Positions 1 to 41,277 of a stretch of DNA of 41,277 nucleotides are shown in pieces. Every line of letters starts with the position of its first letter. The stretch's first letter is position 1. Below the pieces are notes generated by a model that worked only from the letters and a program-made list of their open reading frames with translations, made no database searches and had not been told where the DNA came from. Source of the DNA: a virus. A program made the translations under genes and the position numbers. The stretch spans positions 1 to 41,277 of the IMG/VR virus record IMGVR_UViG_3300033571_023157; one strand, 5' to 3'.

Positions 1-180
1 AAGGGAACCGACGACTGTTGGATTGAAACCCTCAGGAATAGAAGTAAGACGCCCCAAATAAAGGGAACCGACGACTGTTGGATTGAATCCCTCAGGAATC
101 GAAGTAAGACCTCTCAAATCAAGGTCACCGCCGACTGTTGGATTGAAACCCTCAGGAATAGAAGTAAGACCTCTCAAATA
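1..180 (-). repeat. 60-bp in-frame tandem repeats within the LRR gene
   Basis: Three consecutive 60-bp units differ at only a few positions. The length is a multiple of three and the frame stays open, so this is a protein repeat expanding at the DNA level. A partial fourth unit (VGGSL) precedes them. Copy-number change by slippage or recombination would add or remove whole 20-residue repeats without breaking the frame. Confidence 0.85.
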
Positions 181-267
181 AAGGCTACCGCCGACTGGCT
201 CAATTCCAAAAAATTGGTTAGTTGTTAAATTGTGTTTTTTGCGAAATTCTAATTGTTCTTTGTTCAT
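1..267 (-). CDS. Leucine-rich-repeat protein, N-terminal part (runs off the window)
   Basis: The reading frame starts at the ATG whose first base is 267 and is still open at base 1, so at least 89 residues are present and the C-terminus is missing. After a short head (MNKEQLEFRKKHNL...) comes a tandem 20-residue repeat of the form L-x-x-L-T-S-I-P-E-G-F-N-P-T-V-x-G-x-L, encoded by near-identical 60-bp units at 1-60, 61-120 and 121-180. The spacing of Leu and Ile fits a short leucine-rich repeat. Such repeats usually form binding surfaces, but the target here is unknown. A well-formed minus-strand promoter lies 40-70 bp upstream (308-338), so the gene probably has its own transcript. Identity as an LRR protein is fairly sure; a role in host or surface binding is inference. 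Confidence 0.7.
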   Translation of the reverse strand, partial: MNKEQLEFRKKHNLTTNQFFGIEPVGGSLYLRGLTSIPEGFNPTVGGDLDLRGLTSIPEGFNPTVVGSLYLGRLTSIPEGFNPTVVGSL

Positions 268-307
268 GGTTTGTGGTTTTTAATTTTGGTTTGGGTTTTA
301 ATTGTGT

Positions 308-338
308 CAAATTTAACTATTTATTTTTAACTACCAAA
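308..338 (-). promoter_or_regulatory. Bacteroidota-type promoter (shared spacer family)
   Basis: On the minus strand TTTG (335-338) is followed after 19 bases by TAAATTTG (308-315), matching the Bacteroidota pattern TTTG/TAnnTTTG. The spacer contains TTAAAAATAA, as at 25434-25464 and 37224-37253. Predicted transcription start is near 301, giving a leader of about 34 nt for the LRR gene. The promoter overlaps the last codons of the upstream asparagine-synthetase-like gene. Confidence 0.65.
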
Positions 339-1715
339 TTTTAATTTAATATTTTCTAAAATTAAACTCACCCACTCATCATTATTTATATATGGATTTG
401 AAAATCCTTTCTTTTTACCTCTAATTAAATTTTTATGAAGTCCAGAAATTCCTTTCAAAATTCGTTTATCTTCTAAGTATTCATTTGGAAGAGAAAGCGC
501 AAAATTAACAAAATCATTATCTAGTAATGGATAACGTGTTTCCATTGTGAAAAATCCTCCGATTGTATCTTCAATGTTCAGAACACCTTCCAAGAATTTT
601 AAGTTGTATTCGAAGTGAGTTAAATTAATACCTTCAATACATTCAGTTTCATAAAACGATGTTCTGTTTATTACCTGCTCAATGGGTTTATTATTTCGAT
701 GTGAATAACCTCCGAAAAATTCATCACCTCCTGCTCCTGAATACATAACAGTTGCAAATTTTGAGGCAAATTCTGTAAGTGCGTAATTGGTATAACTTGA
801 GCCTACTTTTGGATCAACTAATAAATCAACAATTTTTGGAATATATTCTTTAAATAATTCTTCATTGCAAATCATTGAATAATGAATCCCTTTCGAATTT
901 AATTTTATGTTTGTAATTTCCGAAAATTCACGTTTCAAATAATCCATAGAGAATGAATATTTAGGATTCATAAATTTTGCAATGATTCCAGAATCAATTC
1001 CACCTGAAAGAAATACACAATCGTTTAAATCTGTTTCACCATGCGAATTATTAATTTTATTCCGATTGCAAGAAATTTCGAATAATTCTTTAAGTTTTTT
1101 CTTCGCATCTTCATAAGAAATTTCGATTTTCGAAGGAATAACAAACGGTATTTTTTTTACACGTTTAACACCTTCAAATAGCGTTTCAGATAAAACACCT
1201 AATGAGATTTGAAAATCTAAAACTGATTGTTCACATAGTTTAATTTGTGGATTTGCATTCAGAATTGATTTGATTTCAGAGGAAATAAATATTTTCCCTT
1301 CGTGTCTGTATTCGTATAATTTTTTGATGCCGTATCTATCAGTAAAGGTGTGCCAAATTCCATCATAAAAAACCAACACCGCAAAAAAACCGTTTAATTC
1401 ATTCAATCTTTTTAGACAAAATTTATCCAAAAACTTAACCAATAATTCAGTATCACAATTCGATTCTAATTCGATGTTATATTTCTTTGCAAGTTCTTTA
1501 TAGTTAGAAATAAAACCATTAAAAAACAACGTTGTGTTTCCGTAAACATACGGTTGTTGGTCTGCATTTTTATCTGTAATTGGAAGCCATTGGAAATTAA
1601 CCAACGCGCCGTGACAATAAGACGTGTTTTCAATTGTGCCACGTTTAGAGGCAACTTCAACCATTTTATTAAGGTCGTTTTGATTTCCGTTAATTACAGC
1701 GTTTATTCCACACAT
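327..1715 (-). CDS. Asparagine-synthetase-like amidotransferase
   Basis: Two domains are visible. The N-terminus is a class II (Ntn) glutamine amidotransferase: MCGI places the nucleophile Cys at position 2, with FNGFISNY, NCDTE and TDRYGIKKLY blocks typical of the family. The C-terminal half is an ATP-pyrophosphatase synthetase domain with SGGIDS at about 237-242 and SGAGGDEFFGGY. I start at the ATG at 1715 rather than the in-frame TTG at 1721, because the catalytic Cys must follow the initiator Met; this gives 462 residues, shorter than E. coli AsnB (about 550). The glycosyltransferase stop lies two bases upstream, so the two are probably co-transcribed and coupled. Family members make asparagine or amidate sugars and peptides. 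Next to a glycosyltransferase, amidation of a surface sugar or peptide is plausible but unproven. Confidence 0.85.
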   Translation of the reverse strand: MCGINAVINGNQNDLNKMVEVASKRGTIENTSYCHGALVNFQWLPITDKNADQQPYVYGNTTLFFNGFISNYKELAKKYNIELESNCDTELLVKFLDKFCLKRLNELNGFFAVLVFYDGIWHTFTDRYGIKKLYEYRHEGKIFISSEIKSILNANPQIKLCEQSVLDFQISLGVLSETLFEGVKRVKKIPFVIPSKIEISYEDAKKKLKELFEISCNRNKINNSHGETDLNDCVFLSGGIDSGIIAKFMNPKYSFSMDYLKREFSEITNIKLNSKGIHYSMICNEELFKEYIPKIVDLLVDPKVGSSYTNYALTEFASKFATVMYSGAGGDEFFGGYSHRNNKPIEQVINRTSFYETECIEGINLTHFEYNLKFLEGVLNIEDTIGGFFTMETRYPLLDNDFVNFALSLPNEYLEDKRILKGISGLHKNLIRGKKKGFSNPYINNDEWVSLILENIKLKFGS

Positions 1716-1717
1716 AC

Positions 1718-2611
1718 TCAAAAAATAAAATGAAATTTTTCTTTAATAATTTTCGTGTCAATAAATTCAGAATTGTTCCATTTTGCAAATGGTGTCATAT
1801 TTGTTTCTGATTTAATGTCCAACGCAAACAGATTTTTCTCTCTCATTGAAAACGTGTGAATTGTATGAGGTGTAACTTTCAATTTATCCTGCATTGATTT
1901 ATCTAATATCAAAGAATCTCTATTTTCCCAAGGCATCCAATCCCATTTATTCATAAGTCTAGCAGAAATTGCACGCGCTGCACCTGCTGTATGTCCTTTT
2001 CTGTAAGCCTCAGTATAGCCACCCCAATAAAGTGATTTTCCAGAAATCGTGTCATAAAAATAGAAGTCAGTAACTCCGATAAAATCAACGCCGTTTCGCA
2101 TGTGTATAGCATAATCATTTAATAACTCAGGAGTCATTATGTCATCACTTCCAAGGCAAAGTACGTAATCAACTCCTAAATTTTTACAGGCGTATGTAGA
2201 TGCGTTCACTTTGGCCGCTAATGGTTCGTTTGGAATTTCGATGTATTTCAAACCACCACTTATAGCCTGTTCAAACCAATACCCTTTATCTTCAATATCT
2301 TTTTCGTCCTGAATACTTCCAGAAACAACCAATGTTAGTTCAAATTGTAAACAATTTAAAACAAGATTTTCAAACGATTTACAAAACATTTCAAATATGT
2401 GACCACGTCCCCAAATACTCGTCACAATTGCAAGTTTTATTTTTCTGTCTCCAATCGGTTCTGAATAAAAAATCTCTTCAATTTTTTTTCTATGTATTAA
2501 AATATTCGCTGCACCTGGTCTAATTTGATTTTCGTTAATGATTTTATCCTTACTGAAAACCATACCATTTAAACCTGTAAGTGAGTTACTGAGGACTTTA
2601 AATTTTCTCAT
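1718..2611 (-). CDS. GT-A-type glycosyltransferase (GT2-like)
   Basis: 297 residues. After a 55-residue leader the sequence KLAIVTSIW starts a nucleotide-sugar-binding alpha/beta fold. CLGSDDIMT (SDD at about 155-157) matches the metal- and nucleotide-binding DxD/SDD motif of GT-A glycosyltransferases. The later motif MPWENRDSL resembles the acceptor or catalytic loop region of GT2-like enzymes, but the family assignment is loose. Donor and acceptor cannot be read from sequence. It overlaps the small membrane-protein gene upstream by 14 bp and is followed directly by the asparagine-synthetase-like gene, suggesting one operon. Likely roles are modification of the host surface (superinfection exclusion) or of the virion. 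Confidence 0.7.
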   Translation of the reverse strand: MRKFKVLSNSLTGLNGMVFSKDKIINENQIRPGAANILIHRKKIEEIFYSEPIGDRKIKLAIVTSIWGRGHIFEMFCKSFENLVLNCLQFELTLVVSGSIQDEKDIEDKGYWFEQAISGGLKYIEIPNEPLAAKVNASTYACKNLGVDYVLCLGSDDIMTPELLNDYAIHMRNGVDFIGVTDFYFYDTISGKSLYWGGYTEAYRKGHTAGAARAISARLMNKWDWMPWENRDSLILDKSMQDKLKVTPHTIHTFSMREKNLFALDIKSETNMTPFAKWNNSEFIDTKIIKEKFHFIF

Positions 2612-2777
2612 TGTTTTTTATTTTAGATTTGATTATTTGTAATTCGTAAAGTATATAACAAAGTAAAGCCATCTCGAAAAAATGTAAATAATTTTTACCT
2701 AAACAACAATACACAAACCCACCAACGAAATATAACAGCGTCATATAAAAATAAAATCCACTTGGTTTTTTCTTCAT
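2598..2777 (-). CDS. Small membrane protein, 59 residues
   Basis: An ATG at 2777 opens a 59-residue frame (MKKKPSGFYFYMTLLYFV...) with two hydrophobic stretches, about 9-26 and 33-48, separated by a short polar turn. It looks like a two-helix membrane hairpin with a positively charged N-terminus. Its end overlaps the glycosyltransferase start by 14 bp, supporting translational coupling. It is the first gene after the candidate minus-strand promoter at 2818-2825. No family is recognised. A membrane partner for the glycosyltransferase is possible. Some doubt remains because the frame is short. Confidence 0.55.
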   Translation of the reverse strand: MKKKPSGFYFYMTLLYFVGGFVYCCLGKNYLHFFEMALLCYILYELQIIKSKIKNNEKI

Positions 2778-2817
2778 AAATTACAATTTTAAATATTTTC
2801 CTTAAAATATGGAAAAA

Positions 2818-2825
2818 CAAATATA
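2818..2825 (-). promoter_or_regulatory. Candidate -7 box, accessory operon
   Basis: The minus strand reads TATATTTG, matching TAnnTTTG, about 40 bp upstream of the small membrane-protein start. No clear TTTG is present at -33, so the call is weaker than the full promoters elsewhere. It lies in the 107-bp divergent gap opposite a plus-strand box at 2843-2850. Confidence 0.4.
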
Positions 2826-2842
2826 AACATTATTTGATAATC

Positions 2843-2850
2843 TAATTTTG
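2843..2850 (+). promoter_or_regulatory. Candidate -7 box, tail operon
   Basis: TAATTTTG matches the Bacteroidota -7 pattern and would start transcription near 2857, about 28 nt before the sheath start codon. The -33 region has no good TTTG. It is the only visible promoter candidate for the long tail operon, which begins here. Confidence 0.4.
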
Positions 2851-2884
2851 TTACCTAAGAAATTTACTTAAAAAATTCAATAAT

Positions 2885-4396
2885 ATGATTTCAAACGCTG
2901 TCGGAACCGAAAGAATTTCTCAAGTTGTGGGATATAAAATCACAAAAGGCAATTTCAATGAGACATCTCCAAATTTACCACAATATGTTGCTATTTTCGG
3001 TGAAGCAAACGTTGAATTTCAAGACAATTTAAGTACTGCACCTGTTGAGGTAACGTCTGCACAGCAAGCAGGAACACTTTATGGATTTGGTTCACCAATT
3101 TACCACGTAATGAGAATTTTACGTCCTGTAAATGGTGGTGGAATCGGTGGAATTAAAACGTTTGTTTATCCACAATTATCACCTGAAAGTGCTACTACAA
3201 AAATTTTGAAAGTAGAAATCACAGGAACAGCAACAGCAAACGGAACACACACCGTTGTTATTGCAGGTCGTAATTCTATTGATGCACAATCTTATAGTTA
3301 CAATGTTGTAACAGGTGACACACCAGACGACATTTACACGAAAATTGAAAACGCAGTTAACGCTGTAATCGGTTCACCTGTTAACGCAAGTGCATCTGAA
3401 TACGATGTTGAATTTGAATCTAAATGGGCAGGTGCAACTGCTGAGGGTTTGAGTATTTCAATTGACACAAACGGAAATACATTAGGATTGACATACGCTG
3501 TAAGTGACGAACAAACAGCAATTGGAACACCTAGTATTTCAGCTTCATTAAATTTGATTGGTAATGTTTGGGCTACAATCTTAGTAAACACATACGGAAC
3601 GAATACAACTGTAATGAGTGCTTTGGAAGCATTTAACGGTATTCCTGACCCAACTAATCCAACAGGTCGTTTTGCTGCTATCGTAATGAAACCATTCATT
3701 GCATTAACAGGTTCAACAATTGAGGATCCATCTTCAATTACAGATTCAAGAAAAGCGAATTGTACAATTGCAATTTGTCCTGCACCTTTATCTGAGGGAT
3801 TACCTTTAGAAGCTGCTGCAAATGCTTGTTTATTACTTGCAAGAATTAATCAAGATACACCACATTTGGACATTAGTTCATTATCTTACCCAGATATGCC
3901 AACTCCTACTTCAATTGGTGCAATGTCAATTTATGATAATCGTGACGCTATCGTTAAAAAAGGTTGTTCAACAGTTGATTTGGTTAACGGTGCATATAAG
4001 GTAATGGATTTCGTTACAACATACCATCCTGTTGGAGAAATTCCTGCACAATTTGCGTATGTTAGAAGTCTTACAATTGATTTCAATATTCGTTACGGAT
4101 ATTATTTATTAGAGCAACAAAACGTTGAAGGTTGTGCGATTCTTACAGATGACCAAACGTCCGATGCTGACAATACGATTAAACCGATTCAATGGAAATC
4201 AATCATTACTGCTTATGCAGATGACTTAGATAATCGTGCATTGATTGCAGACCCTTCATTTATGAAATCTTCAATTGTTGTAGGTTTATCAACAACGAAT
4301 CCTGACAGATTAGAGTCATTCTTTAGATACAAACGTTCTGGATTCTTTAGAATTGGTTCAACAACTGCTGAAGCAGGATTTAATTTCGGTAATTAA
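2885..4396 (+). CDS. Contractile tail sheath protein
   Basis: 503 residues. The N-terminal part (YVAIFGEANVEF, then GSPIYHVMRILRP) and the C-terminal part (SIITAYADDLDNRALI, then LSTTNPDRLESFFRYKRSG) follow the pattern of Mu-type tail sheath proteins (gpL). A variable beta-rich insertion lies at about 110-200. The protein polymerises around the tail tube and contracts on infection. The small tube gene follows after 22 bp, the standard sheath-tube order, and Mu-like baseplate genes follow further on, which supports the assignment. Length is typical of the Mu gpL family (about 495). It is the first gene of the tail operon. Confidence 0.85.
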   Translation: MISNAVGTERISQVVGYKITKGNFNETSPNLPQYVAIFGEANVEFQDNLSTAPVEVTSAQQAGTLYGFGSPIYHVMRILRPVNGGGIGGIKTFVYPQLSPESATTKILKVEITGTATANGTHTVVIAGRNSIDAQSYSYNVVTGDTPDDIYTKIENAVNAVIGSPVNASASEYDVEFESKWAGATAEGLSISIDTNGNTLGLTYAVSDEQTAIGTPSISASLNLIGNVWATILVNTYGTNTTVMSALEAFNGIPDPTNPTGRFAAIVMKPFIALTGSTIEDPSSITDSRKANCTIAICPAPLSEGLPLEAAANACLLLARINQDTPHLDISSLSYPDMPTPTSIGAMSIYDNRDAIVKKGCSTVDLVNGAYKVMDFVTTYHPVGEIPAQFAYVRSLTIDFNIRYGYYLLEQQNVEGCAILTDDQTSDADNTIKPIQWKSIITAYADDLDNRALIADPSFMKSSIVVGLSTTNPDRLESFFRYKRSGFFRIGSTTAEAGFNFGN

Positions 4397-4418
4397 TTTT
4401 CAATTTAAAACATAAACA

Positions 4419-4820
4419 ATGGCTGTACACGGCGATATTACAGAAGTAAGATATAACCACCCAACGTTAGGAAGTGGAATATTTTTTCCAAAAGCAAACG
4501 AAGGGAATGTTTTTGATCCTGGAGGACTTCGTAACAATGATGACACGTCAATGGTTGCAGGTAATGGAAGCGTTATGTTTCAGAAAAACCGAATTGCAGC
4601 TTCATTTACTGTTTTGATTGAGAATGATTCTGTTTCACGTAAAGATTCTGAAAAGGTTAAAAACTTACAGGCATCTAGTGCAAATGCAGATTTCACGATT
4701 ACACACGTAAATGGTTCTGTTTGGAAAGTTACAGGACAACCTGTTGGAGCAATTGAGGTTGATGTTAATGCAGGTACATTTACTTTGAAAGTAGTAGGTA
4801 GAGCAGAGCAAATTGCGTAA
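4419..4820 (+). CDS. Tail tube protein
   Basis: 133 residues, rich in beta strands, directly after the sheath gene. It is the size of Mu gpM-type tube proteins, and the middle (MVAGNGSVMFQKNR, FTVLIENDSVSRKD) fits a protein that stacks into hexameric rings. It is expected to form the inner tube through which DNA passes. The assignment rests on size, position between sheath and assembly chaperone, and predicted fold type rather than on a diagnostic motif. Confidence 0.75.
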   Translation: MAVHGDITEVRYNHPTLGSGIFFPKANEGNVFDPGGLRNNDDTSMVAGNGSVMFQKNRIAASFTVLIENDSVSRKDSEKVKNLQASSANADFTITHVNGSVWKVTGQPVGAIEVDVNAGTFTLKVVGRAEQIA

Positions 4821-4864
4821 ACCACCACGTTTCAAAATATTCGTAACACACAATACAAAATAAG

Positions 4865-5260
4865 ATGCAAGTTTCAAGAGAAGTAGCTGAGGCGGACGTT
4901 CAACGTTGGCTAGAGGCAAAGAGAATTAGACAAACGAAAAGAGAATCTCTAAAAGAGTATATCGAATCGTTAGTTTTAGAAGTAATGGACGGTTTTATCA
5001 CAATTGACGAAAATTGTAATTTAACTCAAAAATTACGTTTTCCTATTGGTTTACACGAAAACGTAAAAGAATTGAATTTTGAAACCAGATTAAAGGTTTT
5101 AGATGTAAATCCATTCTTACAAAAAGTAGCACAAGGAGACAATGATGGACGTGTTTTAGCGTATATTCTTGCTGCAACAAAACAACCTTTAGGATTCATT
5201 CAAGCATTAGATACTGAGGACTTAGGAGTGTCACAATCAATAGCGGTTTTTTTTCTGTAA
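4865..5260 (+). CDS. Tail assembly chaperone, short (G-type) product
   Basis: 131 residues, mostly helical, charged at the N-terminus (VSREVAEADVQRWLEAKRIR). It sits between the tail tube and tape-measure genes, the fixed position of the tail assembly chaperone in long-tailed phages. The frame ends in ...SIAVFFL-stop just after a run of eight T residues (5247-5254). A longer product by -1 frameshifting is described separately. The chaperone coats the tape measure before tube polymerisation and is absent from the mature virion. Confidence 0.75.
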   Translation: MQVSREVAEADVQRWLEAKRIRQTKRESLKEYIESLVLEVMDGFITIDENCNLTQKLRFPIGLHENVKELNFETRLKVLDVNPFLQKVAQGDNDGRVLAYILAATKQPLGFIQALDTEDLGVSQSIAVFFL

Positions 5261-5442
5261 TCAATGATGTTGACAGTTTAAATAACGCCATTAATACAGT
5301 AGTTCGCTACCACCATTGGACACCTAAAACAATTGAAAGTCTGTATCTTGACGATGCAGACTTTTTTGGTTTATTGTATTGGTATGATGACGTAATGGAG
5401 GTTATAAAAGAGATAAATGAAAAGTTACCAAAACCTGAATAA
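4865..5442 (+). CDS. Tail assembly chaperone, -1 frameshift (GT-type) product
   Basis: Zero-frame codons GTT-TTT-TTT at 5246-5254 contain the canonical slippery heptamer T-TTT-TTT (5248-5254). Slipping back one base opens a frame from TCT at 5254 (SVINDVDSLNN...) to the TAA at 5440-5442, adding about 62 residues for a 192-residue fusion. The extra domain is acidic (YWYDDVMEVIKEINE), like the T domain of lambda gpGT that contacts the tape measure. The added frame ends directly against the tape-measure ATG at 5443 and has no start of its own in a sensible place. Frameshifted chaperones are the rule at this locus in long-tailed phages. No downstream stimulatory structure was worked out. Confidence 0.75.
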
Positions 5443-7332
5443 ATGAAATTAGTAATTCCTGCAGTATTTACAGCCGTTGACAAGTTTTCTGGACCATTGT
5501 CTAAGATGCAAAACAATGTAGGTGGATTTGCTAATAAAATTCAAAGTGCAGGTAGTTCTGCAATGGCAGTTGGTAGAAGCACGGCATTGTTAGGAGTAGC
5601 ATTAGCAGCACCATTAATAATTGCTACAAAGGCAGCAGTAGAGTTTGAAGATAAAATGGCGGACGTTGCTAAAACAACAGGACTTACAGGAAAAACATTA
5701 GATACATTAGGAAAATCATTAGTTGATTATTCCACAACTACACGAACGTCAGTTGATGACTTATTGAAGATCACAGAAATTGGAGGTCAATTAGGTATTG
5801 CACAAAAAGACTTATTGTCATTCACAAAGGCAGCAGATAAATTCAATGTTGCATTAGGTGCAGATTTTGGAGGAGTTGATGAAGCTGTAACGCAAGTTGG
5901 AAAAATCAAACAGTTATTTAGTGACACTAGAGGTTTAGATGTTTCGGCATCCATTATGAAAACAGGTAGTGCAATTAATGAATTAGGTGCAATGGGTGCA
6001 GGTACGTCTGCAAACATTTCTGATTTTACATTGAGAATGGGACAATTACCAGACGCATTGAAAGGAAGCGTTACAGATACTTTGGCATTAGGTACATATT
6101 TGGAAGAGTTGGGAATTAATGCCGAAATTGGTTCTGGTGGATTAACTAGAATGTTATTAGTTGCAGGTCAACAGATAGACCAATTTGCAAATCAAATGGG
6201 AATGAGTTCCGTTGAGGCAAAGAAATTATTATCTCAAAATCCAACTGAATTTGCTAAGAAATTTGCTGTTTCATTTAAAGGATTAAAACCAGAGGTTTTG
6301 GCTCAAAAATTAGATAAGTTAAAAATTGGTACTCAAGAAACAATAAAGGTAATTGGTGCATTAAGTTCTAACACTGATCGTTTGACAGAATTACAAAAAT
6401 TCTCAAATGATGCGTTTACCAAAGGCACAAGTTTACAGAACGAGTACAATACTAAGAACAAAACAACAGCGGCCCAAATGGCTAAGTTGAAAAATACGGT
6501 CAAAGCGTTGACCTTAGAAATCGGTCAAGCGATGTTACCAATAGTAAAATCATTAGCGGATGCATTACTCCCTGTTATTCGTGGCATATCTAAATGGATG
6601 AAGGATAATCCAAAATTAACTGAAACATTGGTTAAAATCACAGCAGGAGTTGCCGCGTTTGCATTCGCTGTAAGTGGAATAGCCTTTGCGATTGGAACGT
6701 ATCAAAAGGCTGTTGTAGTTGCACAAGCGGCACAATGGGCTTGGAATGCAGCAATGTTGGCAAATCCAATTGGATTAATTATCATGGGAATAGCGGCAAC
6801 CATAGCATTAATTGTTCAAGTCATTCGTAAATGGGATGAATGGGGTGCAGCAGTTGCATTATTTTTAGGTCCTATCGGTTTAGTAATCGCATTAATAATG
6901 TCACTTCGCAAACATTGGAGTTCATTAGTTAGTGTATTTAAAACAGACGGAATAATTGCAGGATTTAAACGTTTAGGATTAGTTATTTTGGATGCGTTGT
7001 TATATCCGATGCAACAATTCTTGAAATTGATTTCTAAGATTCCAGGACTTGGATATTTAGCAGGAACAGGAGCAGACAAAATTCAGCAGTTACGAAATAA
7101 TTTATTACCACAAGAAGCAAATGTTTCAAGCGGAATAGTTAACGCTGCTAATCCAGATAAAGCCAAAAGTGATTCAAACGTTTGGAATATGACTGAGATC
7201 ATGCGACAATCACAAGAAGAGAAAAAAGTAAACATTGAATTCACAGGTTTACCTGAATGGATGAAACCAACTGTAAGTACTTCGACAAATAAAACGATTC
7301 CAAAAACTTCAAAAACTTCTAGCCGTGGTTGA
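5443..7332 (+). CDS. Tail tape measure protein
   Basis: 629 residues. The N-terminal half carries a TP901-type tape-measure core (AAVEFEDKMADVAKTTG at about 65-80, then Ala/Gly/Leu-rich helices). Three hydrophobic stretches follow at about 398-420, 440-465 and 475-492; the second includes NPIGLIIMGI, a common tape-measure signature. It sets tail length and is ejected into the host envelope. At roughly 1.5 angstrom per residue it predicts a tail near 95 nm (inference). The start codon immediately follows the chaperone stop. The C-terminal tail is Ser/Thr/Lys-rich and overlaps the next gene by 8 bp. Confidence 0.9.
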   Translation: MKLVIPAVFTAVDKFSGPLSKMQNNVGGFANKIQSAGSSAMAVGRSTALLGVALAAPLIIATKAAVEFEDKMADVAKTTGLTGKTLDTLGKSLVDYSTTTRTSVDDLLKITEIGGQLGIAQKDLLSFTKAADKFNVALGADFGGVDEAVTQVGKIKQLFSDTRGLDVSASIMKTGSAINELGAMGAGTSANISDFTLRMGQLPDALKGSVTDTLALGTYLEELGINAEIGSGGLTRMLLVAGQQIDQFANQMGMSSVEAKKLLSQNPTEFAKKFAVSFKGLKPEVLAQKLDKLKIGTQETIKVIGALSSNTDRLTELQKFSNDAFTKGTSLQNEYNTKNKTTAAQMAKLKNTVKALTLEIGQAMLPIVKSLADALLPVIRGISKWMKDNPKLTETLVKITAGVAAFAFAVSGIAFAIGTYQKAVVVAQAAQWAWNAAMLANPIGLIIMGIAATIALIVQVIRKWDEWGAAVALFLGPIGLVIALIMSLRKHWSSLVSVFKTDGIIAGFKRLGLVILDALLYPMQQFLKLISKIPGLGYLAGTGADKIQQLRNNLLPQEANVSSGIVNAANPDKAKSDSNVWNMTEIMRQSQEEKKVNIEFTGLPEWMKPTVSTSTNKTIPKTSKTSSRG

Positions 7333-7792
7333 TCTAAAAATAATTGAAAATTTTAACGGTGGTGACGTTGTTTATATTGGTGGTGATTTCAGATTAACAC
7401 ATAGTTTTGATACGATGGTTTACCTCGCATTATTTGGAGGGAATATTGAGGTGTTAAACGGTGGTTTATTTAACGGTCAAGAGGAACAGAATGTCGATTG
7501 GTGGGGAAATACACTACTCATGCAAGAAACACCATCCACGAAATACGTTTCATTGACAGAAAAAACATTGAGTTCTGTTGCAATGACATCTTCATCAATT
7601 GAAAAAATCAAACGTGCAGTTATTGAGGACTTAAATTTTATGTCACAATTTGCGAACATTTCGGTAAGTGTTTCAATAATTGGAGTTGACAGATATATTA
7701 TTTACATTCGCATTGAAAGACCAATGAATTTAGAATCGCAAGAATTTACCTATATTTGGAACGCATTTACTCAGACAGTAGAAATTAATTAA
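7325..7792 (+). CDS. Mu gp46-like baseplate protein
   Basis: 155 residues starting at GTG, overlapping the tape-measure end by 8 bp; no ATG fits near the N-terminus. The block NGGLF...VDWWGNTLL at about 46-65 resembles the double-Trp-Gly segment of Mu gp46-family baseplate proteins, and the C-terminal half (IEKIKRAVIEDLNFM...) matches the gp46/gp25-like wedge fold. It lies directly before the baseplate J/gp47 gene, exactly as in Mu (46-47-48). It probably joins the baseplate wedge. The family call rests on motif plus gene order. Confidence 0.7.
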   Translation: MVDLKIIENFNGGDVVYIGGDFRLTHSFDTMVYLALFGGNIEVLNGGLFNGQEEQNVDWWGNTLLMQETPSTKYVSLTEKTLSSVAMTSSSIEKIKRAVIEDLNFMSQFANISVSVSIIGVDRYIIYIRIERPMNLESQEFTYIWNAFTQTVEIN

Positions 7793-7794
7793 GC

Positions 7795-8955
7795 ATGATA
7801 AGAATACCAACATTAAGCGAGTTATACAACCAAATAGTAGCGGACTTTGAATCTGAATTAGGGGAATCCATTCCATTGTTTGGAAAATCATTTTTAAGAG
7901 CAACGGCAGCCGTTCAAGCTGCTAAATTGTGGATTAATTATAAGATAAATGCATTCGTTCAGAAAAATTCGTGGGTAGATACAGCAGACCCTGAAAGTAT
8001 GGGCGGTTCATTGGAACGTTTCGGACGTGTGAAATTAAACAGAAATCCATATCCTGCAACAGCAGGTCAATATGTTGTAACGGTAACAGGAACAATTGGA
8101 GCAGTTATTCCTGCACGAACAATTTTTAAATCAAACGATAACGCATTAAATGCAGGTAAATTATTCATTTTAGACAATCAATATACATTGGTTGCAGTTA
8201 GTGATTCGATTACATTGAGAGCATTAGAAATAGGCATTGATTCACGTTTAAATATAGGAAATCAATTAACATCAACAACTCCAATATCACTTGTAAATTC
8301 GTTAGCAGTTGTAAGTTCAGAAGCTGTTGAGCCATTTTCATCTGAGGACATTGAAGTTTACAGACGAAAAATAATTGAATCGTTCCAATTGGAGCCACAA
8401 GGCGGTTCAAGTAGTGATTATCGTTTATGGGCAAATGAAGTACAGGGAGTTGCTCAAAGTTATCCATTTGCTGTAAGTGGTCAAGTAGGACAAGTTAATT
8501 TATTCATTGAAGCTACAATCGAAGATTCAACAGACGGTCAAGGTTCGGCATCTGCAGGATTATTAGACGATGTAAAGGATAATATTGAACTACCAATTAG
8601 TGGTGTTCCTGCACGTAAGCCTGTTGGAAATATCGTAAATTATTTATCTGTTACTCCATTGGAAGTAAATATTGAAATTGCAGGATTTCAAGGATTAACG
8701 ACTGACATTGAAAATCTAATTGAAGGTGCATTGACTGAGGAAATTGCAAAGATTAGACCTTTCGTAAGTGCCATTGATATTGTTTCAAAAAGAAACGACA
8801 CATTGAACACGAATAAAATTATCACAACGATTTTAACGACAATTCCAGGTTCTGTATTTGGCACAATCACACTCGAAGTTGATTCTGTTGCAACGGCATC
8901 TAAGACGTTTGCAGGAGGCGAAATTCCATTCTTAAATTCAGTAACTTATGTGTAA
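7795..8955 (+). CDS. Baseplate J / Mu gp47-like protein
   Basis: 386 residues with clear baseplate J features: an N-terminal helix (IPTLSELYNQIVADFESELG), the segment GSLERFGRVKLNRNPYPATAG that opens the beta domain, then PARTIF and the EDIEVYRRKIIESFQLEPQGGSS core. It forms the long wedge arm that links the baseplate hub with the fibres. Length is close to Mu gp47 (about 360). It follows the gp46-type gene by 2 bp and its stop overlaps the next start by 8 bp, so the baseplate genes are tightly coupled. Confidence 0.9.
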   Translation: MIRIPTLSELYNQIVADFESELGESIPLFGKSFLRATAAVQAAKLWINYKINAFVQKNSWVDTADPESMGGSLERFGRVKLNRNPYPATAGQYVVTVTGTIGAVIPARTIFKSNDNALNAGKLFILDNQYTLVAVSDSITLRALEIGIDSRLNIGNQLTSTTPISLVNSLAVVSSEAVEPFSSEDIEVYRRKIIESFQLEPQGGSSSDYRLWANEVQGVAQSYPFAVSGQVGQVNLFIEATIEDSTDGQGSASAGLLDDVKDNIELPISGVPARKPVGNIVNYLSVTPLEVNIEIAGFQGLTTDIENLIEGALTEEIAKIRPFVSAIDIVSKRNDTLNTNKIITTILTTIPGSVFGTITLEVDSVATASKTFAGGEIPFLNSVTYV

Positions 8956-10222
8956 TTGTTTGACGTTGAATGTTGATTCTGTAAATTCAGAATTAACCAT
9001 TTCAGGAACACTTAATGGCAAAAACACGTATTCAGACGGCACATATACTGTTAGTTGGAATGGTAGTAGGTGGGAAGTTTATGAGGAGGTTGCAGGATGT
9101 GATGTTATTTCGTTAACGTATCAGTTAGTAGGTGAAGAACCTGTAACGGTGGAGGTTGAGAAAAACGGCACTAAATATTACATTACAATTAGTAGTGTTG
9201 TTTATCAAATAAAATTTATCCCTGCTTATAATTCTTGGTGCTTACAAAATTTTATGACAGATGAAATTGAAGCCACCCTTTCAGAAGACACCCCCTGCCC
9301 TTTCGGTACTTTCACAATCGAAGAAGGTAGCATATTTGAAGCGTTTGAGGTTAACCACGTCCAAACCCTAATAGGAACAAACACAAACAACACCGTTTGC
9401 CCTCTCGGAATTTTCACACCAATAACTGTAACTAATGTAAACATTACTGAATGTTTCAATGAAAACGACATACAGCCATTAATTCAGTTGACAGAACAAC
9501 TTTATCCAACAGGTAGAGGATTTAATATTCATATTGGTAGTTTTATTCGTAAAATGCACCTTGCGTTAAACAGGTCGGAATCTCGTTTGAATGATAACAC
9601 TTTGGATATTTTAAATGGCATTTTACCTGACAATGATAGCTTTACGGTTGAAGATGCGACAGTTTGGGAACAACGATTAGGATTAATTACGAATGATGCC
9701 GTTTCTTTGGCAAATCGTAAATTAGCTATCATTCGCAAATTGAATTATCCGGGAACAATAATCGCACGTCAAAGTGGTGGTTTTATTGAATCACAATTAC
9801 GATTAGCAGGATTTGACGTTTATGTTCACGAAAATCCAGATTTGATTACGATTGAAAATTTATTGTATTCAGTTAGTAATGTTGCGGTTTTTGGCACGAA
9901 TAATTTCGGAAGTTTCAATTTTGGTAGTATTTATACTGAATACCCTAATTTATTTGGTTACTTGAATTTTGGTAGTTTTAATTTTGGTAGTGCAAATTTT
10001 GACGAAAGATATTTTAAAGGAAAGGTTGCAAATCACATCGAAGAAATTTTGGATTCTACATTTAATCACCAAGACAATTGGATAAAAACGTTTTTTATTG
10101 GTGGAGAAAATTTAGGAGAATTTGCCACAGTTCCAATTGAAAGAAAAGACGAATTTAGACAATTAATTCTAAGATTAAAACCAACTGAAACGGTTGCATA
10201 TTTATTGATTAACTTTACATAA
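8948..10222 (+). CDS. Mu gp48-like baseplate protein with added N-terminal domains
   Basis: 424 residues, about twice the usual gp48 length. The C-terminal part (from about 175) has the gp48/DUF2313 pattern: LYPTGRGFNI at about 185, NDNTLDILNGILPDND, then VWEQRLGL. The first 170 residues are extra: beta-rich, with repeated CPxGxF segments (DTPCPFGTFTIEEG and VCPLGIFTP). A glycine-aromatic patch with four NFGS motifs lies at about 318-355. Codon choice changes in roughly 9270-9440 (CCC, ACC and TGC codons that are rare nearby), a sign of a recombined module. The protein probably ties fibres to the baseplate, with the N-terminal modules acting as adaptors (inference). Confidence 0.7.
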   Translation: MCNCLTLNVDSVNSELTISGTLNGKNTYSDGTYTVSWNGSRWEVYEEVAGCDVISLTYQLVGEEPVTVEVEKNGTKYYITISSVVYQIKFIPAYNSWCLQNFMTDEIEATLSEDTPCPFGTFTIEEGSIFEAFEVNHVQTLIGTNTNNTVCPLGIFTPITVTNVNITECFNENDIQPLIQLTEQLYPTGRGFNIHIGSFIRKMHLALNRSESRLNDNTLDILNGILPDNDSFTVEDATVWEQRLGLITNDAVSLANRKLAIIRKLNYPGTIIARQSGGFIESQLRLAGFDVYVHENPDLITIENLLYSVSNVAVFGTNNFGSFNFGSIYTEYPNLFGYLNFGSFNFGSANFDERYFKGKVANHIEEILDSTFNHQDNWIKTFFIGGENLGEFATVPIERKDEFRQLILRLKPTETVAYLLINFT

Positions 10223-10234
10223 AAATAACACAAA

Positions 10235-10777
10235 ATGATTTTATTAGAAGATTTAACTAGAGCAGGCGCACCAACGACAGCTTATCCATTTGGATTTATT
10301 ATCAATGAAACAGGTTCAAACAATGGAACATTAGTCGACGCAGCAGCATTTAACGATTTATTCCAATTGAAAGAAAAAATGTTTGATGAATCTGGAATAA
10401 CAGCAAATGGTTTGCCAGATAATGAGACAAACGGATTTCAGTTGTTTCAAGCGTTCCTTTCTGTCTTACCAAAGAAAATGGTTTTTCAATGGACATCTGT
10501 TTTTGATGGTGCATCGCATACAATCACAAAGGCTTCAATGCAAGCATTATTTAATTTTCCTCAACCGTTTTCAAATGGATTTGGAACAAGTAGCAATAAG
10601 GTTGATTTTCAAATTGAATTGTGGTATTTAGTTTCGGGAACTTGGACACGTATTCAACCAGATTCATCTGTTGAACCTGTTATTACTGTAAGTAATTCAA
10701 CAGGGGATATTACAATTGTTTTAAATGGCGCACCTGTTTCACCTGCTGTTACTGTTCAAGCTGTAATAATCGGTTAA
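10235..10777 (+). CDS. Tail fibre or virion structural protein
   Basis: 180 residues. The N-terminal third (AYPFGFIINETGSNNGTLVDAAAFND, ISGITANGLPDNETNG-like spacing) follows a pattern I associate with short structural proteins of flavobacterial phages. The rest is beta-rich, with Trp/Phe-rich strands and no enzyme motif. Its place right after the gp48-type gene is where Mu-like phages encode fibres, so it probably attaches to or extends the baseplate. No receptor-binding domain can be assigned. Confidence 0.5.
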   Translation: MILLEDLTRAGAPTTAYPFGFIINETGSNNGTLVDAAAFNDLFQLKEKMFDESGITANGLPDNETNGFQLFQAFLSVLPKKMVFQWTSVFDGASHTITKASMQALFNFPQPFSNGFGTSSNKVDFQIELWYLVSGTWTRIQPDSSVEPVITVSNSTGDITIVLNGAPVSPAVTVQAVIIG

Positions 10778-10780
10778 AAA

Positions 10781-11584
10781 TTGAACTTCACCTTAAAAAT
10801 AGAATCCAAATCTGTTGATGAATTAGCAGGAAAATTACAGCAAATATCTCGCAGTAGTTTTCCTGTTGCTATTCGACAAACTTTAAATTCTGCTGCATTC
10901 GATGTTAAAAAAACAACGATGCCAAAGGAAAGCGAAAAGGCGTTTGAGAATCGAAGTAAGAATTTCTTTAAGGCAAATTCAAAGGTTATTCAAGCAAATG
11001 GATTTAATGTAAACACAATGCAGTCAGAGGTTGGTTTTTATGAAAACAAGTTAAAAAATCAATCGACAAATTACGCTGTTAAGGATTTGGAACAACAGGA
11101 GAATGGAGGTAAGATTGACGGACGTTCGTTTGTTGCATTGAAACAAATTCGTAATTCAAGTGGATTGGTTAAGGGAAATCAAAGAATGGAATCCATTCGA
11201 GAGAAACCAATTACTAGAATGTCACAAACAGGACGTGTAACTAATAAAAGCGGTTCAAAACGAATCACTTTGAGTAAATCACAATCATTCGTCAAAGCCT
11301 CTATGAGAGCAATTAAAGAAACGGACGGTTTGATAATGTCGAAGAAAAATTCCAATGGTGAACAAATTGTAAGTCGTGTTTTATCCGTTTCTCAATCACT
11401 AGGTAAGAAACGTAAATTGAAGATTAAAACACTTCGAATGTACACCGTTAAGAAAAACAGAAAGGTAAATCCAAAGGCTACACATTTTATGCGAAATTCT
11501 GCTGAAAAATCTGCAACTTTAATGGAGTTTAATTTCCAAAAACACGCACTAAATATCATACGAAAACATGGCTTGGGAAAATAA
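10781..11584 (+). CDS. Basic tail protein, gpZ-like by position (unknown)
   Basis: 267 residues, starting at TTG three bases after the previous stop. Very basic and rich in Ser, Lys and Asn. The N-terminus (FPVAIRQTLNSAAFDVKKTTMP) resembles the helix near the start of minor tail Z-type proteins, but the rest is not recognised. The end overlaps the next start by 17 bp, so it belongs to the tail operon. It may bind nucleic acid or a tail component. I would not name a function. Confidence 0.45.
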   Translation: MNFTLKIESKSVDELAGKLQQISRSSFPVAIRQTLNSAAFDVKKTTMPKESEKAFENRSKNFFKANSKVIQANGFNVNTMQSEVGFYENKLKNQSTNYAVKDLEQQENGGKIDGRSFVALKQIRNSSGLVKGNQRMESIREKPITRMSQTGRVTNKSGSKRITLSKSQSFVKASMRAIKETDGLIMSKKNSNGEQIVSRVLSVSQSLGKKRKLKIKTLRMYTVKKNRKVNPKATHFMRNSAEKSATLMEFNFQKHALNIIRKHGLGK

Positions 11585-12785
11585 CATAGCAGACGAAATT
11601 CAAATCATTACAGGTGATAATCTCACCTATACACCGTTGTACACCATAACTGATAATTCAGAGGATTTCAACGTGACTGAATTTAATTTCCCAAACATTG
11701 CAGGAACTCTAGTTGATAGACGTGAAGTAATGGGACGTAAATTCACACTTGAATTAGCATTTCAAGGTGATGATCATTTAGAAATTACAGAACGTTTCCG
11801 AAAATCTTCACACAACAAAAACCCTTGGAAAGTTTCGCATCCAATATACGGTGACATTTATGCACAACCTACTTCAATTAAATATGATTCATCTGGATTA
11901 AGCATTACAAAGATTTCCTGCACGTTGATTGAAACGATATTAAATGAAGCACCACGAACGACAGTTGATCCTGTTTTGAAAGCTAAATTTGATGTTGTGA
12001 ATGCAAACGAATTAGCATCTGAGGTATTTGGAAATGATTCTTTGGCAGGTGCAGAATCGAATAATTTATTGAATGACTTACAAGAATTAAACAAAGTCAG
12101 TTCTTCATCTGTTGCAAGTGGTGAACAATCAAATGAATTGTTTAATAAATACAACGACACCATTTCAAAGGTTACGGATTCAAATATTAATCCATCTGAG
12201 GTTATATTTTCAGTTCGTGAATTATTGTCATTTCCTGCATACTTTAATCAAACAGTTCAAAACAGAATTGAAATTTTCAAGGCTCAAATTGATACCTTGC
12301 TAGACATTGAAGATTTTAGCATTTTTACTAATATGGATAAAAAGGTTTTCCAGAACAATGTCACAACGTTAATGAATGGAATTTGTTTAAGTGCTATTAC
12401 TCCAATAGGAAATGAGTACCAAAATGCAAATGATGTTGTTTCAGTTATTGGAACGATTTCTACTTATTGGGATTCAATCGTTACAGCATTGGATAATTTT
12501 CAATCTAGTAATGTTATTGGATGGAATGTCGATTATAACATCGTTTACCCAACTCAATCATTTGTAAGTTTTGTTGTATCTTCATTGATGGGAGTTGCAA
12601 TGTCAGCTAGACAGGAACGTATTTTATTGACTGAAAAGGACACCAACGTCATTGTATTGACGCATCGAATTTACGGTATTGATGACGCACAAAATAACAT
12701 TGATAATTTGATTAGTCAAAATAGCATAGGAGTCAATGAAATGATTCAAATTAAAAAAGGACGTGAAATAAAATACTATATATGA
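11568..12785 (+). CDS. Mu gpN-like tail protein (DNA circularisation family)
   Basis: 405 residues. The first 125 residues fit the gpN N-terminal domain: EFNFPNIAGTLVDRREVMGRKFTLELAFQGDD, then HPIYGDIYAQPTS and ISCTLIE, matching the pattern of a lineage where this domain precedes the hub protein. The middle is a helical, Asn/Ser-rich spacer. The C-terminal 60 residues (VLTHRIYGIDDAQNNIDNL...MIQIKKGREIKYYI) look like a small LysM/gpX-type module, usual in hub-associated tail proteins. The stop and the next start share ATGA at 12782-12785, so translation is coupled to the gp44-like gene, the Mu order N-44. Confidence 0.65.
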   Translation: MAWENNIADEIQIITGDNLTYTPLYTITDNSEDFNVTEFNFPNIAGTLVDRREVMGRKFTLELAFQGDDHLEITERFRKSSHNKNPWKVSHPIYGDIYAQPTSIKYDSSGLSITKISCTLIETILNEAPRTTVDPVLKAKFDVVNANELASEVFGNDSLAGAESNNLLNDLQELNKVSSSSVASGEQSNELFNKYNDTISKVTDSNINPSEVIFSVRELLSFPAYFNQTVQNRIEIFKAQIDTLLDIEDFSIFTNMDKKVFQNNVTTLMNGICLSAITPIGNEYQNANDVVSVIGTISTYWDSIVTALDNFQSSNVIGWNVDYNIVYPTQSFVSFVVSSLMGVAMSARQERILLTEKDTNVIVLTHRIYGIDDAQNNIDNLISQNSIGVNEMIQIKKGREIKYYI

Positions 12786-13879
12786 TTTTAAAAATCAATG
12801 ACCGTTTTATAAATCGAAAAGTTGATTTCTTTAATGAATTTTCGGTTACATTGGTTCACGATAGTGTGGCTAGTGTTTTCGGTTGTTCGTTTTATTTTGA
12901 CCCAAATAACAAAGAGCATAAAGAATTTGCGTGTGTTTCTCATTACCACGAAGTACAAGTTGAACACAAAGGAGAATTATTGATTACAGGCGTTATGACT
13001 TCGCAAAATTTCAAACGTTCTGCTGTAAAATCTATGGCTTCATTTGGTGGCTATTCAAAACCAGGAGTTTTAGAAGATTGCGAAATTCCAACGAGTTTAT
13101 ATCCATTACAAACGGACGGAATGTCACTCAAACAAATTACTGAAAGATTAATAAATCCATTCAAATTAAAGTTGATTGTGGATAGTTCTGTAAGTGACCG
13201 AGTAAATAAAACATTCAAAACCTCAAACGCATCTGAAACGCAAACAATTAAAGGCTACCTTACCGAATTAGCGACACAAAAAAATATTATCATTACGCAC
13301 GATGAATTTGGGAATCTGTTATTTACAGAATCAAAAACGACTCAAAAACCAATCATTGATTTTATTGACGGCGTTGGTAATATGAATGGAACGTTTTTTC
13401 CTGCAACAGATATTGAATTAAATTTTGATGGTCAAGGGATGCACTCACATATCACATTACAAAAACAAGCATCTGAGGACGGTGGAAATGCAGGTGAACA
13501 TACTATTAGAAATCCGTATGTAATTGGTAGTTATTTTAGACCTGCAGTAAAATCTCAAAGTTCAGGTGATGACAATGATACTACTTTGGCAGCACGTCAA
13601 GAATTGAGTAAAGAACTCAAAGGATTGAAACTCACAATAAAATTAGACCGTTGGGATATTAACGGCAAAATTATTCGACCAAATAATATTATTTCAATTT
13701 ATGATCCTGAAATTTACATTTGGAAGAAAACAGAATTCTTTATTGAATCGGTGGATTTTCAAGGAAATGAGAAATCGCAAACGTGTACATTGCATTGTGT
13801 TTTACCACAAGTTTACCAAAATGGAAAAGTAAATAGTATTTTTGCAGGAATTAATTTACATCCAGGTAGTGGATTATAA
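12782..13879 (+). CDS. Mu gp44-like baseplate hub protein
   Basis: 365 residues. The start (LKINDRFINRKVDFFNEFSVTLVHDSVASVFGCSFYF) and the internal segment TERLINPFKLKLIVD, followed by YLTELATQKNIIITHDEFGNLLF, follow the gpP/gp44 (late control D) hub family. It should form the trimeric hub that receives the spike and plugs the tube. Its ATG overlaps the upstream stop. The spike gene follows after a 34-bp gap that contains a ten-codon frame. Confidence 0.8.
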   Translation: MILKINDRFINRKVDFFNEFSVTLVHDSVASVFGCSFYFDPNNKEHKEFACVSHYHEVQVEHKGELLITGVMTSQNFKRSAVKSMASFGGYSKPGVLEDCEIPTSLYPLQTDGMSLKQITERLINPFKLKLIVDSSVSDRVNKTFKTSNASETQTIKGYLTELATQKNIIITHDEFGNLLFTESKTTQKPIIDFIDGVGNMNGTFFPATDIELNFDGQGMHSHITLQKQASEDGGNAGEHTIRNPYVIGSYFRPAVKSQSSGDDNDTTLAARQELSKELKGLKLTIKLDRWDINGKIIRPNNIISIYDPEIYIWKKTEFFIESVDFQGNEKSQTCTLHCVLPQVYQNGKVNSIFAGINLHPGSGL

Positions 13880-13913
13880 AACTAATGGATGAAAATATTA
13901 AAGCCAACAACCA

Positions 13914-14450
13914 ATGAATCTAACAAAAATCATATCAACATCATTCGACACCTTAAACAGATTGAAAGTTAAATTCCTTCGATTTGGTAAAAGTGATGTT
14001 CAAGAATGCATTGAGGCTTCACCTTATGGAATAGACTCAAATCCTATTCAAGATATGATTGCGATTTATGCACCAACAGAACAAAGTGGGAGTAATTACA
14101 TCATTGGATATCTGAATAAAAATAGACTTGCCGGAATTGGAGAAAATCGTTTATTCTCAACAGATGAAAATGGAAATTTACAAGCGTGGATTTGGTTAAA
14201 AAATGATGGTAAAATTCAAGTATTAGGAGACTCAGATAATTTCGTTCGTTACTCAAAGTTAGAAGAGGCGTTTAATGAATTGAAAGCAAGTCATAATGAA
14301 TTAGCTGAAAAATGGAATACGTTTGCAACGGCTTATATTCCGGGTAGTCCTGCAACAGTTGGTACACCTCCGACACTTGCAACCTCAATAGTTGAACCTA
14401 ATACCTCAGATATTTCAGGAGCCAAAATAGATGAAGTTCAAACATTGTGA
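13914..14450 (+). CDS. Mu gp45-like baseplate spike protein
   Basis: 178 residues. The central part has an OB-like beta region (MIAIYAPTEQSGSNYIIGYLNK) followed by LKNDGKIQVLGDSDNFVRYSKLEEAFNELK, the gp45/gpV-type ending in which a beta prism gives way to a helix. The spike pierces the outer membrane when the sheath contracts. It is shorter than many spikes and I see no HxH iron-binding apex. The C-terminal 40 residues are Pro/Thr-rich and low in complexity. Confidence 0.75.
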   Translation: MNLTKIISTSFDTLNRLKVKFLRFGKSDVQECIEASPYGIDSNPIQDMIAIYAPTEQSGSNYIIGYLNKNRLAGIGENRLFSTDENGNLQAWIWLKNDGKIQVLGDSDNFVRYSKLEEAFNELKASHNELAEKWNTFATAYIPGSPATVGTPPTLATSIVEPNTSDISGAKIDEVQTL

Positions 14451-14459
14451 TTTATTTTA

Positions 14460-14467
14460 TAAATTTG
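14460..14467 (+). promoter_or_regulatory. Candidate -7 box, head operon
   Basis: TAAATTTG lies between the spike stop and the gpW-like start at 14482, predicting transcription from about 14474. No TTTG is found at the right distance upstream, so the evidence is a single box in an intergenic gap at a module border. Confidence 0.35.
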
Positions 14468-14481
14468 ATAAAAAATAGTAG

Positions 14482-14793
14482 ATGTCAGTAGTATTCGTAA
14501 AGCGTGTTGATTTGTGTTTTGATTCCACAACAACATTACAAGCAAGAATTGAAAAAATAGACACATTGATTGATTCATTGTTAGATGTTGCGTTGGCTTG
14601 CATTACTCAAGGCAACATTGCAGAATATGAAATTGATACTGGTCAAACACGCAACAGAGTTAAGTATAATTCACAGGCTCAAATAATGGCTTCAATTGAC
14701 GCATACGATAAGATTAGACAAAAATACATCAACAAATTGACACCTCGAAAAGTACGTTTAGTTGATTCACAAAATTTTAGACGAAGACAATGA
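14482..14793 (+). CDS. Head-tail joining protein, gpW-like
   Basis: 103 residues. Two helices flank a small beta hairpin (IAEYEIDTGQTRNRVKYNSQAQIMASIDAYDKI), the arrangement of lambda gpW. As in lambda it lies directly before the portal gene and overlaps it by 4 bp. gpW-type proteins sit under the portal and create the site for tail attachment. The sequence is longer than lambda gpW (68 residues) because of an N-terminal extension. The call rests on fold pattern and gene order. Confidence 0.6.
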   Translation: MSVVFVKRVDLCFDSTTTLQARIEKIDTLIDSLLDVALACITQGNIAEYEIDTGQTRNRVKYNSQAQIMASIDAYDKIRQKYINKLTPRKVRLVDSQNFRRRQ

Positions 14794-16409
14794 GTAGAAT
14801 ATTAGATTTTTTTGGACTTGAAAGAAAAACACCTGTTGTAAACGCTGTTGAAGTTAATGTTGTTGAGAAACCTGCAACACCACCACCACCGTCTGCTGAA
14901 TATGTAGGACGTATTTACTCAGTTCGTTTTGATGGTGAAAAAAACTTAGGTGAAGGTGGTCCAATACTTGATTATGGAATTGACCATTACAGATTAGCTG
15001 CTAGAAGTTGGCAGGCGTATTTAGATGACACGGTTGCACAAACTATAATCAACAGATTCACTATTTGGGTAATGGATAAAGGATTGAAACTACAATCTAA
15101 TCCATTGAAAGTAGCATTAGAATCTGAGGGAATCACAATTGATTCTGAAAAATTTAATGAAATTACTGAGGCACGTTTTACTGTTTGGGCAAAATCAAAG
15201 CATTCAACATTGAGTAAAAATAGATCAATGAATAAACTTGCAATTCAAGCATTTAAACACGCTAAAATTGGTGGTGATTGTTTGGTTGTACTTCGATACG
15301 ATAAAGGCGTTAAAGTTCAAATTATTGATACTGCACACTTGAATAGTCCAATTGGTTATCAAGTTGAAGCAGGACGTAAAGTTATTGATGGCGTTGAAAT
15401 TGATATTTTTACAGGTGAACACGTTGCATACCACGTTAGAAAAAAAGACCGTATATCAACACAACGTATTCCTGCATATTCAAGTACAGGATTCAAAACT
15501 GCATTTTTGATTTATGGTTCTGAATACAGAATGGATAATCAAAGAGGTGTTCCTGTTATTGCAACTTCACTTGAAAGAATTAAAAAATTAGACCGATATT
15601 CAGAGGCTACACTTGGAAGTGCTGAGGAACGTCAAAAAATTGCTTATTCTATTGAACACCAAATCGGAGGAACAGGAGAAAGTCCATTAACTCAAAGTTT
15701 GGCAAAGGCGTATGATTTGGAGTCAAATGATGGTAGCGAATTACCTGTTGATTACATTGGAAGACAATTAGCAAATGACGTTTCTGCATCGACAAATAAA
15801 CAGACGTTTAATATGCCTATTGGTGCAACAATGAAGTCATTAGAGTCTAAGAATGAATTATACTTCAAAGATTTTTGGGAATCAAATTCAAATATCATTT
15901 GTGCAGCAGTTGGAATACCACCAAATGTAGCTTTCAGTTTGTACAATGATTCATTTTCTGCATCCAGAGCAGCAACAAAAGATTGGGAACATACAATCGA
16001 AGTTGAAAGAGATTCATTCATTGAACAATTCTATGCACCTATTTATCAGTTTTGGTTGTTCTTTGAAGTATTGAATGGTAAAATAAATGCTCCTGGTTAT
16101 TTGAATGCTTGGAAAGAGGAAAATTGGTTTTCATTGGAAGCATATTCAAATGCTAGATTTACAGGGCCATTATTCCCACACATTGATCCATTGAAAGAAG
16201 TTAAAGCAGAACGTGAAAAATTAGGAACATTAGCGGCACACATTCCATTAACAACAGTTGAAGCGGCAACAGAATTTTTAATGTCAGGTGACAGCGATTC
16301 AAACGCTTATCAATTTGCTGAGGAATTAAAACAGGCTAAAGAATTAGGATTGGAAGCTGTTGAGAAAATGGTACCAGAAAATAATGGAAATACGGACGGG
16401 AATAATTAA
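14790..16409 (+). CDS. Portal protein, lambda gpB family
   Basis: 539 residues. Recognisable blocks are GPILDYGIDHYRLAARSW near the N-terminus, AIQAFKHAKIGGDCLV, a wing/stem region ending GIPPNVAFSLYNDSFSASRAA, and FPHIDPLKEVKAEREKLG near the C-terminus, the lambda-portal signature. The protein forms the dodecameric ring for DNA entry and exit. The first 40 residues contain a Pro-rich stretch (ATPPPPSAEY). The next plus-strand gene is the head protease, the lambda order B-C, with a minus-strand regulator gene between. Confidence 0.9.
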   Translation: MSRILDFFGLERKTPVVNAVEVNVVEKPATPPPPSAEYVGRIYSVRFDGEKNLGEGGPILDYGIDHYRLAARSWQAYLDDTVAQTIINRFTIWVMDKGLKLQSNPLKVALESEGITIDSEKFNEITEARFTVWAKSKHSTLSKNRSMNKLAIQAFKHAKIGGDCLVVLRYDKGVKVQIIDTAHLNSPIGYQVEAGRKVIDGVEIDIFTGEHVAYHVRKKDRISTQRIPAYSSTGFKTAFLIYGSEYRMDNQRGVPVIATSLERIKKLDRYSEATLGSAEERQKIAYSIEHQIGGTGESPLTQSLAKAYDLESNDGSELPVDYIGRQLANDVSASTNKQTFNMPIGATMKSLESKNELYFKDFWESNSNIICAAVGIPPNVAFSLYNDSFSASRAATKDWEHTIEVERDSFIEQFYAPIYQFWLFFEVLNGKINAPGYLNAWKEENWFSLEAYSNARFTGPLFPHIDPLKEVKAEREKLGTLAAHIPLTTVEAATEFLMSGDSDSNAYQFAEELKQAKELGLEAVEKMVPENNGNTDGNN

Positions 16410-16422
16410 AAACCGTCTGTAT

Positions 16423-16596
16423 TTAATCATCCTTATAATTTCTTACATTCTCAGGTTTAGTATTTACATATTCTCTGAGTACAGGTTTTAGCGACTGAGA
16501 GAGTGTTAATCCTTGGTATTTAGCAATGTTTTCAAGTTGTTCCTTTAAATCATTTGGAACGTTTGTAATTCTAATTTCGTTGTATTTCTTTGCCAT
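16423..16596 (-). CDS. Ribbon-helix-helix DNA-binding protein
   Basis: 57 residues from the ATG at 16596 (MAKKYNEIRITNVP); an in-frame ATG at 16620 would add eight residues. The strand NEIRITNV followed by two helices (DLKEQLENIAKYQGL, LSQSLKPVLREYV) is the Arc/MetJ-type ribbon-helix-helix fold. It is probably a dimeric repressor that binds short operators. It is encoded against the grain between portal and head protease. Its start faces the protease start, so it could regulate that promoter or itself. Target unknown. Confidence 0.7.
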   Translation of the reverse strand: MAKKYNEIRITNVPNDLKEQLENIAKYQGLTLSQSLKPVLREYVNTKPENVRNYKDD

Positions 16597-16639
16597 AATG
16601 CGAAAATAAATATTTTCCACGAATTAAGGAATAAAAAAA

Positions 16640-16667
16640 TTGATTTTATTTTGACTATCTATTTTTG
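16640..16667 (+). promoter_or_regulatory. Candidate promoter before the head protease
   Basis: TTG (16640-16642), 17 bases, then TATTTTTG (16660-16667) match the Bacteroidota consensus. The predicted start is close to the ATG at 16674, so a transcript would be leaderless or nearly so. That makes the site doubtful, though it lies in the only divergent gap of the head module. Confidence 0.3.
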
Positions 16668-16673
16668 TTTAAT

Positions 16674-17696
16674 ATGAATGAAATTCTAATTTACGGAGGT
16701 ATTTACGAGTGGTCAGCATCTGAATTTATTAAGGCGTTTGCCGAAATTGAAGGTGATACTGTTATTGTTCGTATGAACACAGACGGTGGAGACCCTTTAA
16801 TGGGACACGGTATGGTTGCACGTTTACAAGAATTTGAAGGAAACAAAACTGTAAAGGTTGACGGCAAAGCATATTCAACAGGTTTCTTTATGTGTTTATA
16901 TGCTGACAACGTTGAATGTTTAGACGTTTCACAATTCATGGTACACCGTGCATCTTATGGTGAATGGTTTGAAAAATCTGAGTATTTCACACAACCTTTG
17001 AGAGAAAATTTAGCTTCAATCAATGCCGACTTAGAAAAGGCTTTCAGAAATAAATTAAACGTTGCTGAATTTGAAAAAATCAAAGGCGTTAAGGTTAAAG
17101 ATATTTTTTCAATGGATTCGAGAATTGATGTTTTCTTGAATGCTAAAGAAGCTAAACAAGTTGGTTTGGTTTCTAAAATCAACACCATTACTCCGAAAAA
17201 AGCACAAGAGTTGAAAGCTAGTTTTAGCAAATTAGCTGCTAGATACGATGTTGATTTTTCAAGCGTTGTTGAAACACCAAATGCAGGTAAAAACAGTAAT
17301 TCAAGCGTTAATCCTGACGCAAATAACAAAGTAAATAATAAAAACAAGTATATGACAATTGAGCAGTTCAAAGCTGAAAATCCTGAGTTGTTTGCTCAGA
17401 TTCAGTCAACGGCAGTCGAAACTGAAAAAGACCGTGTGAATGCGTGGTTGAAATTCATTGAAGTAGATGCCAAAGCGGTAACAGAAGGAATCAAAGAAGG
17501 TAAAAATTTGTCTCAAGAGGCAATGGCTGATTTTTCCGTTAAAATGTTTGCCAAAAACACAACAGACAAGGCAACAGCAGAAGGTAAAGGAACCGTTGTT
17601 GAAACTACTGTTATTGACAATAAAGAGAGTAATCAACCAAATCCACTTGCTGACTTCAAAGCAGAGGTTTTCAAAAAAGCGGGTTTAAAATCATAA
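16674..17696 (+). CDS. Head maturation protease (ClpP-like) fused to scaffold
   Basis: 340 residues from the ATG at 16674; an in-frame TTG at 16665 is less likely. The N-terminal 190 residues follow the ClpP/S14 fold: NTDGGDPLMG at about 35-44, the nucleophile Ser in GKAYSTG (about 68) and the catalytic His in FMVHRAS (about 91). From about 200 a low-complexity Asn/Ser/Lys linker leads to a helical, charged C-terminal part typical of an internal scaffold. An internal ATG at 17352 follows the linker and would give a separate 114-residue scaffold, as with lambda C/Nu3. It should cut scaffold and head proteins during maturation. Confidence 0.85.
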   Translation: MNEILIYGGIYEWSASEFIKAFAEIEGDTVIVRMNTDGGDPLMGHGMVARLQEFEGNKTVKVDGKAYSTGFFMCLYADNVECLDVSQFMVHRASYGEWFEKSEYFTQPLRENLASINADLEKAFRNKLNVAEFEKIKGVKVKDIFSMDSRIDVFLNAKEAKQVGLVSKINTITPKKAQELKASFSKLAARYDVDFSSVVETPNAGKNSNSSVNPDANNKVNNKNKYMTIEQFKAENPELFAQIQSTAVETEKDRVNAWLKFIEVDAKAVTEGIKEGKNLSQEAMADFSVKMFAKNTTDKATAEGKGTVVETTVIDNKESNQPNPLADFKAEVFKKAGLKS

Positions 17697-17699
17697 ATC

Positions 17700-18131
17700 A
17701 TGGGAGCAGATAACGTATTACAAACAGGTAGTCAATTGATTACTAATTTCACTACTGAAAAAATCTTCATTGGTGGAAATCAATATGAAACAGGAAACTT
17801 CGTAGCAGATAGCTATGACGATTGTTTACCTGGTTTAGTAGTTGGTCGCATTGGTTCAAGTGGAAACTTAGTGCCTTTAGAATCAACTGCAACAGATGGT
17901 AGTCAATACCCTGTTGGAATTTTAGTTAACCAAATAGAAGCTGGTGACGAACGTGAAGCAACTATTTGTGTTGGTGGTGACGTAGATGAAAACTACATTT
18001 CATTCATCAATGGTACTGATACCTTAGACACAGTTGTTGCAACTAGACGTTTGAGAGACAGAATCAAAGGTGACACATTGGGAATTCTTTTAGTACAAAT
18101 GGACGAGTTGTCAAATTTTGACAATCAATAA
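17700..18131 (+). CDS. Head decoration protein, gpD-like
   Basis: 143 residues with the gpD/HDPD pattern: an N-terminal arm, then GLVVGRIGSSGNLVPLESTATDGSQYPVGILV, in which a short beta motif ends in the characteristic D-G-S-x-x-P-x-G-I-L. It lies between protease and major capsid genes, the lambda order. Trimers would cap three-fold axes and stabilise the filled head. It starts three bases after the protease stop. Confidence 0.75.
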   Translation: MGADNVLQTGSQLITNFTTEKIFIGGNQYETGNFVADSYDDCLPGLVVGRIGSSGNLVPLESTATDGSQYPVGILVNQIEAGDEREATICVGGDVDENYISFINGTDTLDTVVATRRLRDRIKGDTLGILLVQMDELSNFDNQ

Positions 18132-18144
18132 TTAATCAAAAAAA

Positions 18145-19314
18145 ATGAAAACAATTTTCACTTTATTAGCGGTTGCAATTTCCGCATTAGTATTCGGAGG
18201 TTCTGAATACTTTATTCCAACTGCAATTGCATTCGTTGGATTGTCATTCTTACTTCCAAAGGGAGTAGTGGCAGAAACAATTGGACTTACACAAGCACGT
18301 GGAGTTTATACTGATACAATGGTTGCATTGTACAGAGAACGTGTAATGGTAATGTCGTTTTTTAGATCGTTTTTTCCTGTAAAAGTAGTTATGTCTAAAC
18401 TTGTATCAATCGAAGTTCGTAGAGGTTCAGAGAAAATGGCAGTTGACGTAATTAGAGGAACGTCTGGAAATGGTAACAAAGCAACTAAATCGACTGAGAA
18501 AGTTATGTTACCTCCTGCTTACCACGAATATTTTATTGCAAATCACTTAGACGTTTATGACCGTGCAATTGGTTCAACTGACCCTACTGCAATGGTTTCG
18601 TTAGCACAAGAATCTGCTGAAATGTTGCAAGATATTCAAGACAAAATTGACCGTGCAATTGAAAAAATGTGTGCAGACGTAATGACGGATGGAATTATCA
18701 CATTGGTAAATGGTGACTCAATTGACTTCAAAAGAAAAGCAGCTTCAAAAGTAGCATATAATTCTGCTCACAATTGGGCTGATAACAATGTAAGTCCTTA
18801 CACTACATTTGCAAACGCTGCTAAATTTTTACGTGAAGTAGGTAAATCACAAGGTTCAACTTACAATGTTATTTTAGGTGGTTCTGCAATGAGTGCATTA
18901 TTAAACAATACGAAATTCTTAACTAGACAGGATTTAGTTAACATGAAATTGGATAATATCTCAACTCCTATCAAAAATGCAGTTGGTGCAACTTACCATG
19001 GTAGAATTACTGAAGGTTCTTACTCATTCGATTTATGGACTTACCCAGAGGTATATGAAAACGCAAATGGTGACATGGTTCCATATATGGATGCTAAAAA
19101 AGTAATCTTTACTGCTGAGGTTCCGAAGTTCCAATTAGTATTTGGATTAGTTGAGCAGTTGTTAGATGGACAAGTTCCACAGACAGGACCTTACTTAGTT
19201 TACGATACAGTTGACACGGAAAAAACAAGTCATAAAGTTCACATGAAATCATGTCCACTTCCAATTCCTGTTGCTATTGACCAACTCTATACTATCCAAG
19301 TTCTCGCATATTAG
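18145..19314 (+). CDS. Major capsid protein, lambda gpE family, with hydrophobic N-terminus
   Basis: 389 residues. From about 50 the sequence follows the gpE family: a helix (VYTDTMVALYRERV), the aromatic block MSFFRSFFPVKVV, then VSIEVRRGSEKMAVDV, and later the helix-rich P domain (LQDIQDKIDRAIEKMCADV) and DVYDRAI segment. It forms the HK97-fold shell. The odd part is residues 3-41: two hydrophobic stretches separated by GGSEYF, looking like a signal peptide or membrane hairpin. I see no better start downstream, and an A-rich leader precedes this ATG. The segment may be cut off by the head protease during maturation (inference). Confidence 0.85.
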   Translation: MKTIFTLLAVAISALVFGGSEYFIPTAIAFVGLSFLLPKGVVAETIGLTQARGVYTDTMVALYRERVMVMSFFRSFFPVKVVMSKLVSIEVRRGSEKMAVDVIRGTSGNGNKATKSTEKVMLPPAYHEYFIANHLDVYDRAIGSTDPTAMVSLAQESAEMLQDIQDKIDRAIEKMCADVMTDGIITLVNGDSIDFKRKAASKVAYNSAHNWADNNVSPYTTFANAAKFLREVGKSQGSTYNVILGGSAMSALLNNTKFLTRQDLVNMKLDNISTPIKNAVGATYHGRITEGSYSFDLWTYPEVYENANGDMVPYMDAKKVIFTAEVPKFQLVFGLVEQLLDGQVPQTGPYLVYDTVDTEKTSHKVHMKSCPLPIPVAIDQLYTIQVLAY

Positions 19315-19333
19315 TTTCTTGAATGTAGAAAGT

Positions 19334-19366
19334 AAAAAGCCACTCTTAATAGGGTGGCTTTTTTTG
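19334..19366. terminator. Bidirectional terminator between head operon and HNH operon
   Basis: GCCACTC (39-45) pairs with GGGTGGC (52-58, in 193xx numbering) across a 6-base loop, with flanking AAAAA and a T7 run. Both strands therefore end in a T tract after a hairpin. It separates the convergent capsid gene and minus-strand island. Confidence 0.85.
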
Positions 19367-19404
19367 TTGGGGGAAATATGTAGATTATTTGCTAGTGTGG
19401 TAAA

Positions 19405-19653
19405 TTACCCAATCTGTTTATTCTCACTAACTACCGACTGAAACAAAGCTGAATTTGTACCAACTGCACCTGTTGCTTTAAGAAAGTCAATTTCGACCTT
19501 TGCGGACTTAATTATAACATTTGCAAGGTTTGCTATTGCTTTTGCTTTTTGCACCTCTTCATCAACGTTTTTGTCTTTGCAATCTTCATCATTCAATCTT
19601 TCAAGTGCTAAGAAAATGTGATCTCTAACGTCTTCCATCTTATTTTTTGCCAT
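19405..19653 (-). CDS. Small helical phage protein, unknown
   Basis: 82 residues, almost entirely helical (MEDVRDHIFLALERLNDED, then KAKAIANLANVIIKSAKVEIDFLKATG). I associate this pattern with small phage proteins encoded close to HNH endonucleases and packaging genes, but no function is known to me. Its start overlaps the HNH gene end by 14 bp, so they are translated together. It is the last gene before the terminator at 19334-19366. Coiled-coil self-assembly is likely. Confidence 0.65.
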   Translation of the reverse strand: MAKNKMEDVRDHIFLALERLNDEDCKDKNVDEEVQKAKAIANLANVIIKSAKVEIDFLKATGAVGTNSALFQSVVSENKQIG

Positions 19654-20275
19654 AACTATTTATTTTTTGTATTAATTTATTTTTCAATTTGATTACTTCC
19701 AAAAGTTCTTTTGGAATATTTCTGTGTGAATTTTTACGCATTAAGTCGGCATAACTTACCATTTGTAAGTTGTTTATTTGACAATTCAAAGAGTTACCAT
19801 CAATGAAAGTAATTTTCATATTTTCCGTAATCTCTCCATTGTAAAGTTGCCAAATTACGCGGTGTAAAGGTTGCCAATTTCCGTCCGAAATTTTAATGAA
19901 GTAGTAAGGAATATCCGCTTTATCTCTTCGTAAATTTATGCGTCCAATTTCTTTGGTATTGTGAGGTTTATTTCCTTTCTTAAACATTGTCTTTGAAACT
20001 TTACTGTAAGTTTCAGGATCCATTTTCTTTCCTTTATTAAATGGAACATTACCTTTTTGAAATTTGGTATTTCCTCCAATATTTGTTCCTGGTCTTAATC
20101 TTCCAGAGAAAGGAGAGTTTTTATATTCCTCAGATTTCTTTAAGCCTAATGCGTTTGATTTATGGTAAACAGATGTAATTGGAATCCCTAATTCCTTTGC
20201 AAGTAAATGAGTAGGAGTATTTGCGTATTTTTCTACCAATGTGTTTAGCATCGATTCTGTAAATTTAATTTTCAT
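19640..20275 (-). CDS. HNH endonuclease
   Basis: About 211 residues from the ATG at 20275 (MKIKFTESML); the ATG at 20293 is also in frame and would overlap the upstream gene by 14 bp. The N-terminal 45 residues form a helix-turn-helix-like unit (HLLAKELGIPITSVYHKSNALGL). The middle is rich in Lys and Gly (NKGKKMD, KKGNKPHN). The nuclease core is WQPLHRVIWQLYNGEI (His about 138), then ITFIDGNSLNCQINNLQMVS with the N residues of the HNH motif. Such genes are either free-standing homing endonucleases or packaging helpers. No terminase is adjacent, so homing is the more likely reading. Confidence 0.8.
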   Translation of the reverse strand: MKIKFTESMLNTLVEKYANTPTHLLAKELGIPITSVYHKSNALGLKKSEEYKNSPFSGRLRPGTNIGGNTKFQKGNVPFNKGKKMDPETYSKVSKTMFKKGNKPHNTKEIGRINLRRDKADIPYYFIKISDGNWQPLHRVIWQLYNGEITENMKITFIDGNSLNCQINNLQMVSYADLMRKNSHRNIPKELLEVIKLKNKLIQKINSYGKK

Positions 20276-20279
20276 AGGT

Positions 20280-20564
20280 TTATAGTTTCTCATTCCCACC
20301 AATCAAATCATTGTAAGCCTTTTCAATCTCAGGAACTTCATCAACCAAACGGCAAAAATATTTAATTACATTTTCTTGGTGAACGATTGTTTTTTTAGCA
20401 CGTTCAAATTCTTTGGTGATTATCACGTTTTCGTTGTGCAATCTAGTATAATAATCACTACTATACTTAATCGTTTCATTCTGCTGTTTGATTCGATAAT
20501 TTTGAATTGCTATCCAAATTGCCATTCCGACAATTACGAATAATGATGCGATGTTGATTTCCAT
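20280..20564 (-). CDS. Membrane-anchored coiled-coil protein
   Basis: 94 residues. A hydrophobic segment at about 5-22 (ASLFVIVGMAIWIAIQ) is followed by a charged helix that extends to the end (RIKQQNETIKYSSDYYTRLHNEN...). The topology would be one membrane anchor with a long cytoplasmic or periplasmic helix. No family is recognised. It is followed after 4 bp by the HNH gene start. The leader before its ATG shares the string CGTAAACAAT with the leader of the gene at 20837-21094. Confidence 0.55.
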   Translation of the reverse strand: MEINIASLFVIVGMAIWIAIQNYRIKQQNETIKYSSDYYTRLHNENVIITKEFERAKKTIVHQENVIKYFCRLVDEVPEIEKAYNDLIGGNEKL

Positions 20565-20600
20565 TTTATTTAGTTTAATTGTTTACGGTTTAAATAAAAA

Positions 20601-20666
20601 TGCCGTCTTTCCGAGCTGTCACCCACTTATAAGCCTCTAGGTTATCGTTCCTGTCAGGGTAAGGCA
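20601..20666 (-). ncRNA. Possible structured RNA downstream of the tRNA
   Basis: On the minus strand TGCC (20663-20666) can pair with GGCA (20601-20604), TTACCC with GGGTGA, and an inner ATAACC/GG-TTAT hairpin forms, followed by TTTTT. It sits 20 bases after the tRNA-Phe in the same direction. It does not fit a tRNA: there is no T-arm and no usable acceptor stem. It may be a processing or termination structure or a decayed tRNA. Confidence 0.25.
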
Positions 20667-20685
20667 ACTAATCACATTGTGATTG

Positions 20686-20755
20686 TGGAGAGACCAGGAG
20701 TCGAACCTAACTCTTTCGGATTTCACCCGAACGCATACCGCTATGCTATCACTCC
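20686..20755 (-). tRNA. tRNA-Phe (anticodon GAA)
   Basis: The minus strand folds as a cloverleaf of 70 nt. The acceptor GGAGTGA pairs with TCTCTCC, with one U-U mismatch. The D-arm is GCAT-AGCGGT-ATGC. The anticodon arm is TTCGG-GTGAAAT-CCGAA with GAA at positions 34-36. The T-arm is TTAGG-TTCGACT-CCTGG, and A is the discriminator. CCA is not encoded. It is slightly short (four-base variable loop, six-base D loop), as seen in phage tRNAs. The organism may decode UUU/UUC-rich phage genes with it. Confidence 0.8.
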
Positions 20756-20779
20756 AATTATGCTACTTACTATTTTATA

Positions 20780-20833
20780 AACCCCTCCTTGTGTTAATTT
20801 TAAATTTCCTAGATTTCGGTTACAGGAGGGGTT
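20780..20833 (-). repeat. Inverted-repeat element, copy 2
   Basis: AACCCCTCCT (20780-20789) and AGGAGGGGTT (20824-20833) form a perfect 10-bp inverted repeat around a 34-base loop containing TAGATTTCG and GTTAC. It starts three bases past the stop of the gene at 20837-21094. It is related to the element at 21110-21173, with two compensatory base-pair changes in the stem. Confidence 0.75.
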
Positions 20834-20836
20834 GCA

Positions 20837-21094
20837 CTATCGGTTTTCGACCACCATTTTTGTCTTTATAAATCCTTTTTCTTTAAGCTGTTCAACTTCA
20901 TTTTCTTTCAAATTCCATCTTAATTTGCTCAAATGTTTAATTTCAGTTTCTTCATTCCAAATCATTTGAATATCTAAGGTTAATTGACATTCGTAATTTC
21001 TTTTTCCTCCAACTTCTAAAATATTAATTGAAATTGATTCAACGGTAATCTTACCACCTATTTCAATCTCTCCTAATTTTAACTTTTCTTCCAT
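20837..21094 (-). CDS. Conserved-looking small protein of unknown function
   Basis: 85 residues, beta-rich and acidic (KLKLGEIEIGGKITVESISINILEVGG, then CQLTLDIQMIWNEETEI). No family is recognised. It starts at the ATG at 21094, just after the inverted-repeat element at 21110-21173, and its stop lies just before the second copy, so the gene is framed by the two elements. A full promoter at 21227-21257 precedes it. It heads the minus-strand island that includes tRNA-Phe and the HNH gene. Confidence 0.6.
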   Translation of the reverse strand: MEEKLKLGEIEIGGKITVESISINILEVGGKRNYECQLTLDIQMIWNEETEIKHLSKLRWNLKENEVEQLKEKGFIKTKMVVENR

Positions 21095-21109
21095 TGTTTA
21101 CGTTTTAAA

Positions 21110-21173
21110 AACCCCTGCAACTTTACTTTTATTGTAATTTAATTTGCCAGATTTCGAAGTTACTGCAGGGGTT
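21110..21173 (-). repeat. Inverted-repeat element, copy 1 (leader hairpin)
   Basis: AACCCCTGCA (21110-21119) and TGCAGGGGTT (21164-21173) are a perfect 10-bp inverted repeat with a 44-base loop that contains CAGATTTCG and AAGTTAC. Read on the minus strand it lies in the leader between the promoter and the start at 21094, and the hairpin is followed by a T run (GGGGTTTTT). It could act as a leader terminator or attenuator, or be a processed RNA. Confidence 0.75.
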
Positions 21174-21226
21174 AGTTTTGGTGTCTCTCAGGTACCTATT
21201 AAAATTATTTCGTTGTTTCGATGTGT

Positions 21227-21257
21227 CAAAATTAATACATTATTTTTAATAACCAAA
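21227..21257 (-). promoter_or_regulatory. Bacteroidota-type promoter of the minus-strand island
   Basis: On the minus strand TTTG (21254-21257), 19 bases, then TAATTTTG (21227-21234). The spacer reads GTTATTAAAAATAA and the bases after the -7 box read ACAC, as at the promoter before the LRR gene. Predicted start is near 21220, so the leader of about 125 nt includes the whole hairpin element. Confidence 0.65.
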
Positions 21258-21288
21258 CATTTTTTAAATTATTTTTATTTTTTTTGAT

Positions 21289-21296
21289 TAAATTTG
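21289..21296 (+). promoter_or_regulatory. Candidate -7 box, head-completion operon
   Basis: TAAATTTG is followed by the start codon at 21315, 18 bases later. The upstream region is T-rich without a clear TTTG. It faces the minus-strand promoter at 21227-21257. Confidence 0.4.
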
Positions 21297-21314
21297 AATA
21301 ATTAAATCAATTGT

Positions 21315-21611
21315 ATGAAAAGATATTTTGTAAAATCGTTGTCAGTACTTGGAAAAAACAATAAAAAGTACGAAGCAGGACAAGAAGTTAAGGCTTCCAA
21401 TTTTGAGGAAGGCGTTATTGACATTTTGGTTAAGGAAGAACATTTGGAGGTTTTGGAAGATGAGGTTGAGGAAACTCCAATCGTTGAGGAAACGGAAACG
21501 GAAAATGAAACGGAAACAGCTGTTGAAACTCCAATCGTTGACGCACCTGCTGACTCCAAAAAATCAACAAAAAAATCTAGCAAAGCTAACACTTCAGATT
21601 TCGTTGACTAA
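21315..21611 (+). CDS. Small acidic head protein
   Basis: 98 residues. The first 48 residues (RYFVKSLSVLGKNNKKYEAGQEV...EEHLEVLE) have the short beta fold common in phage proteins encoded between capsid and joining genes (lambda FI position). The rest is a highly acidic Glu/Thr tail with a repeated ETPIV segment, ending in a Lys/Ser-rich tip. It overlaps the next start by one base. A role in head assembly or packaging is inferred from position. Confidence 0.55.
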   Translation: MKRYFVKSLSVLGKNNKKYEAGQEVKASNFEEGVIDILVKEEHLEVLEDEVEETPIVEETETENETETAVETPIVDAPADSKKSTKKSSKANTSDFVD

Positions 21612-21970
21612 TGGGACTCATTGACCAACTAAAAAAAGACGTTGCATCCATTACCTCAAATACAAATGATTTTGGGGTAATGGTCAATTTCGAATTTGGC
21701 GAATTTACGTGCGAAGTTTCTTGCTTACAAACAGCACATCAGAACGGTATTGATGCAGATGGTATGCGTGTAAATTCAAGAATTTCAAGTGTCGCTGTAT
21801 CTGAACAGAATTTAGTTGCGTTAGAATATCCTACTAGAAATGAATCAAATGAAATTACGTTTCGAGATCACATTCTTACAATTGATGGAAATAAATATAT
21901 CGTTACAGAATTCTATCCAGATGAAACTGCAGGACTTATTGTTTTGTTTTTGGGAGTTTATTACGAATAA
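21611..21970 (+). CDS. Head-tail joining protein, FII-like
   Basis: 119 residues. The pattern is an N-terminal helix, a strand (MVNFEFGEFTCEVSCL), the central SRISSVAVSEQNLVALEYP and ITFRDHILTIDGNKYIVTEFYPDETAGLIVLFL. The I-x-G-x-x-Y-x-V-x-x-x-x-P-D-x-x-G element is typical of lambda FII/Phage_attach head-tail connectors. It should close the neck after packaging. It follows the FI-position gene as in lambda. Confidence 0.65.
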   Translation: MGLIDQLKKDVASITSNTNDFGVMVNFEFGEFTCEVSCLQTAHQNGIDADGMRVNSRISSVAVSEQNLVALEYPTRNESNEITFRDHILTIDGNKYIVTEFYPDETAGLIVLFLGVYYE

Positions 21971-21997
21971 CACACGAACTGAACACACACGCACGGT

Positions 21998-23053
21998 ATG
22001 ATAAATACATTAATCGGTCAGCAAAATTTCGAATTAATTAGAGATAGGATAGCAGAAATTCTATCAACTGAAATTGCTAATCAAGCAACTTTGGAAGGTC
22101 ACGATTTATGGACTGAAAATATTTACGTTTGGCTTGAAAGAACAGCACCATTTGACAAAACAGAATTACCTTGTATAAACGTTTCATTGTCTAGTGGTGA
22201 ATTTGATAATTACAAAGCCACAGGTGACAATGATGGTAACTACCAATTTGACATTGATGTTTTTACTAAGTCAGTTTATACCACAACAGAAAATGGTGAC
22301 ACAAAATCAACTGTTTTATTGCATCGAATTTTAGGAGTTTGTAAAACAATTCTTACAAATGAGCAATATAAATCACTTGGATTTGAAAGTAAATTTATTG
22401 GAAATAGAAACGTTGGTTCAATTCAAATCGCTGATCCAAATTCAACGCGTAGAGAAAACGAAACTGAAAGCATTCGTTTAGGGCGTTTAGTTTTTAGAGT
22501 TAAATGTAATGAAACGAATACAACAGCAATTCCAGCTGATTTAGATTCCTATGCAACAACTGTAAGACTTTACAATACGGCACAAGGATATTTTTATTCT
22601 ACCAATAATACATTACCTCCAACGCCTCCGAGTTGTACCGTAAGAGCAACTGTAATCAATTCAAATGATACTGAGATTGTATGGAAAAACGTAACTGATT
22701 TAGATTTCTTAATTGAAATTCCAGACGTTACTATCAAAGTAGTTAATTCAGAACAAACAGAAATCAATTCAGAAACTGTTCCGGGTGGAATAAATGCAGA
22801 AATTGAAGCGCCAGGAGTTACAATTACAGATGGTGGTGATACGTTTGAACAACCTGCAGGAACAACTTATACGTGTTCTGGCGGAGGTGGTTCAATTACA
22901 GTTAATAATTCAAACGATACGTATTCAAATACAAGTAGCGTAGATTTTACTTTGCCAGATACTGATTTAGATATTTATGTTGATAGTATTTTGCAAGAAA
23001 CAACAACATTTGTAACTTTGGATAATTCCACAACAATAAACATTACCTTATAA
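21998..23053 (+). CDS. Tail-terminator-like protein with beta-repeat extension
   Basis: 351 residues. The N-terminal 175 residues (FELIRDRIAEILSTEIANQA, then ELPCINVSLSSGEFD, then FDIDVFTKSV) resemble tail terminator/completion proteins that close the top of the tail. The second half changes to beta-rich, Asn/Thr-rich repeats (DVTIKVVNSEQTEINSETVPGG and GVTITDGGDTFEQPAG), similar to the decorative modules of flavobacterial phage structural proteins. Its stop overlaps the next start by one base. The terminator part fits its place after FII; the extension may be displayed on the virion (inference). Confidence 0.55.
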   Translation: MINTLIGQQNFELIRDRIAEILSTEIANQATLEGHDLWTENIYVWLERTAPFDKTELPCINVSLSSGEFDNYKATGDNDGNYQFDIDVFTKSVYTTTENGDTKSTVLLHRILGVCKTILTNEQYKSLGFESKFIGNRNVGSIQIADPNSTRRENETESIRLGRLVFRVKCNETNTTAIPADLDSYATTVRLYNTAQGYFYSTNNTLPPTPPSCTVRATVINSNDTEIVWKNVTDLDFLIEIPDVTIKVVNSEQTEINSETVPGGINAEIEAPGVTITDGGDTFEQPAGTTYTCSGGGGSITVNNSNDTYSNTSSVDFTLPDTDLDIYVDSILQETTTFVTLDNSTTINITL

Positions 23054-24750
23054 TGGAAATTAATTTAACAAATAGTCAAACTCCAATAGTTGTAAGTGAA
23101 GATACAACTGCATTGAATGACCGAAATTATACAGTTATTGAAGATGCAGTATTTACCGATCCAACACCAATTGAAGGTAAAGGTTTTAAAGTATTTGTAA
23201 GAAATGGAACAGCAGAAATTGGTGGTATATCTTACATAGTTGGTAGTTTAGTTTTTAGAATTCATTACGATGGTAGTTGGTTAAATGTTAAAATTGACCA
23301 AACTTTAACGCAAACATTAGAAAAAGGTAATGAAACGTTAGGTTTTGATATTATATTAACTGAACTTGACAGAATTATTGTAGGTGTAAATCGTGCTGGT
23401 CTTTCAAAGGGAACTTATAATACAGGAAGAGGTGGAGACAAAGGAGTTTCACTAATTTGCGCAAATGACTTAGAGTTAAATTGGCAAAGTGGATTTTTAA
23501 GAAATATGGTTCCCGACGGCGACGGTACACCGTTAGCTTTGAATTCAGATTCTGAAATTGTTTATACTGAATTAGTTCCAACTACACCCACATACGGTAA
23601 AAGTTTAGTAACAAAAGATTATACAGATACAAAGTTTCCAAATCCAACAGGAACAACAGCGCAATATATTAGAGGTGACGGAAGTTTAGATACTTTTCCT
23701 ACAATTCCAGACGTTACGGGTTTACAATCGAAAGCCGTTGTAGTTTCAACTAATCAAACAGCAGTTAACGATGCAAGTTATACCGTAGTTGCAAATGCTA
23801 CATTTACCGACCCGTCACCCGTTGAAGGTAAAGGTTATCGAGTATTTGTTAGAAATGGAACGGCAACTATTAATTCAGTAGGTTACGCGGAAGGCACAAC
23901 TATTTTTAGGTTATTTCATTCGGGGGCGTGGGTTTCTTATGTTTCTTTGCCTGATAGTAATTTCGTGCCTTACACGGGTGCAACGGGTGATGTTGATTTA
24001 GGTAATAACGATTTAAATGCTGAAGGAATTAAAATCAAAGGAACGGCAGGAAACGGGCATTTGAATTTAAAGCATCAATCGAGCGGTGCAAGTGCAGGCG
24101 GTTCTGAATCTGTTATTTATGCTGATAGTAGTGGTAATCCACGTTGGAAAAATGACGGTAATGCTTTACAATCTATTATGCTTGAAAATTCAGCTATAAC
24201 GGGTGCAACAAAAACTAAAATTACTTACGATGCAAAAGGGCTTGTAACAGCAGGAGCAGATTTAACAAGTAGTGATGTATTAGGTTTTTTAGGCTGGTTT
24301 AAAACAACTGTTACAACGAATTACAGTGTAACAGGTACAACGGGTGAAACTATTGCTAGCTCTACTCAATTACCTACTTTGAGTAATGGTACTATATTTA
24401 AAATAAATACATTAAGATTTACAAAAGGTGCTCTTGCAGGTAGTACAATTAGAGCATATTTAAGCCCTAACAGTGGCAATATTTCGGGCGCTATTCAAAT
24501 ACTATCAACAGGTTCTGTTATTGTAGCAGGGGCAAGATTAGCGACAATAAGTAGAGTGTTTGAGATTGAAGGTGGTAACATTAAAGGTTTAAACGCATTT
24601 ACGGGGGTACTAAATGACAATAGTACAAGTACAGTTGCAACATTAGACGCCGCGCTTCCTAGTGGTACGTTGTATCTTATTGTAACAGTTACCAACAGTT
24701 TAAGCACTGAAACAACAACACAAGAATTACTAGACATCTCTAATTTTTAA
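23053..24750 (+). CDS. Tail fibre-like structural protein
   Basis: 565 residues. A domain of about 65 residues occurs twice (about 12-78 and 228-296), each with the order TA-x-NDxxYTV, FTDPxPxEGKG, VFVRNGTAxI and FR-x5-GxW. The middle has SNFVPYTGATGDVDLGNNDL, a pattern common in phage fibre tips and prophage tail proteins, followed by GNPRWKNDG. The C-terminal 150 residues are a beta-rich Ser/Thr/Gly domain that could bind a receptor. There is no chaperone domain. The small gene that follows may be a helper. Confidence 0.65.
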   Translation: MEINLTNSQTPIVVSEDTTALNDRNYTVIEDAVFTDPTPIEGKGFKVFVRNGTAEIGGISYIVGSLVFRIHYDGSWLNVKIDQTLTQTLEKGNETLGFDIILTELDRIIVGVNRAGLSKGTYNTGRGGDKGVSLICANDLELNWQSGFLRNMVPDGDGTPLALNSDSEIVYTELVPTTPTYGKSLVTKDYTDTKFPNPTGTTAQYIRGDGSLDTFPTIPDVTGLQSKAVVVSTNQTAVNDASYTVVANATFTDPSPVEGKGYRVFVRNGTATINSVGYAEGTTIFRLFHSGAWVSYVSLPDSNFVPYTGATGDVDLGNNDLNAEGIKIKGTAGNGHLNLKHQSSGASAGGSESVIYADSSGNPRWKNDGNALQSIMLENSAITGATKTKITYDAKGLVTAGADLTSSDVLGFLGWFKTTVTTNYSVTGTTGETIASSTQLPTLSNGTIFKINTLRFTKGALAGSTIRAYLSPNSGNISGAIQILSTGSVIVAGARLATISRVFEIEGGNIKGLNAFTGVLNDNSTSTVATLDAALPSGTLYLIVTVTNSLSTETTTQELLDISNF

Positions 24751-24753
24751 GCT

Positions 24754-24918
24754 ATGTACACAATTATAGATACTACAACAAACAGATTGTTATTTGTGAA
24801 GTCAGATAACGAAGTCTTAGAAGGTCAAGTGGCAATAGAACAAATTTGCACAATTGAAAATACTGAATTTAAAGATATTTATTATAATTTTGAAACTAAA
24901 CAATTTTATACAAAATGA
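24754..24918 (+). CDS. Small protein after the fibre gene, 54 residues
   Basis: An ATG four bases after the fibre stop opens a 54-residue frame (MYTIIDTTTNRLLFVKSDNE...) that is mostly polar, with an aromatic C-terminus (YYNFETKQFYTK). Stop and next start overlap (ATGA at 24915-24918), so it sits tightly in the operon. A fibre-assembly helper is a guess from position. No family is recognised. Confidence 0.55.
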   Translation: MYTIIDTTTNRLLFVKSDNEVLEGQVAIEQICTIENTEFKDIYYNFETKQFYTK

Positions 24919-25181
24919 TTAAAGACGGACTTGAACTACTACACAAATACGGAGCAAAGAATTTATTTTTTATAGCTGCAATCGTTTATCTTTATTTCTC
25001 AATTCAGAAAGCAGAAAAAAAGATTGAAGTAATTGAAGCTAAACTTTACGATTGTTATGAAGATAGAGTAATGATTCAACGAAACGCAAATAATACCTAT
25101 AAAATACCTAAACGACTAATCGCAATTTTACCAAATGAAAAAAATAATTTACGACACACTCGCACCCAACGGAAAGTTTGA
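24915..25181 (+). CDS. Single-pass membrane protein (lysis-linked?)
   Basis: 88 residues. One hydrophobic helix at about 16-32 (NLFFIAAIVYLYFSI) is followed by a charged helix (AEKKIEVIEAKLYDCYEDRV) and a basic tail. The end overlaps the next gene by 47 bp in another frame. Position before the holin-like and spanin-like genes suggests a lysis role, but there is no family signature. Confidence 0.5.
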   Translation: MIKDGLELLHKYGAKNLFFIAAIVYLYFSIQKAEKKIEVIEAKLYDCYEDRVMIQRNANNTYKIPKRLIAILPNEKNNLRHTRTQRKV

Positions 25182-25332
25182 GCAAAAGCGATTAGCTTCG
25201 TTTACAGCGTTTTGGGTTGCTGTTGGTTTAGCTACTTATGGATTTCATTACGATATCGTTTTGATTTTTATCGGTTATTCAGCAACAGCAATCGGTTTAA
25301 ATGTATGGAATAAAAAAATTGATAAGGAATAA
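25135..25332 (+). CDS. Holin-like small membrane protein
   Basis: 65 residues with two hydrophobic segments, about 24-38 (AFWVAVGLATYGF) and 41-57 (IVLIFIGYSATAIGL), charged ends and a short turn. Size and topology match two-helix holins. It overlaps the preceding membrane-protein gene. It ends about 70 bp before a strong terminator, and the spanin and endolysin genes are downstream under another promoter. Holin function is inferred from topology and context. Confidence 0.5.
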   Translation: MKKIIYDTLAPNGKFEQKRLASFTAFWVAVGLATYGFHYDIVLIFIGYSATAIGLNVWNKKIDKE

Positions 25333-25336
25333 TTCT

Positions 25337-25344
25337 TACATTTG
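25337..25344 (+). promoter_or_regulatory. Candidate -7 box before a terminator
   Basis: TACATTTG directly follows the holin-like stop. A TTG at 25319-25321 is only 15 bases upstream. With the terminator at 25393-25428 it would define a transcript of about 75 nt. Confidence 0.3.
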
Positions 25345-25392
25345 AAAGTTGAATGTTTGGTTTGCGTTTAATTAGGTTTAATTTTTGGTTAG

Positions 25393-25428
25393 AAAATCCT
25401 CAGAGAAATTTGAGGATTTTTTTTTGTG
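25393..25428 (+). terminator. Rho-independent terminator
   Basis: AAAATCCTCA (25393-25402) and TGAGGATTTT (25411-25420) form a 10-bp stem with an 8-base loop, followed by a T9 run. It ends the head-completion/fibre operon. Confidence 0.9.
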
Positions 25429-25433
25429 ATTTA

Positions 25434-25464
25434 TTTGGTAGTTAAAAATAAATAGTTAAATTTG
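25434..25464 (+). promoter_or_regulatory. Bacteroidota-type promoter (shared spacer family)
   Basis: TTTG (25434-25437), 19 bases containing TTAAAAATAA, then TAAATTTG (25457-25464). The element is nearly identical to those at 308-338 (minus) and 37224-37253. Predicted start is near 25471, ten bases before the next ATG. Confidence 0.7.
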
Positions 25465-25480
25465 ATAAAAATTAAACGTT

Positions 25481-25633
25481 ATGAAGAATTATATTTACAT
25501 CCAAGGATTTGGATTTGTCAGAAAGGAAAATAAAAATTCTTTCAGAGAAAAGAAAATGGAACAAGCGTGGGATAGAGAATATTTACCATTTCCTATTGAA
25601 AGAAGACCCTCACAAGAAACCGACTTAAATTAA
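25481..25633 (+). CDS. Small charged protein, 50 residues
   Basis: An ATG 17 bases past the promoter -7 box opens MKNYIYIQGFGFVRKE... ending in ERRPSQETDLN. It is basic in the middle (FREKKMEQAWDRE) and not membrane-bound. It is the first gene of the operon that runs to the endolysin. Function unknown. Confidence 0.5.
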   Translation: MKNYIYIQGFGFVRKENKNSFREKKMEQAWDREYLPFPIERRPSQETDLN

Positions 25634-25638
25634 TAACT

Positions 25639-25812
25639 ATGGCAGATTTATATTTAAAAACCGAAGCAGGAAATAACATTCAGTTTTCTCCCATCAATGA
25701 AGAAAATGAGATTGAAGTATTCATGGAACGCGATGACGCATATTCGTGGTTATCAGTCGAACAAGCAAAACAAGTAATCGAATTTTTAACTGAGCAAATA
25801 AAAGACAAATGA
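25639..25812 (+). CDS. Small acidic protein, 57 residues
   Basis: MADLYLKTEAGNNIQFSP..., then a helical C-terminus (VEQAKQVIEFLTEQIKDK). It starts five bases after the preceding stop, and its TGA overlaps the ATG of the next frame. The N-terminal strands followed by a helix suggest a compact folded protein. No family is recognised. Confidence 0.55.
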   Translation: MADLYLKTEAGNNIQFSPINEENEIEVFMERDDAYSWLSVEQAKQVIEFLTEQIKDK

Positions 25813-25889
25813 TAGAAGATGTATGTTTAACTGTGTTTGCAGTCAGTTGGTTAATTTTTATTTATAAACTAATAACAAGAATAAAATGA
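25809..25889 (+). CDS. Tiny membrane peptide, 26 residues
   Basis: MIEDVCLTVFAVSWLIFIYK... is one hydrophobic helix with a short basic tail. It overlaps both neighbours by ATGA (25809-25812 and 25886-25889), which is strong evidence that it is translated. It could be a small holin or regulator of lysis, but no homologue is recognised. Confidence 0.5.
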   Translation: MIEDVCLTVFAVSWLIFIYKLITRIK

Positions 25890-26104
25890 AACAAACAGCA
25901 GTAGAATGGGTATTATTTGAACTATCAAAAAATGGATTATTACCTGATGGAATCCCAAGTGATATACACAACCAAGCCAAACAAATGGAAGAAGAACAAC
26001 ACCAAGAAACTTGGTTTGAAAGCACGACTCAATTTGATAATTCAGCAGAAATGACTTATAGAAAAGAGTTTAAACAATACTACAACGAAACCTTTAAATC
26101 ATAA
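25886..26104 (+). CDS. Unknown phage protein, 72 residues
   Basis: Polar protein with an N-terminal helix (AVEWVLFELSKNGLLPDGIP) and a Glu/Gln-rich region containing IHNQAKQMEEEQHQETWF. The pattern of a short helix, a turn and QAKxMEEEQ is common in small proteins of Bacteroidota phages, without assigned function. Coupled by ATGA to the tiny membrane peptide upstream and followed after 4 bp by the spanin-like gene. Confidence 0.6.
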   Translation: MKQTAVEWVLFELSKNGLLPDGIPSDIHNQAKQMEEEQHQETWFESTTQFDNSAEMTYRKEFKQYYNETFKS

Positions 26105-26108
26105 TTGA

Positions 26109-26564
26109 ATGAAAACTAAACTAATCATTACCTTAATATGGTTAACCCTAATCGGTTTAATAACTTTAATCGCTTTAACTGGTTGTTCAGCTAACTACCA
26201 TTTTGGTAAATTTTTAAAGAAAGGCGGTACTATTGACACAACCGAACGAATTATAAACGTTGAAAAAACTATAAAAATAAACGGCAAGGATTCAATTATA
26301 TTCGTTGAGATGCCTTTAAATTGTCCAAAAGTACAAATACCTTTGACAAGGCAAGAAATACGCTATAAGTACAGAATACAGCGTGATAGCATTGAAACAA
26401 TTAAATACGTTACGAAGTGGAAAACGAAACTTGTTAAGATTGAAAAGAAAGCGGAAGTTAAGAACAAGAAAACTGAAAATTCCGATTGGTGGAAATTTTG
26501 GTTAGGTTGTGCCGTTGCATTTGGAATTAGTTTATTAATCAAATTATTTATATTTAAGAGATGA
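26109..26564 (+). CDS. Candidate unimolecular spanin (u-spanin)
   Basis: 151 residues. The N-terminus is a lipoprotein signal (basic head, long hydrophobic core, then LTGC with the lipidation Cys at about 26). The C-terminus is a transmembrane helix (WLGCAVAFGISLLIKLFIF, about 129-147) with a basic end. About 100 polar residues lie between, enough to span the periplasm. A lipobox plus a C-terminal membrane anchor in one protein is the definition of a unimolecular spanin, which fuses inner and outer membranes at lysis. Endolysin and small membrane peptides are nearby. A host-like lipoprotein is the alternative. Confidence 0.65.
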   Translation: MKTKLIITLIWLTLIGLITLIALTGCSANYHFGKFLKKGGTIDTTERIINVEKTIKINGKDSIIFVEMPLNCPKVQIPLTRQEIRYKYRIQRDSIETIKYVTKWKTKLVKIEKKAEVKNKKTENSDWWKFWLGCAVAFGISLLIKLFIFKR

Positions 26565-27169
26565 AAGTAATAGTACCATTTTCGGGAGGTAAAGATAGTC
26601 AAGCTACATTAATTTACGCTTGTGAAAAATATGGAGTAAAAAATGTTACCGCTGTTTTTTGTGACACCAAATGGGAACACGAAATAACATACACCCACAT
26701 TGATTATGTTATTAAAAAATTGAACGTTACATTTTTAAATTTAGTTTCAAAAAAATATGATGGAATGGTTGATTTAGCAATTAAGAAAAAAAGATTTCCA
26801 GCAACTAAATCTAAATTTTGCACAACTGAACTAAAAGTAATTCCAATGATTGATTTTATTTTAAGTCAAAAAGAGCATTTATTGATTTTGCAAGGAATTA
26901 GAGCAGACGAAAGTTTGTCAAGGTCAAAAATGAAAAATCAATGCAGGTTTTTTAAATACTATTTTGAACCTTACCAAACAAATACAATGATTGTTGATGA
27001 ATTGTCAAATAAAGAAAAACTTTCATTGGTATTACAAAAAAAACTTAACAAAGCAAAAGAAAGACTATCTATAGGAAAAGAAGATAAAAAATTTCACACT
27101 TATAGAAAGAAACAAATTTTTGAATGGTGTAAAAATTACACAGATGACATTGATAGACCTTTTTTTTAA
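26561..27169 (+). pseudogene. PAPS-reductase-like protein, N-terminal fragment
   Basis: 202 residues starting at an ATGA overlap with the spanin-like gene. The start FSGGKDSQATL is the PP-loop of PAPS reductase/ATP-sulfurylase-like enzymes, followed by KSKFCTTELKV and GIRADESLSRS, both typical of this family. The frame stops in a T8 run at 27160-27167. Its continuation is in frame +1 (next entry). Removing one T would give a single protein of about 327 residues. Phage members of this family are common; roles include sulfur chemistry and nucleic-acid modification. Which applies here is unknown. Confidence 0.75.
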
Positions 27170-27545
27170 CTCAACAGCAGATGAAGTTTTAAGTTATTCT
27201 TTAAGTAAAGATTTTGACATAAACCCACTTTATTTTAAAGGTTTTTCGAGAGTTGGTTGTTTTCCTTGTATAATGTGCAATCAAAATGAAATTGATTTAA
27301 TAATTAAAAATCACCCCGAAACAATTGAAAAAATACAAAAAGCAGAAATAGAATCAAATTCTACTTTTTTCCCTCCAGATAAAGTTCCTTCTAGGTATAA
27401 ATCAATGATTAATGAAAACGGTAAGCAATACCCGACATTGGATGATGTTGTAAAATACAGAAAAGACAAAAATGCAACATTAGATTTATTTGAATTTGAT
27501 GAAGAAGTTAATAGGTGTAAATCTGTTTATTCTATTTGCGAATGA
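27168..27545 (+). pseudogene. PAPS-reductase-like protein, C-terminal fragment
   Basis: From AAC at 27168 (NSTADEVLSYSLSKDF...) the +1 frame continues the family pattern with GFSRVGCFPCIMCNQ, a cysteine cluster expected in the C-terminal part of phage PAPS-reductase-like proteins, and ends [10 protein letters not shown]. An ATG in this frame exists at 27120 but lies inside the overlap and adds residues unlike the family. The split is best read as one gene with a frameshift, either real (phase-variable or dead) or a homopolymer sequencing error. Confidence 0.7.
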
Positions 27546-27625
27546 ACCTCCGCAACCTACTCTACGAATTTTTAATAACTTTACTAATCAGTTACATTAT
27601 TTACTTAATATTTTTGAAATGCTAA
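27542..27625 (+). CDS. Tiny membrane peptide upstream of the endolysin, 27 residues
   Basis: The frame reads [18 protein letters not shown]... and ends LIFLKC. It is essentially one hydrophobic helix with Arg near the start. It overlaps the preceding stop (ATGA at 27542-27545) and the endolysin start by 7 bp. Size and context suggest a holin- or antiholin-type peptide. No homologue is recognised. Confidence 0.5.
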
Positions 27626-28080
27626 ACACAAAACAAACCATTGCAAAATACGGTCAACCAAATGAAAGTGGAACGTATTTAACTACAATCGAATTACCTT
27701 ATCCAATGCGTATTGCTTGGGATACGAAAACAAGCGTGAACCGTATTAGATGCCACAAGCTAATTGCGGAACGTTTGAAAGCGGTATTTGTTGATTTGTT
27801 GGCTCATTATGGTTACGAAGAATTAAAACGTCTAGGTATTGATTTATTTGGCGGTTGTTTTAATTTTCGTAAAATGCGAGGCGGTAACGATTGGAGTAAA
27901 CATTCTTGGGGAATTGCAATAGATTTAGATCCAGCTAGAAACCAATTAAAAGAAACAAGTAAAACGGCAAGATTTGCACGTACTGAATATAAACCAATGA
28001 TTGATATTTTCTACAAACACGGATTTATTAGTTTAGGACGTGAAAAAAATTATGATTGGATGCACTTTGAGAGTTTATGA
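27619..28080 (+). CDS. Endolysin, M15-type peptidase
   Basis: 153 residues from the ATG at 27619 ([15 protein letters not shown]); an upstream in-frame ATG at 27490 would run through the adjacent gene and is rejected. The zinc-peptidase motifs are [12 protein letters not shown] (His and Asp ligands) and DWMHFE (final His with Trp), the pattern of M15 L-Ala-D-Glu/D-Ala-D-Ala peptidases used as phage endolysins. There is no signal peptide, so export needs a holin. It is flanked by two tiny membrane peptides, and the candidate spanin lies just upstream. Confidence 0.85.
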
Positions 28081-28166
28081 AATCACTACTAATTTTTATC
28101 GCTTCAACTACATTGCTGTTTATGGCTTTGGTTTGGTTAATGTCGGTAATTTTTTCAGAAATATAA
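28077..28166 (+). CDS. Tiny membrane peptide downstream of the endolysin, 29 residues
   Basis: The frame starts [20 protein letters not shown] and is one long hydrophobic helix with a single Lys at the start. It overlaps the endolysin stop by ATGA (28077-28080). It ends shortly before the terminator at 28192-28241. It may be a pinholin-like or signal-anchor peptide. Confidence 0.5.
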
Positions 28167-28191
28167 ATTCGGAGTTGAAAGCCTGAATTTT

Positions 28192-28241
28192 GAGCCACTT
28201 GTTATAAGTTTTTGTTTAAAATTTTAGCGAGTGGCTTTTTT
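28192..28241 (+). terminator. Terminator after the endolysin operon
   Basis: AGCCACT (28193-28199) pairs with AGTGGCT (28230-28236) across a 30-base AT-rich loop and is followed by T6. The loop is large, so this is less certain than the other terminators. Confidence 0.6.
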
Positions 28242-28260
28242 AAATTAAAAATTTTTATTT

Positions 28261-28488
28261 ATGGACACTAGATTGTATTTTTTAAAAGACCCGATTGTTA
28301 TTGTGGCAATTCTACTTATCGGAGTTTTAGGAGTAGCTTTAAAACAGCAGAAATCCCACGTACAGCAGGGAACGGTTGATGAAACTTGCAAAACTGAAAC
28401 GGATAAAACCGAAACACAGCAGGAAACCAAAACCGATACAACTGAATGGAGGAAATCGTATTACAATCACTTATATTGGAGTAAATGA
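28261..28488 (+). CDS. Membrane-anchored Glu/Thr-rich protein
   Basis: 75 residues. A hydrophobic helix at about 12-27 (IVIVAILLIGVLGVAL) is followed by a Gln/Thr/Glu/Lys-rich tail with repeated TETDKTETQQETKT segments and an aromatic end (YYNHLYWSK). It overlaps the next start by 4 bp. No family is recognised. A small lysis or envelope protein is possible. Confidence 0.5.
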   Translation: MDTRLYFLKDPIVIVAILLIGVLGVALKQQKSHVQQGTVDETCKTETDKTETQQETKTDTTEWRKSYYNHLYWSK

Positions 28489-28691
28489 TTAACGTAGGCT
28501 CAGATTTTAGTATCCATTACGGCACAATAACCATTGAACATAAAAACAAACGTATTGAAGTCAAAGAGGCTATTTATCGTGCAGGAGCAACAATTTATAA
28601 GCCTTTCAAAAATCCATTCAAAGAACCTGTTAAAATTGTTACGTGTGACATTGATAATATCATTCTTGGAACTTTCAGGGATAATACTTGA
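28485..28691 (+). CDS. Unknown small protein, 68 residues
   Basis: MINVGSDFSIHYGTITIEH..., mostly beta strands with basic patches (KPFKNPFKEP) and ending DNIILGTFRDNT. It begins with an ATGA overlap. No function is recognised. It is the last plus-strand gene before the convergent RecT operon. Confidence 0.5.
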   Translation: MINVGSDFSIHYGTITIEHKNKRIEVKEAIYRAGATIYKPFKNPFKEPVKIVTCDIDNIILGTFRDNT

Positions 28692-28708
28692 TTTTCAGTA
28701 TTTATGCG

Positions 28709-28737
28709 TTGATTTTCAAGAATAATTATTATTTTTG
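28709..28737 (+). promoter_or_regulatory. Candidate promoter of a short RNA
   Basis: TTG (28709-28711), 18 bases, then TATTTTTG (28730-28737). The string TTGATTTTCA occurs twice just upstream (28689 and 28709). Only a terminator follows (28766-28805), so the product would be an RNA of about 60 nt. Confidence 0.35.
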
Positions 28738-28765
28738 CCTCGCATTTGATAGTTTAGGATTGAAC

Positions 28766-28805
28766 AAAAAAAACCGCCATTCTTAGTTGATTGGCGGTTT
28801 TTGGT
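28766..28805. terminator. Bidirectional terminator
   Basis: AAAAACCGCCA pairs with TGGCGGTTTTT across a 12-base loop, with A and T runs on both sides. It separates the convergent plus-strand small genes and the minus-strand RecT operon. Confidence 0.85.
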
Positions 28806-28816
28806 TTTTTTTTAAC

Positions 28817-28870
28817 CTGAGGTGTTAATTTTAACGTGAGGTTTTAATTTTAAGCTGAGGTTTTAACCTG
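28817..28870. repeat. Three short direct repeats, TGAGGTTTTAATTTTAA-type
   Basis: CTGAGGTGTTAATTTTAA, CGTGAGGTTTTAATTTTAA and GCTGAGGTTTTAACC follow each other at about 18-base spacing between the terminator and the RecT stop. Purpose unknown. They could be a protein-binding array or a slipped duplication. Confidence 0.6.
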
Positions 28871-28885
28871 GTTTATCCGTTCAGA

Positions 28886-29689
28886 TTAATCCTCAAAATC
28901 GGTCGAAACTGCATCCTCAACAACCTGAGAATTTACCTGAATAACTGTTTGTGGTGCTTCATTCGTATTATCTGGATAACGCATTGACATATTTTCAGCA
29001 TCTTCAATAATCGCTTGATCCGATTCAACAGCTTTCTGAATATCAATAGTCATTGGTCCATATTTAAAAATGGATTTCAAAACCGTTTTCTTTGCCATTT
29101 CATTGAAATTTTGTTTCCAGACAGAATTTGCTTTATCGTAGGATTTGGAATATTTTTTTCCATGTTCTTCCAATTGTGCAACTGTCATAAATAACAATTT
29201 CTCAAAACCATTATTCAATTTGAAGTATGCAGAATAACCTACAATTTTTCCTGTTGGTAAATTAGAGAAATCAAAATTAATTTCACTTGTAAGAGGGTTA
29301 TAGGATTTGAACTGACTTTCGTATATTTCAGTAGCTGAAATGGTCTTATATTGACCAGAACGAATTGCAAGCTGAATCAATCCCTTATAACCAATTTGAA
29401 ATTGTGCTACTTGTTTTTGCACCCATTGACCACCAACATTGACTGACTGATTGTAAGGAACAATATAAGCGTGTCCAATGTTGTTATTGATAGGTAAATT
29501 TAAAACTGCTGCCATCATTGCAGATTGATAAACTGACTTTGGTTCGGCATTTGCAAGTAAATTGTTTGTGCTTACTGCCTGCATTACTGAGGTTATGAAA
29601 ACCTTTGAATTTTCACCAAGTAATTCTTGGAATTTTTCTGTTACGTCTTTTCTTACGAAAAAATCTTTAACTGTTAACTGATTTGACAT
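28886..29689 (-). CDS. recT: RecT single-strand annealing protein
   Basis: 267 residues. The RecT core is clear: FITSVMQAVSTNNLLANAEPKSVYQSAMMAAVLNLPINNNIGHAYIVPY, then AQFQIGYKGLIQLAIRSGQYK, then WKQNFNEMAKKTVLKSIFKYGP. It anneals complementary strands in phage recombination and replication. The C-terminal 45 residues are acidic and disordered (NEAPQTV...STDFED), possibly a partner-binding tail. It ends the operon headed by the RecE-like nuclease, the usual functional pairing. Confidence 0.95.
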   Translation of the reverse strand: MSNQLTVKDFFVRKDVTEKFQELLGENSKVFITSVMQAVSTNNLLANAEPKSVYQSAMMAAVLNLPINNNIGHAYIVPYNQSVNVGGQWVQKQVAQFQIGYKGLIQLAIRSGQYKTISATEIYESQFKSYNPLTSEINFDFSNLPTGKIVGYSAYFKLNNGFEKLLFMTVAQLEEHGKKYSKSYDKANSVWKQNFNEMAKKTVLKSIFKYGPMTIDIQKAVESDQAIIEDAENMSMRYPDNTNEAPQTVIQVNSQVVEDAVSTDFED

Positions 29690-29713
29690 ATATTTATTTT
29701 TATTGGTTACTGA

Positions 29714-29947
29714 TTAAAATAATTCCAATTGACTATGCGCTGCACAATCAACCTCTTCAATGATTTCAACATATTCTTTAATTATGTTGAACCAGACTTG
29801 TTTTGTTTTTGTGACTTTAATTAAATTTTGGCACGGTTTAACGTTTATTTCTTTGTGTCCTGTACAAAACATTGAACCGATTGTACATTCTTTAAAAGGA
29901 CATTGTTTCGGGTACGTGCCACCGTTAAATTCTGTTTGAATATTCAT
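29714..29947 (-). CDS. Small cysteine-rich protein
   Basis: 77 residues. Cysteines lie in CPFKECTIGSMFCTGH and CQNL, with further Cys and His near the end (VDCAAHSQLEL). The pattern suggests a small zinc-binding protein. It lies between the unknown gene at 29954 and recT, in the same operon. Function is not recognised. Confidence 0.6.
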   Translation of the reverse strand: MNIQTEFNGGTYPKQCPFKECTIGSMFCTGHKEINVKPCQNLIKVTKTKQVWFNIIKEYVEIIEEVDCAAHSQLELF

Positions 29948-29953
29948 TGCATT

Positions 29954-30301
29954 TTAATTTAAAACATCATTCACTAAAAAATAATCCTTTTGAAACCCTG
30001 TTTCTTCTGCTGTATCATCAATGATAACAAAACTGCTTTCATTCTCTTTGACTAAAATATATTCCTTGTTTTTGGTTAAGAATATCGAAAAATCAACTAA
30101 ACAGAAAACAGATTTCACATTGTCATACATTGCAGCAGTTTGACCCTTTGAAAATTCCTTACAAGGACGTGAACCTATCCAAAATGGATTTTGTAAGCCT
30201 GTTTTGTGAGAATCGTAGCCGAGTTGGTAGGCGTTTGCAGGATTGTGTTTTAATTTAAAATCAGTGTCGTATGTGTTTATGTGTGGGTCTTTCTGTTTCA
30301 T
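29954..30301 (-). CDS. Unknown protein with RMF-like N-terminal segment
   Basis: 115 residues. The segment NAYQLGYDSHKTGLQNP-FW-GSRPCKEFSKGQ resembles the short ribosome-modulation-factor-like pattern found in several phage proteins (A-x5-G-x7-NP-x-W). The C-terminal half (YILVKENESSFVIIDD) is beta-rich and unrelated. Start overlaps the RecE-like stop by ATGA (30298-30301). Ribosome binding is only a possibility. Confidence 0.55.
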   Translation of the reverse strand: MKQKDPHINTYDTDFKLKHNPANAYQLGYDSHKTGLQNPFWIGSRPCKEFSKGQTAAMYDNVKSVFCLVDFSIFLTKNKEYILVKENESSFVIIDDTAEETGFQKDYFLVNDVLN

Positions 30302-31065
30302 ATGTCCAAAGGTTTAATATCGTTTCCAAACATAGGCCACGTATTTGTTTCACGACACACTTTCAAGTCATTCAAATCCTGTAAGAATTGTTCACGTCCA
30401 TTTGCAAGTGTGTTATTTGTCGCATAGAAATAATTCACTAAATATGGTGGCTTTTTTTCCTGTGCAATAAAAATAAATGCATCTAGTTCGATGCCGTTAT
30501 GTAAAAGTCCCTCAGAATAAATTGCAGCTTGTCTATTGTAACCATATTTTTTAGCATGATACGGAAAACCATTTGTAGATGCATCCTCAGTTGTTTTGTA
30601 ATCTAATCCAATAATTCTTTTAGAAATTTGATCGGGACGGCATTTACAAAATATTCCTGTTTCTGGATTTTGCCAAAAATACGATTGTTCAACAATTTTA
30701 TCTGAAACGAATAATAAATCTCTTACAGTTTTGTCATTCTCTAAAACACCTCTCATTTCTTTGAGTGTTTCATATTCTGACATTGAAATGATTGTTTTAT
30801 TTGTAAATTCTTGCCTGAAATTTTCACGACGTTTCATTGAGCCTTCACCTTTGAAAGTTGGTGAAATTACAAATTCATCATTCCATTTATTTGGCTCCAA
30901 AACGAATCCATGTGCAGCCTTTCCAAAATCAAATGTTTTAGTAGAATCGTCTTTATATTTCCCTGAAAGGTATTTCCACCAATACAGATATGGTGACTGC
31001 CTAAATACATCCAATGAAGATTTGGAAACGTGCGATTTTAAGAGGTGGTATTGTTCTGAGGTCAT
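30298..31065 (-). CDS. RecE-like PD-(D/E)XK exonuclease
   Basis: 255 residues from the ATG at 31065 (MTSEQYHLLKSHVSKSSLDVF). An in-frame TTG at 31110 would give 270 residues, but the predicted transcription start near 31116 leaves it almost no leader. The core is FGKAAHGFVLEP, KCRPDQISKRIIGLDYKTTEDAS and KYGYNRQAAIYSEGL: the PD, DxK and Q residues of RecE/exonuclease VIII-type (DUF3799) enzymes. It degrades one strand of a duplex end to load RecT. It heads the minus-strand recombination operon. Confidence 0.9.
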   Translation of the reverse strand: MTSEQYHLLKSHVSKSSLDVFRQSPYLYWWKYLSGKYKDDSTKTFDFGKAAHGFVLEPNKWNDEFVISPTFKGEGSMKRRENFRQEFTNKTIISMSEYETLKEMRGVLENDKTVRDLLFVSDKIVEQSYFWQNPETGIFCKCRPDQISKRIIGLDYKTTEDASTNGFPYHAKKYGYNRQAAIYSEGLLHNGIELDAFIFIAQEKKPPYLVNYFYATNNTLANGREQFLQDLNDLKVCRETNTWPMFGNDIKPLDI

Positions 31066-31122
31066 GCCGTTATAATTTGGTTTTCGATTTATTTTCGTTT
31101 CGGTTATCAATTAAAATTTTTA

Positions 31123-31130
31123 CAAATGTA
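31123..31130 (-). promoter_or_regulatory. Candidate -7 box, recombination operon
   Basis: The minus strand reads TACATTTG with a predicted start near 31116. No TTTG at -33. It lies in a divergent gap facing the plus-strand box at 31162-31169. Confidence 0.45.
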
Positions 31131-31161
31131 TTAAAAAAAACATATTAAATAAAAATAATTG

Positions 31162-31169
31162 TATATTTG
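31162..31169 (+). promoter_or_regulatory. Candidate -7 box, replication operon
   Basis: TATATTTG with a predicted start near 31176, 14 bases before the HTH gene ATG. No clear -33 box; the spacer is A-rich. Confidence 0.45.
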
Positions 31170-31189
31170 CAGAACAAAAATATATTTTT

Positions 31190-31414
31190 ATGAATGTTTA
31201 TGACGAAATAAAAAAGGATTGTGAAGAGGTAGGAATTACCGTTCACACCTTATGTCTGGAAGCTAAAGTGGATAGACAAATAATTCAACGTTGGTCTAAG
31301 GAAGACCCTAAATCTATTAAGATTTACAAGCAAATTAAAGCTAAGTTGAAGGAGTTAAAAGAACTCAAAGCTGTAAGTGATGCGAGTGAGTTGGAGGAGG
31401 AAATAAATTCGTAG
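31190..31414 (+). CDS. Small helix-turn-helix protein
   Basis: 74 residues. EEVGITVHTLCLEAKVDRQIIQRW at about 12-36 matches a phage Cro/CI-type helix-turn-helix, with basic helices before (DEIKKDC) and after (KIYKQIKAKLKELKELK). The C-terminus is acidic. As first gene of the replication operon beside divergent promoters it is a likely regulator of the switch between the two operons (inference). Confidence 0.6.
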   Translation: MNVYDEIKKDCEEVGITVHTLCLEAKVDRQIIQRWSKEDPKSIKIYKQIKAKLKELKELKAVSDASELEEEINS

Positions 31415-31417
31415 GTT

Positions 31418-31642
31418 ATGAATAACGGAACGTGGAACCCTCAACCTAAAAAAGAAAAACCATACACAATTAGACTTAGTCGTTTGTGTAATGGCAAAAC
31501 TGCTCCTGTTGGTTTTCAATTTGTAATCGTAAATACTAAGCGTGGTTATTCCTCTCAACTAATCAAAGGAACGATTACTGACGAACAGAAAGAACAACTT
31601 GGAGAAATTCTGTACAATCAAATTATTAAGGGAATTAAATAA
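31418..31642 (+). CDS. Unknown small basic protein, 74 residues
   Basis: MNNGTWNPQPKKEKPYTIR..., then beta strands (GFQFVIVNTKRGYSS) and a C-terminal helix (DEQKEQLGEILYNQIIKGI). It lies between the HTH gene and ssb with short gaps on both sides. No family is recognised. A DNA-binding or SSB-partner role is possible from context only. Confidence 0.55.
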   Translation: MNNGTWNPQPKKEKPYTIRLSRLCNGKTAPVGFQFVIVNTKRGYSSQLIKGTITDEQKEQLGEILYNQIIKGIK

Positions 31643-31652
31643 ATCAAATCAA

Positions 31653-32126
31653 ATGTTCAAAACAATCCTAACAGGTAACATCGGTAATGATGCCGAAGTT
31701 ACATCATTCGACAATGGAAGTAAAGTTGTCACATTTTCAGTTGCTCATTCTAAGAAATGGACTGATAAAACAGGAGTTAAGCAAGAAAAAACAACGTGGA
31801 TTCGTTGTAATATGTGGAAACAAGAAAACCTTGCTCAGTACCTTAAAAAAGGCGTTAGAGTAATGGTTGAAGGTGAAATTGAATCACGTGCATACACTAA
31901 CAAAGAAGGGCAAACAGTTACTTCATTGGAGTTGAATGTTTTTGCTATTGAAATGCAATCATTTGCTGAAAAATCTCAGGAGGTTGTGAATACTCAAGGA
32001 GGTGCGAATACTCAGGGTGCTGTAAGTACACCACCTCAGAATTTAAGTACACCACCTCAAGCAGTTAGTACACCACCCGTAAGTAATAAACCTGCCAACG
32101 AAGAGGAAAGCGATTTACCGTTTTAA
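31653..32126 (+). CDS. ssb: Single-stranded DNA-binding protein
   Basis: 157 residues from the ATG at 31653 (MFKTILTGNIGNDAEV); an in-frame ATG at 31599 lies inside the previous gene. The OB fold is clear: KVVTFSVAHSKKW, EKTTWIRCNMWKQENLAQYLKKGVRVMVEGEIE. The linker contains four STPP units in tandem (STPPQNLSTPPQAVSTPP...). The C-terminal tip DLPF is the acidic partner-binding tail of bacterial SSB. It covers single strands in replication and recombination. Confidence 0.95.
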   Translation: MFKTILTGNIGNDAEVTSFDNGSKVVTFSVAHSKKWTDKTGVKQEKTTWIRCNMWKQENLAQYLKKGVRVMVEGEIESRAYTNKEGQTVTSLELNVFAIEMQSFAEKSQEVVNTQGGANTQGAVSTPPQNLSTPPQAVSTPPVSNKPANEEESDLPF

Positions 32127-32146
32127 TAATTTTAAATTAAACTAAG

Positions 32147-32509
32147 ATGCAAGCAACAGAATTAAGAATTGGGAATTTGTTAAATTACACCACAGCAGAG
32201 GGTGATGTTTTAACGAATGTTATTGATTGGCAGGATTTAAAATGGTTAAGCGAAGACGAAAAAGGATTTAATTTAGTTCATTCATTTATTCCCTTAACTG
32301 AAGAATGGTTATTAAATCTTAGATTTATTTCATTTAAAAAAGGGCATTTGTATTATGAAAACAACGGATTTTCTATTTTATATGCTTATGGTAAATGGAA
32401 TTATAGTCCAAGTCAATCTATTACTATTGGTAGAGAAATCAAATACGTTCACGAATTACAGAATTGGTATTTTTTATTGACAGGCGAGGAATTAACTCTT
32501 TCAAAATAA
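32147..32509 (+). CDS. Unknown phage protein, 120 residues
   Basis: Starts MQATELRIGNLLNY... and continues with WxxLKWLSEDEK and LTEEWLLNLRF. The opening R-I-G-N-L-x-x-Y-x-x-x-E-G-D and the block ITIGREIKYVHELQNWYFLLTGEEL are a pattern I associate with proteins widespread in Bacteroidota phages and prophages, without known function. It lies in the replication operon, and the helicase follows directly. Confidence 0.65.
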   Translation: MQATELRIGNLLNYTTAEGDVLTNVIDWQDLKWLSEDEKGFNLVHSFIPLTEEWLLNLRFISFKKGHLYYENNGFSILYAYGKWNYSPSQSITIGREIKYVHELQNWYFLLTGEELTLSK

Positions 32510-32511
32510 CC

Positions 32512-33921
32512 ATGCTAAGACCCTACCAACTTAAAGCCGTTGACGAAGTTAAAACCTCATTGCGTGACGGAAAAAAAGCACCTATTTTAGTAATGCCAAC
32601 AGGCGCAGGAAAAACGGTTGTTTTTTGTCACATCGCAGAAAATGCAGTAATGAAAGGTAAGCGAGTTTGGATTTTAGTACATCGAGTTGAACTACTGAGA
32701 CAAACTTCTAAAAAACTGCATGAAAACGGTGTAAATCATGGATTAATAAATCCAAAATACACACCAAATTTACAACTGCCTGTTCAAGTGGCATCGGTTC
32801 AAACTTTGGTTAATAGATTGGAACGATATGAAAAACCTGACTTAATAATCATTGACGAAGCACACCACGCCACAGCAGGTTCCTGGAATAAAATTATTAG
32901 TGCATGTCCAAACGCATTAATAATTGGAGTAACAGCAACTCCAACACGTGCAGATGGAACAGGATTGAATCAAATTTTTGATGACATTATTATTGGTCCA
33001 CAAATCTATGAATTGATAGAAATGGGATTTTTAGTAAAACCTATTGTTTACCGTCCTCCACAAAAAAATAAAATCGATCTTTCAGAATTAAAAATGAAAG
33101 GCTCAGATTACGACAAAGAACAAATGGCTGAAATTATTGATAAACCATCCATTACAGGTGACGTTATTTCGCATTACAGACAATATGCGCATGGAATGGC
33201 AGCAGTTGTTTTTTGTGTTTCTGTTGCACATGCTGAACATGTTGCTGCTGAATTTCGTTCTGCAGGTTATAAGGCATATTCTGTTGATGGCTCAATGGAG
33301 GATGATTTAAGAACTCGTTTACTTGGAGGTTTGGAAGATGGAACCGTTGAAATTATTACTTCATGTGATTTGATTTCGGAAGGGACAGATATTCCTGCAA
33401 TTGGTTGTGGAATTATGCTAAGACCTACACAATCACTTAGTTTATTTATCCAACAAGCAGGACGTATTTTGAGACTTTCACAAGGAAAAAACAAAGCGAT
33501 TTTATTAGACCACGTAGGAAATACAGTTTTGCATGGTTTACCTCAACAACATCGTGAATGGACTTTGGAAGGACAAAAACGAAACAAAAAATCTAAGAAT
33601 CAAGAACCTGCAATTAGAGTAATTCAATGTCCTGCATGTTATGCAATGTATTTTCCAAATCCTGAACATAAATGCGAAGTTTGCGGAACATTAGAGGAAA
33701 TTTCTTCACGTGAATTATTACACGTTGACGGTCAATTGGAAGAAGTGACTGAGGAACAAAAACTCCAGATAAAAATAGACAAACAACGTGAAGTTTCAAA
33801 GGCAAGAACATTGGAGGAACTTTTAAGAATAGAAAAAGACCGAGGTTACAAGCGTGGATGGGCAACACGAATGTTTAAGCTAAGAGAGGACAGAATGATA
33901 AATAATTCTGTTAAATTTTAA
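32512..33921 (+). CDS. SF2 DEAD/DEAH-type helicase with C-terminal zinc finger
   Basis: 469 residues from the ATG at 32512 (MLRPYQLKAVDEV). An in-frame upstream ATG lies inside the previous gene. Motif I MPTGAGKT at about 28-35, motif II DEAH at about 115-118, motif III TATPTR, then the second domain with VVFCVSVAHAEHVA, TSCDLISEGTDIP and motif VI QQAGRILR. A Cys4 finger (CPAC-x11-CEVC) begins at about 373. It should unwind or remodel DNA in replication or repair. A 21-codon acidic frame continues past the stop. Confidence 0.9.
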   Translation: MLRPYQLKAVDEVKTSLRDGKKAPILVMPTGAGKTVVFCHIAENAVMKGKRVWILVHRVELLRQTSKKLHENGVNHGLINPKYTPNLQLPVQVASVQTLVNRLERYEKPDLIIIDEAHHATAGSWNKIISACPNALIIGVTATPTRADGTGLNQIFDDIIIGPQIYELIEMGFLVKPIVYRPPQKNKIDLSELKMKGSDYDKEQMAEIIDKPSITGDVISHYRQYAHGMAAVVFCVSVAHAEHVAAEFRSAGYKAYSVDGSMEDDLRTRLLGGLEDGTVEIITSCDLISEGTDIPAIGCGIMLRPTQSLSLFIQQAGRILRLSQGKNKAILLDHVGNTVLHGLPQQHREWTLEGQKRNKKSKNQEPAIRVIQCPACYAMYFPNPEHKCEVCGTLEEISSRELLHVDGQLEEVTEEQKLQIKIDKQREVSKARTLEELLRIEKDRGYKRGWATRMFKLREDRMINNSVKF

Positions 33922-34029
33922 ACCCCAACGATTTTTGAGACTGAAATAATTCAGGAATTAGAGATTGTTGATGACGAGTTGGAGTAAAAAAAACGTTTCG
34001 AATAAAAAACCACTAAACCCAAAACTAAG

Positions 34030-34479
34030 ATGCAAAAAGAATCAAACATATTAAAATTACTATCCGTGAAACTTTCACAATTGAGAGTTTCGATTTTTAG
34101 AAATAACGTAGGTACAGGATGGGTTGGTGAAACTTTCAAAATTGCAAAACCAACGACTTTAATTTTGAATGGTAAACCTGTTCAAGTTACAACAGGTGAT
34201 TTAATTATTAAAAATCCACGTCCATTAAGAGCAGGACTTCACGAAGGTTCAAGTGATTTAATTGGATGGAAAACGGTTGAAATTACACCAGAAATGATTG
34301 GTAAAAAAGTAGCAATTTTTGTTTCAATTGAGGGTAAAACAGATTTTGGAAGGATTTCAAGCAATCAAGCTATTTGGCTACAAAACGTAAAAAATGCAGG
34401 TGGTATTGGTTACGTTTGCCGAAACATAGAAGACGTTGAAAAAATCATTAATGATTACGACCAACAACTGAAAGCATGA
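34030..34479 (+). CDS. VRR-NUC-type nuclease
   Basis: 149 residues. RNNVGTGW near the start, GSSDLIGW (D of the active site), then VAIFVSIEGKTDFGRISSNQ with the E-x-K pair and QxxWLxxVKNAGGIGYV match the stand-alone VRR-NUC PD-(D/E)XK nucleases of phages, which cut branched DNA structures. Length fits the family. The stop overlaps the primase-helicase start by ATGA (34476-34479). Confidence 0.8.
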   Translation: MQKESNILKLLSVKLSQLRVSIFRNNVGTGWVGETFKIAKPTTLILNGKPVQVTTGDLIIKNPRPLRAGLHEGSSDLIGWKTVEITPEMIGKKVAIFVSIEGKTDFGRISSNQAIWLQNVKNAGGIGYVCRNIEDVEKIINDYDQQLKA

Positions 34480-37175
34480 GTGATATTAAACAACTGAAAG
34501 CAGACACCAATATTGTTGATGTCGTTTCAAAATACGTCTCACTTGCAAAGAAAGGTTCTGAATACGTTGGTAATTGTCCATTTCACGAAGATAAAACAGC
34601 ATCTTTTAAAGTCAACGAAAAAAAACAGATATTCAAATGTTTTGGTTGTGGTGAAGGTGGTGACGTTTTTAATTTTTTGACTGCTCAAGGGAAATCATTA
34701 GGTGAAGCAATTCAAGAGATTGAAGACCCTTTAAATATTAATGCACGTCAGTATGGAAACGGAATCGGAAACACCAACAAAAACGAATCCTTAAAAAAAT
34801 CTGAAACAACAGTTTGGAATACTATTTTTCCATTTCCAGAACTGAAAGAAATCCAACATTACGAATACGGAACACCTCATAAAATTTGGACATACGTTGA
34901 CGAAAATGGAAATGACATTTTGCATGTTTGTAGATTTAATTTTCCAGATGGATCAAAACAAACACTTCCATTAGTTTGGGCTTCGAATGGTAAATTTAAC
35001 GGATGGCGTTGGATGAAAACTAAAGGATTCAACACGCTGTATAATTTGGACTTATTGAAACAATATCCGCGAACAAACGTAGTTTTAGTAGAAGGGGAAA
35101 AAACAGCACAATATCTTCAGGATTTAGTTACACCATCAAAATTATTGTTTACAACCTGGTCAGGTGGTGCGAATGGTATTCACAATGTCGATTTCTCACC
35201 ATTAACTGAAAGAAATATTATCGTTTGGCCAGATAATGACAAATCACAAAAATATGGTGACAAACATAAATTAGCAGGTCAAATAAAACCATGGCACGAA
35301 CAACCAGGGAATGAAGCAATGCTGAAAGTTGCATCGTTGATTCAAACGAATTGGAAGCGTTGGTTAAATGTTCCTTCGCAATATCCTCACAAATGGGATG
35401 GTGCAGATGAAGATTGGATTGATGAAGATGCGGTGATCAAATTTGTCCGAGATAATATGGTTGAAATTCCAATTATCACAAACGAAATTGAAACTGCTGT
35501 AATCGAATCCAAAGAAAAGAAATTCGTTTACGATTCAACCAAAATTTTTGAAAACGATTATTTTCGATTTCTTGGATATGACAAAGACGAAACAGGAAAA
35601 CTGAATTATTATTTCTTCGCATTTGATGCTAAATCTGTTATTCGATTGTCTCCATCTTCAATGACAAAATCAAATCTTATGATGTTGGCTCCAATTAATT
35701 GGTGGGAACAGAAATATCCTGGAAGTAAAACGAATATCAACATTGATGCTGCACAACAGTTTTTAATTGGTTATTCGCATACAGTAGGAATTTATTCTGC
35801 TAAATCAATTCGTGGCCGTGGTGCATGGTTTGATTCTGGAAAGGTTGTAATTCACACCGGCGAACATTTGATTGTAGATAATGAAACTGTTCCATTGATG
35901 AATTTTAGATCAAAATACGTTTACGAAGTTTCTGAAAAAATAGATTTTGCACAAACACAGCCGTTGGATAGTAATACAGGAAAACAGATTCTTTCAATGA
36001 TTAAGAAATTCAAATGGGAACGTGAAGTGAATGCTTATTTACTTGCAGGATGGTGTGTGATTAGTCCATTTTGCGGTTTACTTACTTGGAGACCTCATGC
36101 GTGGGTAAATGGTCCATCTGGTTCAGGTAAATCATGGATAATGGAAAACATCGTTAAAAAATTAATTGGAGACATCGGAGTAGTGATGCAAGGACGTTCA
36201 ACTGAGGCATACATACGTGGTAAATTAAAAAATGATGCATTACCTGTAATTTTTGACGAAAGTGACGTTGATGCGAGTTATTCAGATAAGGAACGAATGC
36301 AGAACAATTTATCACTTGTAAGGGCATCTTCCTATGGAAAAGGTGGCGTAATTGGTAAAGGAACTCAAACAGGAGGTTACAAGGAATACACTATAAATTC
36401 TTGTTTTATGTTTTTCTCGATCGGAGTGCAATTAAATCAAAGAGCAGACTATTCACGTTTCTCAATGCTTGGATTAAAGGCATTTGAAGGCTATCAAACA
36501 GATTCTGAATTTGCAACATTTATTGATAAATGGAATTCTATTGTTTCAGATGACGTGGTTAAGCAATTGCAAACACGAACAATGAGATTACTTCCAAAAA
36601 TTATTAAGAACTCAAAAACGTTTTCAGATGCCGTTTCTGCTGAAATTGGTAATCGTAGAATAGGTGATCAAGTTGGAGGAATGTTAGCGGGTGCATATTC
36701 TCTAGGAAATGAAGATGAAATTTCAATGGAAAAAGCTATTGAATTTATCAAAAAATTATCTTGGGAGGAAGAAAAAGGATTGGAACAAACCAAAGATGAA
36801 ATCCAATTGCTAAGTAAAATAATGTCGCACATAACGACTGTTGAAGGTCAATACTCGAAACATGATAGAACGATTGGTGAATTAGTTTCGTTGGTTATTG
36901 GAACTGACATTGAAAGTGATATTTCTGTTGACCATGCAGACAAGAAATTACGCAGAATCGGAATAAGAATCAAAGGTGACGAAATTTTAATTTCCAATAG
37001 TTCAAATGAGATTTTCAAAATTATCAAAGAAACTTCATGGTCAGAGAATTATAACAAAATCCTTGAAAGAATTGATGGTGCAAAGAAAATTGATTCAACT
37101 ACATTTACTCCTGGACTTCGTTCACGTGCAGTTTCTATTCCTGCTGAATTTATTATGAAGGGGATGAATTCGTAG
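34476..37175 (+). CDS. Primase-helicase
   Basis: 899 residues with three parts. First, a CHC2 zinc finger (Cys34, His37, Cys55, Cys58 in GNCPFHEDKTASF and FKCFGCGEGGDVFNFL). Second, a Toprim-like region (VLVEGEKTAQY at about 201-211 and IVWPDND at about 249-254). Third, a P-loop helicase (Walker A GPSGSGKS at about 546-553, FDESDVDA near 593). This is the arrangement of phage primase-helicases that unwind and prime the fork. It is the centre of the replication operon, after SSB, helicase and nuclease genes. The initial GSEYVG-type start and ATGA coupling fix the N-terminus. Confidence 0.9.
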   Translation: MSDIKQLKADTNIVDVVSKYVSLAKKGSEYVGNCPFHEDKTASFKVNEKKQIFKCFGCGEGGDVFNFLTAQGKSLGEAIQEIEDPLNINARQYGNGIGNTNKNESLKKSETTVWNTIFPFPELKEIQHYEYGTPHKIWTYVDENGNDILHVCRFNFPDGSKQTLPLVWASNGKFNGWRWMKTKGFNTLYNLDLLKQYPRTNVVLVEGEKTAQYLQDLVTPSKLLFTTWSGGANGIHNVDFSPLTERNIIVWPDNDKSQKYGDKHKLAGQIKPWHEQPGNEAMLKVASLIQTNWKRWLNVPSQYPHKWDGADEDWIDEDAVIKFVRDNMVEIPIITNEIETAVIESKEKKFVYDSTKIFENDYFRFLGYDKDETGKLNYYFFAFDAKSVIRLSPSSMTKSNLMMLAPINWWEQKYPGSKTNINIDAAQQFLIGYSHTVGIYSAKSIRGRGAWFDSGKVVIHTGEHLIVDNETVPLMNFRSKYVYEVSEKIDFAQTQPLDSNTGKQILSMIKKFKWEREVNAYLLAGWCVISPFCGLLTWRPHAWVNGPSGSGKSWIMENIVKKLIGDIGVVMQGRSTEAYIRGKLKNDALPVIFDESDVDASYSDKERMQNNLSLVRASSYGKGGVIGKGTQTGGYKEYTINSCFMFFSIGVQLNQRADYSRFSMLGLKAFEGYQTDSEFATFIDKWNSIVSDDVVKQLQTRTMRLLPKIIKNSKTFSDAVSAEIGNRRIGDQVGGMLAGAYSLGNEDEISMEKAIEFIKKLSWEEEKGLEQTKDEIQLLSKIMSHITTVEGQYSKHDRTIGELVSLVIGTDIESDISVDHADKKLRRIGIRIKGDEILISNSSNEIFKIIKETSWSENYNKILERIDGAKKIDSTTFTPGLRSRAVSIPAEFIMKGMNS

Positions 37176-37223
37176 GGTAAATTCAGAAAATAATAATTTA
37201 CGATATTTTTTTTATTAAAATAG

Positions 37224-37253
37224 TTTGTAGTTAAAAATAAATAGTTAAATTTG
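37224..37253 (+). promoter_or_regulatory. Bacteroidota-type promoter (shared spacer family)
   Basis: TTTG (37224-37227), 18 bases with TTAAAAATAA, then TAAATTTG (37246-37253), nearly the same as at 25434-25464. Predicted start near 37260, about 20 bases before the ATG at 37281. It would restart transcription inside the replication region. Confidence 0.65.
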
Positions 37254-37280
37254 AATATTAATTTTAAAAACAAAAAAAAG

Positions 37281-37760
37281 ATGCGTATTACTAAAGATGT
37301 AGCTGAAGAAACAGCTAAAAAAATGATTTCTAAAAAAACATTGGAATTAAAAAAAATGAAATCTGATTTTTCTGATAAAATTAGAAAGGTAAAAGTAAAA
37401 GAAATTCCCAAACAAGTTATTGAAACTTATGAATTTCATCCTAATTATTTCAATAAAGCAAGTACTGTTTATTTAAGAGGATTGGGTTTTAATAATGACC
37501 CAATAAGTGTTCAACAATATCCTTATGAAAATAACTATTATTTGGAATTAACTGAGAAAAATGGTGCTTCAATTTTATTAATTGAATTCAACAAAATCAA
37601 ATCACTTGAAAAGGAAATCAAAGATTTAAAACTTGAAATCGAAACTGCATTGTATTCTACTTTAAGAACTTACAAACGTGTAGAGGAATCATTTCCTGAA
37701 GCATTGGAATTTTTACCACCAATGAATAATAATAAAAACTGCTTTGGTAGTAAATCTTAG
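37281..37760 (+). CDS. Helical protein of unknown function (Nmad5-like?)
   Basis: 159 residues from the ATG at 37281 (MRITKDVAEETAKKM). An N-terminal helix and long coiled coil (KKTLELKKMKSDFSDKIRKVKV) precede a beta part (YLRGLGFNNDPISVQQYPYENNYYLELT) and a second coil (KSLEKEIKDLKLEIETAL). The opening resembles the nucleotide-modification-associated Nmad5 family, but I cannot confirm this from the sequence alone. It has its own promoter. Confidence 0.5.
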   Translation: MRITKDVAEETAKKMISKKTLELKKMKSDFSDKIRKVKVKEIPKQVIETYEFHPNYFNKASTVYLRGLGFNNDPISVQQYPYENNYYLELTEKNGASILLIEFNKIKSLEKEIKDLKLEIETALYSTLRTYKRVEESFPEALEFLPPMNNNKNCFGSKS

Positions 37761-37789
37761 TTCGTTTCGAGATAAAATCAAATAACCAA

Positions 37790-38035
37790 ATGCACCACGA
37801 CATCACAAAAATTTCATTACTCCATTCAATTGGAGTAATTGATGACAAATTATTCAATGTTCTTGCTGACAATTCAATTTTTGACCTAAATCAAATGGAG
37901 AAAATTACAATGAAAGATTTTCGAAACCTTAAAGGAATTGGAGAAAATCACTTTAAAATCGTTGTTGGTTTAATGGTGGATAGAGGTATTGAATTTGCGA
38001 GTAATTATGTAGTAGTAACCAATAAATCAAAATAA
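37790..38035 (+). CDS. Small HhH-like protein
   Basis: 81 residues. SIFDLNQMEKITMKDFRNLKGIGENHFKIVVGLM resembles a helix-hairpin-helix unit (as in the RNA polymerase alpha C-terminal domain), with GIG in the hairpin. It may bind DNA without sequence specificity. It is coupled in the operon between the Nmad5-like and coiled-coil genes. Function is not established. Confidence 0.5.
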   Translation: MHHDITKISLLHSIGVIDDKLFNVLADNSIFDLNQMEKITMKDFRNLKGIGENHFKIVVGLMVDRGIEFASNYVVVTNKSK

Positions 38036-38039
38036 AAAA

Positions 38040-39440
38040 ATGGAAACAAATCCAGAAACGCCTGAAACGGCAAAAACAACGTCAACTAACGAAATGCAAA
38101 ACAACGTTCTAATCACGTACGAAAACGTTGAAGCACTAAACGAAAACTCATTGAAAGGTTTTCTACTTACAACTGAGCAAATGGCAGATGTTGCAATCAG
38201 TCAAATGATTATTCAAACTATTGAAAGTGACGAAGCACTAAATCAAAAAATTGAATCCTACAACGCATTAATGATTAAAGGAATCGAAGATATGGTTTCT
38301 TACAAAATGGTTGATGCAGCAATTAAGGATTTGAAAAAACTTCGTACATCAATTGCTAAAAGTCGACTTGAATTTACACGTCCTGCTGATGCGTATCGTG
38401 AAAAATTAATTGAAGCTGAACGTTCCAGAGTTGAAAAATTGAAAACATTGGAAGCTAAATTAATAGCCGACAAACAAAAAATTGACGATGCGATCAAAGC
38501 TAAACGTGAAGCTACATTTATTGAACGTTCACAAAAATTGCATGAAGTAGGCTACACAATTCAAAACAATCTGTTTGTTTTAGGTGCGTTTCATATTCCT
38601 AGTGATCAATTATCTGACATGAATGAAGATGAATTTGAACGCTACATGGAACACGGACGTGACGAAATGAAACGCCGTGAAGCTGAACAGAAAGCAATCA
38701 AAGAAGCCAAAGAACAAGCCGAAAAACAAGCACAATTGTTAGAACAGGAACGTTTACAGTTGCAACAACAACGTGAACAAATGGCTGCTGAAATGGAAGC
38801 AATGAGACAGGAACGTGCTAAGATGGCTCAGGAAATGGAAGATTTACGTTTGCAGAAACAAGCATTAGAAGAAACTTACACGAAGGTTGAATCTGATGTG
38901 GTAGCTGAAAATGTTGCACCGACTCAAAATTTCGAAACGCCAGAGCAGAAAAATATTAAATCGTTCTCTGAAAAAATGCAGGATTTGAAAGCACAAGGTA
39001 AGGAGTTGAGTGATACGGTTAAACCTGAAACACTAGGAGTAACGCAAACCGAAGCACAATTGGTAAATTCTGCACCAACGCCAACGCAACCAGAAACAGC
39101 CGTTAATTCATCCGTTGAAAATAAAACTGCAACAACATTCGTTAATCCTGTTGGTCAGGAAATGCAAGCAATTAAATCTGCTATCCAATCTGAAACAAAA
39201 CAATCTGAGGCGGTGGCTCAAAAACCTGTTGACAAAACATCCGTTTCATACACCATTGGTTTCAATGCCGTGAAATCCTCAATTTTGGAAGCGTTCAAGA
39301 ACCCTGAGTTTAAATCCAGAGTAAATCTTATTGCAGGTGCAAAAGATAGCTTAGAACAATCAATTCAAATTTTAAATAGTGCAACGTCAAGAGTTGAATT
39401 ATTTAAAGCTATTGAGGCCATGATGCCGATTACTGAATAA
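38040..39440 (+). CDS. Long coiled-coil protein (DUF1351-like)
   Basis: 466 residues. N-terminal 130: a helical core (LKKLRTSIAKSRLEFTRPADAYREK, then KTLEAKLIADKQKIDDAIKAKR) as in phage DUF1351-type proteins. Residues about 205-285 are a strong Glu/Gln/Arg coiled coil (EAEQKAIKEAKEQAEKQ...). Then a Thr/Pro/Glu-rich disordered region, and a C-terminal helix. Such proteins are often found near recombination and replication genes of phages. The role is unknown. The last gene of the plus-strand operon before the terminator at 39463-39491. Confidence 0.6.
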   Translation: METNPETPETAKTTSTNEMQNNVLITYENVEALNENSLKGFLLTTEQMADVAISQMIIQTIESDEALNQKIESYNALMIKGIEDMVSYKMVDAAIKDLKKLRTSIAKSRLEFTRPADAYREKLIEAERSRVEKLKTLEAKLIADKQKIDDAIKAKREATFIERSQKLHEVGYTIQNNLFVLGAFHIPSDQLSDMNEDEFERYMEHGRDEMKRREAEQKAIKEAKEQAEKQAQLLEQERLQLQQQREQMAAEMEAMRQERAKMAQEMEDLRLQKQALEETYTKVESDVVAENVAPTQNFETPEQKNIKSFSEKMQDLKAQGKELSDTVKPETLGVTQTEAQLVNSAPTPTQPETAVNSSVENKTATTFVNPVGQEMQAIKSAIQSETKQSEAVAQKPVDKTSVSYTIGFNAVKSSILEAFKNPEFKSRVNLIAGAKDSLEQSIQILNSATSRVELFKAIEAMMPITE

Positions 39441-39462
39441 ATATTTTTAAGTATAAAACAGA

Positions 39463-39491
39463 AAAACCTGAGTTAATCGCTCAGGTTTTTT
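39463..39491. terminator. Bidirectional terminator
   Basis: AAAAACCTGAG pairs with CTCAGGTTTTT across a 7-base loop, followed by further T. It separates convergent genes on the two strands. Confidence 0.9.
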
Positions 39492-39512
39492 TTGTGGTGG
39501 ATTTTTTATTAT

Positions 39513-40133
39513 TTAATCTTCAAATTCGTTATGGTCTTCGGTAAACTCCATTTCTGAAATATCCGATTCTAGTATTTCAGAATCGTTTTCTAATTCCTCA
39601 ACGTGTTCAAACGTTTCTGTTGCAACCTCAACAACCTCAATTCTTTTCGATTTCTCAAACTGTTTTAACTTATCTTTGATTCCTTCAAATGGAAGTGGTG
39701 ACATTATATTGAAATCAACGATTTTATATTGTAAGTCTTTCATTCTGTTGTAAATACTCATCTCAATCAAATCGTACATTTTTTCGGTCAATACAGGTAG
39801 ATTCATAGCTTTATCCATGTCACGGAAAACTAATGTATCTTTTACTACAAAAACGTCATTGTTCTTTCTATTGTAAGCACTCACGTAAACACGTAATGTA
39901 ACGGTGTCAATGTTTTCAAACGTGACCTTTTCAAGTTCTGCAACTGAAAGTCTTTCAAACACCATACTTCTAACTGAGTCGGTTTTGTAGCGTTTGGATG
40001 TACGCGTTAATTCTGCTAAGTTATTACCTATCGACTTGTAAGTAAATTTTGACTTTGTTTCATCTGAAAGCGGTGCATAGTCGGACTGACTAATAATCGT
40101 TTTCTCTCCAATCTTCATTTTTTCTAAATACAT
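39513..40133 (-). CDS. Unknown minus-strand protein
   Basis: About 206 residues from the ATG at 40133 (MYLEKMKIGEKTIISQSD). An in-frame GTG at 40160 overlaps the -7 box and is rejected; the ATG at 40118 is another option. The first 100 residues are mixed alpha/beta (GNNLAELTRTSKRYKTDSVRS, TVTLRVYVSAYN). The C-terminal 60 residues are strongly acidic (EHVEELENDSEILESD). It stands alone beside the repeat-rich noncoding region, the position of a replication initiator or regulator, but no such domain is visible. Confidence 0.55.
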   Translation of the reverse strand: MYLEKMKIGEKTIISQSDYAPLSDETKSKFTYKSIGNNLAELTRTSKRYKTDSVRSMVFERLSVAELEKVTFENIDTVTLRVYVSAYNRKNNDVFVVKDTLVFRDMDKAMNLPVLTEKMYDLIEMSIYNRMKDLQYKIVDFNIMSPLPFEGIKDKLKQFEKSKRIEVVEVATETFEHVEELENDSEILESDISEMEFTEDHNEFED

Positions 40134-40159
40134 CTTAAAATTTTTAAACGTTAATAGCA

Positions 40160-40167
40160 CAAATATA
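40160..40167 (-). promoter_or_regulatory. Candidate -7 box of the minus-strand gene
   Basis: The minus strand reads TATATTTG with a predicted start near 40153, 20 bases before the ATG at 40133. The surrounding AT-rich sequence makes chance matches likely. Confidence 0.35.
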
Positions 40168-40480
40168 TAATTTAAAATTTAATTTATTATTTTTAAATCA
40201 ATAAAAATTATTCAAAATTAATTTTAAACGTTTTAAAATAATATATTTTTAACTAATAGCGTTTTGAAATAATACAAATTAATAAATTTTTAAATATATT
40301 TTTCTAATTATTTTATCTGTTTTGATGCAATAATAATTTAATAATGTTTAAAATAATTTCAATTAAATTATATTTTTAAAATAACATATTGATATTTTCA
40401 TTTTTAAATATTTTTATCGTATTTAATTACGTATTATATTTAATTAATATAATTTAAACCTATTAAAATAATAATCAAAA
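40168..40480. other. Extremely AT-rich noncoding segment
   Basis: No gene. Almost every base is A or T, with many TTTAAAAT and AATTTAAT strings. It lies next to the GCAACAAA repeats and could be a DNA-unwinding element. Confidence 0.6.
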
Positions 40481-40484
40481 TTCA

Positions 40485-40830
40485 TTTGCAACAAAATTCT
40501 GTTGCAAAACAACAAAAATAAATACGCTTTGATGCACGTTAAACCCTTACACAATAAGACTTTCAATAAATTTGCAACAAAACAACGTAAATTTCAAGGT
40601 AGATATATATATAGACATATAAATATATACAACAAAATAAAAACTCCTATATATCTATATATGTATATATAGTAAATATGTTGTTGTTTTGTTGCAAATC
40701 TTTCGGAAATCCAATAGCAGTAAAGGATTCAGTAAGCAACAAAAATTTTTTAGACCGTTGCTAAATTGAAAATTCTGTTGCAAATATTTTTAAATGTTTG
40801 TTTATCAATGCGTTAACGTGCAACAAAATT
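40485..40830. other. Candidate replication origin with GCAACAAA repeats
   Basis: No gene. The core GCAACAAA or its complement TTTGTTGC (with near matches) recurs: TTTGCAACAAAA at 40485, GTTGCAAAAC at 40501, TTTGCAACAAAACAAC at 40571, its inverted copy at 40683-40698, GCAACAAAAA near 40735, CTGTTGCAAA near 40775, GCAACAAAATT at 40820. AAAATTCTGTTGCAAA occurs twice (40493 and 40769). The inverted 16-mer pair encloses about 96 bases dominated by TATATA. Iterons beside an AT-rich segment and replication genes fit an origin; integrase arm sites are an alternative. Confidence 0.45.
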
Positions 40831-41277
40831 AACAACACAACGAATGCCACGTAATTAACCACGATTTACAGCATACCAGAATACCAAATCAACCAGACTT
40901 ACAAATCACAGAGCATCATTACCCTACAATTCACAGCACCAAACACTCATGTAATTCACACTAACCACTTAAACATACCAGATAATCATTTAAAACGTAA
41001 TTATTCAAGAACTAAACGCATACTCACGATATACGAAAAACATATTGAATTTTAATTCTGACGCATTATAACTATGTAAGTAATACAATCTATTAACTTA
41101 ATACATTTAAAGTTCTTAAATCAAATAAAAACAATATGTATTTAATTTAACTAATCTTATTTAATAGTTTGTGTGTTATTTTTTGTTACTAATAACATGT
41201 TATTTTGACAGCGTTAACGTCTCGTAACTTAAAGGTACTCCGACAGTTAGGTTCAGAATAGTCAAAATATGCGAAGC
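40831..41277. other. Noncoding, C-rich strand then AT-rich end
   Basis: No gene recognised on either strand. 40861-40990 is poor in G on the plus strand (CATACCAGA occurs twice, AATTCACA twice). A perfect 14-bp palindrome AATAACATGTTATT lies at 41191-41204, and CGTTAACG recurs at 40811 and 41212. The last 60 bases are richer in GC, possibly the edge of another feature. Confidence 0.5.

Follow-up and report, generated by a model that had tools for sequence, protein, structure and literature searches.

A very probable replication origin of iteron type beside the cos end of a Bacteroidota-type tailed phage, with a primase-helicase as its candidate initiator

Introduction

We report that positions 40160-40830 of a tailed phage genome, comprising AT-rich DNA and an array of 8-bp iterons, very probably constitute the phage replication origin, an activity deduced here from sequence and its conservation, and that the iterons are probably recognised by the phage's own primase-helicase (34476-37175). 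The DNA analysed, hereafter the window, is a linear IMG/VR virus record of 41,277 bp. An initial annotation of the window had proposed a candidate phage origin at this place, a proposal that is well supported by comparison, namely by the conserved array, by the family-wide link between such arrays and the primase-helicase gene, and by the P4 control of the array scan. For a widespread family of phage primase-helicases, present at many environmental loci, these results name a candidate initiator and an origin that can be tested; they also offer many pairs of iterons and C-terminal domains that are usable for decoding recognition, and they locate cos at the right end of the genome in this phage group. 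Furthermore, they suggest that an origin layout regarded as peculiar to satellites occurs in ordinary phages too, which bears on the source of satellite replicons; the literature covered was that under open licence, and earlier reports may exist.

Results

The window phage and its replication cassette

The window corresponds to a Bacteroidota-type tailed phage with genes for a lambda-family portal and a major capsid protein E. The genes for RecT and exonuclease VIII are read from the minus strand, whereas the plus strand carries a cassette for SSB, a ResIII helicase, a VRR-NUC nuclease and an 899-aa primase-helicase (Table 1), a set similar to the helicase, SSB, VRR-Nuc and primase genes of phage Dolphis and Aeromonas phage ST4. 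As initially described, the array lies beside this replication cassette.

Structure of the iteron array

Within 40168-40830, GCAACAAA occurs in five exact copies (40488, 40574, 40736 and 40820 on the plus strand, 40688 on the minus strand) and in two copies with one mismatch (40500 and 40776, both on the minus strand), in agreement with the at least seven exact or near copies in both orientations reported from first inspection. The shorter CAACAAAA is present seven times within 333 bp, forming the only cluster of at least five of such kind in the window. After dinucleotide shuffling of 40480-40840 (500 runs), exact iterons averaged 0.1 per run and never exceeded 2, so that the iteron observation stands. 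The perfect inverted 16-mer around TATATA-rich DNA was likewise recovered, its arms being exact and extending to 17 nt, with shuffles of the iteron segment reaching at most 15. The direct 16-mer at 40493 and 40769 is also exact and was reached in none of 300 shuffles of the iteron segment, but it constitutes weaker evidence by itself, because 1.7% of shuffles reach such a repeat once the low-complexity AT-rich part is included. The stretch of about 300 bases previously described as nearly pure A+T corresponds to the 320 bp of 40160-40479 (9.1% GC) and coincides with the GC minimum of the contig: among 300-bp segments, 40159-40458 is the lowest with 26 G/C, and the next lowest elsewhere holds 57.

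A structured RNA was considered and rejected: Rfam gave no match above threshold, and for the strong single-strand folding (z -5.5) the inverted repeats account. A direct DNA search of named phages returned no match.

Table 1. Features of the candidate origin, the right end and the replication cassette of the window.
Feature	Position	Strand	Remarks
SSB	31599-32126	+	
ORF in replication cassette, no assigned function	32147-32509	+	
ResIII/DEAD helicase	32464-33921	+	
VRR-NUC nuclease	34030-34479	+	
Primase-helicase, proposed initiator, 899 aa	34476-37175	+	CHC2 zinc finger, TOPRIM-like part, P-loop/Walker B, winged-helix-like C-terminal domain
206-aa protein with acidic tail	39513-40133	-	conserved here in G001, G002 and G011 only; may bind the origin, as an accessory or an alternative factor
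AT-rich flank	40160-40479		9.1% GC; candidate region for unwinding or an accessory role; relatives keep composition (14-18% GC), not sequence
Palindromic iteron pair TTTGCAACAAAATTCTGTTGCAAA (24-mer)	40485-40508		
Inverted repeat, left arm TTTGCAACAAAACAAC	40571-40586	+	
TATA-rich core between inverted arms	40587-40682		16.7% GC; candidate melting site
Inverted repeat, right arm	40683-40698	-	
Iteron GCAACAAA	40736-40743	+	
Direct 16-mer AAAATTCTGTTGCAAA, second copy, with one-mismatch iteron	40769-40784	-	
Iteron GCAACAAA	40820-40827	+	
Spacer from array to cos, non-coding	40831-41233		
GGTACTCC motif, about 30 bp left of cos overhang	41234-41241	+	present at relatives' cos; one mismatch in G011
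AAATATGCGAAGC, proposed 13-nt cos overhang, right terminus	41265-41277	+	

Conservation in close relatives

In a close relative, G001 (IMGVR_UViG_3300032219_002477), whose primase-helicase is 97% identical to that of the window, hardly any change is seen in the 350-bp array, whereas the AT-rich flank has been rebuilt and the neighbouring homologue of the 39513-40133 product is 69% identical. The end-to-end genomes G002 and G011 have diverged in sequence while keeping the layout and core blocks, in the order minus-strand acidic-tail gene, AT-rich DNA, palindromic iteron pair, TTGCAACAAAACAAC, TATA-rich core, iterons, spacer and cos. Related layouts with altered iterons were found in contig L014 (ACTACAAA-type repeats) and in G013 (GGTTACAAA-type repeats); in the partial contig G020, with a primase 48% identical, no array was found. 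A separate dense cluster of TGTACAT, TGTGCAT and GTATAC, unlike the GCAACAAA array, lies upstream of cos in G013 (L056 6001-6160).

The cumulative GC skew of the window peaks near 39.5 kb, and third-codon skew displays no clean switch. The skew of the spacer between array and cos has opposite signs among relatives, being C-rich in the window and G001 (-0.36) and G-rich in G002 (+0.35) and G011 (+0.43), as read from the right ends L067 and L068.

The right end of the contig is a cos site

Judging from terminal sequences shared with relatives, the contig end at 41277 is a cos site, the right terminus of the packaged genome, located about 450 bp from the array. G001 terminates at the same base as the window, with only the last 17 bp identical, and both G002 and G011 carry the same 13 nt, ATAAATGCGAAGC, at the start and at the end of the genome. 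L014 (737-795) reads through the junction, with AGGTACTCC...ATATGCGAAGC joined to CCCATTTTT, followed by a TerS-like gene and a GpA-type terminase gene (PF05876, E 1.6e-48) that is absent from the window, and further terminase contigs begin at a position matching cos. Searched alone, the terminal 15-mer gave 36 matches, mostly unrelated, the cos sites among them being only those of L014 and L016, plus G001 itself. An assembly break was rejected as the origin of the contig end, because the window and G001 share just the final 17 bp yet the same end base, and because several terminase contigs start there. Fixed ends with a short cohesive sequence, as seen in the terminal repeat of G002 and G011 and in the end shared by the window and G001, correspond to a lambda-type cos terminus; a 13-nt terminal repeat is what would be expected for filled-in 5' cohesive ends, the polarity of the overhang being our reading.

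At the left, the window and G001 both stop inside a minus-strand gene with 60-bp tandem repeats (window 1-197; L007 1-353). Given this break, and by analogy with L014, a left arm that includes the terminase and measures a few kb is probably missing from the window.

Arrays are linked to the primase-helicase family

The association between arrays and the primase-helicase gene was assessed in 89 loci belonging to 53 groups, 77 of the loci coming from IMG/VR and 12 from named phages, with the close relatives of the window excluded and counting mixed-orientation arrays outside the primase gene (n = 37). Thirty of the 37 arrays lie less than 700 bp from the primase-helicase gene, against an expected fraction of 0.167, with a P value (1.4e-17) that is too small because loci within one group are not independent, so that the counts of 14 groups and 15 motifs are the safer measure. 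Nearly all gene-linked arrays lie 119-166 bp past the stop codon of the gene. None of 1800 shuffled 500-bp regions contained an array, and the scan recovered both ori and crr of P4 as a positive control. As at 40571-40698 in the window, inverted clusters in these relatives flank a TATA- or pyrimidine-rich core, and iterons of relatives resemble those of the window, as in CGTAACAA (L141) versus TGCAACAA, and also GTTACAAA (L119). Arrays beside the gene were also found in isolates infecting Bdellovibrio, Acinetobacter and Synechococcus; by the same criterion, the named phages Dolphis, PHB04, ST4 and fHe-Yen8-01, of about 90 kb, have none. The window array lies 3.3 kb from the primase-helicase stop codon, versus 0.1-0.2 kb in distant relatives; this distance, like the lack of arrays in G020 and in the phages of about 90 kb, weighs against the primase-helicase as initiator. 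One locus, L092, differs in layout from the others, with seven copies of AATGCAAT at 5429-5575, about 0.5 kb past its primase-helicase gene.

The proposed initiator

The Pfam search of the primase-helicase found an N-terminal CHC2 zinc finger, otherwise weak DUF6371/AAA matches, and no DUF927 or D5/Primase_Cterm domain. The protein contains a TOPRIM-like part (VEGEKTA...PDND) and conserved Walker motifs (GPSGSGKS and FDESD). Its AlphaFold model is poor overall (pLDDT 48) and fair in the C-terminal domain (pLDDT about 80), and structure comparison matched only the DnaG zinc/polymerase part and, weakly, Twinkle. In the model, the C-terminal domain (about aa 775-850) reads as winged-helix-like, with TIGELV, a recognition-helix-like ADKKLRRIGI and a wing. 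This domain differs among loci with different iterons, although relatedness confounds the covariation of iteron and recognition helix. SaPI Rep and Cch2 use their C-terminal domain to bind the iterons that lie downstream of the gene (PMC7581432), and in P4 alpha a winged helix binds the repeats of P4, the same protein priming and unwinding (PMC4234260). The winged-helix-like C-terminus together with these precedents led us to propose the primase-helicase as the initiator.

According to the mechanism that we propose, the primase-helicase would recognise the 8-bp GCAACAAA-type iterons, probably via its C-terminal domain, and the two opposed iteron clusters would load the protein on either side of the TATA-rich core. 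The core would then melt, with the AT-rich flank aiding its opening, after which the primase-helicase would unwind and prime, and a host polymerase would extend.

Alternative explanations for the array

The array might be an origin at which the 39513-40133 product, as an initiator that has escaped recognition, would bind the iterons and recruit the primase-helicase. This gene is the nearest to the array and occupies the same place in 4/4 genomes with a GCAACAAA array, and its product displays a folded N-terminal part with an acidic tail. Conversely, its homologue is missing in G013, though iteron-like repeats persist upstream of the cos of that genome; the product is only 23-25% identical between the window and G002/G011 despite agreeing iterons; and in distant relatives the arrays sit beside the primase gene itself. 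The product matched neither a protein family nor, by AlphaFold and Foldseek, a fold, those of DNA-binding proteins included. We thus regard this protein as an unlikely binder, the most plausible of the alternatives considered. A packaging role, with the array as a terminase-binding, cosB-like site near the right genome end, is improbable. The cos site lies about 450 bp away, likewise in G001, G002, G011 and L014, and in L016 TGTAGT repeats occur in the stretch from cos to terS; however, the cosB sites of lambda lie on the opposite side of cosN, and no such array is present to the right of cos in FCL-2 and L016, two cos phages whose GpA terminases are related, which makes packaging less likely. 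Moreover, the arrays of relatives adjoin the primase gene, including that of Bdellovibrio phage phi1422 (JQ177062), a primase-helicase relative with seven mixed-orientation copies of GGTAACAC right past the gene. Its genome is described as circularly permuted, in passages that mention no origin (PMC3391216); an array beside the gene in such a genome indicates that arrays are independent of cos.

Regulatory or maintenance functions are still less probable. Operators would fit the palindromic 24-mer, which resembles a repressor site, and a TATATTTG box stands upstream of ORF 39513 (40167-40160, minus strand), the -7 consensus of Bacteroidota being TAnnTTTG; yet over 300 bp separate the box from the closest iteron, no rightward ORF starts between the array and the contig end, and a link with the primase-helicase gene would be unexpected for operators. 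For a plasmid-like partition site, no ParA/ParB-like gene was found among the proteins searched. Finally, the repeats could be taken for integrase arm sites of an attP, the alternative that the initial annotation had named against its own proposal, given that short inverted and direct repeats surround an AT-rich core and that the attP arms of P4 likewise form a repeat cluster. This is very unlikely since no tyrosine integrase was found: PF00589 is absent from six records, the window and five relatives, two of them end-to-end, with 14/14 controls positive. Furthermore, a prophage search of genome contigs with the primase returned DnaG zinc-finger matches only.

Discussion

The proposed recognition of the array by the primase-helicase would place the candidate origin close to known satellite replicons. 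Published PICI origins display the same layout of inverted clusters and are located 3' of the initiator gene (PMC6092414), and in PICI and SaPI origins (pri-rep-ori) the iterons vary between elements. The inverted clusters of the window, around its core of 16.7% GC, follow this layout, and the distant relatives additionally share the array directly 3' of the primase-helicase gene. Differences from PICI and SaPI are also evident: the window array is 3.3 kb away rather than immediately 3' of the initiator gene, the helicase lacks DUF927 or D5/Primase_Cterm, and instead of an integrating satellite the window represents a tailed phage with portal and capsid genes and no tyrosine integrase, which encodes capsid and tail itself and whose relatives also carry terminase genes. 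The primase carries a DnaG-type CHC2 zinc finger at its N-terminus, whereas the SaPIbov1 and SaPI5 primases belong to the AEP family. With P4, the window shares mixed-orientation 8-bp iterons (type 1 GGTGAACA in P4 versus GCAACAAA); in P4, ori and crr are distinct sites, crr being located just 3' of the alpha gene, and hhalign aligned P4 alpha and the window primase-helicase over 32 columns, covering Walker A only, with no homology detected beyond. By analogy, the candidate origin is considered to work like a PICI/P4 replicon and is not classed as one. The analysis does not support the suggestion that, as no known initiator gene had been recognised, the system may be new, because the primase-helicase family repeatedly has such arrays after its gene and because the layout has been described for PICI origins and resembles that of P4 crr/ori.

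More tentatively, and with considerable doubt, a broad set of non-satellite tailed phages may have a replicon of PICI/P4 type, each primase-helicase recognising 8-bp iterons of its own with a specificity that shifts with the C-terminal domain; in the lineage of the window, the origin would have moved beside cos, which might couple replication to packaging. As for the cos end itself, Flavobacterium columnare phage FCL-2 and Cellulophaga phage phiSM have a related GpA-type terminase (38%), and FCL-2 carries a GGTACT motif near its right end but no iteron array there.

Several further genes were observed in this phage group. An asparagine-synthase-like amidotransferase gene (327-1721) constitutes a metabolic gene of the group; L014 carries a homologue in the corresponding place. 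A PAPS-reductase-like gene (26561-27545) seems to be split across two frames, possibly by a frameshift or a sequencing error, and G011 has an intact 300-aa gene resembling it. A tRNA-Phe (gaa) is located among the head genes (20685-20755, minus strand), and an HNH endonuclease gene (19640-20302) adjoins the capsid gene; a similar HNH gene elsewhere in G011, near the right end (L068 5016-5630), suggests that this gene is mobile.
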